64,000 bases of DNA from an uncultured delta proteobacterium (GTDB lineage Bacteria > Desulfobacterota > Syntrophia > Syntrophales > Smithellaceae), in assembly GCA_903907985.1 (NCBI GenBank), contig CAIVQG010000047.1, positions 1 through 64,000 of the forward strand, in the 5' to 3' direction. The notes under the pieces were generated by a model that did no database searches, had not been told where the DNA came from, and was given only the letters and a program-made list of their open reading frames with translations. The translations under genes and the position numbers were made by a program. Position 1 is the stretch's first letter. Every line of letters starts with the position of its first letter. Below, piece by piece: positions 1-64,000 of the stretch.

Positions 1-458
1 TCGTCCTCGGCTGCCTTCAGGAAATCTCCGGAGGCAAGATATCTTTTCGCGGCCTCCATGCCCTTCTCTTTCCGGACGAGGATGACGGAATCTGTGGTGC
101 GATTATACTGGGCAAGCATCAGCTTTATGGTGCCGAGTTGTTGCTTGGCATTGGGACTCTCTACGGTGTCTTCAAGTCTCTTCACGCATCCGGCTACCCT
201 GTTCCGGGAGTCCTTCAATGCGGATAGGTATTGCCCATTCCCGGTCAGGACATGGCTACGTATCAGAGAGTTTTGGTCATGCATTGCCATGTTAAGATCC
301 TTGACCTCCATGAGTTGGGTCGTAATAAGTTCAAATATCCTTTTGTAGTTCTGTTCAAATGTTTTGAGGTGGAAAAACTGGATGAATATAATCGCACTGA
401 AAAACACGATGCCGAAGACAAGCACCGCAAAGATACGCTTCCCTATGGTCCACTGCAT
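1..458 (-). CDS. Sensor protein with CHASE3-like N-terminus (partial, runs off window)
   Basis: An open frame starts with ATG at 456-458 and continues past the left edge, giving about 152 residues. It has a short cytoplasmic start (MQWTIGKRIF), one hydrophobic helix (about residues 9-28), then a long helical extracytoplasmic region containing LIRSHVLTGNGQYL, which matches the RSY-LTG motif of CHASE3/four-helix-bundle sensor domains. The output domain (histidine kinase or methyl-accepting) lies outside the window. It starts 10 bases after the stop of the TRAP binding-protein gene on the same strand, so the two are probably cotranscribed. Inference: the binding protein may feed this sensor. The exact family cannot be fixed from the N-terminus alone. 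Confidence 0.75.
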   Translation of the reverse strand, partial: MQWTIGKRIFAVLVFGIVFFSAIIFIQFFHLKTFEQNYKRIFELITTQLMEVKDLNMAMHDQNSLIRSHVLTGNGQYLSALKDSRNRVAGCVKRLEDTVESPNAKQQLGTIKLMLAQYNRTTDSVILVRKEKGMEAAKRYLASGDFLKAAED

Positions 459-468
459 GGGCAACCTC

Positions 469-1491
469 TTATCTCTGAGTATTTTGGATCAATTTTACCA
501 ATTCTTGGGGTATCTCGGATCTAAACTTATTCCATACGGGGCGTGTCGCTTTTATCCATTGTTCCCGTTCTGCAGGCGTGAGATCCACAACTTGGACACC
601 CGCTTTATTTAATGCTGTCTTTGCTGATTCCTCTAGTTCGTTGGTAATCTTCCGCTCATAGGCAAGGGCCTCTTGTGCAGACTCTTGAATGATGCTCTGG
701 ACCTCCCTAGGCAAGCCATCCCAGTAGCGCTTATTCATCATCAGCACATGCATGCTGTAATTATGCTGTGTTGTCGCCACATACCTCAAGGCCTCGTGAT
801 GTTTGGCGGAATAGAGAAGGCTGAAGGTGTTCCCTTCCCCGTCTATCGTCCCGCGCACCAAGGCCGGATATGTGTCGGCCCAGATCAACGTAACCGCTTT
901 TGCACCGGCCGCCGCGGTTACGGCAAGATCAACAGGGGATTGCGTAACTCGTATTGTTAGGCCTTCTATGTCTTTCGGTGTCCGGATCAGCTTTCGCGTA
1001 TTGGCAAAGTTTCTATAACCGTACTCGCTCCACATAATAGGTTTAAGGCCGATATCGGCGGAGATGTTTTCCAAATATTGCCTCAATTCACCTTTATCCA
1101 CCGCCTCGTAAAATCTTTGCTTGTGCTGGGGATAGGTTATGTAGGGCAGGTCAAAGGCCATGAACTTCTTCGATAGTTCCGCCATGTTGGGTGTCGAAGA
1201 CGAGGCCATCTCCAGCTCTCCCTTCTGAGCGGCTTTCATTGTGACCACATCATTACCGATGAGTGTATTAGGATAGATCTTTATCTGAATCTTCCCTTGG
1301 GATTTCTTTTCAACTACTTCCTTGAACTTCTCGTATCCCAAGGTTACATTGTTTCCCGGTGCCATTGGATGGCCGATACGCATGATTAACGGTAGCGGCT
1401 TTTCTTCTGGCTGTGCACAACCTGAAATAATGATGATTATAATCAAGGTATACAGCAGTGTCTCCGCATAATTATGCCGGTCATGGTTCAT
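469..1491 (-). CDS. dctP: TRAP transporter solute-binding lipoprotein, DctP family
   Basis: 340 residues. The N-terminus has a hydrophobic stretch ending in a lipobox (ISGC, Cys about residue 25), so the mature protein is probably a lipoprotein. The body has DctP-family features: IGHPMAPGNNVTLGYEKFKE near the N-terminus, a run matching KKFMAFDLPYI, and LTIRVTQSP with the conserved ligand-contacting Arg. DctP proteins bind organic acids (C4-dicarboxylates, aromatic or keto acids) for a DctQM membrane pair. No DctQ or DctM gene is in the window, and the downstream neighbour is a sensor instead. It may therefore serve sensing, or work with a transporter encoded elsewhere. Substrate cannot be inferred. 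Confidence 0.88.
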   Translation of the reverse strand: MNHDRHNYAETLLYTLIIIIIISGCAQPEEKPLPLIMRIGHPMAPGNNVTLGYEKFKEVVEKKSQGKIQIKIYPNTLIGNDVVTMKAAQKGELEMASSSTPNMAELSKKFMAFDLPYITYPQHKQRFYEAVDKGELRQYLENISADIGLKPIMWSEYGYRNFANTRKLIRTPKDIEGLTIRVTQSPVDLAVTAAAGAKAVTLIWADTYPALVRGTIDGEGNTFSLLYSAKHHEALRYVATTQHNYSMHVLMMNKRYWDGLPREVQSIIQESAQEALAYERKITNELEESAKTALNKAGVQVVDLTPAEREQWIKATRPVWNKFRSEIPQELVKLIQNTQR

Positions 1492-1857
1492 TGGCCGTCT
1501 CTCCTTCCGTGATTAGAAGTTCTTAAAACCATCACCTCAATTGAAGCACATTTCAACCCAAATTAACCGATAATTGATTAATCAAGGTTTTTCTCCATGC
1601 TTACAGAATATCCCGGTGATGTCTGTTGCACTAAAAATGAGTACTAATGGCAACCGGATAGCTCGACAGATGCAACCAGTCATAAATATTCTGACCGGCT
1701 TTACGGGAATCGTCAATCTGCACCATTGGATTCCCTCCCGGCTATGTTTGATGCAAACCTGTAGAACATGACCTATACCTTTTTCAAATCTCACAATTAT
1801 CTTTTTGTTTCGTTGCGCAGCCATATCATTTCTCTACACAATATTTTCCCATATCTC
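1492..1857. other. Intergenic stretch, 366 bases, no supported gene
   Basis: Between the aldo/keto reductase stop and the dctP start, both on the minus strand. It must hold the dctP promoter, but I could not identify convincing -35/-10 boxes. An 80-residue minus-strand frame (1582-1824) has no recognisable domain and no matching neighbour. It may be a decayed fragment. Confidence 0.5.
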
Positions 1858-2889
1858 TTATCTGGTCGGCAAACCTTGGCGATGCTGTTTATAAAGATCA
1901 TAATGTGTATTCAGCATATCCGGAATCGGCAAATTATACGGGCATTTTTCCAAACACACTCCACACCTGTCACATTTCAAAACGCTTTCCATAACCACGC
2001 TGGAAAATTTAACGGCTACGTCCGGCGACATTCTTAAGGCGATGACCCGGTAGCCCATAGCCGGTGTAATCAGCACACCATTCGGGCACGGCTGACAGTA
2101 TTCGCAGCGGCGGCAGAATTGTTTGCCCAGTTCGGTCCGGTAGCGGTCCATGATATCAATGTCGCATGGAGTTACCGCATTTTCGCTTTGATAGAAAGAG
2201 GCAACCTGATCCACGGCTTCAACAGAGTCAAATCCCGGAATCGGTATGACATCGGCATGCTGCCGCAGAAATTTAAAAGCAATAGCGGCATTGTCGATCA
2301 TTCCGCCGGCGAAGGGTTTCATCGCCAGGATACCCAGGTGCCTTTCTTTCGCAATCTTATGCAGTTCTTCCTTGGCGGCGATTTCAATAAAATTGAAGGG
2401 AAACTGAATCGTGCTGAACAAATCCGTTTTAACTAACTTTAACGCCATCACTAGACTGTGGGATGTAACGCCGATATATCGGATCTTACCCTTGTCCCGG
2501 GCCTCAAGTAATGCCTCCATCGCCCCGCCGGGTGCCATAATGGCATTCCAATCCTTTTCTTCGGACACCTGATGCAATTGATAGAGATCAATATAATCCG
2601 TTTTGAGCCGACGCAGACTTTTCTCTATGTGCTCGGCCATGCCTGCTGCATCCCGTCGGATGGACTTCGAGGCAATCACTACCTTATCCCGCATATCGCT
2701 GAAAGCCTTGCCGATCTTTTCTTCGCTGTCGAGGTACATGTTGGCTGTATCGTAAAGCGTCACGCCTTTTTCATAAGCCCGGCGCAACACTTTTACTGCC
2801 AATTCATCATTGAGGCGAATCAAGGGTATCCCCCCGAATCCCAGTTCGGAGACTTTCAAACCTGTTTTTCCAAAGATGACGTAACGCAT
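1858..2889 (-). CDS. Aldo/keto reductase with C-terminal iron-sulfur domain
   Basis: 343 residues. The N-terminal two thirds is an AKR barrel: start MRYVIFGKTGLKVSELGFGG, LYDTANMY (catalytic Asp and Tyr), VVIASKS (Lys) and LYQLHQV (His) give the full catalytic tetrad. The C-terminus adds a ferredoxin-like part with CRRCEYCQPCP and CDRCGVCLEKCP, enough for two [4Fe-4S] clusters. This is the architecture of the Fe-S AKR subgroup common in anaerobes. A strong ribosome site (GGGGAGG) lies 8 bases before the ATG. Likely a cytoplasmic NAD(P)H-dependent carbonyl reductase; substrate unknown. Transcribed alone. Confidence 0.9.
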   Translation of the reverse strand: MRYVIFGKTGLKVSELGFGGIPLIRLNDELAVKVLRRAYEKGVTLYDTANMYLDSEEKIGKAFSDMRDKVVIASKSIRRDAAGMAEHIEKSLRRLKTDYIDLYQLHQVSEEKDWNAIMAPGGAMEALLEARDKGKIRYIGVTSHSLVMALKLVKTDLFSTIQFPFNFIEIAAKEELHKIAKERHLGILAMKPFAGGMIDNAAIAFKFLRQHADVIPIPGFDSVEAVDQVASFYQSENAVTPCDIDIMDRYRTELGKQFCRRCEYCQPCPNGVLITPAMGYRVIALRMSPDVAVKFSSVVMESVLKCDRCGVCLEKCPYNLPIPDMLNTHYDLYKQHRQGLPTR

Positions 2890-2949
2890 CTGAATGCCCT
2901 CCCCTTTGCTAACTTATAATGAATATCGCTTGTGTATTTATGATTAATT

Positions 2950-3579
2950 TTAAGTAAACTCTGGTCCCATTCCAACTTTGCAATCCATCTTCTGTGCTGG
3001 GTACGGCTTTAGTACGGAAATCAGATCGGTCTTATCATCATCTTTAGCGCTCAGCCATGCCTGCTCCAGTTCTCTGGAAACTATTACCGGCATACGGTCG
3101 TGACTGGGTTTAATTAATTTATTGGCATCCGTTGTGATGATTGTACAGGTATTGATCTGTTTTTTATCGGGCGACATCCATGTTTCATACAACCCGGCCA
3201 AACCGAATGGTTCTCCTGATTTGAGGTAAAAATACAATGGTGTTTTCTTCTTACCTTCATGCTTCCATTCATAAAAGACATCGGCAATAATCAGGCATCT
3301 TCTCTTTTCCAGCGCAGTCCGGAAACTCGGCTTGTCGCCAATGGTCTCGGCCCGGGCATTGATCAGCTTTTGTCCGATGGCAGGATCTTTAGCCCAGAAT
3401 GGAATCAATCCCCAGAGAAAATACTCGAGAATATTTTGACCGTCTCGATGAATAACAGCGGGAATGTATTGTCCGGGAGTGATATTCCAGTTTGGTCGGA
3501 AGGCGGATGAAGTCTTGCCGACATCAAATTGTTCGGCGATTTTTGTTAAATCAGTAACTAAAGCAAACCTTCCACACAT
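2950..3579 (-). CDS. SOS response-associated peptidase (SRAP/HMCES/YedK family)
   Basis: 209 residues from the ATG at 3577-3579. A frame five residues longer exists, but this start is chosen because family members need the catalytic Cys directly after Met (MCGRF), and a GGAG ribosome site sits just upstream. Family motifs are present: INARAET, VFYEWK (active-site Glu) and SHDRMPVI (active-site His). These proteins crosslink through Cys2 to abasic sites in single-stranded DNA and protect them. The gene is divergent from lexA with about 106 bases between the starts, and the LexA operator lies in that gap, which fits damage-inducible control. Confidence 0.93.
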   Translation of the reverse strand: MCGRFALVTDLTKIAEQFDVGKTSSAFRPNWNITPGQYIPAVIHRDGQNILEYFLWGLIPFWAKDPAIGQKLINARAETIGDKPSFRTALEKRRCLIIADVFYEWKHEGKKKTPLYFYLKSGEPFGLAGLYETWMSPDKKQINTCTIITTDANKLIKPSHDRMPVIVSRELEQAWLSAKDDDKTDLISVLKPYPAQKMDCKVGMGPEFT

Positions 3580-3648
3580 ATTAACGCTCTCCAAGTTATT
3601 GAAAGTACTATAACAGATGTCAGAATATTTAAATAATTAAAAAATTTC

Positions 3649-3677
3649 TTGACAATAGAACATATGTTCTATTATAG
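3649..3677 (+). promoter_or_regulatory. lexA promoter
   Basis: TTGACA at 3649-3654 and TTATAG at 3672-3677 with a 17-base spacer. The spacer is almost wholly occupied by the LexA palindrome. Predicted transcription start (about 3683-3685) is essentially at the lexA ATG (3686), which implies a leaderless or near-leaderless mRNA. No ribosome site is seen before that ATG. Confidence 0.75.
3654..3673. promoter_or_regulatory. LexA operator (SOS box), GAAC-N4-GTTC type
   Basis: A perfect 20-base palindrome with core GAACATATGTTC (3658-3669), flanked by AATA and TATT. The core matches the GAAC-N4-GTTC box known from Gram-positive LexA proteins, not the CTGT-N8-ACAG box of gammaproteobacteria. It lies between the -35 and -10 of lexA and in the shared region with the divergent SRAP gene, so autoregulation and joint control are likely. 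Confidence 0.85.
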
Positions 3678-3685
3678 TGCAAACC

Positions 3686-4273
3686 ATGGAAACGAAACGT
3701 ACCATAAAATCAGTAGCACAGAAGATTGCCGATTTCAGCCGTGACCGTCGGCGTATGCCAACCTATGAAGAAATGCTTACTTTACTTGCCGTACGGTCAA
3801 AAAGTGTTGTCCATTTCTGGATGAACAAACTAATCCAGGAAGGCATTCTGGAGAAGGACAAATCGGGGCACCTGACGTTCATAAACTCACTTGTCGGTGT
3901 CCCTCTCGCCGGGGGAGTATCAGCCGGCTTTCCCTCACCCGCGGAAGAAGAATTGCGCGATGTCATCTCCTTTGACGAATACCTGATCACAAAGCAGGCG
4001 GAGTCCTTTCTGTTGAAGGTTGACGGAGATTCCATGATCGGCGCCGGGATAATGCCGGATGATCTGGTACTAGTCGAGCGCGGCAGAGAAGCGAAAACGG
4101 GAGATATTGTAATTGCCGAGGTGGACGGTGCCTGGACAATGAAATATTTTCATAAAAAGGGCAAAGAGGTTTATCTGGAAGCGGCCAACCCGAAATACCC
4201 GAGAATTACACCCGTGACCGAAATGCGTCTGGGCGGTGTAGTTACGGCAGTCGTCAGGAAATATCACACTTAA
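3686..4273 (+). CDS. lexA: LexA-type SOS repressor (self-cleaving)
   Basis: 195 residues from ATG 3686. A GTG at 3677 in the same frame overlaps the -10 box and is less likely. Residues 1-65 form a winged helix like LexA (MPTYEEMLTLLAVRSKSVVHFW..). The C-terminal S24 latent protease has the cleavage bond Ala80-Gly81 (VSAGFP), nucleophile Ser116 (DGDSMIGAGI) and general base Lys153 (TMKYF). It represses SOS genes until RecA filaments trigger self-cleavage. The upstream palindrome suggests autoregulation. The small membrane-protein gene 46 bases downstream may be in the same transcript. Confidence 0.92.
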   Translation: METKRTIKSVAQKIADFSRDRRRMPTYEEMLTLLAVRSKSVVHFWMNKLIQEGILEKDKSGHLTFINSLVGVPLAGGVSAGFPSPAEEELRDVISFDEYLITKQAESFLLKVDGDSMIGAGIMPDDLVLVERGREAKTGDIVIAEVDGAWTMKYFHKKGKEVYLEAANPKYPRITPVTEMRLGGVVTAVVRKYHT

Positions 4274-4319
4274 GGCATCGGCATAAGATAAGATACATAA
4301 ACATCATAGGAGAACTGAA

Positions 4320-4553
4320 ATGCAAGCTGAGATTACCTTTTCCGAAAATACCATAGGAGCAAAAGTGGCAAACCTGCCGAAGATATTCCAGACCATAAAA
4401 CCGCTTCAAGACATACGGCAGTTCATCGAAGAGGGTGACTGGGATGAACGTCTTTCAGCATGCGAAAAACATATTAACCGGTTTTCCTGGACGATTATTA
4501 TCGCAGCGGTTATTTATTTAACCCCCATCTGCATAAATATTTTCATCCGTTAA
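4320..4553 (+). CDS. Small single-pass membrane protein, unknown function
   Basis: 77 residues. AGGAGA lies 6 bases upstream of the ATG. The first 50 residues are soluble, with charged pieces (IRQFIEEGDWDERLSACEKH). A C-terminal hydrophobic helix (about residues 54-75, WTIIIAAVIYLTPICINIFI) makes it tail-anchored. I do not recognise the family. Its position 46 bases after lexA suggests SOS control. Small membrane proteins in SOS regulons can act as division inhibitors in other bacteria, but nothing here proves that role. Confidence 0.7.
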   Translation: MQAEITFSENTIGAKVANLPKIFQTIKPLQDIRQFIEEGDWDERLSACEKHINRFSWTIIIAAVIYLTPICINIFIR

Positions 4554-4878
4554 ACCGTTTGTATACAACGAATCATTACCCTTGGCAAATATGCAGGACT
4601 TCAATCCTCATTCCTGGCAATTGCTCACCACTGAACAGCGGCATGTAAACTCAAAAACAACTTCTCCGAGATCCCTGAAACATGCATTTACCTTATAAAT
4701 ACAATTGCTTATCGTGTATTAATCAGCACTCATTGGCAGAACAGCTTCAATCTTTTCTCTTTTTGACAACCATTTTGTTGTGACTAAATTAATATTCAAG
4801 AAAGTAATTGAAATGTCGCAATGAACTTTAACTAAGTATTCAGAGACGTTACTGATTTGATATCAAGGAGGTATTGTT
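4554..4878. other. Intergenic stretch, 325 bases
   Basis: AT-rich, no gene. A possible promoter for the following small gene: TTGACA at 4763-4768, with a weak -10 (TAAATT) at 4785-4790 and a 16-base spacer. Nothing else is supported. Confidence 0.4.
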
Positions 4879-5004
4879 ATGGAAAAAAGACGAGGGCGAA
4901 AAAACATAATTCTAAAAATACCTAAGAGCCAATGGATTAATCGGAAGATTAAACAACTGAATGCAAAAGTAAAAGCAACCTTTAAAAATTTCAAAATCAA
5001 ATAA
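4879..5004 (+). CDS. Small basic protein, 41 residues, unknown function
   Basis: ATG at 4879 preceded at 7 bases by a strong AAGGAGG ribosome site (4865-4871), stop TAA at 5002-5004. The product starts MEKRRGRKNIILKIPK and is very Lys/Arg-rich (about 15 of 41 residues) with no hydrophobic segment. It could bind nucleic acid or membranes, but no family is recognised. The good ribosome site is the main argument that it is real. It precedes the GYD pseudogene by 80 bases on the same strand. Confidence 0.5.
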   Translation: MEKRRGRKNIILKIPKSQWINRKIKQLNAKVKATFKNFKIK

Positions 5005-5084
5005 TAATTGTCACATATTTTATAATATACCAATTTTTCAAGATACATCATGGTTGTCATAAGAAAAAAAGAAAGGAGGGGTCT

Positions 5085-5356
5085 TTGCCGATATTTATAA
5101 TGTTCGGTAAATATACTCCGGATTCGCTTAAGGACGCATCCGAACAGCGAACGAAAAAAGCGGCGGCAAGGTAATTTCCATGTATGCCGTTATGGGGGAG
5201 CACTATCTGGTTTTTACGCTGGATTTTCCTGACACTGAAAAAACGATGTCCGCCTCGATAGGGTTGAATATATTAACAGGTATTTCCTTTTCTACATCGC
5301 CAGTTGTTGATGTAGAAACGTACGATCAATTGATCTCAAAGATAGAAAAAATTTAA
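5085..5356 (+). pseudogene. GYD-domain protein, frameshifted remnant
   Basis: A strong ribosome site (GAAAGGAGGG, 5071-5080) precedes TTG at 5085. The first frame gives MPIFIMFGKYTPDSLKDASE then ..RTKKAAAR and stops at 5172-5174. The next frame continues from about 5160 with GGKVISMYAVMGEHYLVFTL, then MSASIGLNILTGISFSTSPV, to TAA at 5354-5356. Together these match the start and end of the about 90-residue GYD family. Roughly seven residues between the KKA and GGKV motifs are missing, consistent with a small deletion that shifted the frame. GYD proteins have no firmly known function. Confidence 0.8.
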
Positions 5357-5432
5357 TTTGAAGACCGACAGTTGTTACTTCAATGGAAAATAGTTGTTGA
5401 TAATAAATTGTCATTGCATATCTTAAGTAAAA

Positions 5433-5469
5433 AGCCCTTCAAAGGGATTTTATCATCCGATGAAGGGCT
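5433..5469. other. Hairpin, possible terminator
   Basis: AGCCCTTC (5433-5440) pairs with GAAGGGCT (5462-5469), extended by one A-T pair, with a loop of about 19 bases. It lies downstream of the GYD remnant. The long loop and lack of a T-run make a rho-independent terminator uncertain. Confidence 0.35.
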
Positions 5470-6302
5470 AAAATGCACGAGAACCGCTTGTGTCGTTTTG
5501 TCTGCATGCTGAAGTCATGACGTTTTATTACTCGATCTTCCTGGGGTGACAATCACCACTAAGATCCTTGGCTTCGTTTCTAAATTCATCTTCACTGACA
5601 CGACTCATAACGCACACAGCAGAATCTCGTTAATACTAATCTTAATCCCGGAATTACCGTTGTCAAGAGTGATCTGCCCCGCAAATATTTTAGTGTGGTG
5701 GCAATATTTTATTTATAAATGATGCACAAAAAGACCAATTATAAAGCCAAGGGCATTAATACCTATCGCCCAGTAATCATTGATTATTTATTTGAAGTAA
5801 TTGTAAACTTTATTGATAAACATTTTAACGCGGCATGACCAAATCTGACAATTTAATAAAGAAAAACAAGCATTTTAGAAAGCAATATGCGGCCAAAAAG
5901 CTCGACCTCCAACATTGCCCCAATCTTACTTAAATTATGGGTATTGTAAACATACTGCCTGTTGGTGGAGCGGAGGGAATTGAACCCGCATCTCTCTGCG
6001 TAATCATTTGATTCAAATTCACAACAGCAGGATACTGATACCAATTATGATACAAAATAACTAGTTTCTTCCCATTATTTTTCACAAATCGTGAACCTCG
6101 ATAAAAATACAGGATTTCAATTATCAATAAACACAACTCACACCTAGTGATGTTAGCCTTGGATTTTCTTATTCGTTTGCTATACTATAGAAAACATATT
6201 TGTTACTTGCCCGGGTACGGGCATGGCGATGAAGCAGCCCTTAATTAGCAGATAATAATTTCCCAATTGGATTGGATAATAAAATCAACATATTACTAAA
6301 AT
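5470..6302. other. Gene-poor AT-rich stretch, 833 bases
   Basis: No supported coding region on either strand. The only structure seen is the ssrA 3'-end-like fragment at 5963-5993. This, the frameshifted GYD gene before it and the sigma-28-like promoter after it suggest a region remodelled by insertion and deletion. Confidence 0.5.
5963..5993 (-). repeat. Degenerate copy of the ssrA 3' end (possible attachment-site remnant)
   Basis: On the minus strand it reads GCGGGTTCAATTCCC then TCCGCTCCACCA. Compared with the real ssrA 3' end (7607-7638), 28 of 32 positions match with one gap, including the 15-base block GGGAATTGAACCCGC read on the plus strand. The T-stem is no longer fully complementary, so it is not a functional RNA end. 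A direct copy of the 3' end of ssrA is the usual trace left by an integrase that uses ssrA as its target. No integrase gene is visible. Confidence 0.55.
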
Positions 6303-6330
6303 TAAAGTTTTCCTTAGGAAGCGCCGATAA
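6303..6330 (+). promoter_or_regulatory. Sigma-28 (FliA)-type promoter
   Basis: TAAAGTTT (6303-6310), a 12-base spacer, then GCCGATAA (6323-6330). Both halves match the enterobacterial sigma-28 consensus exactly; the consensus spacer is 11. It is 56 bases upstream of the ATG at 6386. If used, the two downstream genes would belong to the late motility regulon. Confidence 0.6.
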
Positions 6331-6385
6331 AGCGGTTGTAAGGGTTTATCAATCGCTGACATTTGCCAGTAGAAGGAGGTATAAA

Positions 6386-6553
6386 ATGGCTGTCGATGCT
6401 ATTCAGGGCAATCCGCAAGTGCCGAGAACTGAGCAATACGATAAAGTTCAACAGCAACAAGCGCAGCAAGTACAAGAAAAGCCGAAGGAAGAGCCCGCTG
6501 TTAAACAGCAGGGCCGGACTGAAGAAAGTGGTTATATTAACACGTTTGCGTAG
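6386..6553 (+). CDS. Small Gln-rich protein, 55 residues, unknown
   Basis: ATG at 6386 with AGAAGGAGGT just upstream. A longer frame from 6272 exists, but it runs through the promoter and lacks this ribosome site. The product (MAVDAIQGNPQVPRTEQYDK..) is hydrophilic, Gln-rich in the middle (VQQQQAQQVQ), with no signal peptide or membrane helix, and is probably disordered. No family recognised. The sigma-28-like promoter upstream hints at a motility-linked role. It is 23 bases before the next gene, probably the same transcript. Confidence 0.6.
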   Translation: MAVDAIQGNPQVPRTEQYDKVQQQQAQQVQEKPKEEPAVKQQGRTEESGYINTFA

Positions 6554-6576
6554 AAGAAGAGAAGGGGTGATCTAGA

Positions 6577-7134
6577 TTGGCAATTTCATTAATTACATCA
6601 TATCAAGCCAATGCAGCGCCTCATGTGCAAACTGCTCAAAAGACGTCTGAAGCAGAAGCTACTATCAATGTTCAAACGGCTAGTGGCAATAGGAACGCTG
6701 ATACAGTAACTATTTCCCAACAAGCCCTTAATCTTGCTGTTAAATCTGCCAATGCAAAGCCTTCTGTGCAAACTGCTCAAAAAATATCTGAAGCAGAAGT
6801 TAATAACAATACTCCAGAATCCAGTGTCAAAAGAAACGCTGATACTGTAACCATTTTCCAACTAGCTCACAATGTTGCTGTACAAGCTGCTAAAGATGCC
6901 AAAGATGCAGCAGCAGCCAGAGCTGCCAGAGCATCCCAAGCTGCTGCTGCCGCCCTGGCTGCTGCAGAGCAAAATATCAACACTGCACACGATGCCGAAA
7001 CAGAGCAATATTCCAAAGCTGCCCAAGCTGCTGCTGTTGCACTAGCTGTAGCTGCTGCACAAAATGCTAAAGCTGCTCTAGCTATCGCTGCGGCCCAAGC
7101 CGCCAATGCAGAAAGGAATGCTGCCAATACTTAA
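6577..7134 (+). CDS. Alanine-rich repeat protein, unknown function
   Basis: 185 residues from TTG at 6577, with a purine-rich ribosome site (AGAAGGGG) upstream. Residues about 1-100 hold two imperfect repeats of about 48 residues, each containing VQTAQK-SEAE, then NADTVTI and a short helix. The DTVTIS-type motif recurs in short surface- or flagella-related proteins. Residues about 105-185 are mostly Ala with regular Lys/Asp/Glu/Gln (AKDAKDAAAARAARASQAA, then AKAALAIAAAQAANAERNAA), predicting a long amphipathic helix. No signal peptide. It follows the 55-residue gene and ends before a clear terminator. Function unknown; the promoter suggests motility-stage expression. Confidence 0.6.
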   Translation: MAISLITSYQANAAPHVQTAQKTSEAEATINVQTASGNRNADTVTISQQALNLAVKSANAKPSVQTAQKISEAEVNNNTPESSVKRNADTVTIFQLAHNVAVQAAKDAKDAAAARAARASQAAAAALAAAEQNINTAHDAETEQYSKAAQAAAVALAVAAAQNAKAALAIAAAQAANAERNAANT

Positions 7135-7228
7135 GGGGCACAGGCAGGCGAGAGCCCAATTACAACGCAAATAAAAAATTATGCAGATATTAATTAATAT
7201 CAAATATTTACATTTCAACTGATTCGGG

Positions 7229-7263
7229 AAAAGGGTTTGGCACTTATCGGCCGAACCCTTTTT
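7229..7263 (+). terminator. Rho-independent terminator after the Ala-rich gene
   Basis: AAAAGGGTTTGGC (7229-7241), 8-base loop, GCCGAACCCTTTT (7250-7262). This is a 13-base-pair stem with one G-U pair and a short T-run. It lies 95 bases after the stop at 7134. Confidence 0.8.
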
Positions 7264-7550
7264 ATTATAGCGTAAGATTTCCATAATCTTTAATCTCCAT
7301 CCTGTTGCAGACTTGCGAATACATAGACGGCAATAATATATGGTCCATTTTGGCCTTAATCACTTTTCTGCATTATCAAGCAAAATTGTAATAAAAGCGA
7401 ATCGTGAGCAAATATTTGCACGTGGAAGTATTATTTATTTTCATAATGAGATCTAATCAGAAATCAAACCATTTCTCATCTCCAAATTAATCCAATTCGG
7501 TTCCAGCGAGAATGAGCTCACCAGGAAACGACTGTAAATATTGCAAGAAA

Positions 7551-7574
7551 AAACCCACTATTTCTAGTGGGTTT
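7551..7574 (-). terminator. Rho-independent terminator of ssrA
   Basis: AAACCCACTA (7551-7560) and TAGTGGGTTT (7565-7574) form a perfect 10-base-pair stem with a 4-base loop. On the minus strand it is followed by more T residues. It lies 33 bases beyond the ssrA 3' end. Confidence 0.9.
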
Positions 7575-7606
7575 TACGCTTCTTTGGATTTTGTTGGACT
7601 GTGTCA

Positions 7607-7959
7607 TGGTGGAGGCGGCGGGAATTGAACCCGCGTCCGAAAACCTTCCGCTGCAGCTTCTACGTACGTAGCCTTCGTTTTAGAACCTTCACGCTGGATT
7701 GCTCCCTAAGGCCGGATCGCCCCGCGCTATCCTGTAAGTATTCGCCGCCCTCCCCCAGGCAAGAAGTTTGGCTATCCTGTCTTAATGACGTCCTAGTCCA
7801 GCCAACAGGCAAACCGGGTAGAACGTTAGCCGTCTAAGCGGCTAAAGCGTAATCGTAGTTTTCTGCGATTATATGTTTCCTACCTGTTTAACGAGGCCTG
7901 TAGGAACCTCGGTACGCTTCTACAACTTCAAATGTCCCCGTCGAAACCGTTACGCCCCC
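7607..7959 (-). ncRNA. ssrA: Transfer-messenger RNA (tmRNA)
   Basis: 353 bases. The 5' end GGGGGCG pairs with CGCCTCC before the ACCA 3' end (7607-7610), giving a 7-base-pair tRNA-like acceptor stem. GGTTTCGACGGGGACA and GGGTTCAATTCCC are the hallmark D-like and T-arm sequences. The tag frame is at 7834-7866: GCA resume codon, then tag AENYDYALAA and TAG. It rescues stalled ribosomes with SmpB. A -35/-10 pair lies just upstream and a terminator just downstream. Confidence 0.97.
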
Positions 7960-7979
7960 ATAACTTTAGACTTAATTAT

Positions 7980-8008
7980 AGTATAGACGTTTACCCTGGC
8001 ATTGTCAA
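7980..8008 (-). promoter_or_regulatory. ssrA promoter
   Basis: On the minus strand TTGACA (8003-8008), a 17-base spacer and TATACT (7980-7985): a near-consensus sigma-70 promoter placed correctly for a short tmRNA leader removed by processing. Confidence 0.85.
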
Positions 8009-8211
8009 AGAAAACAAATGCAAAATCAGTCGACTAACTCAAACAATTGAAGATACTTCCCTTTGGGAAACCATTCCGTGCAAAAAAACAACTGGATTTA
8101 TTTCTTTAATTGCCGGAATATTCCTCATCGGCTTTGGTTTATATTTTATGTATTTCGCAATGAATTTAATTGTTCCCTGAAAAGGAAGGTCATTTACCTC
8201 GGAGAAAGTCC

Positions 8212-10410
8212 ATGATTAAAAACAAGAAACTTTTTCCTATCTTTGTCACTACGATATTTTTTATTGCTTTAGCACTGACAGCAACAGGTGCTTATGCCGA
8301 AAAGCCTATAATACAGGAAGCCATTCCTCTCATCGTCGATAATTATATTGATCAGCCGGAGATGTCCTCTCTGGCCACACTGGCTCTCGAAGGCGCCAGA
8401 TTAAAACTGCAACAGGAGAAGAAGGATATATCCGCGCTGAACGCTTTGCCCGCAAATTCAGGACAGGATAAAAATGCAGTCATTGCTTTTATCAAAGACG
8501 GCCTCGCTAAATTATCCGACCAGTCCGGCATTTCTTATCAGGAGCTGGAATATGCCGCCCTGAAGAATCTAACCGTCTCCCTCGACCCGAATAGTGGTTT
8601 CTTAGACCCGCAGGAAATGAAGGAACTGATAACTTCTCAAAAAGGTGTTTTTGCCGGAGTCGGCATGGAAGTAGGCATTAAAGATAATGTGCTCACAGTC
8701 GTAAGTCCTATTGATGATTCTCCGGCTCTGGCGGCCGGTATTTTAGCCGGAGACCAGATTTTGCAGATTGACAACACACCCACAAAGAATCTCCCTATCG
8801 TGCAATCTGTTAATTTAATTCGGGGTTATGCAGGCAGCATGGTAAGAATTCTGGTGATGCGCAAAGGGTTCGACAAACCACGGGAATTTGCTATCAGGCG
8901 CGCGCTAATCACTGTCAAAAGTGTTAAATCCAGGCAATTGGAAGAAGAAATCGGCTATCTGCGTATAGCCTCTTTTCAGGAACAGACTGCGGAAGAAGTA
9001 GAAGAAGCACTCAATGCCCTGGGCTCCCGCCAACAGAAGCTGAAGGGCTTAGTCATTGATTTGCGCAACAATCCGGGCGGACTGCTCGATCAATCCGTAA
9101 AAGTTGCCGATAAGTTTATTGATAACGACCTGATTATAACCGTCAAAGGAAGAGCTGCCAATTCTGAAGCCAAACATACCGGAAAAACTTTGGGCACACA
9201 TCCTCCATACCCTATAATTATCCTTATTAACAGTGGCAGCGCCAGCGCCGCGGAAATTCTCTCCGGCAGCCTGCATTCTTATGGCAAGGCAGTGCTCGTG
9301 GGAGAAAAAACATTTGGGAAAGGCACTGTCCAGTCAATATACAACTTAGCGGACGGTTCCGGATTGAAACTGACAACCCACCGGTATTATCTGCCGCAAG
9401 GTCAGCCCATCGGCCAAGGTATTATTCCGGATGTTGTTCTTGCTGAAAAAGAAGGTGACGACTATCCCCTGGCTGTCGCCCAAAACGTTCTGCAAAAAGC
9501 GATCAAAAGCGGGCGTCCGGCTAATTTTGATCAATTAATCACTCTAGCCCAACAGACGGTTCCGGCTTCCACACCTTCGGCGCAGGCTAATGCCTCAGCG
9601 GATAAAGTTACTGCGCGGCAGACCAATACAACGGCAATCACCATTGAAAAGCCATCTTTTACTGCGGCCGAAAGAATCTGGACGGAAAATGATCTGGCCG
9701 TAATTATCGGTGTGGAAAAATATCAGGATTTACCGGCTGCCGAATATTCGGCCAAAGACGCACGCTTAGTTAAAGATTACCTGATTTCTCTGGGATTAAA
9801 AGAGCGCAATGTCGAGCTTTTATTAAACGAACGGGCGACTCTTTCCAGCATTAAAAAAACCCTGGAGAGCTGGTTGCCTAACCGCACCAAGAAAAATAGC
9901 CGCGTGCTGATTTACTATTCGGGGCACGGAGCACCGGAGGCCGCTTCCGGTGATGCCTATCTGGTTCCTTATGACGGCGATCCCAATTATCTCAGTGATA
10001 CCGGTTATCCTCTTCAACGCCTGTATGAGAGACTGGGCCGCTTAAAGGTTGCAGAAGTGATCGTTGTGCTTGATTCCTGTTTTTCGGGTGCGGGCGGCCG
10101 AAGCGTGCTGGCCAAAGGCGCCCGCCCTCTGGTGATGATGGCGGAAACACCCGTTATCAGCGCCAATATGGTTGTGCTTTCCGCCGCAGAAGGAAATCAG
10201 ATCAGCACTTCTTCACCGGATAAGGGTCACGGCCTTTTCACCTATTATTTCTTAAAAGCTTTAAATGACGGCAGGAAAAATATTGCAGATGTTTACGATT
10301 ATATCAAACCGCAGGTTGAGGACGACGCCAAATCGCTCAACGTCCGGCAAACACCGCAAATCAGCCCCAAAATGGAAAAACTCCAGAAGAAATTTTATCT
10401 GAGGAACTAG
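8212..10410 (+). CDS. Secreted S41 C-terminal-processing protease fused to a caspase-like (C14) domain
   Basis: 732 residues from ATG 8212 (GGAGAAAG 4 bases upstream). Signal peptide at residues 1-29 (ends GAYA). Then a helical region, a PDZ domain (about 145-235, GVGMEVGIKDNVLTVVSPID) and an S41 catalytic domain with Ser345 (GSASAAE) and Lys370 (TFGKGTVQ), the Ser/Lys dyad of CtpA/Prc proteases. After a Ser/Thr/Ala-rich linker (about 440-490) comes a caspase domain with His572 (YYSGHGA) and Cys623 (VLDSCFSG), both intact. S41 proteases trim envelope proteins; the fused caspase-like domain suggests a regulated double protease in the periplasm. First gene of a three-gene operon (gaps 30 and 28 bases). 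Confidence 0.93.
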   Translation: MIKNKKLFPIFVTTIFFIALALTATGAYAEKPIIQEAIPLIVDNYIDQPEMSSLATLALEGARLKLQQEKKDISALNALPANSGQDKNAVIAFIKDGLAKLSDQSGISYQELEYAALKNLTVSLDPNSGFLDPQEMKELITSQKGVFAGVGMEVGIKDNVLTVVSPIDDSPALAAGILAGDQILQIDNTPTKNLPIVQSVNLIRGYAGSMVRILVMRKGFDKPREFAIRRALITVKSVKSRQLEEEIGYLRIASFQEQTAEEVEEALNALGSRQQKLKGLVIDLRNNPGGLLDQSVKVADKFIDNDLIITVKGRAANSEAKHTGKTLGTHPPYPIIILINSGSASAAEILSGSLHSYGKAVLVGEKTFGKGTVQSIYNLADGSGLKLTTHRYYLPQGQPIGQGIIPDVVLAEKEGDDYPLAVAQNVLQKAIKSGRPANFDQLITLAQQTVPASTPSAQANASADKVTARQTNTTAITIEKPSFTAAERIWTENDLAVIIGVEKYQDLPAAEYSAKDARLVKDYLISLGLKERNVELLLNERATLSSIKKTLESWLPNRTKKNSRVLIYYSGHGAPEAASGDAYLVPYDGDPNYLSDTGYPLQRLYERLGRLKVAEVIVVLDSCFSGAGGRSVLAKGARPLVMMAETPVISANMVVLSAAEGNQISTSSPDKGHGLFTYYFLKALNDGRKNIADVYDYIKPQVEDDAKSLNVRQTPQISPKMEKLQKKFYLRN

Positions 10411-10440
10411 ATTTTTAAACCATTCTAAGAGGAATAATTT

Positions 10441-11748
10441 ATGAGAAAAATATTTACACTTATTACAATTATAACATTTCTTATAACTCTTTCGGCATGC
10501 GCTACAGTAACATCGTTGGGAAGAGCGGCAAAGGACGGCGATATTAAAAAAGTAGAAGCTCTTTTAAATGAAGGCGCTAATGTGAATGCGGTTGTCACAC
10601 CTGGCCTTTCACCGTTACATGAAGCAGTGTTCAACGACGCCTCTTTAGATATCGTCCGTCTCTTGCTGGACAGAGGAGCCGACGTCAATAAGAAAAGTTG
10701 TGGTGATGGATGGGCTTCCACTTGCAATTGCTCAACCTCTCTATATATTGCATCCTGTAGAGGAAATGTCAAGATGGTGAAGCTCCTGCTTGACTATGGA
10801 GCAGATGTCTCCCTTGTTCACTACGACAAGAAGACACCTTTAAGAATAGCGCAAGAACAAGGGCATACAACAATTGCCCATATACTCAAGGAAGCTGAAG
10901 AAAAACAAAATATAACGCTTTATGCAAAAAGCGACAATAATATTTTGGCCTCCGGCAAGAAATCATCTAATGCTCTTATCAAGCAAGACGTTGATGAATT
11001 GCCGGCAATGAAAGTAACACCGAATAAAAACGCTTATGCCATAGTAATTGGCATTGAAAACTATCGCCAAAAACTTCCCAAAGCTGATTTTGCAGCAGCT
11101 GACGCGAACATCATTTCGGAGTATTTAACGAAAGCAATGGGCTTTCCCGAAGAAAATGTAATTACCCTGATCAACGATAGAGCCTTAAAGAGTGACATGG
11201 AGAAATATTTCGATCGTTGGCTAAGTAATAATGTAGAAGAAAACGGCAGAGTATTTATCTACTATTCCGGACACGGCGCTCCGAATACCAAAACCGGCGA
11301 TGCATATCTTGTCCCCTATGACGGTGATCCCACATTTATAACCGAGACAGGTTATCCGATTACGCGCCTCTATGAATCACTGGGCAAATTAAGGGCCAAA
11401 GATATCACCGTAGTTCTCGATTCCTGTTTTTCCGGCGGCGGTGGCCGCTCTGTTCTGGCGAAGGGCGCCAAACCTCTTGTCATGACGATCAATATGCCCG
11501 CCATACGAAAAAACATGTCTGTGATAACAGCATCATCGGGAGATCAAATCAGTTCGGCTTATGAAGAACAAGGACATGGGTTATTCACCTACTTCCTGCT
11601 CAAGGGCTTCAAGGACGAAAATTTAATTAAGAAAGACGGTTCCATCAAGATCGACGACCTTTTTAATTATGTCAAACCCCAGGTGGAGCGCATCGCGCGC
11701 AAGCAATTTAACAACGAGCAGACGCCCCAACTATGGATGGGGAAGTGA
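10441..11748 (+). CDS. Ankyrin-repeat lipoprotein with caspase-like (C14) domain
   Basis: 435 residues. A lipobox LSAC at Cys20, followed by Ala, points to an outer-membrane lipoprotein. Residues about 25-150 hold three to four ankyrin repeats (DGDIKKVEALLNEGANVN, LDIVRLLLDRGADVN, NVKMVKLLLDYGADV). After a linker, the caspase domain carries His278 (YYSGHGA) and Cys329 (VLDSCFSGGGGRS). This domain is strikingly close to that of the preceding gene (shared GDAYLVPYDGDP and GRSVLAKGA), so it probably arose by local duplication. AGAGGAAT serves as ribosome site. Inference: the ankyrin part recruits a partner or substrate for the envelope protease. Confidence 0.92.
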   Translation: MRKIFTLITIITFLITLSACATVTSLGRAAKDGDIKKVEALLNEGANVNAVVTPGLSPLHEAVFNDASLDIVRLLLDRGADVNKKSCGDGWASTCNCSTSLYIASCRGNVKMVKLLLDYGADVSLVHYDKKTPLRIAQEQGHTTIAHILKEAEEKQNITLYAKSDNNILASGKKSSNALIKQDVDELPAMKVTPNKNAYAIVIGIENYRQKLPKADFAAADANIISEYLTKAMGFPEENVITLINDRALKSDMEKYFDRWLSNNVEENGRVFIYYSGHGAPNTKTGDAYLVPYDGDPTFITETGYPITRLYESLGKLRAKDITVVLDSCFSGGGGRSVLAKGAKPLVMTINMPAIRKNMSVITASSGDQISSAYEEQGHGLFTYFLLKGFKDENLIKKDGSIKIDDLFNYVKPQVERIARKQFNNEQTPQLWMGK

Positions 11749-11776
11749 AAATCCGGAGGGGGAAAGTGACAACACT

Positions 11777-12595
11777 ATGAAAAAACTGTTTCTGATAGCG
11801 ATTACAATCATGCTGATTCCTTTATCCGCCGATGCTGCCGAAAAAGCTCTCTGGGTAACAACCATAGGCGAAGCATATCAGGGCGAAACGGAAATACCCA
11901 CAGAAGTTATTCAAAGAGCAAAGCGCGATGCCCAGAGCAAGGCCATTGAACAAGCTGCCGGAGTATTTCTGAAATCACACACCTTAGTCCATAACAGCCA
12001 GGTTGCTGATGATTTGATCTACGCCGCCGTCCGAGGAAAAATAAATGAAATGATCGTTTTAAATGCGGGGTGGGATAAGCAAGATCGTAATTTATATCAG
12101 ATCAAGATCAAGGCGCTGGTGGAGCCATTATATCCCGAAAAGGGAAAAGGGCTATTGGCCAAGCTTAATCTTTCCAAAACAAAACTCACAGAAGGAGAAG
12201 AAGTTAAAATCTATTATGAAACAAACAGTGATTGCTATCTTTATCTCTTTTCCGTCGCTGCGGACGGCTCTGTTACCTTACTGTTCCCCAATTCCCAAAA
12301 TCAGGAAAACAAGGTTACAGGGGGAAAAGTATACGAATTTCCGGCGCAGGAGAGCAACATCCGTCTCAAAGCAATGTTTCTACCTACCTTCCATGGCAAA
12401 ACCGTTGCCGAGAAAATAAAACTAATTGCTACGAAGAACAAAGAAAATCTTCTGCCGCTGGGTTTTAAAGAAGGGATGTTTCAGGCCTATGATGCAAAAT
12501 CCACCGGCCTTATCAGTGAGCTCGTTAAAAAACTCAATCAAATTGATCCCACCGAATGGTCGGAAGCAACAGCCGAATACGTCATCCGGCGGTAA
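11777..12595 (+). CDS. Secreted FlgT_N/LPP20-like plus DUF4384-type protein
   Basis: 272 residues from ATG 11777. Longer starts would overlap the caspase gene in another frame and lose the signal peptide (residues 1-20, MLIPLSADA). Residues about 25-115 (VIQRAKRDAQSKAIEQAAGVFL..) resemble the FlgT N-terminal/LPP20 fold of envelope proteins. From about 130 comes a DUF4384-like beta domain: LTEGEEVKIYYETNSDCYLY, then VAADGSVTLLFPN. DUF4384 domains are often found with caspase-like or kinase modules and are thought to mediate protein contact. Third gene of the caspase operon. Likely a periplasmic partner or substrate-presenting subunit; no catalytic residues seen. Confidence 0.8.
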   Translation: MKKLFLIAITIMLIPLSADAAEKALWVTTIGEAYQGETEIPTEVIQRAKRDAQSKAIEQAAGVFLKSHTLVHNSQVADDLIYAAVRGKINEMIVLNAGWDKQDRNLYQIKIKALVEPLYPEKGKGLLAKLNLSKTKLTEGEEVKIYYETNSDCYLYLFSVAADGSVTLLFPNSQNQENKVTGGKVYEFPAQESNIRLKAMFLPTFHGKTVAEKIKLIATKNKENLLPLGFKEGMFQAYDAKSTGLISELVKKLNQIDPTEWSEATAEYVIRR

Positions 12596-12894
12596 AAAAC
12601 GCTCTTGCACAGGACTGTTTTGCCAACTGGCCAAGCGGCTCTTATTAACTTGCTGCCTTTCATCAATTATGGAATATTACGAATGGTTATGAGTTTACGG
12701 TTAATGAATACCGGCGTAACTGTTTACTGATTACGGGATGGGGAAATAGTTCTGTTACATTTTTTCTAATTAAGATGGGACCACATGACGGTTATAAAGC
12801 TAATGGACTTGACAAACATTGGGAAGCCCACTATAGAAATAAATAATTCTAATGAATCATTAAGGTCTGAAAGAAACCTGCAAGGAGGAAGCCC

Positions 12895-13185
12895 ATGTAC
12901 ACTGTGATCGCCACACTCAAGGTTAAAGAGGGAAAAATGGATGAGGCCATCCAGATATTGAAGGAAGATATTCCGAAATTCATGAAGAACGAACCGGGGT
13001 GCCTAGCATATATACCACACACCGTAAAGGGCGAGGGAAACAGCACAACAATAATGATGTACGAGAAATACGCCGATAAGGATGCGTTGAAGCTTCATTC
13101 GGCGAACCTGATGACCTCCATGGGTAGGCTCTTTGCACTCCTAGAGCCGCAGATGGATATAAAGACATGCACGGAAATCATCTGA
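12895..13185 (+). CDS. Antibiotic-biosynthesis-monooxygenase (ABM/YgiN-like) domain protein
   Basis: 96 residues. AAGGAGG ribosome site before the ATG. One ABM ferredoxin-like fold: MYTVIATLKVKEGKMDEAIQ at the start, EPGCLAYIPH in the middle, MMYEKYADKDALKLHSAN toward the end. Family members are small dimeric heme- or quinone-related oxygenases, or merely ligand-binding. In an anaerobe the oxygenase reading is doubtful. Stands alone. The 299 bases before it (12596-12894) show no gene. Confidence 0.85.
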   Translation: MYTVIATLKVKEGKMDEAIQILKEDIPKFMKNEPGCLAYIPHTVKGEGNSTTIMMYEKYADKDALKLHSANLMTSMGRLFALLEPQMDIKTCTEII

Positions 13186-13440
13186 GGGGCATTGGTCAGG
13201 AAAGTCGTCCCGCAGTTCCGGAATTAGAATTGAGGGGCAATTTCATGCCACTGAAACACATGCTGGCCACTCCCCCGCCTTAAGCACATAATTGGCTATT
13301 TGAGGGAAATGTTTCCGGCCGCCACAATGGTTTCTATCATTCAGGAAATTGCCACTATCCTCTTATTTACATAAGCGGAAAACTGTTCAGAAAACCTCTG
13401 ATCGGTCAGAATAGCCTGCAATGAAAATTATTCTGCTTTT

Positions 13441-13869
13441 CTAAAAAGTAAAAATCATCAGCGGAGAAACCGGCGCCGTTTTTAAATTTTTCGGGTTTAT
13501 GCCGTCTTTTATGTCATTCCATTCTTTTTGATCGATGTAACCGTCATTGTTTTTATCAAGAAACTTAAAGCTTTTTTCAGCGGCCACGGTGAATTCCTCT
13601 TTAGAGATTTTGCCGTCTTTATTTGTGTCTGCTTCCTTCATAAACTTTTCTACAGCAACTTTATCAGTGGTCTGGAGTTCATCTTTGGTAAGATATCCAT
13701 CTTTGTTTTTATCAAGTCTATTAAAAGTCTTTGCTACGGCATCAGTGTATTCCTTTTTGCTGATTTTGCCGTCATTATTCGTATCAATTTTCTTAAAATC
13801 GCTGTCAGCGGCGAAACTTATCGCCGCGCAAAAAAATACGATCAAAAGAGACATTAATATTTTCTTCAT
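13441..13869 (-). CDS. Secreted EF-hand calcium-binding protein
   Basis: 142 residues. Signal peptide at residues 1-20 (AAISFA). Four EF-hand loops are readable, each starting D-x-[ND]-x-DG: DTNNDGKISKKE, DKNKDGYLTKDE, DTNKDGKISKEE and DKNNDGYIDQKE. All calcium-coordinating positions look intact. Probably a periplasmic or extracellular calmodulin-like calcium sensor or buffer. Faces away from the ABM gene; no operon partners. Confidence 0.9.
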   Translation of the reverse strand: MKKILMSLLIVFFCAAISFAADSDFKKIDTNNDGKISKKEYTDAVAKTFNRLDKNKDGYLTKDELQTTDKVAVEKFMKEADTNKDGKISKEEFTVAAEKSFKFLDKNNDGYIDQKEWNDIKDGINPKNLKTAPVSPLMIFTF

Positions 13870-13934
13870 ATAAAAAACCTCTTTTCTGTTATGCCGTTTG
13901 AGTAAAAGTTAACAACATACATACATTCCAGCAA

Positions 13935-15350
13935 TTACTTCTTCGATAAATATTCGTCGATAGCCTTAGCGGCTTTGCGGCCGGCGCCCATAGCTAAAAT
14001 AACCGTGGCCGAACCGGTGACAATATCACCGCCGGCATAAATGCCTTCACGGCTGGTAAGTCCGGATTCATCCTTAGTCACAATATAGCCTTTTTTGTTT
14101 GTCTCCAGGCCGGGTGTAGTTGCCGGTATGATAGGATTAGCCATCGTCCCCACGGCAACAACGACGGTATCAACATCAATTACATATTCGGAATCTTTGA
14201 TGGCTACAGGGCTTCTCCGGCCGGAGGCATCCGGTTCGCCCAGTTCCATTTTGAGGCATTTCATGCCGGTTACCCATCCGGCATCATTGCCGATATATTC
14301 CACCGGTGCAGTCAGCATCAGAAATTCCACGCCTTCTTCCTGCGCGTGATGGACTTCTTCTTTTCGGGCGGGCATTTCCACATCTGTACGGCGGTAAATG
14401 ATCATTGCCCTTTCGGCTCCCAGCCGCAATGCCGTACGCACGGAATCCATCGCGACATTGCCACCGCCGACAACGGCAACGCGCTTGCCGCGCACAATCG
14501 GCGTATCATACTCGGGAAATAAATAAGCTTTCATCAAATTGGAACGGGTCAGATATTCATTAGCGGAATAAATGCCGCTTAAATTTTCACCGGGAATATC
14601 CATAAAAACGGGAGCGCCTGCGCCCACTCCAATAAAGACGGCATTAAATCCTTCGGCAAAAAGCTCGTCGATAGTTTTAGTGCGGCCAATAACAAAATTA
14701 GTTTCGATCTTTACACCAAGCTTGCGCAGGTATTCAACTTCTGCTTCCACAATCGCTTTCGGCAGACGAAATTCGGGAATGCCGTAAACCAGCACACCGC
14801 CTGCTTTATGCAAAGCTTCAAAAATAGTTACATCATAACCAAGCCCAACCAGATCACCGGCTATGGTGAGTCCCGAAGGACCGGCGCCGGCTATTGCTAT
14901 TTTCTTGCCATTGGATCTAACTGCCGGCGGAATTTTGACATTGCCGCTGTTGCGCTCAAAATCGGCCGCAAACCGCTCCAGACGGCCAATAGCTACCGGC
15001 TCGCCTTTCTTGCCGATAATACAGAATTTCTCGCATTGATCTTCCTGAGGGCAGACACGGCCGCAAACCGCGGGCAAGCCGTTTGTTTCTTTTAATTTCA
15101 ATGCCGCCTCGGTAAAACGGCCTTCGGCAATTTCTTTGATAAACTCGGGGATTTTTACATCCACCGGGCAGCCCGCAATACATCCCGGCTTTTTGCACTG
15201 GATGCAACGCTTTGCTTCCGTTATGGCCGTCTCTTCCGAATAACCGAAGGGAACTTCTTCAAAATTGCGGATTCTTTTTTTCGGTTCCTGCTCGGGCATT
15301 TTCTGCCGCGGCACTTTTTCCTTTTTTTCCTTTATCTCTTTAGTTTCCAT
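13935..15350 (-). CDS. nfnB: NADH-dependent reduced ferredoxin:NADP+ oxidoreductase, subunit B (NfnB; GltD-like)
   Basis: 471 residues from ATG 15350; the frame can extend to 15374 but would deepen the overlap. It has a GltD-type N-terminal double [4Fe-4S] region (RCIQCKKPGCIAGCPVDVKI, VCGRVCPQEDQCEKFC), a first dinucleotide site (GAGPSGL) for FAD and a second (GGGNVAMD) for NADPH. With NfnA it catalyses flavin-based bifurcation, coupling NADPH oxidation to NAD+ and ferredoxin reduction, or the reverse. It overlaps nfnA by 11 bases. GltD alone would be accompanied by GltB; the NfnA neighbour settles the call. Confidence 0.9.
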   Translation of the reverse strand: METKEIKEKKEKVPRQKMPEQEPKKRIRNFEEVPFGYSEETAITEAKRCIQCKKPGCIAGCPVDVKIPEFIKEIAEGRFTEAALKLKETNGLPAVCGRVCPQEDQCEKFCIIGKKGEPVAIGRLERFAADFERNSGNVKIPPAVRSNGKKIAIAGAGPSGLTIAGDLVGLGYDVTIFEALHKAGGVLVYGIPEFRLPKAIVEAEVEYLRKLGVKIETNFVIGRTKTIDELFAEGFNAVFIGVGAGAPVFMDIPGENLSGIYSANEYLTRSNLMKAYLFPEYDTPIVRGKRVAVVGGGNVAMDSVRTALRLGAERAMIIYRRTDVEMPARKEEVHHAQEEGVEFLMLTAPVEYIGNDAGWVTGMKCLKMELGEPDASGRRSPVAIKDSEYVIDVDTVVVAVGTMANPIIPATTPGLETNKKGYIVTKDESGLTSREGIYAGGDIVTGSATVILAMGAGRKAAKAIDEYLSKK

Positions 15351-16176
15351 CACACCCACACTTATGATTTTCATACGCCTCGCGTTCCGGATCGCAATAC
15401 ATCTTCAGGCGGTTAGATAATAATTTAAAATCAACGTCATGGCCATCAAATTCGGGACCATCGACACAAGTGAACTTTGTTTTGCCGGCCACGGAAACGC
15501 GGCACGCACCGCACATTCCGGTGGCATCAACCATGATTGAATTGAGGCTGACTATCGTCTTTATTCTCGGGGCTTTTGTTACATCACAGAGCACCTTCAT
15601 CATCGGCACAGGGCCAATAGCATAGACACGATCAATTTTTTCGCCCTTGTCAATGAGCTGCTGCAAAACTGCGCTGACAAAGCCATGAAATCCATAACTG
15701 CCGTCATCGGTGGCGACTATCAATTTATCAGAGACTTTTTCCATTTCCTTTTCCAGAATTATCAAATCTTTTGTGCGTGCACCGATTATAGAAATAACTT
15801 CGTTGCCGGCTTTTTTCAAGGCAACCGCCAGCGGATAAACAACGCCGACACCGACGCCGCCGCCAATGCAAACTACTTTGCCGTAATTTTCAATTTCGGT
15901 CGGGTTGCCGAGAGGCCCCTGCAGATCCTGCAAGGCATCGCCTGCTTTAAGTTGGGCCAGAGCTGCGGTAGTCTTGCCCACAACCTGATAAATGATGGTA
16001 ATTGTTCCGGCCTGAGCATCGGAATCAACGATGGTCAGGGGAATTCGTTCGCCCTTTTCATTAATTTTCAAAATAATGAACTGGCCGGCCTGCCTCTTTT
16101 GCGCGATTGCCGGAGCATCGAGCACCATTTTGACTACGCTTTCGGATAATTTTGTATTCTCAATAATCTTATTCAA
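15340..16176 (-). CDS. nfnA: NADH-dependent reduced ferredoxin:NADP+ oxidoreductase, subunit A (NfnA)
   Basis: 278 residues. Ferredoxin-NADP reductase fold: FAD-binding beta barrel (residues about 1-95, RIPLTIVDSD), then an NAD-binding Rossmann part (CIGGGVGVGVVYPLA), and a C-terminal [2Fe-2S]-type cysteine set (MCGACRVSVAGKTKFTC). This matches NfnA, also annotated as sulfide dehydrogenase alpha. Expressed ahead of nfnB with overlapping ends. Separated from the Hdr operon by 218 bases containing a terminator, so it probably has its own promoter. Confidence 0.9.
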   Translation of the reverse strand: MNKIIENTKLSESVVKMVLDAPAIAQKRQAGQFIILKINEKGERIPLTIVDSDAQAGTITIIYQVVGKTTAALAQLKAGDALQDLQGPLGNPTEIENYGKVVCIGGGVGVGVVYPLAVALKKAGNEVISIIGARTKDLIILEKEMEKVSDKLIVATDDGSYGFHGFVSAVLQQLIDKGEKIDRVYAIGPVPMMKVLCDVTKAPRIKTIVSLNSIMVDATGMCGACRVSVAGKTKFTCVDGPEFDGHDVDFKLLSNRLKMYCDPEREAYENHKCGCDGN

Positions 16177-16334
16177 AGCTTCTTCTCTCCTGATGTTATC
16201 AACCCATGTTAAATATTATCTATTTTTTGAACTTCATCTCTTAACTGCTCTTATTAATGCGCTGCTTCCTAACATATCAGAGCATAAATCGCAATTTCCA
16301 ATTTTGTTCAATACAATCATCAGCGTAATGTTGC

Positions 16335-16366
16335 AAAAAAAAGGGAGCACACAGGAGGCTCCCTTT
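16335..16366 (-). terminator. Rho-independent terminator of the hdr/flx operon
   Basis: AAAGGGAGC (16340-16348) pairs with GCTCCCTTT (16358-16366) around a 9-base loop, followed on the minus strand by TTTTT (16335-16339). It lies 28 bases beyond the last gene of the operon (stop at 16395). Confidence 0.88.
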
Positions 16367-16394
16367 AAATTATTTTTTATAAATTCGGGAATTT

Positions 16395-17234
16395 CTAGTA
16401 TTCCGGTGTCAGTTTATCCAGCTCGGCCAGTGAAAATACCGGGCCATCCTTGCAAACATACTTGCTGCCAACATTACAGCGGCCGCACTTGCCGATGCCG
16501 CACTTCATGCGCATTTCCAGAGAGGTGATGATGTTCTCCTTGGAAAAACCCAGATCAAAAAAGACAGGCAGTGTAAACCGAATCATTATGGGGGGGCCGC
16601 AGATCACGGCAACCGCGTTTTCTTTACTGGGAGCAACTTCCTTACATACTGCGGGAACAAAACCTTCTTTGCCCTTCCAATTTGCGTCGCCTTTATCGAC
16701 TGTAACGTTTATATTTAAATCGTCCCGCTTTTGCCATTCAATCAATTCGTCTTTGTAAAGCAGTAAACCGGGATTTCGTGCGCCGTAAATAACAGTAATA
16801 TTGCCGAAGCGCTTGCGGTTCTCACCGTAAATCATGTAGTTGATCAGAGATCGCAGCGTGGTGAATGCGAATCCGCCGCCGACAATGACAATGTTTTTGC
16901 CTTCCAGGAATTCCAGCGGCCAGGAATTACCCATCGGCCCCCGGAGTCCCATCACTTCTCCCTCTTCCATTTCATGGAGCGCCGAAGTGACAACACCGGC
17001 TTTCTGAACGGTAAATTCTACATAGCCTTTTTGCGTCGGAGAAGAAGCGATACCGATAGGTGATTCGCCCTTGCCGTAAATAGACAGTTCGCCGAACTGG
17101 CCGGGGATATAAGCATACTTTGCTTCGTCTTCCGGATTGATAAACTTGAAACGAAAAGTCTTGATGTCTTTGGTATCGACTTCAGTAATGATTTTATCCA
17201 CCACAACTGGATAAGGTATATACGGGTTTTGCAT
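16395..17234 (-). CDS. FAD/NAD(P)-binding oxidoreductase, FlxA-like
   Basis: 279 residues. FNR-like: FAD barrel with PGQFGELSIYGKGESPIGIA, NAD-binding segment IVIVGGGFAFTTLRSL, and C-terminal CGIGKCGRCNVGSKYVCKDG cysteines for a [2Fe-2S] cluster. This pattern fits FlxA of the Flx-Hdr complex and AsrB-type sulfite reductase subunits. The surrounding hdrABC genes and MvhD favour FlxA, where it would oxidise NADH and pass electrons to the Hdr complex. Last gene of the operon, 14 bases after its upstream neighbour. Confidence 0.82.
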   Translation of the reverse strand: MQNPYIPYPVVVDKIITEVDTKDIKTFRFKFINPEDEAKYAYIPGQFGELSIYGKGESPIGIASSPTQKGYVEFTVQKAGVVTSALHEMEEGEVMGLRGPMGNSWPLEFLEGKNIVIVGGGFAFTTLRSLINYMIYGENRKRFGNITVIYGARNPGLLLYKDELIEWQKRDDLNINVTVDKGDANWKGKEGFVPAVCKEVAPSKENAVAVICGPPIMIRFTLPVFFDLGFSKENIITSLEMRMKCGIGKCGRCNVGSKYVCKDGPVFSLAELDKLTPEY

Positions 17235-17248
17235 TACTAACTCCCTAT

Positions 17249-18271
17249 TTATAGTTTTGAAATATCTTCTACAACTTTACGGATATCAATATTCACGGGA
17301 CAAGACATGACGCAACGTCCGCAACCGACACAGGCAATCGCGTCAAAATTGTCCACATAATACTTAAACTTGTGCATCGTGCGCTGACGCCATCTTTCCT
17401 TCTGAGAGGTACGCGGATTGTGACCTGACGTTTCCTTGGTAAACATCGGGAACATGCAGGAATCCCATGACCGTATGCGCACTCCATCAGAACCCTTGAC
17501 TTCATCGCTGATGTCGAAGCAATGACAGGTGGGACAAAAATAGGTGCATGTCCCGCAGGCCAGACATTTGCCGTGAATCGTGTTCCAGAAGGGATTATCA
17601 AAGTTTTTATCCAGAATCGGCTTGACTTCATGCGCCGGAATTTTTGATGTAATCGCATCGACGGCCTTGGCCGCGATTTCATTTTTCTTTGTTTCGGCAG
17701 CGGCATCCGCCTTTGCGTCGCCAAAATACTGGGCCAGCTTTTCTCCTTTGGGGGTAACAAACTCGACAAGATAGTCGCTGCCTATATCCACGAGCAGAAT
17801 ATCCGCTCCTTCCGAACCAACAGGCTCTCCGTCCACCGACGTGCAGAAGCAAGTAGCGTAGGGCGGCTGCACACAGGCTATTGAGATAACCGTCGTATTT
17901 TGTCTCTTGGCTATATAATAACCATCCTTATATTTTTCCTGATCGAAGAGCTTATCCAGGAGCGCGAAACTGTGCGCGTCGCAGGGTCGCACACCGAACA
18001 GTACCGACTGATCAGCCTTGTTTTCCTCTGCCGAAAACACCATGCCTTTTGGCGTACGGGTAAATTTCATCATGGCTTCCGTGTGCGGAAAGAAAACATT
18101 TTTCGGCGCATTTTTAGAATTCAAATACGCAAAGAATGGTTCGCCATCCTTTTGCAGGGGTTCAAAAAGAACGTTGTCTTCTTTTTTTACCGGCGCCCAA
18201 ACCAGGAAATCTCCGGCCATTTTCTTAGCAATGCCCGCTAGTGCATCTTTTTTGATCAAACTTTTTTCCAT
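17249..18271 (-). CDS. 4Fe-4S dicluster protein, FlxB-like
   Basis: 340 residues from ATG 18271; an in-frame TTG further up (18307) lacks a ribosome site. The N-terminal half (LFGVRPCDAHSFALLDKLF) is AsrA/hydrogenase-beta-like. The C-terminal half has CLACGTCTYFCPTC and CVGCGRCVMSCPVNI for two [4Fe-4S] clusters. Together with the FlxA-like gene it resembles FlxB of NADH-linked Flx-Hdr complexes; AsrA is the alternative. Cytoplasmic electron carrier subunit. Confidence 0.8.
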   Translation of the reverse strand: MEKSLIKKDALAGIAKKMAGDFLVWAPVKKEDNVLFEPLQKDGEPFFAYLNSKNAPKNVFFPHTEAMMKFTRTPKGMVFSAEENKADQSVLFGVRPCDAHSFALLDKLFDQEKYKDGYYIAKRQNTTVISIACVQPPYATCFCTSVDGEPVGSEGADILLVDIGSDYLVEFVTPKGEKLAQYFGDAKADAAAETKKNEIAAKAVDAITSKIPAHEVKPILDKNFDNPFWNTIHGKCLACGTCTYFCPTCHCFDISDEVKGSDGVRIRSWDSCMFPMFTKETSGHNPRTSQKERWRQRTMHKFKYYVDNFDAIACVGCGRCVMSCPVNIDIRKVVEDISKL

Positions 18272-18346
18272 AATTGTCCCTAATTCAGAATTTTCTCCAA
18301 CTTTCAAACTTCAAAAGCGTCAGGTATAATCATCTTATTGATTCAA

Positions 18347-19195
18347 CTAAATCAACTGCAATTGTCCCAGCAACGGCTGAGGATCAAACATATGCGACTT
18401 GAATGTTTCCTTCGACCCGTCAAGCCCCATAGCCAGCGAAATCAATTCCGTGAAATAAAAAACCGGCAGCTTCAAACCACTGCTGGGCCTCATATCCAGA
18501 TTAGCCATACAAAGCGGACAGGCCGTAACTACACAATTGGCTCCGGCTTCTCTGGCGGCACTCATAAGTTTGTCGCACATATCTACGACAATGGCGGTTT
18601 TGCTGATGGACAGTGACCCACCGCAGCAATCCGTCTTGTATGACCAGTTCTTCACATCGGTGCCTATGGCACCCATCATCTTATCGAGCATAAAGGGATT
18701 TTCATAATTTTCAAATTCACAGACTTCCGGCGGACGAAGCAAGAGACAGCCGTAATAAGAGACCGGCTTTAGTCCCGCCAGAGGTTTGACGACTTTTGCC
18801 GAAAGCGCATCGATGCCGATTTCATTATAGATGATATCAATGGGATTACGAATGGCAATACCGCCCTGATACTTTGCACCTACAACGCCTTCGATCTTTG
18901 CTTTGAGATCTTTATCGGCTTTTAAATGATGTTCGGCCATTTTGAAGCGATTGAAACAGGCGGCACAGGGCACCATGACATCCATTGAATCTTTTTCCGC
19001 ATTAATGAGATTGCGTGCCGATAGCGCGATTGATAAATCGAAATTAGTGCTGTGCGCGGATGATGCCCCGCAGCAGGACCAATCGTCAACTTCTTTGAGT
19101 TCAATGTTGAGGGCGCGACTGACGGCCTTCATAGACTGATCATATTCTTTTCCCGTCGCATGCAGCGAGCAGCCCGGATAATATGAAACTTTCAA
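18347..19195 (-). CDS. hdrB: Heterodisulfide reductase-like subunit B
   Basis: 282 residues from TTG 19195 with an AGGAGG ribosome site. Starts KVSYYPGCSLHATGKEYD and has two CCG-domain motifs (WSCCGASSAHS with upstream Cys, TDCCGGSLSIS with the following CPLC). These bind the noncubane [4Fe-4S] clusters that reduce the disulfide in methanogen HdrB. In bacteria the physiological acceptor is less certain; DsrC or another thiol protein is proposed for some relatives. 74 bases after hdrC. Confidence 0.9.
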   Translation of the reverse strand: MKVSYYPGCSLHATGKEYDQSMKAVSRALNIELKEVDDWSCCGASSAHSTNFDLSIALSARNLINAEKDSMDVMVPCAACFNRFKMAEHHLKADKDLKAKIEGVVGAKYQGGIAIRNPIDIIYNEIGIDALSAKVVKPLAGLKPVSYYGCLLLRPPEVCEFENYENPFMLDKMMGAIGTDVKNWSYKTDCCGGSLSISKTAIVVDMCDKLMSAAREAGANCVVTACPLCMANLDMRPSSGLKLPVFYFTELISLAMGLDGSKETFKSHMFDPQPLLGQLQLI

Positions 19196-19269
19196 GAGAG
19201 TAGCCTCCTTTTATACTTGTAACTTCCTCGCATCAGGCCGCTACGGCTCGACACGAAACAATTTTGCCA

Positions 19270-19797
19270 TTAAATATTTTTTGTTTTCTCAAAAATATTT
19301 TTAACTGATTTCATATCCTTTGTACGCGGAGACAGCAGCGACAGCTTTCCTTTCAGGAACATACCCGGCGCTATGGTAACATCCGAGAACAAATCTCCCG
19401 ACATGAGTTTATACTGAGCCATCATCATGGGTTCATTGATACGGCCACCACGCTTAATTCCGGCAAGAAATGCCTGATGGAACTTTAAAATATTTTTCTC
19501 CCGGGCGCCGACACCGGATTCAATGGCCATCTGCCGTAACACATCCATCATGCGGGCAATATCCACCTGATTGGGGCAGCGGGTAATGCAGGTTTCGCAA
19601 GACAGGCAAAGCCAGATGGTTGAGCTGTTCAGAACCTTATCTCGCTGGCCATTCTGAATCATTTTAATAACCTTATTGGGGTTATATTCCATATGCGACG
19701 CGGTAGGACAGCCAGCCGTGCACTTCCGGCAGTGATAACAGGCCTGCAGCGGCACACCGTGTATCTTTTTGTTTACTTCTTCCAGAAAAGTTTCCAT
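19270..19797 (-). CDS. hdrC: Heterodisulfide reductase-like subunit C
   Basis: 175 residues with two ferredoxin motifs: CYHCRKCTAGCPTA near residue 20 and CLSCETCITRCPNQ near residue 64. Length and motif order match HdrC, which wires electrons from HdrA to HdrB. The C-terminal part is helical, with no membrane helix, so the complex is soluble. 24 bases after the FlxC-like gene. Confidence 0.9.
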   Translation of the reverse strand: METFLEEVNKKIHGVPLQACYHCRKCTAGCPTASHMEYNPNKVIKMIQNGQRDKVLNSSTIWLCLSCETCITRCPNQVDIARMMDVLRQMAIESGVGAREKNILKFHQAFLAGIKRGGRINEPMMMAQYKLMSGDLFSDVTIAPGMFLKGKLSLLSPRTKDMKSVKNIFEKTKNI

Positions 19798-19821
19798 GTA
19801 AACTCCATCATATCAAACTAA

Positions 19822-20832
19822 TTATGGGTTGAAGATAAATTCTTCTTTATCGTGATGTTCATCGTACCGACCCAGCGGCGGCATGTCTTCCATGCTGGAA
19901 CCAGCGCGGTTGCCGAACATTTCCCAGCCATCCTTGTCAATCTTCTTGAGGAATTTGCGCAGATCAACGCCCATCGGGCAAACAGAAACACAGGAACCGC
20001 AATCCACACAACGTCCGACCATATGATACATGCGCATCAACTGGAATACCTGCGTATCGGATTTATCTTCGCCAATGCCCACCCACTGCGGCTGACTCTG
20101 TTCCACAAAACAAGTCGGACAGTAGCAAGACGGACAGGTCTGACGGCAAGCGTTGCAACGCATACACTTTTCCATTTCTTTGGTAAAATAAGCCCAGCGC
20201 TCTTCCATGGATTTGGCTTCAAACTCTTTGACGGCATTGTATTCGGCGTCTGGATTCATCGCCGGAGACGGTGATCCTATCAGGACATCGGAAACAATGG
20301 GATTGTTGAAACGGCAGGTAAGGCAGCACTCCGCCAGAACGTCTTTGAGTGCAACGGTTTTATCGCCGTCGGAGGTCTTCATCTTAATCTGGCCGCCGTC
20401 GATGGTTCCTTCCACAATGTCCGCGCCGCCAATCTTTACTTTCAGGCCTTTGCCGTCCACATAACCGTCGCAGGGGACACCAATGATGCAAACTTCATCG
20501 CGTTCATACTGTCTTTCCTGAAGATGAATGATCAGCGAACGGGTCGTGCAGCCGCGGGCGACAATGCCTACGACTTTTTTCTTCCGGTCTTCGGGTTTGA
20601 CGCGCTTTTGCGAGTTCTTATGAGCCGTGATCAGGTCGTGTACAAACTTGGCCAGATTCTGAGTGCAGAGGTTGTTCCAGACCAACTTGTCGGCTTCTTC
20701 CGGTGTCGTGATAAAACACGGTGTGGCCGTTAACGGAAGCGTGCCTTTTTCATAGCCGATAATCACATCGGCCTTCTTTTCCAAAAGCAGCCTTTTTGCT
20801 TCTTCCCGCAATTTTGTTTCGATGTTTTCCAC
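19822..20832 (-). CDS. FrhB/FdhB-like iron-sulfur protein, FlxC-like
   Basis: 336 residues. The N-terminal part (VVGIVARGCTTRSLIIHLQE, then VCIIGVPCDGYV) resembles the beta subunits of F420-dependent hydrogenase or formate dehydrogenase. The middle has CCLTC, then CMRCNACRQTCPSCYCPTC and CVDCGSCVSVCPMGV for at least two [4Fe-4S] clusters. Position between MvhD and HdrC suggests an electron-input subunit of the Hdr complex, comparable to FlxC. The exact donor is not determinable. Confidence 0.75.
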   Translation of the reverse strand: MENIETKLREEAKRLLLEKKADVIIGYEKGTLPLTATPCFITTPEEADKLVWNNLCTQNLAKFVHDLITAHKNSQKRVKPEDRKKKVVGIVARGCTTRSLIIHLQERQYERDEVCIIGVPCDGYVDGKGLKVKIGGADIVEGTIDGGQIKMKTSDGDKTVALKDVLAECCLTCRFNNPIVSDVLIGSPSPAMNPDAEYNAVKEFEAKSMEERWAYFTKEMEKCMRCNACRQTCPSCYCPTCFVEQSQPQWVGIGEDKSDTQVFQLMRMYHMVGRCVDCGSCVSVCPMGVDLRKFLKKIDKDGWEMFGNRAGSSMEDMPPLGRYDEHHDKEEFIFNP

Positions 20833-20874
20833 AGTGATGAATTCCCCGTTTATTTATTATTATCTTTAATCAGA

Positions 20875-21315
20875 CTAACCAATCTTCTTAATCATCTTCT
20901 TGGCCGGTCCCAGTGCCTTTATTTTTTCAGTAGCGACTTTAATGACCTGTGCCCATCTGTCGCCTTCAGAGGCGGAAACCCAAGTAAATAAGGTTCTGTC
21001 GCCTTCCACACCGATGTAGTTCAGAAAACTTTTTAACGTCGCAAACTTGCGCCGTGCCACCAGATTTCCTGAGATATAGTGGCATTCACCCGGGTGTCAA
21101 CCCGAAACCAGAACGCCGTCGGCTCCTGACTGCAGGGCTTTCACTATATAAAAAGGATTTATTCTTCCCGTGCAGGGAACGCGGATGATGCGGACATTTG
21201 TCGGATACTGAATTCTGCTGATACCCGCCAGATCGGCTCCCGCGTATGTACACCAGTTACAGACAATGGCAACGAATTTCGGTTCCCATTCCTTGTTTGC
21301 TAAACTTTCAGCCAT
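20875..21315 (-). CDS. mvhD: MvhD/FlxD-like subunit with selenocysteine at an in-frame TGA
   Basis: 146 residues if the TGA at 21097-21099 is read as selenocysteine (residue 73). Start ATG 21315 with GGAAGGAGA upstream. Before the [28 protein letters not shown]. After it, in the same frame: [18 protein letters not shown] and a normal C-terminus ending KKIG. In Cys homologues the position reads GCHPG(D/E)CHY, so the TGA replaces a conserved Cys. MvhD passes electrons between a donor enzyme and HdrA via a [2Fe-2S] cluster. A simple premature stop is unlikely because the downstream half is fully conserved. Confidence 0.9.
21055..21084 (-). promoter_or_regulatory. Putative bSECIS hairpin for selenocysteine insertion
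   Basis: In the mvhD mRNA, TGCCAC (21084-21079) pairs with GTGGCA (21060-21055). An inner CAG/CTG stem closes a 5-base GAAAT loop, with a 7-base bulge on the 5' side. The apical loop is about 29-33 bases after the TGA, at the far side of the usual range for bacterial SECIS elements. Structure inferred by eye. Confidence 0.55.
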
Positions 21316-21359
21316 ATATTCTCCTTCCAGCGGCAATGCGGCTTAATCAACCGCTTACC

Positions 21360-24300
21360 TTAGTTTAAATTATATATCTGTGCCAGCACTTCTTCGTTGT
21401 TGAATCCGTTTAAATCCACCGCGTTCATACGGCAAGACGCTGTACAGACACCGCAGCCTTTACAAAGCACAGCATTGACTTCGGCACAAGCTTCGGCAGC
21501 GTTTACGCGAATCGCGCTGTAGGGACAATTGATTTCACACAAACCGCAAGCGGAGCATCTATCTTTATTCACATAAGCCGTTTTGCCTTCCGCCTCGATG
21601 AAATCCAGACTCAGAACCAAACAAGCGCGGGAAACGGCAGCATTGGCCTGAGTAATCGATTCATCGCTAAACTTGGGCGAATGCGACATGCCGCACATGA
21701 ACACGCCGTCGGTCGCGAAATCCACCGGCCGCAATTTGACGTGCGCTTCCAGGAAGAAACCGTCCTGATTGGTTGGTACTTTAAGCATCTGGCCTATGGC
21801 TGCGTTTTCCGGATTCGGCACAACACCGATGCTCAGGGCCACGATATCAGCGGGCAGATTGACCGCTTCGTTGAGAATCGGATCAAACACTTTGACTTCG
21901 ACTTTATCTCCTGCTGCTACCACTTCCGGCTTGCAGTCTTCTTCATAAGAGACGAATTTGATATTCGCTTCCCGGGCTTTCTTGTAATAATCTTCCTTGA
22001 AAGCGAAGGTGCGGATATCGCGGTACATGATGGTAATGTCACGGGATGGATCGGCGGCTTTGAGTTCCAGCGCATTCTTGATCGCTTCAGAGCAGCAGTA
22101 ACGGCTGCAATAAGGTCTTTCCTTGTCGCGGCTGCCTACGCACTGAATCATGACGATATTTTTTACAGAGGCCAGTTTCGGATCCTTTTCATAAATCAAA
22201 GTTTCCAGCTCTCTTTGCGATTTTACTTTGGCGTTTTGACCGTAGAGGTACTCTTTCGGTTTGTTTTCATAAGCGCCGGTAGCGACCAGCACCACACCGT
22301 GCTCGAAAACTTTCTCGCCGTCTTTAGCCTTTACGGTGGTTTTGTAATTACCGATAAACCCGTCAATCTTTTCTATATGAGATGAGGTTACAACAGTGAT
22401 CAAAGGATTCTTGTATATCTTGTCCAGAAGGCCCTTCAAATGAGCGCAGGCATCCAAGCCTTCGAGTGTCTTATACAGGTGATTATAATTACCACCCAAC
22501 CGATCTTCCTTTTCAATGACAAAGGAAGCAAAACCTTGTTCGGCCAGCGACAGAGCCGCAGACATACCGGCCAAGCCCCCGCCGATAATCAACGCCTGAT
22601 GATTGACGGACAACTGTCCGGGTTTTAACGGTTTTAGATATTGAGCCTTGGCCACAGCCATTCTCAGCAAGTCTTTTGCCTTCTGGGTAGCTGCTTCTGG
22701 TTCGTGCATATGCACCCAGGAATTCTGGTCGCGGATGTTGGCCATCTCGAACAGATACCGATTCAGACCGGCCTTTTCGCAGTTTTCCTGGAAAAGCCCC
22801 TCGTGCGTGCGGGGTGAACAGGAAGCAACCACAACTCTGGTCAGGTTCTGCTCTTTGATAACTTCGCCCATCTTTACCGCCGTATCCTGAGAACAGGTGA
22901 AGAGATTATCGGCCGTATACACAACGGTAGGCAGTGTCGCGGCATAGTCCCGGACTTCGGGAACATTGACAACACCGCCAATATTGATACCACAGTGACA
23001 GACAAACACGCCTGTGCGTACGCCCTGACCGCGCAGATCTTTTTCTTCCGGATTATCCGCCGGCGTAATCATCGTGCCGCGCTGTGAAGCTAAAAGGCCT
23101 TCTGCACAGGCGGCGGCAGCTGAGGCTTCCATAACAGTTTCGGGAATGTCTTTTGGTCCGCCGAAGGCGCCGCAAACGAAAACGCCGGGACGCGATGTCT
23201 CAACGGGATTTTCCAGTTTTGTCTTGCAGAATCCGTGTCCTTCCAGCTCAATGCCCAGGCTGGCGGAAAGCTTAACCGCATCTTTCGGCGGCATGAGACC
23301 GACGGACAGAACAACCATGTCAAATTCTTCTTCCGTGAAACTGCCGTCGGGATTGACATACTTAATCAGCAGATTATTTGTCTGCTGCATTTCTTTAATG
23401 ACTGAGGGCATCGAACGGATGTAACGAATGCCGTATTCATCCTTGGCGCGATTGACAAATCTGTCAAAGTCTTTACCATGCGCGCGAATGTCCATATAGA
23501 AAATGGTAGGCTCCAGACCTTTGGCGTGTTCCTTGCCGATGATTGCTTCCTTGGTCGCATACATGCAGCAAACCGATGAACACCAGCTGTTACCGCAGGA
23601 AGTATCGCGAGAGCCAACACACTGAATGAAGGCAACCTTCTTGGGTTCTTTGCCGTCGGAAATTCTCTGCACATGGCCAAAGAAAGGACCGGATGCAGAC
23701 AGAATGCGTTCAAATTGCAACGCGGTAACAACATTTTTATAAATACCGTAACCGTATTCACCGCGCTGGCGGGCGTCAAATATTTCAAAGCCGGGCGATG
23801 CGATCACGGCGCCGACTTCAATGATTTCTTCTTCCACTTTCATGTCGTGATCAATGGCCTTGGCCAGACAGACATCTACACACTGATAACATTCGGAACA
23901 TATACCGCAAGCCAGACAGCGATTTGCTTCCGCAATCGCCTGGGCTTCGGCAAAGCCAATACCGACTTCCTCAAAGCTTGTTTTGCGTTCTTCCGGTTTC
24001 ATCAGCGGATATTTTTCCCGGGGAACCTTGGTGAGGCTGGAAACATCGGCTTTATCAGCCAGGTCAACAGTCCAGTCTTTTTCACGACCGGCTTTGATAT
24101 CCTCGTCGCGCAGATAGAGATCGATGGATTTGGCAGCTTCTTTACCGGAAAAGACCGCTTTGACAACGGTCTGCGGGCCGGTAACAACATCACCACCGGA
24201 GAAAACGCCGGGAATATTTGTTGCGTAAGTTACTTTATCGTAATCGACGTTGTTCCATTTGTTGATGGAAACGCCGCTTTCCTTCGTAATAAATGATAAA

Positions 24301-25787
24301 TCCGCTTCCTGGCCGATGGCGGGAAGAATGGCGTCGCATTCAACGATAAATTCCGAACCCTTGATTTCCACAGGACGGCGGCGGCCACTGGCGTCAGGTT
24401 CGCCCAGTTCCATGCGAGTGCATTCAATACCGGTCACTTTTCCATCCTTGCCCACAACGCGTTTCGGGGCAACGAGGAACTTCATCTCGATTCCTTCTTC
24501 AATAGCTTCTTCAATTTCCTCGGGCGAAGCCGGCATTTCCGCACGGGTCCGTCGATAGAGAATGAATACATCTTTCGAGCCGGTGCGGATAGCGGTACGG
24601 ACAGCGTCCATCGCCACATTACCTCCACCAATAACGGCTACTTTGTCTCCGAGGGAGACTTTTTTGCCCAGATTGATCTGCATCAGGTAATCCACACCGT
24701 GGATGACGCCCTGCATATCTTCGCCGGGGATATTGAGTTTGCTGCTCTTCATAGTGCCGCAGCCAATAAATACGGCGCTGTAATCACTCTTCAGTTTATC
24801 GAAGGAAATATCTTTGCCTATTTGGGTGTTGAGATGGATTTTAACGCCTAAATCTTCGATAACTTTGATTTCCGCATTGAGAACATTCTTGGGGAGGCGA
24901 TATTCGGGAATGCCGACAGCCATCCAGCCTCCGGCAACGGGTAACGCTTCAAAAACCTCTACATCGTAACCTTCTATAGCCAGGTAGTAGGCACAGGTCA
25001 GTCCTGACGGACCGGCACCGACGACAGCGACTTTCTTACCCTTGCTTTCTTTCTTTGCCGGCAGATAACGGGTATCACTCGATAGATCCAGATCAGCGAC
25101 GAAACGCTTTAAATGCATGATATCGATGGGTTCATCCACTTTGCCGCGCATACAGGCCGTCTCGCAGGGATGGTTACAAACACGTCCGCAGACGATGGGG
25201 AACGGGTTTTCCTGCTTGATGAGTTTGAGGGCTTCGGTAAATTTTCCTTCAGCGATAAGCGCCACATAACCCTGGACACTGATGTGTGTCGGGCAGTTGG
25301 CTTTACAGGGCGACGTTCCCAGTTTATCAATAGCAAAACCGCTGGGAATGGCCTGGGGGAAATGTCGATAGATTGCTTTTCTTTCGCTTAGCTCACCATT
25401 GAAGGCGGCTTTAACGGTAATAGGGCAGACATTCGCGCAGTCTCCGCAACCGGTGCATTTGTCGAGATCCACGTAACGCGGGGCGGAAGTTAGTTTGACT
25501 TTAAACTTTCCCGGCTCGCCTTCCACGGATTCTACGGTACGTCTTGTCTTGATAGTAACATTCGGATGACGGCCAACCTCAACCAGTTTCGGGGAAAGGA
25601 TACAGGCGGAACAGTCATTTGTGGGAAATGTTTTATCCAACTGGGCCATGACGCCGCCGATACTAATCTCGTTTTCGACGAGATAGACTTTCATTCCGGA
25701 ATTGGCTAAATCCAGGGACGCCTGAATACCGGCAATTCCCGCACCAACCACCATTACTGCACCAACTTTTTCGTTATCTTTTATCAC
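21360..25787 (-). CDS. hdrA: Giant HdrA-like protein with NfnB/GltD insertion and two HdrA modules
   Basis: 1475 residues from GTG 25787 (GGGGTG upstream), far longer than classical HdrA (about 650). Order: HdrA FAD site (VVGAGIAG, residues about 13-20) and DKCTGCGDCANVCPITVKA; a GltD/NfnB-like block (about 150-590) with CKANCPTHISVQ, VCGRVCNHPCETACMRG, GAGPSGL and GGGNVAMD; then CLACGICSECYQCVDVC; HdrA continuation with FIQCVGSRDTSCGNSWCSS; a second HdrA module (from about 950) with FVCHCGINIGG, GGGLAGM and IQCVGSRDKERPYCSRYCC; and two C-terminal [4Fe-4S] motifs (CSACGLCEINCP, CKGCGVCTASC). Three flavin sites can be counted. Probable bifurcating core of the Hdr/Flx complex and first gene of the operon. 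Confidence 0.92.
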   Translation of the reverse strand: MIKDNEKVGAVMVVGAGIAGIQASLDLANSGMKVYLVENEISIGGVMAQLDKTFPTNDCSACILSPKLVEVGRHPNVTIKTRRTVESVEGEPGKFKVKLTSAPRYVDLDKCTGCGDCANVCPITVKAAFNGELSERKAIYRHFPQAIPSGFAIDKLGTSPCKANCPTHISVQGYVALIAEGKFTEALKLIKQENPFPIVCGRVCNHPCETACMRGKVDEPIDIMHLKRFVADLDLSSDTRYLPAKKESKGKKVAVVGAGPSGLTCAYYLAIEGYDVEVFEALPVAGGWMAVGIPEYRLPKNVLNAEIKVIEDLGVKIHLNTQIGKDISFDKLKSDYSAVFIGCGTMKSSKLNIPGEDMQGVIHGVDYLMQINLGKKVSLGDKVAVIGGGNVAMDAVRTAIRTGSKDVFILYRRTRAEMPASPEEIEEAIEEGIEMKFLVAPKRVVGKDGKVTGIECTRMELGEPDASGRRRPVEIKGSEFIVECDAILPAIGQEADLSFITKESGVSINKWNNVDYDKVTYATNIPGVFSGGDVVTGPQTVVKAVFSGKEAAKSIDLYLRDEDIKAGREKDWTVDLADKADVSSLTKVPREKYPLMKPEERKTSFEEVGIGFAEAQAIAEANRCLACGICSECYQCVDVCLAKAIDHDMKVEEEIIEVGAVIASPGFEIFDARQRGEYGYGIYKNVVTALQFERILSASGPFFGHVQRISDGKEPKKVAFIQCVGSRDTSCGNSWCSSVCCMYATKEAIIGKEHAKGLEPTIFYMDIRAHGKDFDRFVNRAKDEYGIRYIRSMPSVIKEMQQTNNLLIKYVNPDGSFTEEEFDMVVLSVGLMPPKDAVKLSASLGIELEGHGFCKTKLENPVETSRPGVFVCGAFGGPKDIPETVMEASAAAACAEGLLASQRGTMITPADNPEEKDLRGQGVRTGVFVCHCGINIGGVVNVPEVRDYAATLPTVVYTADNLFTCSQDTAVKMGEVIKEQNLTRVVVASCSPRTHEGLFQENCEKAGLNRYLFEMANIRDQNSWVHMHEPEAATQKAKDLLRMAVAKAQYLKPLKPGQLSVNHQALIIGGGLAGMSAALSLAEQGFASFVIEKEDRLGGNYNHLYKTLEGLDACAHLKGLLDKIYKNPLITVVTSSHIEKIDGFIGNYKTTVKAKDGEKVFEHGVVLVATGAYENKPKEYLYGQNAKVKSQRELETLIYEKDPKLASVKNIVMIQCVGSRDKERPYCSRYCCSEAIKNALELKAADPSRDITIMYRDIRTFAFKEDYYKKAREANIKFVSYEEDCKPEVVAAGDKVEVKVFDPILNEAVNLPADIVALSIGVVPNPENAAIGQMLKVPTNQDGFFLEAHVKLRPVDFATDGVFMCGMSHSPKFSDESITQANAAVSRACLVLSLDFIEAEGKTAYVNKDRCSACGLCEINCPYSAIRVNAAEACAEVNAVLCKGCGVCTASCRMNAVDLNGFNNEEVLAQIYNLN

Positions 25788-25999
25788 CTGATTACACCCC
25801 TATATTCTAAGTGAAAGCTTTTAAAAATACTTCCTGAACGTCAGTCAGACAAGCTTAGGTCCGCTAACATAATTTAAAAATCATGTCAAGAGCGGATGAT
25901 TTATTTTGTTCCATTATTTTCTAACTTTTGGATATTTCAGATAAATATTTATCTCTTTTCCGGGAAAAACATTCTTTGCAATATCTTAAAAAGCAGGAG

Positions 26000-26599
26000 T
26001 TATTTTGCCGTTAATGATTGCAGATGAGCATCCAGCGCCTGCCAAATTTCACTTTTGCCCTTCTGTGTTGTCGCGGAAAAGAGGATGGGTTTTATCCCGG
26101 CAGATACGTGCAGATTTTTTTCAATAATGCGCCGACGGTTAATCGCCTGATTATTGGATAGTTTATCGGCTTTAGTTAAAATATACAGGTAAGGAATCCG
26201 GTAGTCATCCAGCCAATCCCTCAGCGACAAATCTTCATCGCTGGGATCACGGCGGATATCTAAAATTAAAACTACCATCGCGAGACTGGATCGCTCTTTT
26301 AAATAAGTTGCAATCATATCTCCCCAGTCTTTCTTGACGGACTGGGAAACTTTGGCAAAACCATAGCCGGGCAAATCGACAAATGATACCGTCCCGTTGA
26401 TGGAGAAAAAATTTATCAGCTGAGTGCGCCCCGGAGTATTGCTTGTCTTGGCCAGATTTTTTTTCCCGACGATTGCATTAATCAGCGATGATTTCCCCAC
26501 ATTGGAACGCCCCACAAAAGCAATCTCCGGCATCGATGCCTGAGGATACTGATCAGGCCAGACTGCACTTTTCACAAATTCTGCACTAGTAATTTTCAT
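26000..26599 (-). CDS. engB: Ribosome-biogenesis GTPase EngB (YsxC/YihA)
   Basis: 199 residues from ATG 26599 (AAGGAT upstream). A frame extended to 26692 has no family support. G1 GRSNVGKSS, G3 DLPGYGFAKV and G4 TKADKL are all present. EngB acts in 50S ribosomal subunit assembly. Length is typical. Monocistronic, with AT-rich spacers on both sides. Confidence 0.95.
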   Translation of the reverse strand: MKITSAEFVKSAVWPDQYPQASMPEIAFVGRSNVGKSSLINAIVGKKNLAKTSNTPGRTQLINFFSINGTVSFVDLPGYGFAKVSQSVKKDWGDMIATYLKERSSLAMVVLILDIRRDPSDEDLSLRDWLDDYRIPYLYILTKADKLSNNQAINRRRIIEKNLHVSAGIKPILFSATTQKGKSEIWQALDAHLQSLTAK

Positions 26600-26846
26600 G
26601 TTTAAAATAATCCTTATTATGCCTTCATCCAATAAAAGCCGCACATTAGATTTATTGTCATTGCCGGAGCTCTCTCTTTTGTCATCGTCCAACTTGATTG
26701 GACGATCCAGTCATCATTATTTCATCGCCAATAAGCGATTGTCGCTATACTATAAGCGCCATACTATTCATTAATTTCCCTATAAATAGAACCTTCCCAA
26801 TTATTCACCTAATTATAAAAAAGTAACTTTGATTATTTATTCAAGA

Positions 26847-27611
26847 TCACGCTGCGAGTTCTGTTCTAACATCTTCTCTTTTCGACCAGAGGATAGGGTT
26901 CACATCATAGTTGTGTAATGCATCGATTACGGACATTGAAATTGTATGTTCAGAATCGTTTAAGAAAGCATATGCTTTTGAATCTGGTGATCGTACTTCT
27001 TTTGTTTCAACCCATGACCAAGCAAGTAGCTGCGCTGTATCTTTATTTGGCCGATTTATTGTTTGCAGTATGCGTTCCGGACATGTTTTTGATTTTGGTA
27101 TTACAAAATCAAAAACATGATCATATCCGCTTCGGCCGGTAAATTTTACCTTTGGTGTATAACGGATTTCAAGTAGATCAAGCCAGGCAACAACATCTTC
27201 GTAGAACAAACTTGCAACTATGGGCGAAGCTAAATTAAACAAATCATTTACAGCAAGCATGGATTGCAAAAGATTATGTTTACGTAAAGCAAAATTATCC
27301 TTGGATGCCAGCACTTCAATCCGACCATCATTTAATTTAACACCAAACCCATTGAGAGTCATGTTGAGTAGTGATTGTCTTTTTGACGTATCCAATTTAC
27401 AGCCTGATTGTTGCAAGTCTTCTATAATATAACCATCGTCTGAAAGAAGATAGCCGCCGTTTTGTCGTTTTGCATATATTTGAAGTGTATCATTATGACG
27501 ATCAAGATATGGCGTTGAGATTTCAACCCAGTCATCCACCTGTCTGAGGGTTGTTTTGTCTCTTAGCCACTTTGTATATTGATCAAGTAATATCTGTACT
27601 TCGTTTATCAT
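26847..27611 (-). CDS. DUF1828/DUF1829 protein
   Basis: 254 residues. The N-terminal part (about 20-120, with [20 protein letters not shown]) matches DUF1828. The C-terminal part (about 145-235, [20 protein letters not shown] then [11 protein letters not shown]) matches DUF1829. Function not established; these domains often sit in variable or defence-type loci. The gene begins inside the last codon of its upstream neighbour (ATGA overlap 27608-27611), so the two products are translationally coupled. The pair is flanked by AT-rich noncoding DNA. Confidence 0.8.
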
Positions 27612-28057
27612 CCAAATAAACCTCCCTGTATTGTAGGTGGTTCACTTATATTACAATATCGCATGAAATCACCAAGCAGGCTTACCAGATTTTCCGTATC
27701 GGTGAAAGCGCCATCCGGTAATGGAACGGCCCATTTGTCACCATATCCTTCACGATATAAATGAAGGTGTGGCGCTTTAATTTCAACGTCATCGGAATTG
27801 CGATGCGCTGCGCCGCCAAAATCAAGTCTAACAAGGACAATCACCTGGCGTGCTCGATTTTGATAAGTGCCTTTTAATAAATCTATTCTCCCTCTACGGA
27901 CATCAAGCCAGAAATTTTCTTTTTTATCCTTCGATATAAGTGGTATTGAAATATTCCCGCCGGACAATGGATAATTCCACGTTTCATCACTGACGCGCAT
28001 TTTCATCATAGAAATAAGTGCATCAGCTTCTGCTTGGGTAATAATTATATCGGCCAC
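27608..28057 (-). CDS. DUF6978-like small protein, partner of the DUF1828/1829 gene
   Basis: 149 residues. Contains [20 protein letters not shown] and [20 protein letters not shown], a pattern I associate with DUF6978; that assignment is from memory and moderate. No signal peptide or membrane helix. Ends in a 4-base ATGA overlap with the DUF1828/1829 gene. The two-gene overlapping layout resembles toxin-antitoxin or defence pairs, but no catalytic motif is visible, so function stays open. Confidence 0.65.
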
Positions 28058-28233
28058 TTATTTCATCCTCACTCTGCACTTGAAGAAGAACTTTTTATTA
28101 AATATTTAGGACATAGTTAAGAATAGCACACTTTATCTGAATTTTGAGTCACAATAATATAAATTCGTGAAATAATGCAATATAAAAACATTTCACTGCA
28201 AATAATACGATTAAGTAAAACCAATTCTATTTT

Positions 28234-28357
28234 GGGGCTGTTCAAAAATGCTTAGATGCAAGGCGCGCAAAAACCGAATTGCGAGGCGTATATGGAAATA
28301 CGTTGAGCGATTCGGTTTGCAGCGCAACGCCGCAGATAGGCGTTTTTCAACAGCCCC
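28234..28357. repeat. 124-base imperfect palindromic element
   Basis: The ends GGGGCTGTTCAAAAATGC (28234-28251) and the reverse complement of 28339-28357 (GGGGCTGTTGAAAAACGCC) match. The arms continue inward (AAACCGAAT and GATTCGGTTT, GCGCGC-like blocks) to a centre with CGTAT/ATACG. The whole can fold into one long hairpin. It lies 4 bases after the response-regulator stop and can act as terminator. I recall very similar palindromes scattered in deltaproteobacterial genomes, so it is probably a mobile miniature repeat. Confidence 0.8.
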
Positions 28358-28360
28358 TCT

Positions 28361-29743
28361 CTACTCCCGCTCAAAGGTAATGCCATACTTTTCCAGCTTC
28401 CTCTCGAAGGTAGGCCGGGAGATTCCCAGAACTTCACAAATCTCGCCTTTATTGATATCAGTTTCTTTAACTACTTTGCGAATGTAGCGTTCTTCCACTT
28501 CATCCAGCGTCAACAACTTTCCGGGCGCGGAGGGCTTGAATATGCCGTCTATTTCATTGGGGGTAACCTTCACAGCATCATCTGCTCCTAATTCCGGAAA
28601 ATCGCTCTTTCCCAGAACCTGGCCTTTGGCAACGACGCACGCCCGTACCAATAAATTCTCCAGCTCGCGGATATTGCCCGGCCAGTGGTACTTCATAAAT
28701 ATATCCATCATTTCATCGGAGACGCCGATAACCTTCTTGTGCAAATCCAGATTGATCTTAGCCAGCAGATAATCAATCAAGGGGGATATATCTTGACGGC
28801 GCGTCCGCAGGGGCGGGATGGTGATCGCGACAATGTTTAACCGGTAATACAAATCATCGCGGAATTTTCCTTCATTGACCATTGTCTTTAAATCTTTATT
28901 TGTCGCTGTCATGATGCGGGCATTAACCTTAACCTTATCCTTGCCGCCCACCCTTTCAAATTCCATTTCCTGTAAAACCCGCAGGAGCTTGGCCTGCAGG
29001 TTGATCGACATTTCGCTGATCTCATCGAGAAAGACCGTGCCGTAACGGGCGAGTTCAAACTTGCCGAGCTTACGAGCGATAGCACCCGTAAAGGAACCCT
29101 TCTCATGGCCGAACAATTCCGATTCCAGCAACGTCTCGACAATTGCCGAACAATTAACGGCAATAAAAGGTTCATCGGGCGAAGTATTATGATGAATGAC
29201 CTTGGCAATCAATTCCTTACCGGTACCGCTTTCACCTTGAATAAGAACGGTTGTGCGGCTTTGCGACACCGTGCCGATGGTCTTGAAGATTTCCCGCATT
29301 TCGTTGCCGGTGCCGATTATATCGCCGACCCGAAAACTTCGTGACGGCTCGGTTAAAAGGCCCTCAATCTTTTTTTCCATCTCCAGAGATTTGAGCGCCT
29401 TCCTGATGGCCATATCCAGTTCATCGACATTGACCGGCTTATGGATGTAATCAAATGCTCCACCCTTCATGGCGTTAATTGTTGTTTCCATGTCATGAAA
29501 GGCGGTAATCATAATTACTTTGACATTTTCGTTATCTTCCCGGAGATCTTCCAGAACGGAAAAACCGTCAACATCCGGCAGGCGAATATCGAGAATCACC
29601 ACGTCCGCCGGCTTGCTTACATATTTATTCAAGCCTTCGGTGCCGCTTTGAGCTGTATCCACAAGGTACCCTTCTTCCGCCAGATACAGCTCCAGAGTTT
29701 CGCAAATCGAAACATCATCATCAATAACAAGGATACTCGGCAT
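28361..29743 (-). CDS. Sigma-54-dependent response regulator (AtoC/ZraR/NtrC family)
   Basis: 460 residues. Receiver domain (1-120) with phospho-acceptor Asp about 52 (VVILDIRLPD), Thr ITAF and Lys HKP. AAA+ domain with Walker A GESGTGKE, the sigma-54 contact loop GSFTGA (usual GAFTGA with Ser) and Walker B TVFLDEISEM. C-terminal Fis-type helix-turn-helix (INKGEICEVLGISRPTFERKL). Activates sigma-54 promoters when phosphorylated, very likely by the sensor kinase encoded 51 bases upstream. Target genes unknown. Confidence 0.95.
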   Translation of the reverse strand: MPSILVIDDDVSICETLELYLAEEGYLVDTAQSGTEGLNKYVSKPADVVILDIRLPDVDGFSVLEDLREDNENVKVIMITAFHDMETTINAMKGGAFDYIHKPVNVDELDMAIRKALKSLEMEKKIEGLLTEPSRSFRVGDIIGTGNEMREIFKTIGTVSQSRTTVLIQGESGTGKELIAKVIHHNTSPDEPFIAVNCSAIVETLLESELFGHEKGSFTGAIARKLGKFELARYGTVFLDEISEMSINLQAKLLRVLQEMEFERVGGKDKVKVNARIMTATNKDLKTMVNEGKFRDDLYYRLNIVAITIPPLRTRRQDISPLIDYLLAKINLDLHKKVIGVSDEMMDIFMKYHWPGNIRELENLLVRACVVAKGQVLGKSDFPELGADDAVKVTPNEIDGIFKPSAPGKLLTLDEVEERYIRKVVKETDINKGEICEVLGISRPTFERKLEKYGITFERE

Positions 29744-29794
29744 AATAAGTTACCTTCATCTACAGCACAAAACGTTTAAACGCGGCATTACCGT

Positions 29795-32365
29795 CTACGC
29801 AGATTGAAGCAAGCGCGGACTTCTTAGTCTTTCATTGCAGGGCAAGGTCACACTTACTATTGTTCCCTTGCCTTTTTCACTTGCTATATCAATAGTTCCC
29901 TTATTAAAATCAATTATTCTTTTTACCTGAGAAAGGCCCAACCCTGTACCATATTTTTTCCGGGTAAAGAAGGGATTAAATAAATGGGGCATATCGGCGG
30001 CATCAATGCCGCAGCCATTATCCTGAACCCGTATGACAACGGCATCCCGGCTTCCCTCAAGGTATTTCAACGAAATAATGATGCTGCCATTTTCTTCTAC
30101 AGCTTCCGCTGCATTACGAATTATGTTGATGAAAGCATCGACCAGCATTGCGGAATCCGCTGAAACCGGCGGAATGCTTTCATATTGCGTCTGCATGTCG
30201 ATATGCTTATCGGCTATCCCCTTTTCGGCCATAGCCGCAGCTTGTTCCAGTACTTTAGTTAAAATTACCGGCGCCATTTTAGGCTCCAGCGGCTTGGCAA
30301 AAATCAAAATGTTATTGACTAACTCTTCCAGATGCTCAACTTCTTTTTCAGCAATTTTAAATCGCTTGAGATCGTTGCCGGTCGGATTCATCCGTTTTCC
30401 CAGAATTTGCAGACTCATTTTGATTGAAGACAGCGGATTGCGGACCTCATGGGCAATGCCCGCCGATAATTGTCCCAGAGCAGCCAGTTTTTGACTTTCG
30501 TAAAGCTTCTGCTCCATATCCTTAAATTCCGTGATATCACGCTGCACAAAAAGATAGCGGTCAGTGCCGATTACCGGGGATGTCGTAACCATCAGCTTCA
30601 CTCGTTTGCCGTTCTTTGACGTTGTTTCTATTTCATATGGTTCATAAATGCCCTTTTTTGCATCCAGCCATTTGTTCCAGACAAAAGCTTTATCTTCGGG
30701 AGCGACAAAATCCAAAAAGTATGCGCCTCTGTCTTCGCTCGCCGCAAGTTCGCCTTCTTTCTTCAATCCCCGGTTCATGTAATTGATAATGCCATTGGCA
30801 TCCACTTCAAATATTTTATCCGGCAGACTCCTGACCATAGATTGCAGGTAGTTGTTGAGTTCCCCGATTTCCCGCTGTAATGCAATATTCTGAGAAAGTT
30901 CATTTTGCAGGCTTTCCGCATATTCGCGCAGGCTTCTGGACATTTCCTCTTCGCGCGAGACATCCTGCAATGTTTCAATTGCCGCAATTACTTCCCCCTT
31001 TTCATCATAAATAGGAGCCGACAAAAAATACAAATACCGGCTACGGCCGCCGAGATTTTCAAAATAATCAGTGGCTTCATAAGCATCAAAAATTTTCGTC
31101 GATTTTTTTACTTTCTTGGTGCCATAATATTTATCCAAGCCTTCTAAATCACGGTCAACTATCAAATCGGCGATGACCGGTCTCTTGACCGAATAAAAAG
31201 GCATATAATGTTTGTCAGTATTGATCATCTCGCTTGCCCTGTAACCGGTCAATTCCGCACAGGCGCGATTCCATAAAATTACTTTGTGTTCCTTATTGAT
31301 AACAAAAGTGGGAATGGGTGAGCCTTCAATAATTCCATCAATGGTTTTCTTTTCCAACAGCAGCTTTTCCTGCCAGTCCTCACGTTCTATAACTCTTTTT
31401 TGTTCTTCTTCGATCCGCACACTCTTGCCCTCGCGATAAGCAACAGACATACTCGCGACTACTACAACCATAATAAGCAACAAGGCGCTGAAAAGAGTGT
31501 AAACAAAAGTCTTGCGCACGGGTAAAATAACCTGATTGTAAGGAGCAGCAACGAAAACAATCCATTTTTTATCTCCGGTTTGTAATGGATAATACGCAAT
31601 GATACTGCGCTCTGTTTGCTGATCGGCCTTACGCACCAATGCTTCCAGATAACTACCGCGACCTGCGGAAAAATCAATCGGGTTTTCGGTTCCCCTTTGC
31701 AGCAGGTCTTTTACATTTTTCCCGACAAGGGTCATATCAGGATGAACAATGATTTTCCCGCGATCATCGGTTAACCAGAGATTACCCAGACTGTATTCTC
31801 TCGTTTGTTTTTTGTAATCTTCAATTATGGCCGCCAGAGAATAAGAAGCTATCCAAGCGCCGGAAAAATTATTATGGCGCCGGATAGGACAACCGATAAT
31901 CATATACCAATTTGTATTTTGCTTGAGATTGGCAACAGGTGTTTTTTCCGGTAAAGTCAGCTCGAAATATAGATTTGTTTTTTTCTTCAGGGCATTAAAA
32001 TGCGAGGCTAAATTAACGGCAGGAGAGACATTCTTCGGAATAATAAGTTTTATCTTTCCGCCGGCATCGAACAGGCCGACCGCGTCGACTGCTTTTTCCC
32101 ATCCGGAAGAGAGAATATTAAAATCATCGTTAATTTCTTCTGCAGAGATTTGCTTCTGGGGGTCGAAGTGGGAAAACAAGGCTATATTTTTCCCGGCCTG
32201 CGCAAAGATATCGGAAATGTGAATTGCTGTATTTTGGGCGTGCGCGAGCTGCTGGCGGCTGAAGACTTCAACCATATCCTTTTCCCGGGCATGATTAACT
32301 GTCAAGGCAAGCAGCAAAATAAGGATTATTACAATAGCACTGGCCAACAAGATGCGCATCTTCAT
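29795..32365 (-). CDS. Membrane sensor histidine kinase with Cache and two PAS domains
   Basis: 856 residues. N-terminal membrane helix (4-23), periplasmic double-Cache-like region to about 285, second helix (about 290-312), coiled coil, PAS 1 (about 345-475, TFVINKEHKVILWNRACAEL), PAS 2 (about 515-635, LPDKIFEVDANGIINYM), HisKA H-box GQLSAGIAHEVRNPLSSIKM, N-box RNAAEAVEENG, G1 DNGCGID and G2 GTGLGL. All catalytic motifs intact. It senses a small ligand in the periplasm plus a cytoplasmic signal via PAS and phosphorylates the cognate sigma-54 regulator. Confidence 0.94.
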   Translation of the reverse strand: MKMRILLASAIVIILILLLALTVNHAREKDMVEVFSRQQLAHAQNTAIHISDIFAQAGKNIALFSHFDPQKQISAEEINDDFNILSSGWEKAVDAVGLFDAGGKIKLIIPKNVSPAVNLASHFNALKKKTNLYFELTLPEKTPVANLKQNTNWYMIIGCPIRRHNNFSGAWIASYSLAAIIEDYKKQTREYSLGNLWLTDDRGKIIVHPDMTLVGKNVKDLLQRGTENPIDFSAGRGSYLEALVRKADQQTERSIIAYYPLQTGDKKWIVFVAAPYNQVILPVRKTFVYTLFSALLLIMVVVVASMSVAYREGKSVRIEEEQKRVIEREDWQEKLLLEKKTIDGIIEGSPIPTFVINKEHKVILWNRACAELTGYRASEMINTDKHYMPFYSVKRPVIADLIVDRDLEGLDKYYGTKKVKKSTKIFDAYEATDYFENLGGRSRYLYFLSAPIYDEKGEVIAAIETLQDVSREEEMSRSLREYAESLQNELSQNIALQREIGELNNYLQSMVRSLPDKIFEVDANGIINYMNRGLKKEGELAASEDRGAYFLDFVAPEDKAFVWNKWLDAKKGIYEPYEIETTSKNGKRVKLMVTTSPVIGTDRYLFVQRDITEFKDMEQKLYESQKLAALGQLSAGIAHEVRNPLSSIKMSLQILGKRMNPTGNDLKRFKIAEKEVEHLEELVNNILIFAKPLEPKMAPVILTKVLEQAAAMAEKGIADKHIDMQTQYESIPPVSADSAMLVDAFINIIRNAAEAVEENGSIIISLKYLEGSRDAVVIRVQDNGCGIDAADMPHLFNPFFTRKKYGTGLGLSQVKRIIDFNKGTIDIASEKGKGTIVSVTLPCNERLRSPRLLQSA

Positions 32366-32402
32366 ATAAATTATAGAAACGGTTTACCTCTCTCCGATAA
32401 TG

Positions 32403-32585
32403 TCATTCGTCTTCTTTCTTATCTTCTTCCTCCTGTGCAGAGCTTCTTATTCCGAGTAAAACATAGACCAGGATGGCCGCCGTCAAAGCAATAAGGAGCT
32501 TCGCCAGGCCACTTTCAATTTTTAAGACGTAGGAGCAAATGAGCCACACAATCGGGTAAGTAACAGCGGTCAGCAATTCCTGCAT
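32403..32585 (-). CDS. Small two-helix membrane protein, unknown
   Basis: 60 residues. Two hydrophobic helices (about 8-22 and 28-47) and an acidic tail (QEEEDKKEDE). GCGAGG before the ATG is a modest ribosome site. It precedes the sensor kinase by 37 bases on the same strand, so it may be cotranscribed and assist that sensor; this is only positional inference. Confidence 0.6.
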   Translation of the reverse strand: MQELLTAVTYPIVWLICSYVLKIESGLAKLLIALTAAILVYVLLGIRSSAQEEEDKKEDE

Positions 32586-33081
32586 AGCAATCCTCGCAAT
32601 AAAAAATCCTGAATATCTTAAATAATCTAATCAAAATGTTCGTAATACTAACGGCCTTAGTATAAAATTTCAATAAAAAACATGATAAAATACAAATATA
32701 TTAATTTTGAGCCACTATTGATGACCGCAAGCGACCTCGCGCCGCTTCGAGGTGATCAAGGTTCCGCGAGTGCACTGACGATCCTATGTTCTCTACCGCA
32801 TTTGAATGTTTTATATCAGACCGTTTAACAAAACTTTAAATTATCATAAAAAATGGCCATCGTTTAAACTTCGCTGACACATAATCAGCAGATATTTGCT
32901 TTACAAACAATCACCCGCTCCTCACAAACGAATTGAAGCAATCTCAACAAATTAGCAGTGTGTGCAGATCTATGTACAGTCAAAATAGCCATATTTATTC
33001 GAAAATAATTTTACTTGCTGCGATGATGGCATGTATCGTGCAAAAGTTCTGCGCAAGTTCAAATTTGGAATTATTTCCTCT
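32586..33081. other. Intergenic stretch without a gene, about 500 bases
   Basis: AT-rich, with no coding region supported on either strand. A short inverted repeat ACCTCG/CGAGGT (about 32736-32755) is the only local structure. It separates the minus-strand kinase genes from the plus-strand atpE. Confidence 0.5.
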
Positions 33082-33110
33082 TTGATATGACGATACGTTT
33101 GTGTTATATA
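33082..33110 (+). promoter_or_regulatory. Candidate promoter of atpE
   Basis: TTGATA (33082-33087), 17-base spacer and TATATA (33105-33110), about 44 bases before the atpE ATG. A TATAAT at 33107-33112 would need a 19-base spacer. Moderate support. Confidence 0.5.
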
Positions 33111-33153
33111 ATCGGGAAAATAATCAATACACTTTTATGAAAGGAAATAAATA

Positions 33154-33531
33154 ATGGCACACAAATTTGGTAAAGGGATTTTAACAGCGTTGGCAGCAGT
33201 GGCGATTTTGCTTGTATCGAGCCCACTGGTTTTTGCCGCAGCAGAAGTAATACCTGCGGGTGAATCTTACATTAAAGTTATATTTGCTTTTGGCGCAATG
33301 CTTGGAGCAGGCTTGGCAATTGGTCTGGGGGCAATCGGTGCCGGTGCTGGCATTGGTAATGCAGCTAATGGCGCATGCCAGGCGGTTGGTAGAAATCCTG
33401 GCGTTCAGGGCAAAATCATGACCGTTATGCTCGTCGGTATGGCCATGGCTGAATCCGTAGCAATTTACGCATTGGTCGTTGCTCTTGTACTGCTCTATGC
33501 TAACCCCTACATGCGTTTCTTTTTGGGTTAA
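33154..33531 (+). CDS. atpE: ATP synthase F0 subunit c with N-terminal signal-like extension
   Basis: 125 residues; typical c subunits have about 75-90. AAAGGAA precedes the ATG. Residues 1-29 look like a cleavable signal peptide (ILLVSSPLVFAA); two transmembrane helices follow. The polar loop reads VGRNPGV and helix 2 carries the ion-binding Glu (MAMAESVAIYALVVAL). Of the known Na+ ligands, Ser after Glu is kept, but the Gln of helix 1 is Asn and the Thr is Val, so coupling ion is undecided. No atpB or other atp gene adjoins it here. Confidence 0.9.
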   Translation: MAHKFGKGILTALAAVAILLVSSPLVFAAAEVIPAGESYIKVIFAFGAMLGAGLAIGLGAIGAGAGIGNAANGACQAVGRNPGVQGKIMTVMLVGMAMAESVAIYALVVALVLLYANPYMRFFLG

Positions 33532-33583
33532 CACTTAATATCCGTTAACTACAAAATTAACCTAGGTCAGGGGGAAAATAGTA

Positions 33584-34894
33584 ATGGCAGAAACTAAAAA
33601 AAAGAAGCAGTTTTTTACTGTAGGAGGAGTGTTCTTCCTGCTAATAGTAATCCCCTTATCATTAATGGCTTTATTAATAGCCAACGGCATGTTTAAGTTG
33701 GGGTACACTATAAAGGAGAGAGCAAGTACTGTTCTCGATCAAAAATCACAGGAAGAAATAAAAGTGCGGGCCATTAACACAGCCGAAGAAGTTGCCAACT
33801 TTCTCAATGAGAGAAAGAAAGATGTTCTCACAGCGACCATTCTTCCTGCTAATGACGTCGCTTATAAACAATACCTCAAAAACAACAACAAAAGTATCTG
33901 GGTAAAGGAAGAAGGCAAAATCAAACAGGTTTCCCTGCCCCTTTATACTGATATGGTACTCATTGACAAAAAGGGTAAAGAAGTAATTAAAATTGTCAAT
34001 GGAGTAACTTTACCGGCAGATAAATTAACCAATGTCAGCAATCCTGCCAATACCACTTATGGAGTGGAAGATTATTTCGCCAAAGCTAAAGACCTTAATA
34101 AAGGTGATGTTTACGTTTCGCCGGTAATCGGCTGGTATGTAAGCAAGCCTGAATTTGAAAAAGGAAAGGTTTTTTCCGGAGTGACGCGTTTAGCAACGCC
34201 GGTTTTTGGCAAAGAAGGATTTGCCGGCATTATTGTTTTATCTCTGGATTACCGTCATCTGGCCAAATTCACCAATCACATTATTCCCACTCAAGTGGAT
34301 CAGGTATTTAAAGCAGATACTGCCAGCGGCAATTATGCCTACATGCTGGATAATCGTGGATTTCTTATTGTTCATCCCAATGATTATCATATTGAGGGAT
34401 TGGCGAAAGATGGAACACCGGTAGCACCTCTGGCGGAAAAGACTGCTGCTGATCTAATCAAAAAAGGGCAGGAAGTATTTAACTTTAACCAGATGGGATA
34501 TATTGATCCTAATCTGCCTGTCATCGCTAAAGATGCGGCAGCAGGAAATGCCGGTACAAAGTCTTACAAATTCGGTGGCCATACAGTATTTATGGCTTAT
34601 GCCCCGATTAAATTTTATGCGACCAGCTATCCCCCTCCCGCTGGATTCGGTTGGGTCGGAATGCGTATCGATGTAGAAAAATATAATGAGGCCGCTATTA
34701 AAGCCTCGAAGAATATTGATAAAGAAGCAAAAGCCTGGACGGCGACAATTATCTTTATTCTCATCGCCTCGATGATTATTCTCTTTTTCATTATGTGGTT
34801 GCTAGTGCGCGGCATTAACCGTTCGCTGCAGGCGCAGATACCTGAGGGTTCGCAATCGCCGACATTCGACGACGATGATGATGACGACAAATAA
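33584..34894 (+). CDS. Membrane protein with Cache-type sensor domain and poly-Asp tail
   Basis: 436 residues. Helix 1 (about 14-34), large extracytoplasmic domain (about 40-390) with Cache-like pieces (YTDMVLIDKKGKEVIKIVNG, VDQVFKADTASGNYAYMLDN, GFLIVHPNDYHI), helix 2 (about 395-418), then only a short cytoplasmic tail ending in eight Asp residues and Lys. There is no HAMP, kinase, MCP or cyclase output domain. It would bind a ligand outside the cell and must signal through a partner, if it signals at all. 52 bases after atpE, same strand, possibly cotranscribed. Confidence 0.8.
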   Translation: MAETKKKKQFFTVGGVFFLLIVIPLSLMALLIANGMFKLGYTIKERASTVLDQKSQEEIKVRAINTAEEVANFLNERKKDVLTATILPANDVAYKQYLKNNNKSIWVKEEGKIKQVSLPLYTDMVLIDKKGKEVIKIVNGVTLPADKLTNVSNPANTTYGVEDYFAKAKDLNKGDVYVSPVIGWYVSKPEFEKGKVFSGVTRLATPVFGKEGFAGIIVLSLDYRHLAKFTNHIIPTQVDQVFKADTASGNYAYMLDNRGFLIVHPNDYHIEGLAKDGTPVAPLAEKTAADLIKKGQEVFNFNQMGYIDPNLPVIAKDAAAGNAGTKSYKFGGHTVFMAYAPIKFYATSYPPPAGFGWVGMRIDVEKYNEAAIKASKNIDKEAKAWTATIIFILIASMIILFFIMWLLVRGINRSLQAQIPEGSQSPTFDDDDDDDK

Positions 34895-34900
34895 TTAACA

Positions 34901-34932
34901 AAAAAGGCCGAATTTAATTCGGCCTTTTTTTT
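34901..34932 (+). terminator. Rho-independent terminator
   Basis: AAAAAGGCCGAAT (34901-34913) pairs with ATTCGGCC followed by TTTTTTTT (34917-34932), loop TTA. It ends the atpE-Cache transcription unit, 6 bases after the stop. Confidence 0.93.
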
Positions 34933-35026
34933 CTTCTAAAAAACTACAAAAACGATTAATTCCAACGGTGCGTCTTTAACCATTATCTTGTTGAAATCAT
35001 TGATATAACATATTAGATATTTTCAT

Positions 35027-35055
35027 TTGACTTAGCCTATCAAAACTGGTAGATA
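35027..35055 (+). promoter_or_regulatory. Candidate ppsA promoter
   Basis: TTGACT (35027-35032), 17-base spacer, TAGATA (35050-35055); about 46-base leader before the ATG at 35108. Confidence 0.6.
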
Positions 35056-35107
35056 CGCGCAAACTTAGAAGACTAAAATTTCGTAATTGTTCCCCCAGGA
35101 GGATTTA

Positions 35108-37522
35108 ATGAAGGACAATAAGTTGATCTTATGGTTTGATACAATCGAGCTGGCCGATCTTGCTCAAGTCGGCGGCAAGAATGCTTCTCTCGGTGAAATG
35201 AGAAAAGAACTGATTTCCCAAGGCGTTAACATTCCGGATGGTTTTGCCATTACAGCGTATGCTTACCGTCACCTTTTAGCAGAGTCCGGCATTACCGGAG
35301 AAATCACGAAACTCCTTTCCGACGTAAATACTCATGACATTAAAAATTTGTCGGAACGAGGCAAGAAAATCCGCTCGCTGATTTACAATGCAAAGATTCC
35401 CGATAATCTGCAAAAAGAAATTATCATAGCTTATAAAAAACTTTGTGATGAATACGGTCCGGATACCGATGTTGCCGTTCGCAGTTCTGCTACGGCCGAA
35501 GACCTTCCTAATGCCAGTTTTGCTGGTCAACAGGAAACCTTCCTCAACATCCGCGGCGAAGATTTTTTGATTGATGCCTGTAAGAAATGTTTTGCCTCGC
35601 TTTATACAGACCGGGCTATTTCTTACCGTGTCGACAAAGGATTCGATCACCTGTCTGTCGCCCTTTCCATCGGCGTACAGAAGATGGTGCGTTCCGATCT
35701 GGCATCTTCCGGTGTTATTTTCTCCATCGATACCGAAACCGGGTTTAAAGATGCTATACTGATCACCGGAGCTTACGGTCTGGGCGAAACTGTCGTTCAG
35801 GGAACCGTGAACCCTGATGAATTTTATGTCTTCAAACCAACTTTAAAAACCGGCTTCCGGCCGATCATTCAGAGAAAACTGGGAACCAAAGAAATAAAAA
35901 TGATTTATGCCTCCGAGACGGACAGCGAATCAACAGTAGTAAATCCTGTCCCTCTGGAAGACCGCAATCGTTTTTGTTTAAACGATGATGAAATACTTAC
36001 ACTGGCCAAATGGACAGCAATTATTGAAGATCATTATTCACAAAAAGCCGGCTACTTCAAACCCATGGATATTGAATGGGGGAAAGATGGTAAAACCAAC
36101 GAACTCTTTATTCTGCAAGCACGGCCGGAAACAGTGCAGTCGCAAAAAGATATAAACGTTCTGGAAAGCTACGTGCTGCTGGCTAAAAAAGAACCTATTG
36201 TAAAAGGCACAAGTGTCGGTTCCAAAATCGGCGCGGGACCGGTACATGTCATAGAATCCGTAAGTGATATTAAAAGATTCCGCAAAGGCGAGGTACTAGT
36301 TTCCGACATGACCGATCCCGACTGGGAACCGATCATGAAAATTGCTTCGGCTATCGTTACCAACAAAGGCGGGCGCACTTGCCATGCCGCCATTGTCAGC
36401 CGCGAATTAGGCGTACCATGCATTGTCGGGACGGGCAACGGCACGAAGGTATTGGAAAACATTCCCGAAGCCACAGTTTCCTGTGCAGAAGGAGAAGTCG
36501 GCAACGTTTACAGCGGTATTTTGAAATATGACATTCACAAGATAAATGTCCAGGAAACGGAACGCCCCAGAACCAAGATCATGATGAACGTGGGCAATCC
36601 CGATAATGCTTTCACACTGTCCTCAATACCGAATGACGGCATAGGACTGGCACGTCTGGAGTTTATTATTACTCATTTCATCGCTATTCACCCGATGGCG
36701 CTCATTCACCCCGAGAAAGTCACTGATGAGAAGGTTCGTAAAGATATTGACATTCTCACTCAGGGATATACAAATAAAAGTGACTTTTTTGTCGACAAAC
36801 TGGCACAGGGAGTAGCAAAAATCGCCGCCGCTTTTTATCCCAATGATGTCATAGTCCGCATGAGCGATTTCAAGAGCAACGAATATGCAGGTCTGATGGG
36901 CGGTTCCTTCTTTGAACTGGAAGAAGAAAACCCGATGATCGGTTTCCGCGGAGCATCGCGTTATTATGATCCACGCTACCGTGAGGCCTTCTCTCTGGAG
37001 TGCACGGCAATGTTAAAGGTCCGTGATGAAATGGGGCTTACCAATGTAAAACTCATGATTCCTTTCTGCCGGACAATCGCCGAAGGCAAGAACGTTATTG
37101 AACTGATGGCATCAAAAGGGCTGGTGCAGGCAAAAAACGACCTGGAAATTTACATGATGGTGGAAATCCCCAGCAACGTCGTTCTCATCAAGGAATTTGG
37201 TAAAATATTCGATGGCTTCTCCATCGGCTCCAATGACCTCACTCAGCTCACTCTCGGCTTGGATAGAGACTCCGCCCAAATTTCTCATATCTTCGACGAA
37301 AGAAACGCCGCTGTGGAAGAGCTTATCCGTCAGGCCATAACGGAAGCTAATAAGATGGGTAAAAAAATCGGAATTTGCGGTCAGGCACCGAGTGATTATC
37401 CGGAATTCGCCAGATTTCTGGTGGAATGCGGCATAAGCAGCATCTCGCTTAATTCGGATACGGTAATAAAGACAACCATAGATATATTAAAAACGGAACA
37501 AGAGTTAGGCATTAGGAAATAA
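35108..37522 (+). CDS. ppsA: Phosphoenolpyruvate synthase (pyruvate, water dikinase)
   Basis: 804 residues from ATG 35108 with AGGAGG 5 bases upstream; the longer frame from 35087 reads through that ribosome site. ATP-grasp domain at N-terminus (VGGKNASLGEM; AVRSSATAEDLPNASFAGQQ). Swivelling phospho-His domain with GGRTCHAAIVSRELG. C-terminal PEP-binding barrel with IGSNDLTQLTLG and the catalytic Cys region IGICGQAPSDYP. Converts pyruvate + ATP to PEP + AMP + Pi, the gluconeogenic entry expected of an anaerobe growing on acids. Typical length. Monocistronic. Confidence 0.96.
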   Translation: MKDNKLILWFDTIELADLAQVGGKNASLGEMRKELISQGVNIPDGFAITAYAYRHLLAESGITGEITKLLSDVNTHDIKNLSERGKKIRSLIYNAKIPDNLQKEIIIAYKKLCDEYGPDTDVAVRSSATAEDLPNASFAGQQETFLNIRGEDFLIDACKKCFASLYTDRAISYRVDKGFDHLSVALSIGVQKMVRSDLASSGVIFSIDTETGFKDAILITGAYGLGETVVQGTVNPDEFYVFKPTLKTGFRPIIQRKLGTKEIKMIYASETDSESTVVNPVPLEDRNRFCLNDDEILTLAKWTAIIEDHYSQKAGYFKPMDIEWGKDGKTNELFILQARPETVQSQKDINVLESYVLLAKKEPIVKGTSVGSKIGAGPVHVIESVSDIKRFRKGEVLVSDMTDPDWEPIMKIASAIVTNKGGRTCHAAIVSRELGVPCIVGTGNGTKVLENIPEATVSCAEGEVGNVYSGILKYDIHKINVQETERPRTKIMMNVGNPDNAFTLSSIPNDGIGLARLEFIITHFIAIHPMALIHPEKVTDEKVRKDIDILTQGYTNKSDFFVDKLAQGVAKIAAAFYPNDVIVRMSDFKSNEYAGLMGGSFFELEEENPMIGFRGASRYYDPRYREAFSLECTAMLKVRDEMGLTNVKLMIPFCRTIAEGKNVIELMASKGLVQAKNDLEIYMMVEIPSNVVLIKEFGKIFDGFSIGSNDLTQLTLGLDRDSAQISHIFDERNAAVEELIRQAITEANKMGKKIGICGQAPSDYPEFARFLVECGISSISLNSDTVIKTTIDILKTEQELGIRK

Positions 37523-37540
37523 TTTGGACAAACACCAATA

Positions 37541-37581
37541 AAAACGCCCTCTGTGGAATTTTCTGCAGAGGGCGTTTTTTG
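37541..37581. terminator. Terminator between ppsA and rnpB
   Basis: AAAACGCCCTCTG (37541-37553) pairs with CAGAGGGCGTTTT (37566-37578), then more T. It ends ppsA on the plus strand. The run of A at its left side gives T on the minus strand too, so it may also stop rnpB transcription. Confidence 0.9.
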
Positions 37582-37599
37582 TTTTATAATTAAAGGACG

Positions 37600-37972
37600 G
37601 AAAGAAGAGCATAAGCCGGGTTTTGTCCCGCGCGCAAGTCTCCCCACGACGCGGTGATGATCATTCATCTGGGACAGCAGTTGCCTGCTGCCTCTAGCGA
37701 CACTACCCGAGAACATCAGGCGGGCCGCCCTTAAACGTTCTCCTATTTGGTCTTGCTCCGGATGGGGTTTACCTTGCCTTTTCTGTCGCCAGAAAAGCGG
37801 TGAGCTCTTACCTCGCCTTTTCACCCTTACCCGGGCTTTCGCCCGGGCGGTAATTTTCTGTGGCACTTTCCCTAGGGTCACCCCCGGTCGCCGTTAGCGA
37901 CCATCCTGCCCTGCGGAGCCCGGACTTTCCTCCAGCAGATAAATTCTGCCAGCGATCATCTGATCTTCTCTC
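37600..37972 (-). ncRNA. rnpB: RNase P RNA, bacterial class A
   Basis: About 373 bases. P1 pairs GAGAGAAGA (5', 37972-37964) with TCTTCTTTC (3', 37608-37600). The conserved core GAGGAAAGTCCGGGCTCC, the following GCAGGG, GAAAGTGCCACAGAAA, and GGTAAACCCC all appear in order. Matures tRNA 5' ends. Ends inferred from P1 pairing, so a few bases uncertain. Confidence 0.95.
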
Positions 37973-38411
37973 GCCTCAATTAAAGCTTACACTCAATTGA
38001 TCTTTCTTTCAAGCCCTGTTCAGTGCTTTCCTGATTTGTGGGACAAATATACTGCTTACTCAAAAATATTCATATTTTGTCCGAATGCTGCGTACTTTTA
38101 ATTTAAATACGAAATGAAAATCCATTTTTTCAGGATATCGCTTTCACAACTAATATGTTTTCGATTCTAATTGCAATGAAGATTACCATTAGAAATGTGG
38201 TATCCGATAGCAATAATGAGCCGAGTAAAGACTCGCCACCTGCGCCCCTGTTACTTTTATAATAATTAAGTATGCTGTCAGCAAAATTGCGTAAATTCAC
38301 TGCGGTAACCGGGTGGTATTAAATTCCTTGCAATTCCCCCTAAAGCAAGATAAAAAAAGCCTTTAATGCTTATTTAAAAAACCGTTAAGGAAACGTATTT
38401 ACAGCAATATT
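37973..38411. other. Intergenic stretch, 439 bases
   Basis: Between rnpB (leaving leftwards) and the KimA-like pair (leaving rightwards). It must contain both promoters; I could not place either with confidence. No gene seen. I looked for a c-di-AMP (ydaO-type) riboswitch because of the downstream permease and did not find its motifs. Confidence 0.5.
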
Positions 38412-38759
38412 ATGGCATCTAAAATAATTTTTTCGAATCTCAGTCGCACCGATGATTATACGATTTTACTCAATAATCAGAACCGTGGTACCATCCAGCC
38501 CTTGAAAACCGAAACGATCGATTTGGAACCGGGGAAATATGACCTTTATATCAAGGGCGAAAATGAAGAAGGATTGCCAAACATGTGTAAGCCGATTCAG
38601 GTTACGATAGATGATTCTAAAACGGTCCATTTAAAGATAGTTGCCCAGGATTTTACAATTGGCATATACGACGAGAAAGGAACTCAGCTCAATGCCCAAA
38701 AGGGTTTCCTTTGCGGATTCGTTGCCGAAGGCTTTCATGTAGATAATCCAATAGAATGA
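38412..38759 (+). CDS. Small beta-rich protein, unknown, coupled to a potassium permease
   Basis: 115 residues. No signal peptide or membrane helix. Sequence (MASKIIFSNLSRTDDYTILL, then LEPGKYDLYIKG) suggests an all-beta Ig-like or PEGA-like fold. Its stop overlaps the ATG of the next gene (ATGA, 38756-38759), so expression is coupled to the KimA-like permease. Inference: a cytoplasmic accessory or regulator of that transporter. No ribosome site of note. I do not recognise a named family. Confidence 0.7.
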   Translation: MASKIIFSNLSRTDDYTILLNNQNRGTIQPLKTETIDLEPGKYDLYIKGENEEGLPNMCKPIQVTIDDSKTVHLKIVAQDFTIGIYDEKGTQLNAQKGFLCGFVAEGFHVDNPIE

Positions 38760-40738
38760 ATCTCCCAGATAGCAAGCACCAGCAAACTTTTATCGAGCGC
38801 ATCAGACACCGGTTTATTGGTGCGCCCCGCAACATCAATGAACCGTCTCTCTTTCATAAAATTTCCCTGATCCCGCTTCTGGCATGGATCGGCTTGGGAG
38901 CTGACGGCTTATCATCGTCCTCCTACGGGCCGGAGGAAGCCTTCAAGGCTCTGGGTCCCCATACCTATCTCGCCATCTTTATTGCCATTGCCACAGCATT
39001 CACAGTATTCATTATTGCTTACGCTTATTCCCGTATCATTGAACACTTTCCTCATGGCGGCGGCGGATATATGGTCGCCACTCACACTATCAGCGGTCAG
39101 GCAGGCGTAATTGCCGGGTCTGCCCTGTTGGTGGACTATATCCTGACTATAACCGTTTCTCTTGCCTCCTGCGGTGATGCCATCTTCAGTTTCCTCCCCC
39201 CTGCCTTTTTGCATTACAAAATGCCTTTTGTCGTGGGTTTAATAATCCTTCTGGTTGTTTTGAATCTCCGCGGGGTAAAGGAGTCCATCACTTTTCTTGC
39301 ACCAATATTCGTTGTATTTCTGATCACACATATTCTCCTCATAGGCTATGGGCTGGGAAGCCATCTGGGTGAAATCGGGCCAGTTTTAGAGAAATATCGA
39401 GGGAGTGTGAATGCAGATCTTTCGACAATTGGTTTTGTCGGAATAATGGCAATTTTTTTGCGGGCATTCTCCATGGGCGGTGGAACATATACGGGGATTG
39501 AGGCCGTTTCCAACGCCATGAATGTCATGCGGGAACCAAAGGTACAGACAGGTAAGCGCACCATGGTCTATCTGGCGGTATCACTTGCCGTCACTGCATC
39601 CGGACTTCTTTTTTGTTATGCCCTGTTTTCCATTGCACCCGTAGAGGGCAGAACTCTCAATGCCATCCTGGCGGACAAGACATTCAGCGGTTGGTATATG
39701 GGCGGCGTCCTTGCTCTGATTACCATTCTTTCGGAAGGAGCACTGCTCATGGTCGGCGCTCAATCCGGCTTTGCCGGCGGTCCCAGCGTCATGGCCAATA
39801 TGGCCGTTGATTCCTGGCTGCCCCGGCGTTTTTCAGCACTTTCGGAGCGTCTGACCATGCAGAATGGTGTTCTTCTCATGGGCGCGGCTTCTTTGGCAGT
39901 GCTTTTTTATACTCATGGTTTAGTATCAGCCCTCGTTGTCATGTATTCAATCAACGTTTTTCTCACCTTCTCCCTGTCTCAATTCGGCATGGCAAAGTTT
40001 TTTTTCCAGAACCGGCATAAGGACGAAAAATGGGCAAGGCACATAGTTATTCATCTTATCGGCTTGATCCTCTGTGTGACCATATTGATCGTAACGGTTT
40101 ATGAGAAGTTCGGCGAAGGTGGATGGGTGACCCTGGTCATCACCTCAGCCTTGATTGCACTTTGCTACCTGATCCGGCGTCATTACCTGAAAGTCCGGCA
40201 GGGCGTGCGTCAGCTCGAGGAAATTTTATCGTCAATTCCCTCCGGTCACGCTCCCAATGAGGAGCCCCTTAACCCCAACGAACGGACGGCCATTATCCTG
40301 GTCAGCGGATATAATGGATTTGGTCTGCACTCCTGGCTTTCCATTTTCAAGGAATTCCCAAAACTATATCGCAATTTTGTCTTTGTTTCTGTGGCAGAGA
40401 TTGATTCCGGCGCCTTCAAAGGTGCTTCGGAGATTGAAGCTCTCAAGGCGTCTATTGCAGAGCAACTAACACAATACGTCAAATTAGCACGCTCCTATGG
40501 GTATGCTGCTGATTACCGCATGGATGTGGGAACAGATGTTGTCGAGGTGGCAACCAGTCTCTGCCAGAAAATTGTCCAGGAATTTCCTAAAGCATCGGTT
40601 TTTACAGGAAAGCTGATTTTCCGCAAAGAGCATCCCTTCCAGAGGATTCTCCACAACGAAACAGCCAACTCCATCCAGAGACGACTGCAGTGGGAGGGGA
40701 TCACAACTGTTATCCTTCCGGTTCGGGTGAATATTTGA
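38756..40738 (+). CDS. KimA-like potassium/APC-superfamily permease
   Basis: 660 residues. Twelve predicted membrane helices in residues about 30-480. The first begins IGLGADGLSSSSYGPEEAFK, matching the GADALSSSAYGPE signature of KimA (YdaO) rather than the amino-acid APC groups. A soluble C-terminal domain (about 500-660; ILVSGYNGFGLHSWLSIFKE) resembles the cytoplasmic USP-like domain of KimA, the site of c-di-AMP inhibition in B. subtilis. Likely imports K+ with H+. Translated with the overlapping small gene. Confidence 0.85.
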   Translation: MNLPDSKHQQTFIERIRHRFIGAPRNINEPSLFHKISLIPLLAWIGLGADGLSSSSYGPEEAFKALGPHTYLAIFIAIATAFTVFIIAYAYSRIIEHFPHGGGGYMVATHTISGQAGVIAGSALLVDYILTITVSLASCGDAIFSFLPPAFLHYKMPFVVGLIILLVVLNLRGVKESITFLAPIFVVFLITHILLIGYGLGSHLGEIGPVLEKYRGSVNADLSTIGFVGIMAIFLRAFSMGGGTYTGIEAVSNAMNVMREPKVQTGKRTMVYLAVSLAVTASGLLFCYALFSIAPVEGRTLNAILADKTFSGWYMGGVLALITILSEGALLMVGAQSGFAGGPSVMANMAVDSWLPRRFSALSERLTMQNGVLLMGAASLAVLFYTHGLVSALVVMYSINVFLTFSLSQFGMAKFFFQNRHKDEKWARHIVIHLIGLILCVTILIVTVYEKFGEGGWVTLVITSALIALCYLIRRHYLKVRQGVRQLEEILSSIPSGHAPNEEPLNPNERTAIILVSGYNGFGLHSWLSIFKEFPKLYRNFVFVSVAEIDSGAFKGASEIEALKASIAEQLTQYVKLARSYGYAADYRMDVGTDVVEVATSLCQKIVQEFPKASVFTGKLIFRKEHPFQRILHNETANSIQRRLQWEGITTVILPVRVNI

Positions 40739-41075
40739 TTCTAAAAATGGCAGTTGAATAAAAGCATACATACGTCCTGCTGCTTGCGACTTACTGTATA
40801 TGTATGCATCCCCGACGGGATATTGACTGAGTTGATTATTACCAAGTGAAAACATCCATGATTTGAATTGCTGAAAATTGAAGAGAAAGAAACAAATTTC
40901 CGGCACGCATGAAGCGGATGAATCAAGTAATACAAAAGCAAGACGTATTTCTGCATTTTTAGAGATCGCTGCGGATTGCTTATCCGTTAGGCAAACGAGG
41001 ATTACAACACATTCTCACGGGTGACATCCAGTTTGCGCCGGGCTTTGTCCCGCTCTCATTGATTTAGTATTGGAC
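40739..41075. other. Intergenic stretch between converging genes, 337 bases
   Basis: Between the KimA-like and rnhA stop codons. No gene and no clear terminator found. Confidence 0.45.
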
Positions 41076-41486
41076 TCACTCATGAGTATCAATTGCCAGA
41101 TTAGCCAGCCGATCGGCCTGAGCATTGTGGCAGCGCAAAACATGCTTGACTTGAACCGACTCAAAAGATGAAAGCAGACTGCGGACATCCTGCATTAAAA
41201 CTTTTAAATTGTCATTTTTGACCCTGTAGGCGCCATTTATTTGTTTGGCAAGAAGCTCCGAATCCAGATAAACATCCAGCTTTTTATAGCCGTGGGCCAA
41301 CGCTCCTCTCAAACCTAAAATAAGTGCTTTATATTCGGCAATATTATTGGTGCAGTGGCCGAGATATTCTTTGCCTTCCCAGATCACATTCCCGGCGGCA
41401 TCTGTGATTACTGCACCTGCACCGCCCTCACCGGGATTGCCTCGGCAAGCGCCGTCACTATAGAGGAGGTAGTTTTGTTTTTCCAT
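41076..41486 (-). CDS. rnhA: Ribonuclease HI family protein
   Basis: 136 residues from ATG 41486. A frame back to 41576 exists but overlaps the upstream gene. Catalytic acids visible: YSDGACRGNPG (Asp), NIAEYKAL (Glu), VYLDSELL (Asp), NAQADRLAN (Asp). Cleaves RNA in RNA-DNA hybrids. Starts 4 bases after the zinc-ribbon gene's stop, a tight pair seen in many bacteria. The short length puts it with the RnhA-like/RNase HI subgroup lacking the basic protrusion. Confidence 0.92.
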   Translation of the reverse strand: MEKQNYLLYSDGACRGNPGEGGAGAVITDAAGNVIWEGKEYLGHCTNNIAEYKALILGLRGALAHGYKKLDVYLDSELLAKQINGAYRVKNDNLKVLMQDVRSLLSSFESVQVKHVLRCHNAQADRLANLAIDTHE

Positions 41487-41490
41487 AGAA

Positions 41491-42213
41491 CTAGGCAGTC
41501 CTCTCCCTATTTTCATAATACATAATCCGATGACAATTGGGACAGGCAATAAGTTCTGATGTTTTTTGCAGTTCATTATAAAGTTGCGGTGGAATATTCA
41601 TATGGCAACCATTACAGATTGCCTTCCAGACGGAAATAACGCCGACACCGTTGTTGCTTTTCTTAATCCTTTCGTATCTCACCAGAAGATCAGCAGGAAC
41701 TTTACCCTTCAATTCCATGCGCTTTTGCTCCCAGCTCACAAAATCAGTATCGATGGAGTCCAAATCAGCTTCAATCAGCCTCTTTTCTTCCTCATATTTT
41801 TTTCTCTGCTCGTCCAATATCGCCTGATCTTTCTTCACCAGAACAGACAATTTCTCCAATTCATCCAATATCGTAATGATTGCCGTTTCCACATCACCAC
41901 GCGTTACTTCAGCTGTTTCGTTTTCCTTGAGCATGGCCTGATATTCTTTGTTGTTCTTGACTTCCAGGAGACGTTCCTTGGTCTTGATCATTCCTTCATT
42001 TATTTTTTTGATCTTATTTTCACATTCGACATGACGGATCTTGACTTCATCATATTTTCTTTTGTTCTGTTCGATTTCTTTCTGAAAAATGCGAAATGCC
42101 TCATCCAGTTTATCTATTTTGTCCGGCAGGGTTTTTTTCTTGCCCAGAATCTTTACCAGCTGAGAATCGCATTCCTGAAGCTCTACTAATAACAATAATT
42201 GCTCTTTCAACAA
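41491..42213 (-). CDS. Coiled-coil protein with C4 zinc ribbon (CT398/DUF164 family)
   Basis: 240 residues from TTG 42213 with GGAGAAAA just upstream. Residues about 10-185 are a long coiled coil (IRHVECENKIKKINEGMIKT, KERLLEVKNNKEYQAML). The C-terminal zinc ribbon has CNGCHMNIPP and CPNCHRIMYY, supplying four Cys. Family members occur widely, often next to rnhA, as here; a role in transcription or protein export has been suggested but is not settled. Confidence 0.88.
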   Translation of the reverse strand: MLKEQLLLLVELQECDSQLVKILGKKKTLPDKIDKLDEAFRIFQKEIEQNKRKYDEVKIRHVECENKIKKINEGMIKTKERLLEVKNNKEYQAMLKENETAEVTRGDVETAIITILDELEKLSVLVKKDQAILDEQRKKYEEEKRLIEADLDSIDTDFVSWEQKRMELKGKVPADLLVRYERIKKSNNGVGVISVWKAICNGCHMNIPPQLYNELQKTSELIACPNCHRIMYYENRERTA

Positions 42214-42235
42214 TTTTCTCCTTCATTTTTAGGAT

Positions 42236-42268
42236 AAAAAAAATGCACCTTTTATGGGTGCATTTTTA
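42236..42268 (-). terminator. Rho-independent terminator of the rpoD-tRNA unit
   Basis: AAATGCACC (42241-42249) pairs with GGTGCATTT (42257-42265), loop 7 bases, further A-T pairs outside and a T-run on the minus strand. It lies between the tRNA and the zinc-ribbon gene. Confidence 0.88.
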
Positions 42269-42417
42269 AACAAACCTTTTCTTCGCTGTGCTATCTGTGC
42301 CATGGATAGAAGCCATTTGTTGACTCCCCACGGCAACCATCGCAATCGCTGATGGGCGCTCATTCTTCCGGAAAATACATTTCATTTTTCTAATCATTTT
42401 TCTTCTTTTTATTTTTT

Positions 42418-42493
42418 TGGTGGGCCCACCTGGAATCGAACCAGGGACCTACCGGTTATGAGCCGGTGGCTCTACCAATTGAGCTATAGGCCC
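42418..42493 (-). tRNA. tRNA with CAT anticodon (Met or lysidine-modified Ile)
   Basis: 76 bases with encoded CCA. Acceptor GGGCCTA pairs with TGGGCCC; D-arm AGCTCAATTGGTAGAGC; anticodon loop CTCATAA gives CAT; T-arm GGTTCGATTCC. Not initiator (no three-G anticodon stem as in tRNA-fMet; paired first base). Elongator tRNA-Met and tRNA-Ile2 share this anticodon and cannot be told apart by eye; the acceptor sequence leans to Ile2. Confidence 0.95.
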
Positions 42494-42560
42494 TGCCATG
42501 TCCTTTACTAACTTGCATCAGGGGCTGTTTTGATATACCCAAACCAACTGTTTGTCAATA

Positions 42561-44312
42561 CTATTTTGCCGCCCGTTTTTTCGTTGCTTTTTTCGTCTTC
42601 TTTACTTCCGACACTTCCGCAATCTCCGGCTCCGGCAACAATGATTCCATCAATCCGGTGGGCACACTACTCTCATCTTCGTCCATAGAACCTAATCTGT
42701 CGCTGATACCAAAGCGCATACGCAATACTTTTTCTTCTCGCGGAGTCAGTGTAGTCAGTATCTTTCGTGTTTGATCGGCCAGATCCATGTTGATTGTAGC
42801 TTCCGAGGGAGACATGATTTTTTTGTCTTCAATAAAATCGCCCAGATGACTGTCTTCTTCTTCACCTATTGGTGTTTCCAGAGAAATAGGCTCCTTGGCA
42901 ATTTTTAGCACCTTGCGAACCTTCTCCAGTGGATATTCCATCTTGTTGGCAATTTCTTCCGGGGTCGGTTCACGCCCCAGCTCCTGCACCAGATAACGTG
43001 ATGTTCGAATCAGCTTATTGATTGTCTCAATCATATGAACAGGGATTCTAATTGTTCGCGCCTGATCGGCAATCGCACGGGTAATGGCCTGACGAATCCA
43101 CCACGTCGCATAAGTTGAAAATTTGTAACCGCGCTGATATTCAAATTTATCTACAGCCTTCATCAGGCCGATATTTCCTTCCTGAATTAAATCCAGAAAC
43201 TGCAAACCACGATTTGTGTACTTCTTGGCAATACTTACGACTAAACGCAGGTTCGCTTCCACCAGCTTTCTTTTGGCTATTTCCGCTTTGCCCTCTCCAT
43301 CTTCAATGGAATCGACGATTGTTTTCAGAGCAGTTGGGGGAATTCCCACTTCCCGGGCAATGTGTTTTATTTTCTTTTGCGCCTCGTTTATGGCAACTTG
43401 ACTTTTCTTCAGCAATTCAATGGAAACATGTGCTTCTTTTGCCGCCCGCTTTTCGTCCTGCGGCGATTTTTTCATTTTTGCCCATGCTTTTTCCAACTGC
43501 GCCAGAGTCAAACCCGTTTCTTTCTTATATTGCTGGATAACCTTTTCTGCTTTTTCTATTTCATCAGCGTGGAAACGCAAACGGGCAACAAACCGATGAA
43601 TTTGTTTCTTACTGAAACGGATCTTCCGACAAAGGGTAATAATATTCTTTGTATTTTTTTCCAACTCCGCCGTTAACAATTCTTGTTGCTTAGGGCGGAT
43701 CGTTTTGGATTTAAGCTTCTCCTGCAACACTTTATTGCGGTCATCAAAAAGCTTGATCCTGCTGATCAGCTTTAAGACTCTTTCCCTGTGCTCATCTTCC
43801 TCTACGAAACCTTCTTCATCCTCCACATTGTCGACAACATTTTTAACTCTAATTTCTCCAGAGACCAATTTATTGCCGATATTGAGGACTTCATTTATGG
43901 AAACGGAAAGCCGGAAAATTGCCGACATCGTTTCGCGGGCGCCTTCTTCTATCTTCTTGGCAATTTCAACTTCCCCTTCTCTGCTCAGAAGCGAGACCAT
44001 GCCCATTTCACGCAGATACATTTTCACCGGATCGCCGGTTTTTCCTGTCCCGGGAGTCAAGGCCAATGTTTCCGAAAACTTTATCGGCGTGATATCTTCC
44101 GGCGTTTTCTTCATCACCAGCTTTTCGCCCTGTTCCGTATCAATAATATCGATATTTTTTTCTCCGAAAAGCATAATGATATCATCTATCTGATCGGAAG
44201 AAGTTACATCTGGCGGCAGCATATCATTGACATCATCATATGTTAAAAATCCCTTTTCTTCGCCTAATGAAATTAACTTCTTAAATTCGTCTGATTGTAT
44301 CTCTTTAGCCAT
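42561..44312 (-). CDS. rpoD: RNA polymerase sigma-70 factor RpoD lacking region 4.2
   Basis: 583 residues. Region 1.1 (1-60), 1.2 ([20 protein letters not shown]), long non-conserved region, region 2 ([20 protein letters not shown], then [20 protein letters not shown]), region 3 ([20 protein letters not shown]) and region 4.1 ([15 protein letters not shown]) are all normal. At that point the frame jumps to [17 protein letters not shown] and an acidic/Lys-rich tail. The helix-turn-helix of region 4.2 (TLEEVG..VTRERIRQIE-type), which reads the -35 box, is absent in every frame. The join resembles the usual text just after region 4.2 (PSRSxRL), implying an in-frame loss of about 38 codons. Otherwise in the normal dnaG-rpoD position. 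Confidence 0.93.
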
Positions 44313-44340
44313 TCGGTATCTCCCAAATAATTTATTAGGA

Positions 44341-44432
44341 TCCGTTACGAAATAATCTGTTCTTTTTATCTATTTCGTTACGGCTCCTTATGCCGTCTGC
44401 TATAACTTTATAACCAGGTTGGTTTTGAACAA
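44341..44432. repeat. Dispersed repeat, copy A
   Basis: Contains CCGTTACGAAAT, CTGTTC, then TATCTATTTCGTTACGGC and CTCCTTATGCCG, ending GGTTTTGAACAACGGCTT. The same blocks recur at 47141-47297. The two CGTTACG boxes are near-inverted copies, so the unit may fold. Located between dnaG and rpoD. Confidence 0.7.
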
Positions 44433-44450
44433 CGGCTTAACTAAACTCGG

Positions 44451-46214
44451 TTAATGTAATTCTCTTTCTTTGATAAGCAACTTTTCTTTTTCCTGCACCA
44501 GTTTATTTAAAAGATCATCATTTCCTTTTTCCTGAGCCTGTGCCAATTTAAGTTTAATCTGGCGGTGTTGATCTTTATACCATTTCTTCTTGATCTGCCG
44601 GACGTTATCGCTAAAAATCTTCTCTAACATTACATCATCGGACGGCAGCGCTTCCATCATTAAGCGAAATATTTTTTCGCGTAACGGCGCCTCATCATCT
44701 GCGGAAAGAATAATGCCTAGATCAACAAAACCCAGTAGTTTGTAGGCATCGACAATCTTTTTCCCTAACGCCTTCAATTCCGGTTGCAGAAAAAAATCTA
44801 AAATATTTTCATCGGCCACCTGATCAGTTTTTTGCGGGTACTCCAGCAGAAGCTGAAGCAAATGCAGTTCCACTACATCATTATTAATATTAAATGGTAA
44901 TTTTTCTCTCCCTGTTTTTGGTTTATTGGAAGATGTATCCTTATAAACCTCATTTCCCAGCAATTTTTGATCAACACCCGTTTTTTCCGCTATACGTTTA
45001 ATAAACAGGTCTTTTTCAGTTTTATCACTGATTTTGTTAATGAATTCCATAGCTGTTTTAAGCATTTCCCGTTTATCTTCAAAGGTTTTACCACTGCCTA
45101 AAACATTTTCAATATAATAATCACTCAGTGGCTGAGCATTACCGATCAATTCGCTAAGTTTATCCTTACCGAATTTTTTCACATAATCGTCTGGATCAAG
45201 ACCTCCCGGTAAAATAAGCGCCCGCGCCCGCATATTCATGGCCAGAAAAAGCTCCAGACTGCGGTCCAGCGCTTTTCGGCCTGCTTCATCCGGATCAAAA
45301 AGCGCCACAACTTCTGATGTATAACGGCGCAATAATTCAAGATGTTCTCGAGTCAGAGCCGTACCCAGAGACGCAACAACATTGCCAATACCTGCATTCC
45401 ATAGAGAAATCAAATCAAAATAGCCTTCAACGATAAGGGCAAAACCTTTTTTACGGATTTCCTCTTTAGTCTTATTCAGGCCATATAAATTTTTACCTTT
45501 AATGTAAATGGGCGACTCCGGGGAATTCAGGTACTTCGGCTCACCCTTATCCAGAATTCTGCCGCCAAACGCCACGATCTCGCCGGATACATTTTCAATC
45601 GGAAAAATCAGCCGTCCGCGAAAGCGGTCATAAAAACTGCCTTCTTTGCCGGCAATGACCAACCCCGCCTGTTCGGCCATTTTCAAAGACAGGCCGTTTC
45701 CTTCAATGTGATCTGTCAAAGAACGCCATGAATCCTGCGCAAAGCCCAGCCGGAATTGCTTTACTGTTTCCTCTGTAATCCCCCTGGCCTTCAAATAGTC
45801 CTGAGCAATTTTGCCTGCCGGGGAATATAAATTGCGCGCGTATTGCTGCGCCGCTCTTAAATTTAAATTCGCAATACTTTCCCGCAGAGAATCGTTTTGG
45901 CGGCCTTCTTTTGTGGCCAGCGGCGACGGCAAAACAACTCCTGTTTTTTCTGCCAGTTCTTTTATGGCTTCAGGAAATGTTTTATTGGCAATCTTCATCA
46001 GGAATGTGATGACGTTGCCACCCTCACCGCAACCAAAACAATAGAATATCTGTTTTTCCCGGTTAACCGTAAAAGAAGGCGTTTTTTCCTGATGAAAAGG
46101 GCACAGCCCCAAATAATTCCGGCCGGCTTTTTTCAAAGTCAAGTATTCGGCTGCGAGCTCGACAATATCCACCCTGCTTTTGATTTCTTCGATCTTACTG
46201 TTATCAAAACGCAC
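44451..46214 (-). CDS. dnaG: DNA primase
   Basis: 587 residues. N-terminal zinc-binding domain CPFHQEKTPSF..CFGCGEGG; RNA-polymerase-like core with YFDLISLWNAGIGNVVASLG and ALFDPDEAGRKALDRS (Toprim acidic residues); C-terminal helicase-binding region about 450-587. Makes RNA primers for replication. Part of the macromolecular-synthesis cluster with rpoD downstream and yqeY upstream. rpsU, often first in such clusters, is not present here. Confidence 0.95.
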   Translation of the reverse strand: MRFDNSKIEEIKSRVDIVELAAEYLTLKKAGRNYLGLCPFHQEKTPSFTVNREKQIFYCFGCGEGGNVITFLMKIANKTFPEAIKELAEKTGVVLPSPLATKEGRQNDSLRESIANLNLRAAQQYARNLYSPAGKIAQDYLKARGITEETVKQFRLGFAQDSWRSLTDHIEGNGLSLKMAEQAGLVIAGKEGSFYDRFRGRLIFPIENVSGEIVAFGGRILDKGEPKYLNSPESPIYIKGKNLYGLNKTKEEIRKKGFALIVEGYFDLISLWNAGIGNVVASLGTALTREHLELLRRYTSEVVALFDPDEAGRKALDRSLELFLAMNMRARALILPGGLDPDDYVKKFGKDKLSELIGNAQPLSDYYIENVLGSGKTFEDKREMLKTAMEFINKISDKTEKDLFIKRIAEKTGVDQKLLGNEVYKDTSSNKPKTGREKLPFNINNDVVELHLLQLLLEYPQKTDQVADENILDFFLQPELKALGKKIVDAYKLLGFVDLGIILSADDEAPLREKIFRLMMEALPSDDVMLEKIFSDNVRQIKKKWYKDQHRQIKLKLAQAQEKGNDDLLNKLVQEKEKLLIKERELH

Positions 46215-46280
46215 TTAAGTATTATTACCTGCTCTGGATTTAATTGTGCTTAATTTTGTCGCCGGGGAAAAACCCATTGT

Positions 46281-46724
46281 TCAGGACAACAGCTCTTTAA
46301 CTTTTTCGCCCACAGCCTTACCATCCGCCTTGCCGGTCAATTGCGGCATCAGCATTTTCATCACCTTGCCCATATCTTTAACCGTTAAAGCGCCGCTTTC
46401 ACTGATCGCCTTTTTGATTATTGTTTCCACCTCTTCATCCGACATTTGGGCGGGCAGAAATTCCTGGACAACTTTTAATTCGGCTGTTTCCTTTTCCACC
46501 AGGTCAATTCTGCCACCTTGGGCAAACTGCTCAATGGAATCTTTTCGTTGCTTGACTATTGCGGAAAGTATCTGCAAAGTTTCATTTTCATTTAACGGCC
46601 GCATTAAATCAATTTCCTTATTATGTACTGCCGTTTTTAACATCCGGATTGCCGAAAGCCGGATTTTGTCTTTGGCTTTGGCGGCGGCAATCATTTCTGT
46701 ATTTATTTTTACATTGATATCCAT
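46281..46724 (-). CDS. yqeY: GatB/YqeY domain protein
   Basis: 147 residues from ATG 46724 (GAGGGTG upstream). YqeY helical domain: KINTEMIAAAKAKDKIRLSA, then a C-terminal tail (LTVKDMGKVMKMLMPQLTG) matching the tRNA-binding domain shared with GatB. Function not settled; probably tRNA-related. Sits between the HIT gene and dnaG on the same strand. Confidence 0.92.
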   Translation of the reverse strand: MDINVKINTEMIAAAKAKDKIRLSAIRMLKTAVHNKEIDLMRPLNENETLQILSAIVKQRKDSIEQFAQGGRIDLVEKETAELKVVQEFLPAQMSDEEVETIIKKAISESGALTVKDMGKVMKMLMPQLTGKADGKAVGEKVKELLS

Positions 46725-46746
46725 AATCATCACCCTCTTAAACAAA

Positions 46747-47091
46747 TTAACCTAATTCATCCTGCAATTTCCTGCCGCCCAGCAAATGCATGTGCAAATG
46801 AAAAACCACTTGTCCTCCTTCGTCATTGCAATTAATCACAGTGCGAAAACCTTTTTCGGCAATTCCTTTGATCTGGGCAATTTTTTGGGCAGCTGAAATG
46901 AAATTCCCGGCAAGAGAAATGTTTTGGACATCGATATCCAAAAGTGTCGATAAATGTCTCTTCGGAATCACTATGACATGTACCGGCGCCATCGGATGAA
47001 TATCATCGAAAGCTAAAACATTATCATCTTCGTAAACTTTTGTGCAGGGAATCTCCCCCTTGACTATTTTACAAAACAGGCAATCAGACAT
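46747..47091 (-). CDS. HIT family nucleotide hydrolase (HinT-like)
   Basis: 114 residues from ATG 47091 with GGGGAGGTG upstream; the longer frame includes that ribosome site. N-terminal CLFCKIVKGEIPCTKVYED and the catalytic HIT triad HLHMHLLGG. Hydrolyses purine nucleoside phosphoramidates. 22 bases before yqeY, same transcript. Confidence 0.93.
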   Translation of the reverse strand: MSDCLFCKIVKGEIPCTKVYEDDNVLAFDDIHPMAPVHVIVIPKRHLSTLLDIDVQNISLAGNFISAAQKIAQIKGIAEKGFRTVINCNDEGGQVVFHLHMHLLGGRKLQDELG

Positions 47092-47140
47092 AATTCTCAC
47101 CTCCCCGATATTGCAAACTACGAATCATTCCTGCTTAGGG

Positions 47141-47297
47141 GCCGTTACGAAATTACCACCACTAAAGGGTCTTGTGACCTCGCGTGACCTTTAGGTTATT
47201 AGGTTATGACAAGACCTGTTCTTTTATCTATTTCGTTACGGCTCCTTATGCCGCTTGCTATAATTTTATGAGCAGTTTGTTTTTGAACAGCGGCTTT
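47141..47297. repeat. Dispersed repeat, copy B (interrupted, overlaps hisA 3' end)
   Basis: GCCGTTACGAAAT (47141-47153), then about 57 unrelated bases containing GTGACCT direct repeats, then CTGTTC, TATCTATTTCGTTACGGC, CTCCTTATGCCG and GTTTTTGAACAGCGGCTT. It shares these blocks with 44341-44432. The right part supplies the last about 10 codons of hisA. Confidence 0.7.
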
Positions 47298-48009
47298 TCT
47301 TAATAGCTTCTTCCAGAGAGATTGCTCCGGTATAGAGCGCACGACCAATGATAACACCGAAAATAGAACAATCTTGAATTGCCAGGAGTTTTTCTATATC
47401 GTCGATTGCCGCTACGCCACCGGAGGCGATAACCGGCAGGCTTACTTCTTTGGCCAATGCGCTTGTCGCCTCAATATTCACGCCTGTTTCCATACCATCG
47501 CGTTTGATGTCAGTGTAAACAATTGCTTTCAGGCCGCAGTTTTCATAACGCCTACCCAGATCAACAGCAGTCGTTCCAGTTTTTTGCGTCCAACCGCGAA
47601 TAGCTACCAGGCCATCTAGAGCATCAATCCCTAAAATTATTTTCCCGGGATAATCTCTTCCCGCAGTCATGACAAATTGCTCGTCCTGAAGAGCAGCTGT
47701 ACCCAGAATTACACTGGAGACGCCGTTACCAATATAATAAGCAATCGTCTCCATATTTCTGATGCCACCGCCGACCTGAATCGGAACATGCACTTTTTGG
47801 CTGATTTCCAAAATCTTCCCGGCATTACGAGGCAATCCGGCAACAGAACCATCAAGATCAACTATATGAATAAGCTCAGCGCCTTTTTGCTCCCATGCGA
47901 GCGCCATGTCCACCGGATTATCCGCATATATAGTCGCCCGGTTAAAATCACCCTGGGCCAGCCGTACACATTTACCATCTTTAATATCAATAGCTGGAAT
48001 AATGACCAA
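47266..48009 (-). CDS. hisA: Phosphoribosylformimino-5-aminoimidazole carboxamide ribotide isomerase
   Basis: 247 residues. TIM barrel with IIPAIDIKDGKCVRL at the start (catalytic Asp8), PIQVGGGIRN, and the second catalytic Asp in AIVYTDIKRDGM. Fourth step of histidine synthesis (ProFAR to PRFAR). The extra C-terminal tail SRCSKTNCS is encoded by the dispersed repeat. hisH and hisF do not follow here. Could be the dual HisA/PriA type, but the organism context favours HisA. Confidence 0.94.
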   Translation of the reverse strand: MVIIPAIDIKDGKCVRLAQGDFNRATIYADNPVDMALAWEQKGAELIHIVDLDGSVAGLPRNAGKILEISQKVHVPIQVGGGIRNMETIAYYIGNGVSSVILGTAALQDEQFVMTAGRDYPGKIILGIDALDGLVAIRGWTQKTGTTAVDLGRRYENCGLKAIVYTDIKRDGMETGVNIEATSALAKEVSLPVIASGGVAAIDDIEKLLAIQDCSIFGVIIGRALYTGAISLEEAIKKSRCSKTNCS

Positions 48010-48086
48010 AACAACTCTCCGTCATGAATATCAATCCGGAATACCGGTTGATGAAAGAAGCAAAAATCTATCCTGAATTATAATAT

Positions 48087-48773
48087 CTAATGTTCGAATC
48101 CGGAAAAAGTTTTAAAAGCCTGATTCATGCCCTGTTTTGTCAGTTCGCGGGCAGTCAGCCATTTCCCATGTCCCTTATAAAAGGAGGCTATCTGCAAAAC
48201 ATCTTCCATTAATGATTTCTGGGTTTTATCAAAAATACCCCGCCAGATTATGCTACCATCTTTGGGATTGACAAAATTGATTTCAAAAGCTACCGAAGCA
48301 GTTTTTTCAGCAGAATAATCATAACCGATTCTTTCTACATAACGAAAAACGTAACCTACTGCCATTAAATCGGCATCTAATTCTACACCTGTCTTTTTTA
48401 ATATTTCCAGCAAAGGCATCTTCAGCGATTCGGCACTGACACGCTTATAAATTCCCTCCGCTTTTTCTTGGGGAATTATTTCTATTGTTTTAAAGTTTTT
48501 CAACTTTTCCATTAATAATTCTTCAACAACCTTTTCTCCACCTTCCGCAATTTTACCTCCAAAGTAAATTGCACCAGAAAGCGGTCCAATGACGGAATTA
48601 CCTGATTCTGCTTTGGGCAGAACTGCTTGCAAGGGAATTATGGCCATGCGTACCGGAGACTTGGTCTTATCAACTGCTTTTTCGGCACCATAAGCACCAA
48701 TTACCGGAATCACGAGCAAAAACATCACCAATGCAGCAACACATCCATTTCTTTTCCGGAAAGGATTATTCAA
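48087..48773 (-). CDS. Exported protein of unknown function, inserted in the his cluster
   Basis: 228 residues. Signal peptide about 10-30. The rest (VRMAIIPLQAV; VEELLMEKLKNFKTIEIIPQ; DADLMAVGYVFRYV; GSIIWRGIFDKTQ) has the pattern of TolB-N/CsgG/GNA1162-type periplasmic proteins that gauge outer-membrane or cell-wall complexes. No lipobox. Its place between hisB and hisA with no his function suggests insertion into the operon. Confidence 0.65.
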   Translation of the reverse strand: MNNPFRKRNGCVAALVMFLLVIPVIGAYGAEKAVDKTKSPVRMAIIPLQAVLPKAESGNSVIGPLSGAIYFGGKIAEGGEKVVEELLMEKLKNFKTIEIIPQEKAEGIYKRVSAESLKMPLLEILKKTGVELDADLMAVGYVFRYVERIGYDYSAEKTASVAFEINFVNPKDGSIIWRGIFDKTQKSLMEDVLQIASFYKGHGKWLTARELTKQGMNQAFKTFSGFEH

Positions 48774-48791
48774 TATTCTAGCCTTTCTTTT

Positions 48792-49379
48792 TTAGAGGCT
48801 CCCCTTGGTTGAAAGCACTCCCTTGATTTTTTTGTCAACGTTTACGGCATCGCTCAGGGCACGGGCAAATGCTTTAAACACTGCTTCAATAATATGGTGG
48901 CTGTTGCTGCCATACACCAGATTTATATGCAATGTTATGCCACTATGATCGGTAAAAGCCTTAAAAAATTCTTTGACCAGAGCCGGATCAAATCCGCCAA
49001 TTTTCCGGCGTTCGAATTTAACTTTATAAATCAAATACGGCCTGCCGGAAATATCCAGATCAACACGGCACAAGCATTCATCCATCGGCACTGATGCCGC
49101 CCCATAACGATTGATGCCGATTTTTTTCCCCAGAGCCTGACCTACAGCCATGCCCAGACAAATACCCAGGTCTTCCACCAGATGATGATCATCAATTTGC
49201 GTATCGCCCTTGCTTTTGACCACAAGTTTAAAAAGGCCGTGCCGGGCGAAAAGCTCGAGCATGTGGTCGAAAAAAGGAATTGACGTGTCAATCTTACTTA
49301 CAGCAGTATTATCTAAATCAATTTCGAGCGCTATGTCGGTTTCTGTCGTTTTACGGACGATCTTCGCCTTTCTAGCCAT
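48792..49379 (-). CDS. hisB: Imidazoleglycerol-phosphate dehydratase
   Basis: 195 residues, the single-function HisB. Conserved metal-binding motifs FFDHMLELFARHG, DDHHLVEDLGICLG, HSGITLHINLVYGSNSHHI. Sixth step of histidine synthesis. Starts 15 bases after hisG. Confidence 0.95.
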   Translation of the reverse strand: MARKAKIVRKTTETDIALEIDLDNTAVSKIDTSIPFFDHMLELFARHGLFKLVVKSKGDTQIDDHHLVEDLGICLGMAVGQALGKKIGINRYGAASVPMDECLCRVDLDISGRPYLIYKVKFERRKIGGFDPALVKEFFKAFTDHSGITLHINLVYGSNSHHIIEAVFKAFARALSDAVNVDKKIKGVLSTKGSL

Positions 49380-49394
49380 GGATGTCTCCCTTAA

Positions 49395-50267
49395 TTAAAT
49401 AACTTTATTCAGGGGATATTCGATTATGCCTTGCGCACCTGCTTCTAAAAGCACCGGAATCAAATCCCGGACAATGCCCGCATCGGCAATCGTCTCTACT
49501 GCAAACCATTCACCCGAATATAAGTTTGATACAGTCGGCTCCTTGAGTGAAGGAAGCAGCAACATCACTCTTTGTAAATTTTCTTTGGAAACATTCATTT
49601 TCAAACCAACTTTACCCATAGCCAATAATGAACCCATTAGTAATGTTCGAATTTGTTCGATTTTTTTGCGCTTCCAGGGATCATTCCAGGCAGCTCGATT
49701 CGCAATCAACTGTGTATTTGTTTTCATTAGGTCGTGAATGATCCGTAAGTTATTAGCCTTAATCGTGGAACCTGTTTCCGTAACTTCAACAACGGCGTCA
49801 ACAAGCCCCTCCACTACTTTAGCTTCCGTTGCACCCCAGGAAAATTCAACATGAACATTAATATTTCTTTCGGCAAAATATTTTTTTGTAAAATTAACCA
49901 GTTCGGTAGAAATTCTCTTCCCTTCCATATCTTCGATTGATTTGTAAGGTGAATCATCGCGAACGACGAGCACCCAACGCGCCTGACGAGTGGATACTTT
50001 GGAATAAACTAAATCCTGAACAGCAACAACATCGGATGAATTTTCCAGAATCCAGTCGATTCCGGTAAGCCCCATGTCCAGATGACCGTCTTCAACATAA
50101 CGTGACATTTCCTGTGCCCGCACCAGCGTACAGGTTATTTCTGGATCATCAATATCAGGGAAATAACTGCGGCTGTCATAAGAAATACGCCAGCCGGCCT
50201 TTTTAAATAGATCTACCGTATTATTTTCCAAACTTCCTTTGGGAATACCTATTTTCAAAACATTCAT
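49395..50267 (-). CDS. hisG: ATP phosphoribosyltransferase, long form
   Basis: 290 residues: catalytic periplasmic-binding-like domains ([37 protein letters not shown]) plus a C-terminal ACT-like regulatory domain (about 215-290), so the long, histidine-inhibited HisG; no HisZ needed. First committed step of histidine synthesis. ATGA overlap (50264-50267) with hisI upstream. Confidence 0.95.
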
Positions 50268-50638
50268 TTATAAACATCCTTAGGATCGAATATCTTTTGT
50301 CCAACAACAACGCAATCTCCATCTTTTAGTTTTCGGTAAAAACATGACTTATAACCAGTGTGGCAAGCGGCTTCTCCTAATTGCGTGACCAGCAACAAAA
50401 TTGTGTCATCATCACAATCAATAAAGATATCTTTTACCAACTGGACGTGCCCCGATGTTTCTCCTTTTAACCACAGCGAATTGCGAGACCTGCTCCAGTA
50501 AGTGGCTTTACCTGTTTGCACAGTTGCATCCCATGCCTGTTCATTCATGTAAGCCAGCATGAGAATTTCTTTGGTATCAACATCTTGAGCAATAACCGGG
50601 ATAAGCCCGTCACCTTTGGCAAAATTTGGCCTGATCAT
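50264..50638 (-). CDS. hisI: Phosphoribosyl-AMP cyclohydrolase
   Basis: 124 residues from ATG 50638, chosen because GAGGAT lies 6 bases upstream; a frame to 50650 has no ribosome site. Motifs [30 protein letters not shown] and [13 protein letters not shown] give the Zn and Mg ligands. No HisE domain is fused. Third step of histidine synthesis. Head of the hisI-G-B-x-A cluster. Confidence 0.94.
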
Positions 50639-50834
50639 TTTTATCCTCATATATCTGCATTTAGTTAAGTAATAACACTTAAATGATGACTTCTTTTAAA
50701 TCAAGTAATATTTTCACTTCGCTATCGTGACAGTCAACTATTTCCAACTTGCCTAAACATGTCTTTCATGATAAAAATTCACATCAATGTATCATGTTAA
50801 TAATTGATTTTTTTATTTATACTGGGGGTTGATT

Positions 50835-51131
50835 ATGTCTTTGTTAATTGGAGGAGTCGTATTTGCTGTTCTGGGATTGATCAGCCTGATCTTCTGGTGG
50901 GCAGATTTTATGATTATTATCCGGGGTGCATTTCCGATCAGCCTGCTTTTAGGTGGTGCTCTAGCCGTTTATGTGGGAATTGATGAAATCCAAGATAAAG
51001 TTCGTGAGGAAAGGCAAAGACAGGACGAAAAACTGGAAAAGGCCAAAGAAGAAATTGAATTGGTAAAAGCACAAGCCGAACGCTACAAAGAAGAACTGGA
51101 TAGATTAAAAGAAACAAAGAATCAATCATAA
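50835..51131 (+). CDS. Small membrane protein with cytoplasmic coiled coil
   Basis: 98 residues from ATG 50835 with GGGGG upstream. Two hydrophobic helices (about 3-22 and 28-49), then a charged coiled coil (VREERQRQDEKLEKAKEEIE onward). No recognised family. Convergent with trkA, whose stop is 8 bases away. Promoter not identified. Confidence 0.65.
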   Translation: MSLLIGGVVFAVLGLISLIFWWADFMIIIRGAFPISLLLGGALAVYVGIDEIQDKVREERQRQDEKLEKAKEEIELVKAQAERYKEELDRLKETKNQS

Positions 51132-51138
51132 ACGATAA

Positions 51139-51786
51139 TTACTTTATTTTCCTGATTTCTGCTTCTTTGCCGATTACAACAAGGACTTCTCCGTCTTTAA
51201 TAACAAAATCAGCTTGCGGCACCATTTGGATGCTGTCAGAGATGACATCGCGTACGGCTATTACCTCGATATGGTATTTGGCACGGAGTCCCAACTCCCG
51301 AATTGTCTTGCCTAAAAAACTATTGGGCGGCGCAATTTCCGAAATTATATAGTCTTCGGAAAGAGGAATATAATCCAGAACATTCGGCGAAATCAGGCTC
51401 TTGGCAACTTTTTTGGCAACATCCATTTCCGGTATAATAACATCTGTTGCGCCTACTTTTTCCAAAATCAACTTGTGCTCTTCATTAGGGGCTTTGACAA
51501 TTATGTTCTTAACTTTCTGTTGCCGCAAATGCAGTGTTATAAGAGTACTGGCTGCCAGATCTTCACCAAAGGAAATTATGGCAATATCGTCTTCATGTAT
51601 GCCTATTTCTTCCATTACTTCTTTATCAGTGCCATCAGCAAGAACTGCTTTGCTGGAATAATCCCTTATTCTTTGAACAGCTTCCTTATTTTTATCGATG
51701 GCGACAACTTCAAACCCGTTTTCAAACAAAGTACGGGCGATATGGTAACCAAATATTCCCAATCCTATTACAACAGCTCTTCTCAT
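51139..51786 (-). CDS. trkA: Potassium uptake regulatory subunit TrkA/KtrA
   Basis: 215 residues. RCK-N Rossmann domain (VIGLGIFGYHIARTLFENGF, VVAIDKNKE, then EDDIAIISFGEDL) and RCK-C domain. Binds nucleotides (NAD(H)/ATP/ADP) to gate the TrkH/KtrB channel. The single-RCK length matches KtrA-type. 16 bases after trkH. Confidence 0.92.
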   Translation of the reverse strand: MRRAVVIGLGIFGYHIARTLFENGFEVVAIDKNKEAVQRIRDYSSKAVLADGTDKEVMEEIGIHEDDIAIISFGEDLAASTLITLHLRQQKVKNIIVKAPNEEHKLILEKVGATDVIIPEMDVAKKVAKSLISPNVLDYIPLSEDYIISEIAPPNSFLGKTIRELGLRAKYHIEVIAVRDVISDSIQMVPQADFVIKDGEVLVVIGKEAEIRKIK

Positions 51787-51802
51787 TGTTTCCTCCTTTT
51801 AG

Positions 51803-53179
51803 CTAACCTACCATCACCGATTCTTCCGCATAAGTCAAACCCTTCCTCCGAGAGGAGTACAAGGCAAAAGCCAGCGTCAGAGGCCCTACCCGTCCGGCAA
51901 ACATCATAAAGATGATGGCATATTTTTGAACATCGCTTAACTTAGGTGTTAAGTTCATCGATAGTCCCACTGTGCCGAAAGCGGAAATAGTTTCGAATAA
52001 ATATTCAACAAACTGCGAGCGGCTCGCCACCGGTGATGTAGCACTGTCACCGGAAAGCAGAAGAATTGAAGTTATCAGACAAACGCAAAAAGCCGAAGCA
52101 AAAATGATGTAAATGGTTTTTTCGATTAATTCCGGCGGGATTGTGCGATTACCAATATTAACATTGGCATTCCCCCTAATGCGGTTGTAAATAAACAGTA
52201 ACAGCAGGCTAAAGCTTGTTGTTTTAATACCGCCACCCGTTGATCCCGGTGAAGCACCGATAAACATCAAAATCATAATTATAAGAAGCGTGGAGTTGGT
52301 CAAAGCGCCGATATCAACAGTATTAAATCCGGCCGTCCTAGGAGTAACTGATTGAAACAGGGAAGATAAAAGCGCCGTTTTAAAAGTAGCTCCCTTTAGG
52401 ACATTGTTCATCTCCATAAAAAAGAAGCACACGGCGCCGACGACAATTAACGCAGCCGTCGTTACTAAGACGATCTTCGTGTGAATGGAAAGTCGTTTTT
52501 CCAGACCGCGTAATCTGGCCAGCACTTCATATTGCACAATAAAACCGATACCACCCAGAATAATAAGTCCCATAACAGTAAGATTCACGATGATATCGCT
52601 CTGGTAAGACATCAGGTTATCGGAGAAAAGAGAAAAACCGGCATTATTAAATGCGGAAATAGCGTTGTAGACAGCATGATAAAAAGCTTTGCCCACCGGA
52701 AAATCCTGGACAAAACGTAAAAAAAGCAAAATAGCGCCGATTGCTTCAATCACAAAAGAATAACTGATAACTTTTTTCAGAATTACATAAAAATCACGCC
52801 GGGGTGTATGCAAAAATGTGGATTGGGCAATCTCACGTCCTTTGAATGATATACCGCGGCCCATCAAAGCAAACAAGATGATAGAAAATGTAATGATTCC
52901 CAAACCGCCTACCTGAAAAAGCACCATCGTAATCAGTTGTCCGGCCAGGGATAATTCTCTTCCCACATCGATGGAACTTAGTCCCGTAACACAGACAGCA
53001 GATGTGGCAGTGAAGAGTGCATCCACAAATTTCAGATCACTCTGCGCAGAGGAAAACGGCATCCATAAGCATAATGCTCCCAGCGTTATGAAGGCGGCAA
53101 AACTGAAGACAAAAATTCTGGGCGGGGTAAGATGACGGGAGAAAAAATTAGAAATCAACAAATAAAGCTTCATCATCAT
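51803..53179 (-). CDS. trkH: Potassium uptake membrane subunit TrkH/KtrB
   Basis: 458 residues from ATG 53179 (CAGGG-type ribosome site); a longer frame would overlap lspA. Four pore repeats can be seen: TATSAVCVTGLSSID, NAISAFNNAGFSLF, TPRTAGFNTVD and ETISAFGTVGLSMN, each with the selectivity Gly. GASPGSTGGGIKT is the typical regulatory loop. Imports K+ in the membrane with TrkA. Confidence 0.93.
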   Translation of the reverse strand: MMMKLYLLISNFFSRHLTPPRIFVFSFAAFITLGALCLWMPFSSAQSDLKFVDALFTATSAVCVTGLSSIDVGRELSLAGQLITMVLFQVGGLGIITFSIILFALMGRGISFKGREIAQSTFLHTPRRDFYVILKKVISYSFVIEAIGAILLFLRFVQDFPVGKAFYHAVYNAISAFNNAGFSLFSDNLMSYQSDIIVNLTVMGLIILGGIGFIVQYEVLARLRGLEKRLSIHTKIVLVTTAALIVVGAVCFFFMEMNNVLKGATFKTALLSSLFQSVTPRTAGFNTVDIGALTNSTLLIIMILMFIGASPGSTGGGIKTTSFSLLLLFIYNRIRGNANVNIGNRTIPPELIEKTIYIIFASAFCVCLITSILLLSGDSATSPVASRSQFVEYLFETISAFGTVGLSMNLTPKLSDVQKYAIIFMMFAGRVGPLTLAFALYSSRRKGLTYAEESVMVG

Positions 53180-53210
53180 AGTAATTTTACCCTGAGGATC
53201 AAGACTTGCT

Positions 53211-53702
53211 TCAAGAGATATTGCGCTTTTGGGCATTAATGATCATTTCCCAAATCATTAATATAGCGCCGACAGTAATTGCCGAATCGGCCACATTAAA
53301 AGCAGGCCAGTGCCAGGTACCGATATAGACATCGAGAAAGTCCACCACCGCTCCGAAGCGAATCCGGTCAATAAGATTCCCCACTGCTCCTGCAAAAATC
53401 AGAGTGAGGGAGAGGACAGTGACGATGTTGCCGGGTTGACTTTTTACCAGATAATAGATAATCAGCAAAATAGCAACAAAGGTGATCCCGATGAAGAAAA
53501 TATAGCGGAAAATAGCGGAGGCCGAGGCGAGAAATCCAAAAGCCGCACCGGGATTCATCACATAAACTAGGTTAAAAAAACCGTTGATCACAGCATAAGC
53601 TTCATGCATTAGAAATCTGGAGGATATTGCGTTCTTCGTTATTTGATCAAGTGAGATAACGACTGCCGCACCCAGTATAAAAATAATGATGTTTCTCTTC
53701 AC
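53211..53702 (-). CDS. lspA: Lipoprotein signal peptidase (signal peptidase II)
   Basis: 163 residues, four membrane helices. Catalytic Asp pair in GNLIDRIRFGAVVDFLD and FNVADSAITVG. Removes signal peptides from prolipoproteins such as the TRAP and ankyrin-caspase lipoproteins in this window. Follows ileS by 21 bases, the common ileS-lspA order. Confidence 0.95.
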   Translation of the reverse strand: MKRNIIIFILGAAVVISLDQITKNAISSRFLMHEAYAVINGFFNLVYVMNPGAAFGFLASASAIFRYIFFIGITFVAILLIIYYLVKSQPGNIVTVLSLTLIFAGAVGNLIDRIRFGAVVDFLDVYIGTWHWPAFNVADSAITVGAILMIWEMIINAQKRNIS

Positions 53703-53723
53703 AAAAAGCTCCCTGATGTTATC

Positions 53724-56513
53724 CTACAAATTAGTTAAACAGCGGTCGCAAACAGCCGGGTGCTCTTTATCGCTTCCTACTGATTCCGCATAAATCCAGC
53801 AGCGTTCGCATTTAATGCCCGGAGCCTTATCCACTCCGACAGTTAATCCTTTGATTTCTTCGCTCGAATATGGATTGACAATTTCCTGTTTATCTAGCAG
53901 CCGTAATTGCGAAACAATGAGCAGGGCTCGTAAGTCTTCCAGATGGCTTGCGAGAAAATCGCGTAATTTTTCCGGAGGCAGCAGACTGACACGGGCATCG
54001 AGGGAATGGCCGATCACCTTTTCTTTTCTGGCCTGTTCGATTGCTTTGGAAATTTCCGCTTTGGCATCGATCATTGTCTTCCAGCGCTCACCCAACTCAG
54101 CATTAAAATATTGATTATTTACCCGCGGGAATTGCGTCATATGGACGCTGAGCGCTTTTCCTTTCCATTGGGGCATTGCCGCCCATACTTCTTCGGCAGT
54201 GAAAGTAAGAACCGGAGCCAAAAGCTGAGTCATCGCCTTTAAAATTGTAAACATGGCTGTTTGTCCGGAACGGCGGGCCACGGAGGCTGCTTTGTTTGTA
54301 TAGAGCCTGTCTTTTAAGACATCCAGATACATCGCGCTTAAATCCACCGTACAATAGTTGTAAAGAGTATAAAAAACTACATGGAATTGATGCTTGTCGT
54401 ACGCTTCAGTAACGCGCTTGATTACTTCCTGCAAACGGTGCAGCGCCCATTTGTCCATTTCCGCCATTTGCCCGTATTCCACCATATCGGAATCGACGGA
54501 GAAATCGTAGAGGTTGCCAAGTATAAAACGGCTGGTGTTGCGAATCCGGCGATAAGCTTCCACCAGCCGCTTGAGGATTTCATCGGATATTCTAATATCA
54601 TCAGTATAATCTTCCGCCGCAACCCAGAGCCGCAGAATTTCCGCTCCATACTTGTCAATGACTTCCGCCGCTTCAATAGTATTGCCAACGGACTTGGACA
54701 TTTTTTTACCATCACCATCAACGACAAAGCCATGGGTAAGCACGCTCAAGTAAGGTGCGCACCCTCGTGTACCCACCGATTCGAGCAGCGAGGAATGGAA
54801 CCAGCCCCGATGCTGATCGGAACCTTCCAGATACATATCGGCCGGCGATCGCAAATCCTGGCGTTTTTCCAGAACGGCGGCATGACTGACACCGGAATCA
54901 AACCAGACATCCAGAATATTCACTTCTTTTATAAATTCAGAACTCTGGCAATGCGGACAAATCGTTCCCTTGGGCATCAAGTCCCGGGCTTCTTTTTCAA
55001 ACCAGATATCGGCGCCGCTGACTTCGACCAATGCCACCAGGTAGTCGAGCATTCCTTTGGTCAGCACTTCTTTCTTACAGTGGGCGCAGTAGAAAACGGT
55101 AATGGGAACACCCCACAGTCTCTGGCGTGAGATACACCAGTCCGGACGGTTCTCGACCATACCGTAAATGCGGTCATGCCCCCATGACGGAATCCACTGC
55201 ACCGAATCTATAGAACTCAATGCTTTTTTTCTTAAATCGTTCTTCTCCATGGAGATGAACCACTGCTCAGTCGAACGGAAAATTATCGGCTTCTTGCAGC
55301 GCCAGCAATGCGGATAGGAATGTTGCATGGGAACGTGTCCCAGCAGTGCGCCTACTTCCGCTAACTTTTTCATTACACTATCATTGGCATCGAAAACAAA
55401 CTGGCCGGCAAAGAACTCCACATCTTCCGTAAACAGACCTGCATCATCAACCGGGGCATAATTATCCAGGCCGTATATGAGACCAATTTCATAATCTTCC
55501 TGACCGTGGCCGGGAGCTATATGCACAGCGCCCGTACCGGCATCGAGAGTGACAAAGGGCGCCAGAATCAGCACGCTGTCTCTTTTAATCAGAGGATGAA
55601 CACATTTCTGCCCTTCGAGGACAGCGCCTTTAAATTCATCAAGAATTTCATAATTTTTACTTTTGTAGCCGAAAGCATCCAGGCAATAATCAAGCAGATC
55701 CTTGGCCAGAATCAGCACTTCATCATCTATTTTCACGGCAACATAGATAAAATCGTCTTTCAGGGCAATGGCTAGGTTGGCCGGAATTGTCCAGGGTGTT
55801 GTTGTCCAGATAACCATGTGAACTTTCGCACCGGAAAGTTTCGGCAAGACCCGGCTAATGTCTGACGTAAAGGCAAATTTCACATAGATGGATGGCGTGG
55901 AATGGTCGGCATATTCCACTTCCGCTTCCGCCAGGGCTGTTTTACAGGTAGCGCACCAGTAAACCGGCTTCTTGCCTTTGTAAACACTGCCGTTGAGATA
56001 AAGCTTGCCGAATTCCGCAATTGTCGCTGCTTCATAAGGATAAGCCATTGTTAAATAAGGATTGGACCATTCACCGAAAACACCGAGTCTTTTAAATTGT
56101 TCGCGCTGGATGTTGACGTACTTTTCGGCATAAACACGGCAAGCGCGCCGTTTGTCCGCCTGTGACATTTTGCTCTTTTTCTCGCCCAGTTCTTTATCGA
56201 CCTGATGTTCAATGGGCAAACCGTGACAATCCCAACCCGGCACATAAACTCCGTCAAAACCGGTCATGTTTTTGGTTTTAATTACCAGGTCTTTGAGTAT
56301 CTTGTTGAGCGCGGTTCCTAAATGGATATTGCCGTTGGCATAAGGAGGACCATCATGCAGAATGTACGGTTTTTGCCCCTTGGCTGCTTCGCGAATTTTA
56401 GCGTAAATATTCACATCTTCCCATTTTTTAAGCATTTCGGGCTCTCTGGCGGCCAGATTCGCCTTCATCGGAAAATCAGTCTTGGGAAGATTCAAACTTG
56501 TTTTGTAGTCCAT
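53724..56513 (-). CDS. ileS: Isoleucyl-tRNA synthetase
   Basis: 929 residues. Class I motifs: [11 protein letters not shown] (HIGH) and KMSKSVGN (KMSKS); editing CP1 domain; anticodon-binding helices; C-terminal zinc site [18 protein letters not shown]. Typical bacterial IleS length. Charges tRNA-Ile. Upstream of lspA. Confidence 0.96.
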
Positions 56514-56910
56514 CTTAATTTGCTCCTGTAATCTATTTAATTATTAGCAAAATTGCGTATTTGTTCATTCTCTTTGTTCGTCGCAGTGCACTATCACAGA
56601 ACTCAGTGAGTTTCAAGCACAACCATACAAGCACCTCTACCGGATATTAGGAATTGTTTTTCTTCTGAGGTGTGCTATGATTTCACACAACTCGAATAAA
56701 AGTGGCCTATTTTTATATGAGTGTTTTACATGTTTGTTAATTAACTTATTTTCCGGTGATTCTTATGTCTTTAATGGGAAAAAGGCTACGAAGAGACCAT
56801 GTCTAATTACACCAAATTAAGGAAATACACCATAATTGTGTTGCAGTATATAATCTCGGGAATATATATCGAATGAAATGTTATTATGATAGTGGAAAGA
56901 ATGGAATGAC
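56514..56910. other. Intergenic stretch, 397 bases, AT-rich
   Basis: Divergent region between ileS and the DUF493 gene. It must hold both promoters. No T-box element is evident upstream of ileS. No gene seen. Confidence 0.5.
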
Positions 56911-57174
56911 GTGACGGATGACGAAAAGCAAAGGGTTCAGTTGCAATACCCCTGCCTGTGGGTATACAAGATCATCGGCCCCGATGCAGACGAGATGCAG
57001 CGGGCGATAGCAGAAATCATCCGGGACCGTCCCTATAAGGTATCCCCTTCCCGCAGCAGCAAAACGGACAAATATCACTGTCTTAATGTGGAGTTATCCG
57101 TAGAAAGCGAATCGCAGCGCACGGCTCTTTATGAAGCCCTGAAAGCCCATCGGGCCGTGAAACTGGTTTTATAG
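56911..57174 (+). CDS. DUF493 (YbeD-like) protein
   Basis: 87 residues from GTG 56911. Ferredoxin-like ACT-type fold of the YbeD/DUF493 family: YPCLWVYKIIGPDADEMQRA, KVSPSRSSKTDKYHCLNVEL, YEALKAHRAVKLVL. In enterobacteria YbeD sits near lipoate genes and may be an allosteric regulator; here it stands alone. Confidence 0.88.
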   Translation: MTDDEKQRVQLQYPCLWVYKIIGPDADEMQRAIAEIIRDRPYKVSPSRSSKTDKYHCLNVELSVESESQRTALYEALKAHRAVKLVL

Positions 57175-57438
57175 ATTGTCGATTTAAAGCCCCCGGACAT
57201 TTTCCTGCCTCCAGTGCGGCAGTTTAATATTCCATTGAATTTCTTCAACGGCATTTAACATTCTTTTCAATAAAAAAGTCTTTAATTGAACCGTATTGAA
57301 AAAAAGACCTATATAAATATAATTAATTACCGAATCATTTTATGTGCTTATAAATATTTTCGATTACCGGTCAGATTTGGCACATTTTTTTCATGATCAG
57401 AAAATAAAGATTAAAAAGATGAACGGAGGACTGGATTT

Positions 57439-57714
57439 ATGAAAAAGATGATTCAAACAATGTTTTTGGTGGCCTTTGTAATCCTAACTACCGCATCATT
57501 CAGTTTAGCCCAATATAATGCAACAAATAGCAACACCTTCCCCTATTTTCATCTGGGATGCCTGATTGTCGGTGGTTTGATAATCGTTTCTCTCAAACAA
57601 AAATACACCAAACTATACTTAAGTGAAGCCATCGGGTCATTCGCGCTGTATGCGTTTCTTGTCGCTCTTTTCACAGCACCTGTAGTTGATGCTTTGAAAA
57701 CATTAATTAGTTAA
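57439..57714 (+). CDS. Small membrane protein with signal-like N-terminus
   Basis: 91 residues, CGGAGGA before the ATG. Hydrophobic stretches at about 5-24 (signal peptide, SFSLA), 37-51 and 63-83. No recognised family. A terminator follows. The shape resembles a small inner-membrane protein; function unknown. Confidence 0.65.
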   Translation: MKKMIQTMFLVAFVILTTASFSLAQYNATNSNTFPYFHLGCLIVGGLIIVSLKQKYTKLYLSEAIGSFALYAFLVALFTAPVVDALKTLIS

Positions 57715-57738
57715 CCCCCCTTTTATAGTTGAAGTTTT

Positions 57739-57778
57739 AAAAAGCCCCGCCCGGTGGTTTGCCGGACGGGGTTTTTTA
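57739..57778 (+). terminator. Rho-independent terminator
   Basis: CCCCGCCCGG (57745-57754) pairs with CCGGACGGGG (57762-57771), with one mismatch, then TTTTTT. It ends the small membrane-protein gene. Confidence 0.92.
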
Positions 57779-57879
57779 GTGAGGCTCAAATTTTAAAAGC
57801 ATAGCGCATTGGAATTTTCTAGTCGAACTATCCCGCATAAGCGCTGATAGTGAGCCTCCAATTGCAAAGCGCAGCTTTT

Positions 57880-58536
57880 TATTTATTCTTCATCGGCCAG
57901 TTTCTTGGCCGCTTCTTTAATTATATCCAGAACTGCCGGATCATCGCATTGGCACGGTTAATTTCCACCTCATGTTCGACAATACCCGGTTCCAGACCAA
58001 CTACGGTCTCCAGTGTCTCCATCATTATCATTTCCCGCAAATGTTTCCTCAGGATTTTCTCACCAAAGCTTATCGGCATATAATTGACTGTAAAGCTGAG
58101 CGGCCCATTATTCAGATAACGCAGACGTCGGAACTTATAAACCCTTGTGCCTTTATCCAGCCCCAGAAATTCAGCTAAAACGGCGGGAGCCTTTTCCAGT
58201 TCCTTGCCAATAACTTTGACCGTTATATTTTCACTAATCAGAAATATATGCCTATTAATGCCCGATTGTTTTTCTTTGCGTAATTGATTAGGAGGCATTC
58301 GTCCAGAAATTACCCTTGCCCTGTTTCTTGATTATCATCCCCTTTCTGGAGAGATGGTCGAGCGCGTGCCGCACAGTGGCACGGCTGACGCCGAATAGAT
58401 ATTTCAATCTTTCTTCGGACAGCAACCTGCCATCGATCGGCGTTTCACTGTGTTTCATCATATTCAAAAGATAATCTGCAATCTGATAATGCAGCACCAT
58501 TCGTTTATTTTTCAGAATTACTTTTTCTGTCTCCAA
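57880..58536 (-). pseudogene. GntR/HutC-type regulator, split by frameshift
   Basis: Frame 1 (58536-58288, 82 residues) is a GntR winged helix (QIADYLLNMM.., ERLKYLFGVSRATVRHALDH) that stops after GKGNFWTNAS. Frame 2 (58298-57921) is a UTRA ligand domain (KGTRVYKFRRLRYLNNGPLS, FTVNYMPISFGEKILRK) that is cut short. A third frame then gives DDPAVLDIIKEAAKKLADEE to the TAA near 57880. The intact family is about 240 residues in one frame. The HTH stop and UTRA ATG lie within 8 bases, so coupled translation of two pieces is possible, but two breaks favour decay. Confidence 0.75.
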
Positions 58537-58662
58537 ATCAGCCGCTCCTCATTCCCAACTCATATAGTTGTACGTACTATTATACAAGTTCAAATGATTC
58601 GTTAATGAGAATATTAAAATGGTGAGGGGTATTATGCCAGCATCTGCGAACTTATTATGAAG

Positions 58663-59187
58663 TCATTTGTTGCCGGAGACGAGCTCGGTCAGGCGCAAGG
58701 ATACTTTTTGACCCAGTTTTTGCAACAGCCCGGTGTCCATATCCGGCAGATAGCGATCACTCAAGACATCACCGTTATTCCAGCTGCCGGCAATTTCATC
58801 ACGAACTTTAAATGGTATGATGGCCAGAGACTTGACAAAAAACTTATTGGCGGGAGGCAGCAGCTTATAATAGGGCTGCAATTCTTTATTGGCTAAAACC
58901 GGCTGCACTCCGGCAGGGAGAATGTGTTCAAATAAAGCCGGTGGAATCACACAGAGCCTTTCTTTCAGCACACCAGAAGATTCTACGGCCGCAATAACGG
59001 GTGCGGCATTTTCATTATCTACGAGCGTGAGCCAGACAAACGGCACGGCAAATTCTTTCTCAATAGCGGCAAATAGCGTTTCGAAAAGCCCCGCTATGCT
59101 TTTAGCATGGGAAAGATGCACCCCAATATTACTGAATTTCATCGATATTTCCAGGTTAATGCGTCGAATTTCATTTGTTTTATCCAT
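58663..59187 (-). CDS. GAF/DUF484-like domain protein
   Basis: 174 residues, no signal peptide. The pattern (AKSIAGLFETLFAAIEKEFA; VPFVWLTLVDNENAAPV; IPFKVRDEIAGSWNNGDV; SDRYLPDMDTGLLQKLGQKV) matches GAF/DUF484 domains, where GSL-NxGDxxRF-type text ends the ligand pocket. In proteobacteria DUF484 genes often neighbour xerC; here it precedes xthA in the transcription direction reversed. Ligand unknown. 17 bases after xthA. Confidence 0.78.
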   Translation of the reverse strand: MDKTNEIRRINLEISMKFSNIGVHLSHAKSIAGLFETLFAAIEKEFAVPFVWLTLVDNENAAPVIAAVESSGVLKERLCVIPPALFEHILPAGVQPVLANKELQPYYKLLPPANKFFVKSLAIIPFKVRDEIAGSWNNGDVLSDRYLPDMDTGLLQKLGQKVSLRLTELVSGNK

Positions 59188-59204
59188 AGTTGGTAATCCC
59201 CCCG

Positions 59205-59972
59205 TTAAAAATCAGCAAACAAAATTACATGATCGGATGGTTTTTCCGTAAGCCTCGATGATAAATCAATTAGGCAATTCCGGGAACTGCCCGCCAGAGA
59301 TTCCGTAGCCAGAATATGATCGACTCGCCAGCCCAGTTTCCGGTTGACTGCATCGGGCACCCGGTAATCAAAAAATGTATACTGACCGCTCTCCGCAGGA
59401 TGATGCTTGCGGAACACATCGACGAAGCCCCACGATTTAACATCCTCATAAGCCCGCCATACTTCCGGATTGAAGCAGACATGCCCGAAAATTCTTTTGG
59501 GATCATGCACATCAAATTGTTCAGGCGCCACATTTAAATCGCCGCACCAGACAAGCGGATTTTGCGGCTGAAAATGTTTTTTCAGATATTTTCTCAAACG
59601 TCCGAACCAGGCCAGCTTATATGCATAGAGCGGGCTGTCTTTATCCTGCCCTTGCGGCACATAGGTATTAATTATGGTGAGATCATCGAAGGAAGCGGCA
59701 ATTATTCGTTCCGCATCGCTTGGTTCATCGTCCAGACCGAAAATGACTTTTTGCGGCTTTTGCTTTGAGACTATGGCTACGCCGCTATACTGCTTATGAC
59801 CTTTAAAAGTAACCGAGTAACCAAGATCGGCAAATTCCGCTTGCGGAAATTTATCATCAGCAACTTTTGTTTCCTGGAGGCAAAGATAATCGGGCCTATT
59901 TTTTTGCAGCCAGGGCAAAACAATATGCAGTCGGGAACGGATAGAGTTTACATTATAAGTGGCAATCTTCAA
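59205..59972 (-). CDS. xthA: Exodeoxyribonuclease III / AP endonuclease
   Basis: 255 residues. Catalytic text: [19 protein letters not shown] (Glu metal ligand), [15 protein letters not shown] (Asp/Asn), RVDHILAT and SDHVIL (His). Incises at abasic sites in base-excision repair. Length typical of bacterial XthA. Divergent from the LhgO-like gene. Confidence 0.95.
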
Positions 59973-60072
59973 GTTGTTTACGACCTTTGTAAAATGTGCA
60001 CCTGAATACCACGGTCTTTGCTCCTACTCAAGATTTTTTGCGTCGTTTTACAAAATCGTGTATAAATAAATA

Positions 60073-61182
60073 ATGGAAAGTGCAGACGTCACGATAATCG
60101 GCGCCGGAGTAATCGGGTTGGCCATTGCGGCCGAGATTGCCGGTCCCGGTATGAATATTTTTATTCTGGAAAAAAATCCCACTCACGGCAGCGGGATCAG
60201 TTCCCGGAACAGCGAAGTAATCCACGGCGGCATGTATTATCCGGAAGGCTCGCTCAAAGCCGCTCTCTGCGTGTCCGGACGCCACAGACTCTATGAAATT
60301 GCCGCCAAAAACAATATTCCGCACCGGAAAATAGGTAAGCTGATTGTCGCCACAAAGCCGGAAGAAACTGAAGAAGTAGAACGCCTGCGTGAAAATGCTC
60401 AAAAGAATGGTGTTGATTCCACAGAGCTCTTAAGCACCCGAAACATTGCACAGATGGAACCTAATATCAGCGCCCGCACAGCACTTTATTCACCAGAAAC
60501 CGGCATCATCAGCGCTCATGATTTAATGAATTACTTTCTAATGAAGGCACACCGCAATAAAGCCGAACTTATTTACTGTACAAAAGTTATGCGTATCGAA
60601 AAAGAAGCACGCAGCTACAGGATTTTTACCCGGAATACCAATGGCGATACCTTCGACTTTTCCACATCCTGCGTGATTAATGCCGCCGGATTGGAATCCG
60701 ACACCATCGCCAACATGGTTGGCGGCAACTATCAATTGCATTACTGCAAGGGCGATTACTGCAGCATTTCCGGCGTGAAACAGTCAATGGTAAAGCGGTT
60801 AATTTATCCGGTCCCGGTAAAAAATCATGTGGGACTGGGCGTTCATTTAACAATTGATTTAAGCGGCAGACTGAAGCTGGGACCGGATACTACTTATATT
60901 CCCCGCAGTGAAGACTATAACGTCACCGCCCAGAAAGCCCCCCTCTTTTATGAAAGCGCCCAAAAGTTTCTGCCCTTCCTGCAAAAAGAAAATGTCAGCC
61001 CGGATATGGCGGGTATTCGCCCTAAATTACAGGGCCCCCATGATAGTTTTCAAGACTTTGTCATCCGGGAAGATTTACCAGGCTTTATCAATCTGGTCGG
61101 CATTGAATCACCCGGACTCACTGCCTCGCCGGCAATTGCCCAACTCGTAAATAAAATGCTGACCGGCAAACAATCACACTAA
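60073..61182 (+). CDS. lhgO: FAD-dependent oxidoreductase, L-2-hydroxyglutarate dehydrogenase-like
   Basis: 369 residues. N-terminal FAD site IIGAGVIGLAIA, then SSRNSEVIHGGMYYPEGSLK, a block typical of LhgO/L2HGDH. C-terminal GIRPKLQGPHDSFQDFVI and a closing FAD contact GLTASPAIA. Oxidises L-2-hydroxyglutarate to 2-oxoglutarate in the family; related proteins act on other 2-hydroxy acids. Followed by a peroxiredoxin gene (57 bases), which may remove peroxide made by the flavin. Confidence 0.88.
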   Translation: MESADVTIIGAGVIGLAIAAEIAGPGMNIFILEKNPTHGSGISSRNSEVIHGGMYYPEGSLKAALCVSGRHRLYEIAAKNNIPHRKIGKLIVATKPEETEEVERLRENAQKNGVDSTELLSTRNIAQMEPNISARTALYSPETGIISAHDLMNYFLMKAHRNKAELIYCTKVMRIEKEARSYRIFTRNTNGDTFDFSTSCVINAAGLESDTIANMVGGNYQLHYCKGDYCSISGVKQSMVKRLIYPVPVKNHVGLGVHLTIDLSGRLKLGPDTTYIPRSEDYNVTAQKAPLFYESAQKFLPFLQKENVSPDMAGIRPKLQGPHDSFQDFVIREDLPGFINLVGIESPGLTASPAIAQLVNKMLTGKQSH

Positions 61183-61239
61183 CGAGGGGAAGGAAAATCC
61201 TTCCGGAAATATGAACAAACCAGCAAAAGGAGAAATGTC

Positions 61240-61707
61240 ATGGCAGCAAAAAAAGTTCTGGATGTCGGCACAAAAGTTCGGGATTTCAGCCTGAAAGATC
61301 AGAATCAAAACGTTTTTCAACTGGCCGGTTGCAAAGGGAAAAAAGTCCTCTTATCGTTTCATCCTCTCGCCTGGACACCGGTCTGCGCCAAACAGATGCT
61401 TTCTCTGGAAAAAAGCAATAAAGTCTTCAAAAAGCTGAACACAGTTGCCGTCGGCATCAGTGTGGACAGTGTCCCCAGCAAAAGCGCCTGGGCTAAGTCC
61501 CTCAAGATTTCTAAGACCGGACTGCTTGCCGATTTCTGGCCGCATGGCGGCGTTGCCAAAGCTCTGGGCATATTTCGAGAAGAAGGTTTTTCTCAGCGGG
61601 CAAATCTAATAGTCGATGAAAACGGCCGCATTGCTTTTACGAAAATATATCCCATAGGTCAACTACCTGATATTGACGAGTTAATAGAGCAGCTGAAACT
61701 AATATAA
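61240..61707 (+). CDS. Peroxiredoxin (AhpC/TSA, BCP-like)
   Basis: 155 residues. Peroxidatic Cys in WTPVCAKQM (TxxC motif) with VKDFSLKDQNQN-type start and LSFHPLAW; conserved Arg in REEGFSQRANLIV. No obvious resolving Cys nearby, so possibly 1-Cys type. Reduces peroxides with thiol donors. RBS AAAAGGAG before the ATG. Confidence 0.9.
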   Translation: MAAKKVLDVGTKVRDFSLKDQNQNVFQLAGCKGKKVLLSFHPLAWTPVCAKQMLSLEKSNKVFKKLNTVAVGISVDSVPSKSAWAKSLKISKTGLLADFWPHGGVAKALGIFREEGFSQRANLIVDENGRIAFTKIYPIGQLPDIDELIEQLKLI

Positions 61708-61719
61708 AAGAACAGCATT

Positions 61720-63048
61720 ATGCAGATAAATGAATGCGACATACTAATTACCGGCGGAACTCTTCTGACCATGTCAGAAAAAATGGAAATTATCGAAAAA
61801 CCGCTTATCGGTATTAAAGATGGAATCATTGTTACTGTCCAGGCAAACGGCAATCGAGAGATTGTCTCCGGTGGCGCCAAAGAAAACATTGATGCTTCCG
61901 GCTGCATTATCATGCCCGGATTAGTCAACACGCATACACATCTGCCGATGGTCTGTTTTCGCGGCATGGCTGATGACCTTCCTTTGATGGAATGGCTCAA
62001 TGGGCACATTTTTCCGGCCGAAGCACGTTTCGTCAATAAACAAATGGTTTACGACGGAACTCTGCTGGCAATGGCGGAAATGATTCTTTCCGGCACCACT
62101 ACATTTTGCGACGGCTATTTCTTTGAGGACAAAATCGGGGAAACTGCATTACAGACGGGAATGCGCGCGGTGATCGCTCAGGGATTTATTGATTTTCCCA
62201 CGCCGGGCAATCCGAATTCGTCCAAAAAGCTGGCTACCGCCGAACGATTTGTAGCCAACTGGAGAGATGTTTCACCGCTTATCACACCTGCTTTTTTCTG
62301 TCATTCCCCTTATACCTGCTCTCCCGAAACTCTCACCACCATCAAGGAAGCAGCCCGGAAAGAAGGCATCCCCTGGTTAATCCATTTACTGGAAAACAAA
62401 GATGAGACGGAAACAATAATGAGGCGCTACGGCAGGAAACCGGCGCAGCACCTACATTCTCTGGGTGTTCTGGATGATCAGACCATCGCCGTGCACTGCA
62501 ACTGGGCAGATCCGGAAGACATGGCCATTTTCGCCGAGCTGGGCGTGAAAGTTTCACACAATCCGGAAAGCAGCATGAAACTCGCCGCCGGTGTTGCACC
62601 AATCCCCGAAATGTTGCGACGGGGAATAACTTGCGGTCTCGGCACGGACGGTGCTGCCAGCAACAATGACCTCGATATGTTCCGGGAAATGAGCATGGCC
62701 GCAAAAGTCCACAAGGTAACCACTTTAAATCCGACCGTAATGAGCGCCCCAACAGTGCTGAAAATGGCTACCAGCGGCGGCGCCGCAGTCCTGGGGCTGG
62801 CGGACCGGATCGGATCAATTGAAGTCGGTAAAGACGCCGACATCATTTTGCTGGATATGAATAAGCCTCACCTTACCCCGCTTTACAATTGTTATTCCCA
62901 GCTTGTTTATGCCGCCTGCGGCGCCGACACTAAAACCAGCATCATCGGCGGCAGGATCGTGATGCGGGACAGGCAGTTGCTCACTATAGATGTGGATCGC
63001 GCCATGAAAAATGTCCGCGCCATTGCAGATGATATTATGAGAGGATAA
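61720..63048 (+). CDS. Amidohydrolase, MTA/SAH deaminase (MtaD)-like
   Basis: 442 residues. Metal-binding motifs GLVNTHTHLPM (HxH), WLIHLLE (His), TIAVHCNWAD (His) and GLGTDGAASNNDLDMF (Asp). Fits the family of 5-methylthioadenosine/S-adenosylhomocysteine deaminases and related chlorohydrolases such as SsnA; substrate not settled by motif. 12 bases after the peroxiredoxin gene, so probably one operon with it and the LhgO-like gene. Confidence 0.88.
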   Translation: MQINECDILITGGTLLTMSEKMEIIEKPLIGIKDGIIVTVQANGNREIVSGGAKENIDASGCIIMPGLVNTHTHLPMVCFRGMADDLPLMEWLNGHIFPAEARFVNKQMVYDGTLLAMAEMILSGTTTFCDGYFFEDKIGETALQTGMRAVIAQGFIDFPTPGNPNSSKKLATAERFVANWRDVSPLITPAFFCHSPYTCSPETLTTIKEAARKEGIPWLIHLLENKDETETIMRRYGRKPAQHLHSLGVLDDQTIAVHCNWADPEDMAIFAELGVKVSHNPESSMKLAAGVAPIPEMLRRGITCGLGTDGAASNNDLDMFREMSMAAKVHKVTTLNPTVMSAPTVLKMATSGGAAVLGLADRIGSIEVGKDADIILLDMNKPHLTPLYNCYSQLVYAACGADTKTSIIGGRIVMRDRQLLTIDVDRAMKNVRAIADDIMRG

Positions 63049-63056
63049 GTGAAAAA

Positions 63057-63700
63057 AACCATGACCGAGCCAATCACCTATTGCCCCAGACGGCTCTTTG
63101 TTCCGTCTATCCGGTAGCAATATCGGTAAAGTTCAAGGTATTGGCATACATCCCCATGACAGAATCGCCGCAATGCGCCACGGTGTCGGCTTCCAGGAAG
63201 CCCGGCCGGGACTCATCCCACTTATTGGTGTTGATGGGGATTTGTTTCCGTAGCAACGTCCCCGGTTTGGTTGATGATTTTCCCCGTTTTTGATATTGAA
63301 CGCGAATCGGTTTTAGAATCCGGTCGATGGTTGTTGGAGAGATCGCCAGCAGGGCATTGATAGAGTCTTGGACCAATTGGCCGAAATTGTTGCCGTATTT
63401 AGGCAGCCAGATGGGCAAAATAGCCTTAAGTCGCTTGGAACAGGGCAGATTATCCGTCAGCCAGATCTGTTTCAGTGGCCGGATAATGACTTCTCTATTG
63501 TAAACCGAAGGCTTTCCCCTTTTCCTCTTTCTCGGCCATGTAAAACGTTTATACCCTCTTCAACGCCGAATCGCATGCTTACGGTGATAACCGCAAACAG
63601 CACAACATTCGTTGATAATCACGGCTTTTTCTTTACGGGTTGCTTCTTTATATCGCTTATAAAGAACCTCTAAATACTCTTCTTTGGCTTGGGGACTCAT
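63057..63700 (-). pseudogene. Decayed DDE transposase / integrase-core fragment (ISNCY-like)
   Basis: From ATG 63700: MSPQAKEEYLEVLYKRYKEA, then CGYHRKHAIRR, an in-frame TGA, and on in the same frame RGYKRFTWPRKRKRGKPSVY. Further on: ISPTTIDRILKP, TKPGTLLRKQIPI and the DDE-type GFLEADTVAHCGDSV..TLNFTDIATG. There a TAG replaces the Trp of DIATGW, after which TEQRAVWG continues until the frame runs into the amidohydrolase end. Two nonsense codons and loss of the C-terminal half show a dead insertion sequence. Terminal inverted repeats were not found. Confidence 0.82.
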
Positions 63701-63819
63701 ATATCAACCTCCGTTTCCGAATCTTCTTTCGGTAACATCGACTTATGAGTCAACGAATCCTTTTTACCAGACCGTTCGGTAACATTTTATTTGAGGCAAT
63801 TCACAGTGAAGAAAAATTA

Positions 63820-63848
63820 TTGACATAAAAAAACAATCGCATTATAGT
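63820..63848 (+). promoter_or_regulatory. tRNA-Gln promoter
   Basis: TTGACA (63820-63825), 17-base spacer, TATAGT (63843-63848): strong sigma-70 promoter about 55 bases upstream of the tRNA. Confidence 0.85.
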
Positions 63849-63902
63849 CACCCCCGCCTGTAAACAGAGAATCGGACGGGCGGAATATGCAATATTTCTT
63901 GC

Positions 63903-63976
63903 TGGGGAATCGTTCAATGGTAGGACAACGGACTCTGACTCCGTGAATTAAGGTTCGAGCCCTTATTCCCCAGCCA
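63903..63976 (+). tRNA. tRNA-Gln (anticodon CTG)
   Basis: 74 bases with encoded CCA. Acceptor TGGGGAA pairs with TTCCCCA, discriminator G. Anticodon loop CTCTGAC gives CTG. T-arm GGTTCGAGCC. U1-A72 start is typical of tRNA-Gln. Confidence 0.95.
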
Positions 63977-63983
63977 ATTTAAT

Positions 63984-63997
63984 CCCGCTGTTGCGGG
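63984..63997 (+). terminator. Hairpin after tRNA-Gln, possible terminator
   Basis: CCCGC-TGTT-GCGGG stem-loop 7 bases after the tRNA. The T-run, if any, lies outside the window. Confidence 0.4.
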
Positions 63998-64000
63998 ACG

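Follow-up and report, generated by a model that had tools for sequence, protein, structure and literature searches.

A caspase-like protease of metacaspase type and a partner protein, here called P3, are encoded next to each other in the DNA of an uncultured delta proteobacterium, and the two share a phylogenetic profile among related genomes. Judging from the sequences, the best reading is that this exported pair represents the conserved core of a three-gene operon, and that the ankyrin repeats and the S41 protease joined to the caspase domains in this organism are variable fronts. In the following, the window indicates the whole stretch of 64,000 nucleotides that was analysed.

Structure of the operon

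The operon and its parts were located in the window as follows:

8212-12595, forward strand: three-gene operon of co-directional open frames, with gaps of 30 and 28 bases
8212-10410, forward strand: P0001, S41-caspase fusion of 732 amino acids (signal peptide, N-terminal extension of about 80 amino acids, PDZ, S41, linker, clade A caspase)
8527-9486, forward strand: PDZ and S41 region of P0001, approximately residues 106-425 (TIGR00225, prc, 285.9 bits against a cut-off of 218.6)
9694-10374, forward strand: caspase (C14) domain of P0001, clade A
10441-11748, forward strand: P0002, ankyrin-caspase lipoprotein of 435 amino acids (lipobox LSAC, ankyrin repeats, linker, clade B caspase)
10978-11004 (approximate position), forward strand: linker IKQDVDELP of P0002 (family consensus (K/R)SDVDELP)
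11035-11736, forward strand: caspase (C14) domain of P0002, clade B
11777-12595, forward strand: P3 (P0003), 272 amino acids (FlgT_N-like N-terminal region, DUF4384, conserved C-terminal STGMISDLVKRLN-type segment)

A preliminary description of this DNA had reported three genes with gaps of 28-30 bases, all coding for exported proteins, with two complete caspase His/Cys dyads, an S41 Ser/Lys dyad accompanied by PDZ, ankyrin repeats in P0002 and DUF4384 in P0003, and each of these features was recovered, export as judged by eye. Pfam assigns PDZ, Peptidase_S41 (177.6 bits) and Peptidase_C14 (71.0 bits) to P0001, ankyrin repeats and Peptidase_C14 (64.4 bits) to P0002, and DUF4384 (PF14326, 72.2 bits) to P0003, all above the gathering cut-offs (21.4 bits for Peptidase_C14 and 27 bits for DUF4384). 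The S41 catalytic dyad of P0001 is intact, with Ser in NSGSASAAE and Lys in TFGKG, and so are the His/Cys dyads of both caspase domains (YYSGHGA...LDSCFSG). The N-termini, read by eye, correspond to a Sec signal ending in GAYA and followed by EKP in P0001, to the lipobox in P0002, and to a Sec signal ending in ADA and followed by AEK in P0003.

A tmRNA (ssrA) gene with the tag AENYDYALAA is found at 7607-7959 on the reverse strand, divergent from the operon. Proteins tagged by SsrA are degraded by Prc-type S41 proteases (PMC6686036). No tmRNA was seen at the 30 related loci scanned, so its position beside the operon is probably incidental. The window also contains an RNase P class A RNA gene (37597-37971, reverse strand).

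Association between caspase and P3

Searching public genomes with a P3 profile returned 65 loci, whose records belong to Deltaproteobacteria/Desulfobacterota, Nitrospirae (Nitrospirota), Nitrospinota and Deferribacteres (Deferribacterota). These loci are mostly contigs of metagenome-assembled genomes (MAGs), gene starts were placed by simple rules, and the trees reported below are quick searches. Loci were considered informative when at least 600 bases of upstream sequence were available, which was true of 52: in 35 of these P3 is immediately preceded, within 200 bp, by a caspase gene of the same orientation, often with a 4-base overlap, and in 43 a caspase gene is present within 2.5 kb, leaving nine without any at this distance. 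With 20 caspases per approximately 3,000 genes, chance alone would give less than one such adjacency.

The same association was found at the level of whole genomes. P3 is present in 22 of the 155 genomes of the order and caspases of the core group (scores above 340 bits) in 19 of them; the two are found together in 18, versus 2.7 expected (hypergeometric p 9e-19, uncorrected for relatedness). Because loci and genomes are phylogenetically related, p-values for the pair are inflated and only indicative. From the adjacency counts, together with the co-occurrence in genomes, a chance association between caspase and P3 can be ruled out. Two of the four genomes with P3 only contain an incomplete core-like caspase, at a contig end in G002 and as a partial match in G463.

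A genome usually possesses one P3 and several core caspases, and the genome from which the window derives has one P3 for five core caspases located at four places; P3 may therefore serve caspases in trans. The three genes had been interpreted as a self-contained proteolytic cascade, and self-containment is not supported, since the constant unit is formed by caspase and P3 and the other core caspases are found elsewhere, without a P3 of their own.

Some loci showed further peculiarities. At L118 (1741-3993) a caspase protein of 751 amino acids with a PDZ-like start is encoded downstream rather than upstream of P3. Small genes resembling toxin-antitoxin systems of the MNT nucleotidyltransferase type, recognised by eye, are found beside caspase and P3 genes at L117, L129, L146 and L161. 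Runs of broken caspase fragments adjoin intact copies at L128 (238-3469) and L129 (4465-5904), and the arrays seem to be renewed through duplication and decay of their copies.

Conserved caspase domains behind exchangeable fronts

The preliminary description relied on the caspase dyads being kept in homologues, and indeed the His/Cys dyad is present in all of the 103 caspase domains compared and in both domains of the window; a reading of these domains as pseudo-caspases is therefore ruled out. A simple pattern detected a lipobox in 58 of the 103 caspases and a signal-like N-terminus in 37. The regions preceding the catalytic domain are much more diverse: among 80 N-terminal regions scanned, ankyrin repeats were found in 37, PDZ in 10, CARDB in 5, WD40 in 4 and S41 in 4, and the front types are scattered over the caspase tree, with 35 changes. 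The ankyrin and DUF4384 parts had both been interpreted as recognition elements, which is not supported in this form: P3 is constant, S41 and ankyrin are optional, and most genomes bearing the unit do not possess the S41 fusion. The 3.4-Mb genome of the organism (G000) contains 20 caspase (C14) genes, eight of which score higher (128-147 bits) and stand apart as a group of their own, outside the P3-linked family.

Most clade B proteins (P0002-like) carry the motif (K/R)SDVDELP immediately N-terminal of the caspase domain, behind fronts that are unrelated to each other. Clade A proteins (P0001-like) possess a related linker, QSDIDKP, mostly with Gln at the place of Lys/Arg, and P0001 itself has no motif. 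Considering all 71 proteins with a motif of this type, Lys or Arg precedes it in 50. When the caspase domain of P0002 was modelled with its linker (pLDDT 85.7, pTM 0.88), the linker was predicted with block-mean pLDDT values of 83-89; it is therefore probably part of the folded caspase unit, and this would account for its being conserved.

The caspase model matches metacaspases, MALT1 and caspases overall with Z scores of 20-22. For MALT1, plant metacaspase 4 and GSU0716 (3bij) the values are 21-22 over about 210 residues, a shared fold at an identity of only 18-22%; GSU0716 is uncharacterised, and neither MALT1 nor plant metacaspase 4 is known to be an envelope protein. Two invariant residues, D51 and D157, align with Asp residues that belong, in solved metacaspases, to the motifs NDA and DSC. 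In TbMC2 two such Asp are located in the pocket for basic substrates (PMC6426788), so that the acidic pocket residues fit a Lys/Arg specificity of the caspase domains. Regarding the protease identities proposed earlier, membership of P0001 in the S41 family is confirmed by its score above the TIGR00225 cut-off, and the acidic residues agree with cleavage after Arg/Lys, a specificity that is predicted from sequence.

The partner protein P3

A DUF4384 match was found in 19 of 19 P3 orthologues. The orthologues that make up the P3 profile are 53-85% identical to P0003; the nearest named relative found comes from a Smithella MAG (76% identity), so that the organism is likely to be a syntrophic anaerobe of the Syntrophales. 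The partner had been described as FlgT_N/DUF4384-like. FlgT_N (PF16548) gave no significant match in P0003 itself and a weak one in 11 of the 19 orthologues (best E 7e-4), a weak resemblance of the N-terminal part. The DUF4384 region is modelled as an Ig-like beta sandwich, and the fold search gave no match with E below 0.001. Since its matches are only generic Ig-like ones (best Z 8.6), no known relative of P3 is claimed.

Two stretches of P3, approximately residues 67-83 and 226-244, combine strong conservation with low model confidence when the protein is modelled alone. Segments that acquire their fold on contact with a partner are expected to model poorly in this way, and it is possible that these stretches are interfaces. 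A conserved (K/R)-STG in P3, with 51 of 59 letters basic, might be a point of cleavage, but since many further columns of P3 are equally basic we keep it only as a lead.

The S41-caspase fusion

The fusion of S41 and caspase was found in five genomes, namely the genome of the window, G003 (corresponding to L109, 84% identical), G034, G531 (corresponding to L141) and the Nitrospirae MAG L115; within the order its frequency is four in 155 genomes. That the three genes would stay together in relatives had been an expectation of the preliminary description, and the order S41-caspase, caspase, P3 is in fact repeated, with short gaps, in four of the five genomes with the fusion, belonging to two phyla. 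The exception is G034, where the fusion lies away from the P3 gene. In phage records P0001 gave only partial matches of S41 type, none covering 80%.

Compared with 51 CtpA-type proteins, the S41 halves of the five fusions form one clade (SH-aLRT 98), and they have in common the N-terminal extension of about 80 amino acids, which is absent from CtpA. The caspase halves, on the other hand, fall into clade A (the window and G003), clade B (G034 and G531) and a divergent clade (L115), and a tree joining all five in one clade was rejected by the AU test on 30 representatives (p-AU 4e-9, or 1.1e-7 without L115). One S41 module has therefore been paired with different caspases: a single origin of the whole fusion is contradicted by the AU test, while a single origin of the S41 half is kept. 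The simplest reading of these trees is that a single S41 lineage exchanged its caspase part, presumably through recombination with caspase genes nearby. The Ser/Lys dyad of S41 and the His/Cys dyad of the caspase are retained in all five fusions, and the retention of both active sites after the exchange argues that both activities matter.

The combination of PDZ and S41 with a Ser/Lys dyad is that of CtpA, CtpB and Prc (S41A), and the structure 7rpq and those of CtpB match P0001 by sequence; P0001 differs by its C-terminal caspase and by the extension seen only in fusions. Residues 67-424, comprising S41, also align with the MXAN_5808 family (TIGR03900, E 4e-99), but the score of 332.9 bits stays below the cut-off of 660.95, and the remainder of the 973-position model is unaligned.

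A putative envelope proteolysis module and its alternatives

The explanation that we favour, tentatively and with a probability judged somewhat below even, is that the operon encodes an envelope proteolysis module. Its constant parts would be a Sec-exported, often lipid-anchored protease of metacaspase type and the exported P3, and the variable front (ankyrin, PDZ, CARDB, WD40 or S41-PDZ), attached through the conserved linker, would select the substrate or the location. The front would capture a target in the periplasm or at a membrane and the caspase would cut it after Lys or Arg; P3 would be an obligate cofactor of the caspase, its inhibitor or the first protein that it cuts. Where S41 is fused to the caspase, such a cut would create a new C-terminus, which the PDZ/S41 unit could then trim. 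It is known that CTP proteases start at substrate C-termini bound by PDZ (PMC6686036). This gating, the metacaspase/MALT1 fold and the Asp residues suited to a basic P1 are the grounds on which we propose targeted proteolysis in the envelope and, for the fusion, a cut followed by trimming. It should be noted, however, that CTP proteases are known for hydrophobic C-termini; given this preference, an end in Lys or Arg may be a poor S41 substrate, which argues against the trimming step. A broader claim would be that envelope caspases of at least four bacterial phyla make up an undescribed class: a constant caspase, with P3 as its indispensable exported cofactor, would be redirected by interchangeable fronts, and the caspase endoprotease would have been combined repeatedly with the S41 unit, which processes C-termini, into a two-step protein shredder. 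In this extended form we consider it doubtful.

The two caspases of the operon could also indicate a zymogen cascade, as the preliminary description proposed, with one caspase cleaving and activating the other, or cleaving the S41 module. Caspases of clades A and B do occur together at 12 loci, as they do in the window, and the Lys/Arg preceding the linker could be a metacaspase cut site that frees the catalytic domain from its anchor. We nevertheless judge a cascade rather improbable, as many loci have a single caspase and so manage without a second one, the linkers of clade A mostly show Gln and P0001 has no motif, and the linker is predicted to be ordered together with the caspase domain. 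An exported toxin was also considered, in which the C-terminal caspase would be toxic, the ankyrin repeats would form a stalk and P3 would be an exported immunity protein. Among polymorphic toxins there are proteins that combine ankyrin repeats with a signal peptide and with a caspase toxin domain at the C-terminus (PMC3482391), a layout matched by the exported ankyrin-caspase protein; the P3 gene immediately downstream of the caspase gene, the patchy distribution and the fragment arrays of L128 and L129 point in the same direction. However, the variable C-terminal toxin and polymorphic immunity gene that characterise such systems are not found here: it is the front that varies, with a catalytic end that stays the same, which is the reverse arrangement, and P3 is conserved, with at least 53% identity. 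Moreover, the organism has five core caspases at four places and one P3, and Pfam revealed no separate toxin domain in the operon proteins, so that a role in antagonism looks unlikely.

A self-destruction or phage-defence effector, an envelope counterpart of the known cytosolic caspase systems, would agree with the matches to the PADLOC caspase model (5e-18 and 2e-19) and with the patchy presence of P3 in the order. We hold it to be less probable still, since the operon contains none of the NTPase, sensor or nucleotide-signal genes that distinguish anti-phage caspases, the N-termini are of exported type, P3 has no PADLOC match and no match to P0003 was found on plasmids. The best NCBIfam caspase match of the two window domains, EACC1-associated caspases (NF047832), reaches 84.6 and 88.3 bits, below the cut-off of 140, and no EACC1 partner was seen. 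A nutritional or maintenance set digesting periplasmic or extracellular protein could account for two protease types within one exported protein, and the closest named relatives belong to Smithella, whose lifestyle is anaerobic and syntrophic. Digestion alone leaves P3 unexplained, however, and the near-obligate link to this conserved non-enzymatic protein, together with fronts of adaptor type, suggests regulated and targeted action; we regard digestion as very improbable.

Relation to described systems and significance

The caspase-P3 operon, read as a module for envelope proteolysis, can be considered a variant that extends known bacterial metacaspase operons. Operons with up to three metacaspases have been described in Deltaproteobacteria (Desulfococcus oleovorans Hxd3) by Asplund-Samuelsson 2012 (PMC3501461), and there too C14 domains are found behind varied N-terminal modules with likely signal peptides. 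Ankyrin, S41 and periplasm are words absent from the main text of that paper, and no description of a constant DUF4384 partner or of an S41 fusion was found there. An independent case in which a second protease, a caspase domain and DUF4384 are combined is the trypsin - pseudo-orthocaspase - DUF4384 protein of Alphaproteobacteria (PMC6426788); it consists of one polypeptide with trypsin and a Gln-Cys pseudo-enzyme, whereas in the window separate genes, S41 and intact His-Cys dyads are found. No description of the caspase-P3 pair, of the linker motif or of the S41-caspase fusion was found in open-access full texts.

Bacterial caspase homologues have so far been discussed mostly as cytosolic enzymes of signalling, death and defence. 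If the interpretation proposed here is true, an exported caspase-partner pair with exchangeable fronts would take this class of proteases into the cell envelope, the nearly unstudied DUF4384 would gain a concrete partner, and the fusion would offer a naturally occurring coupling of two unrelated proteases on one chain.
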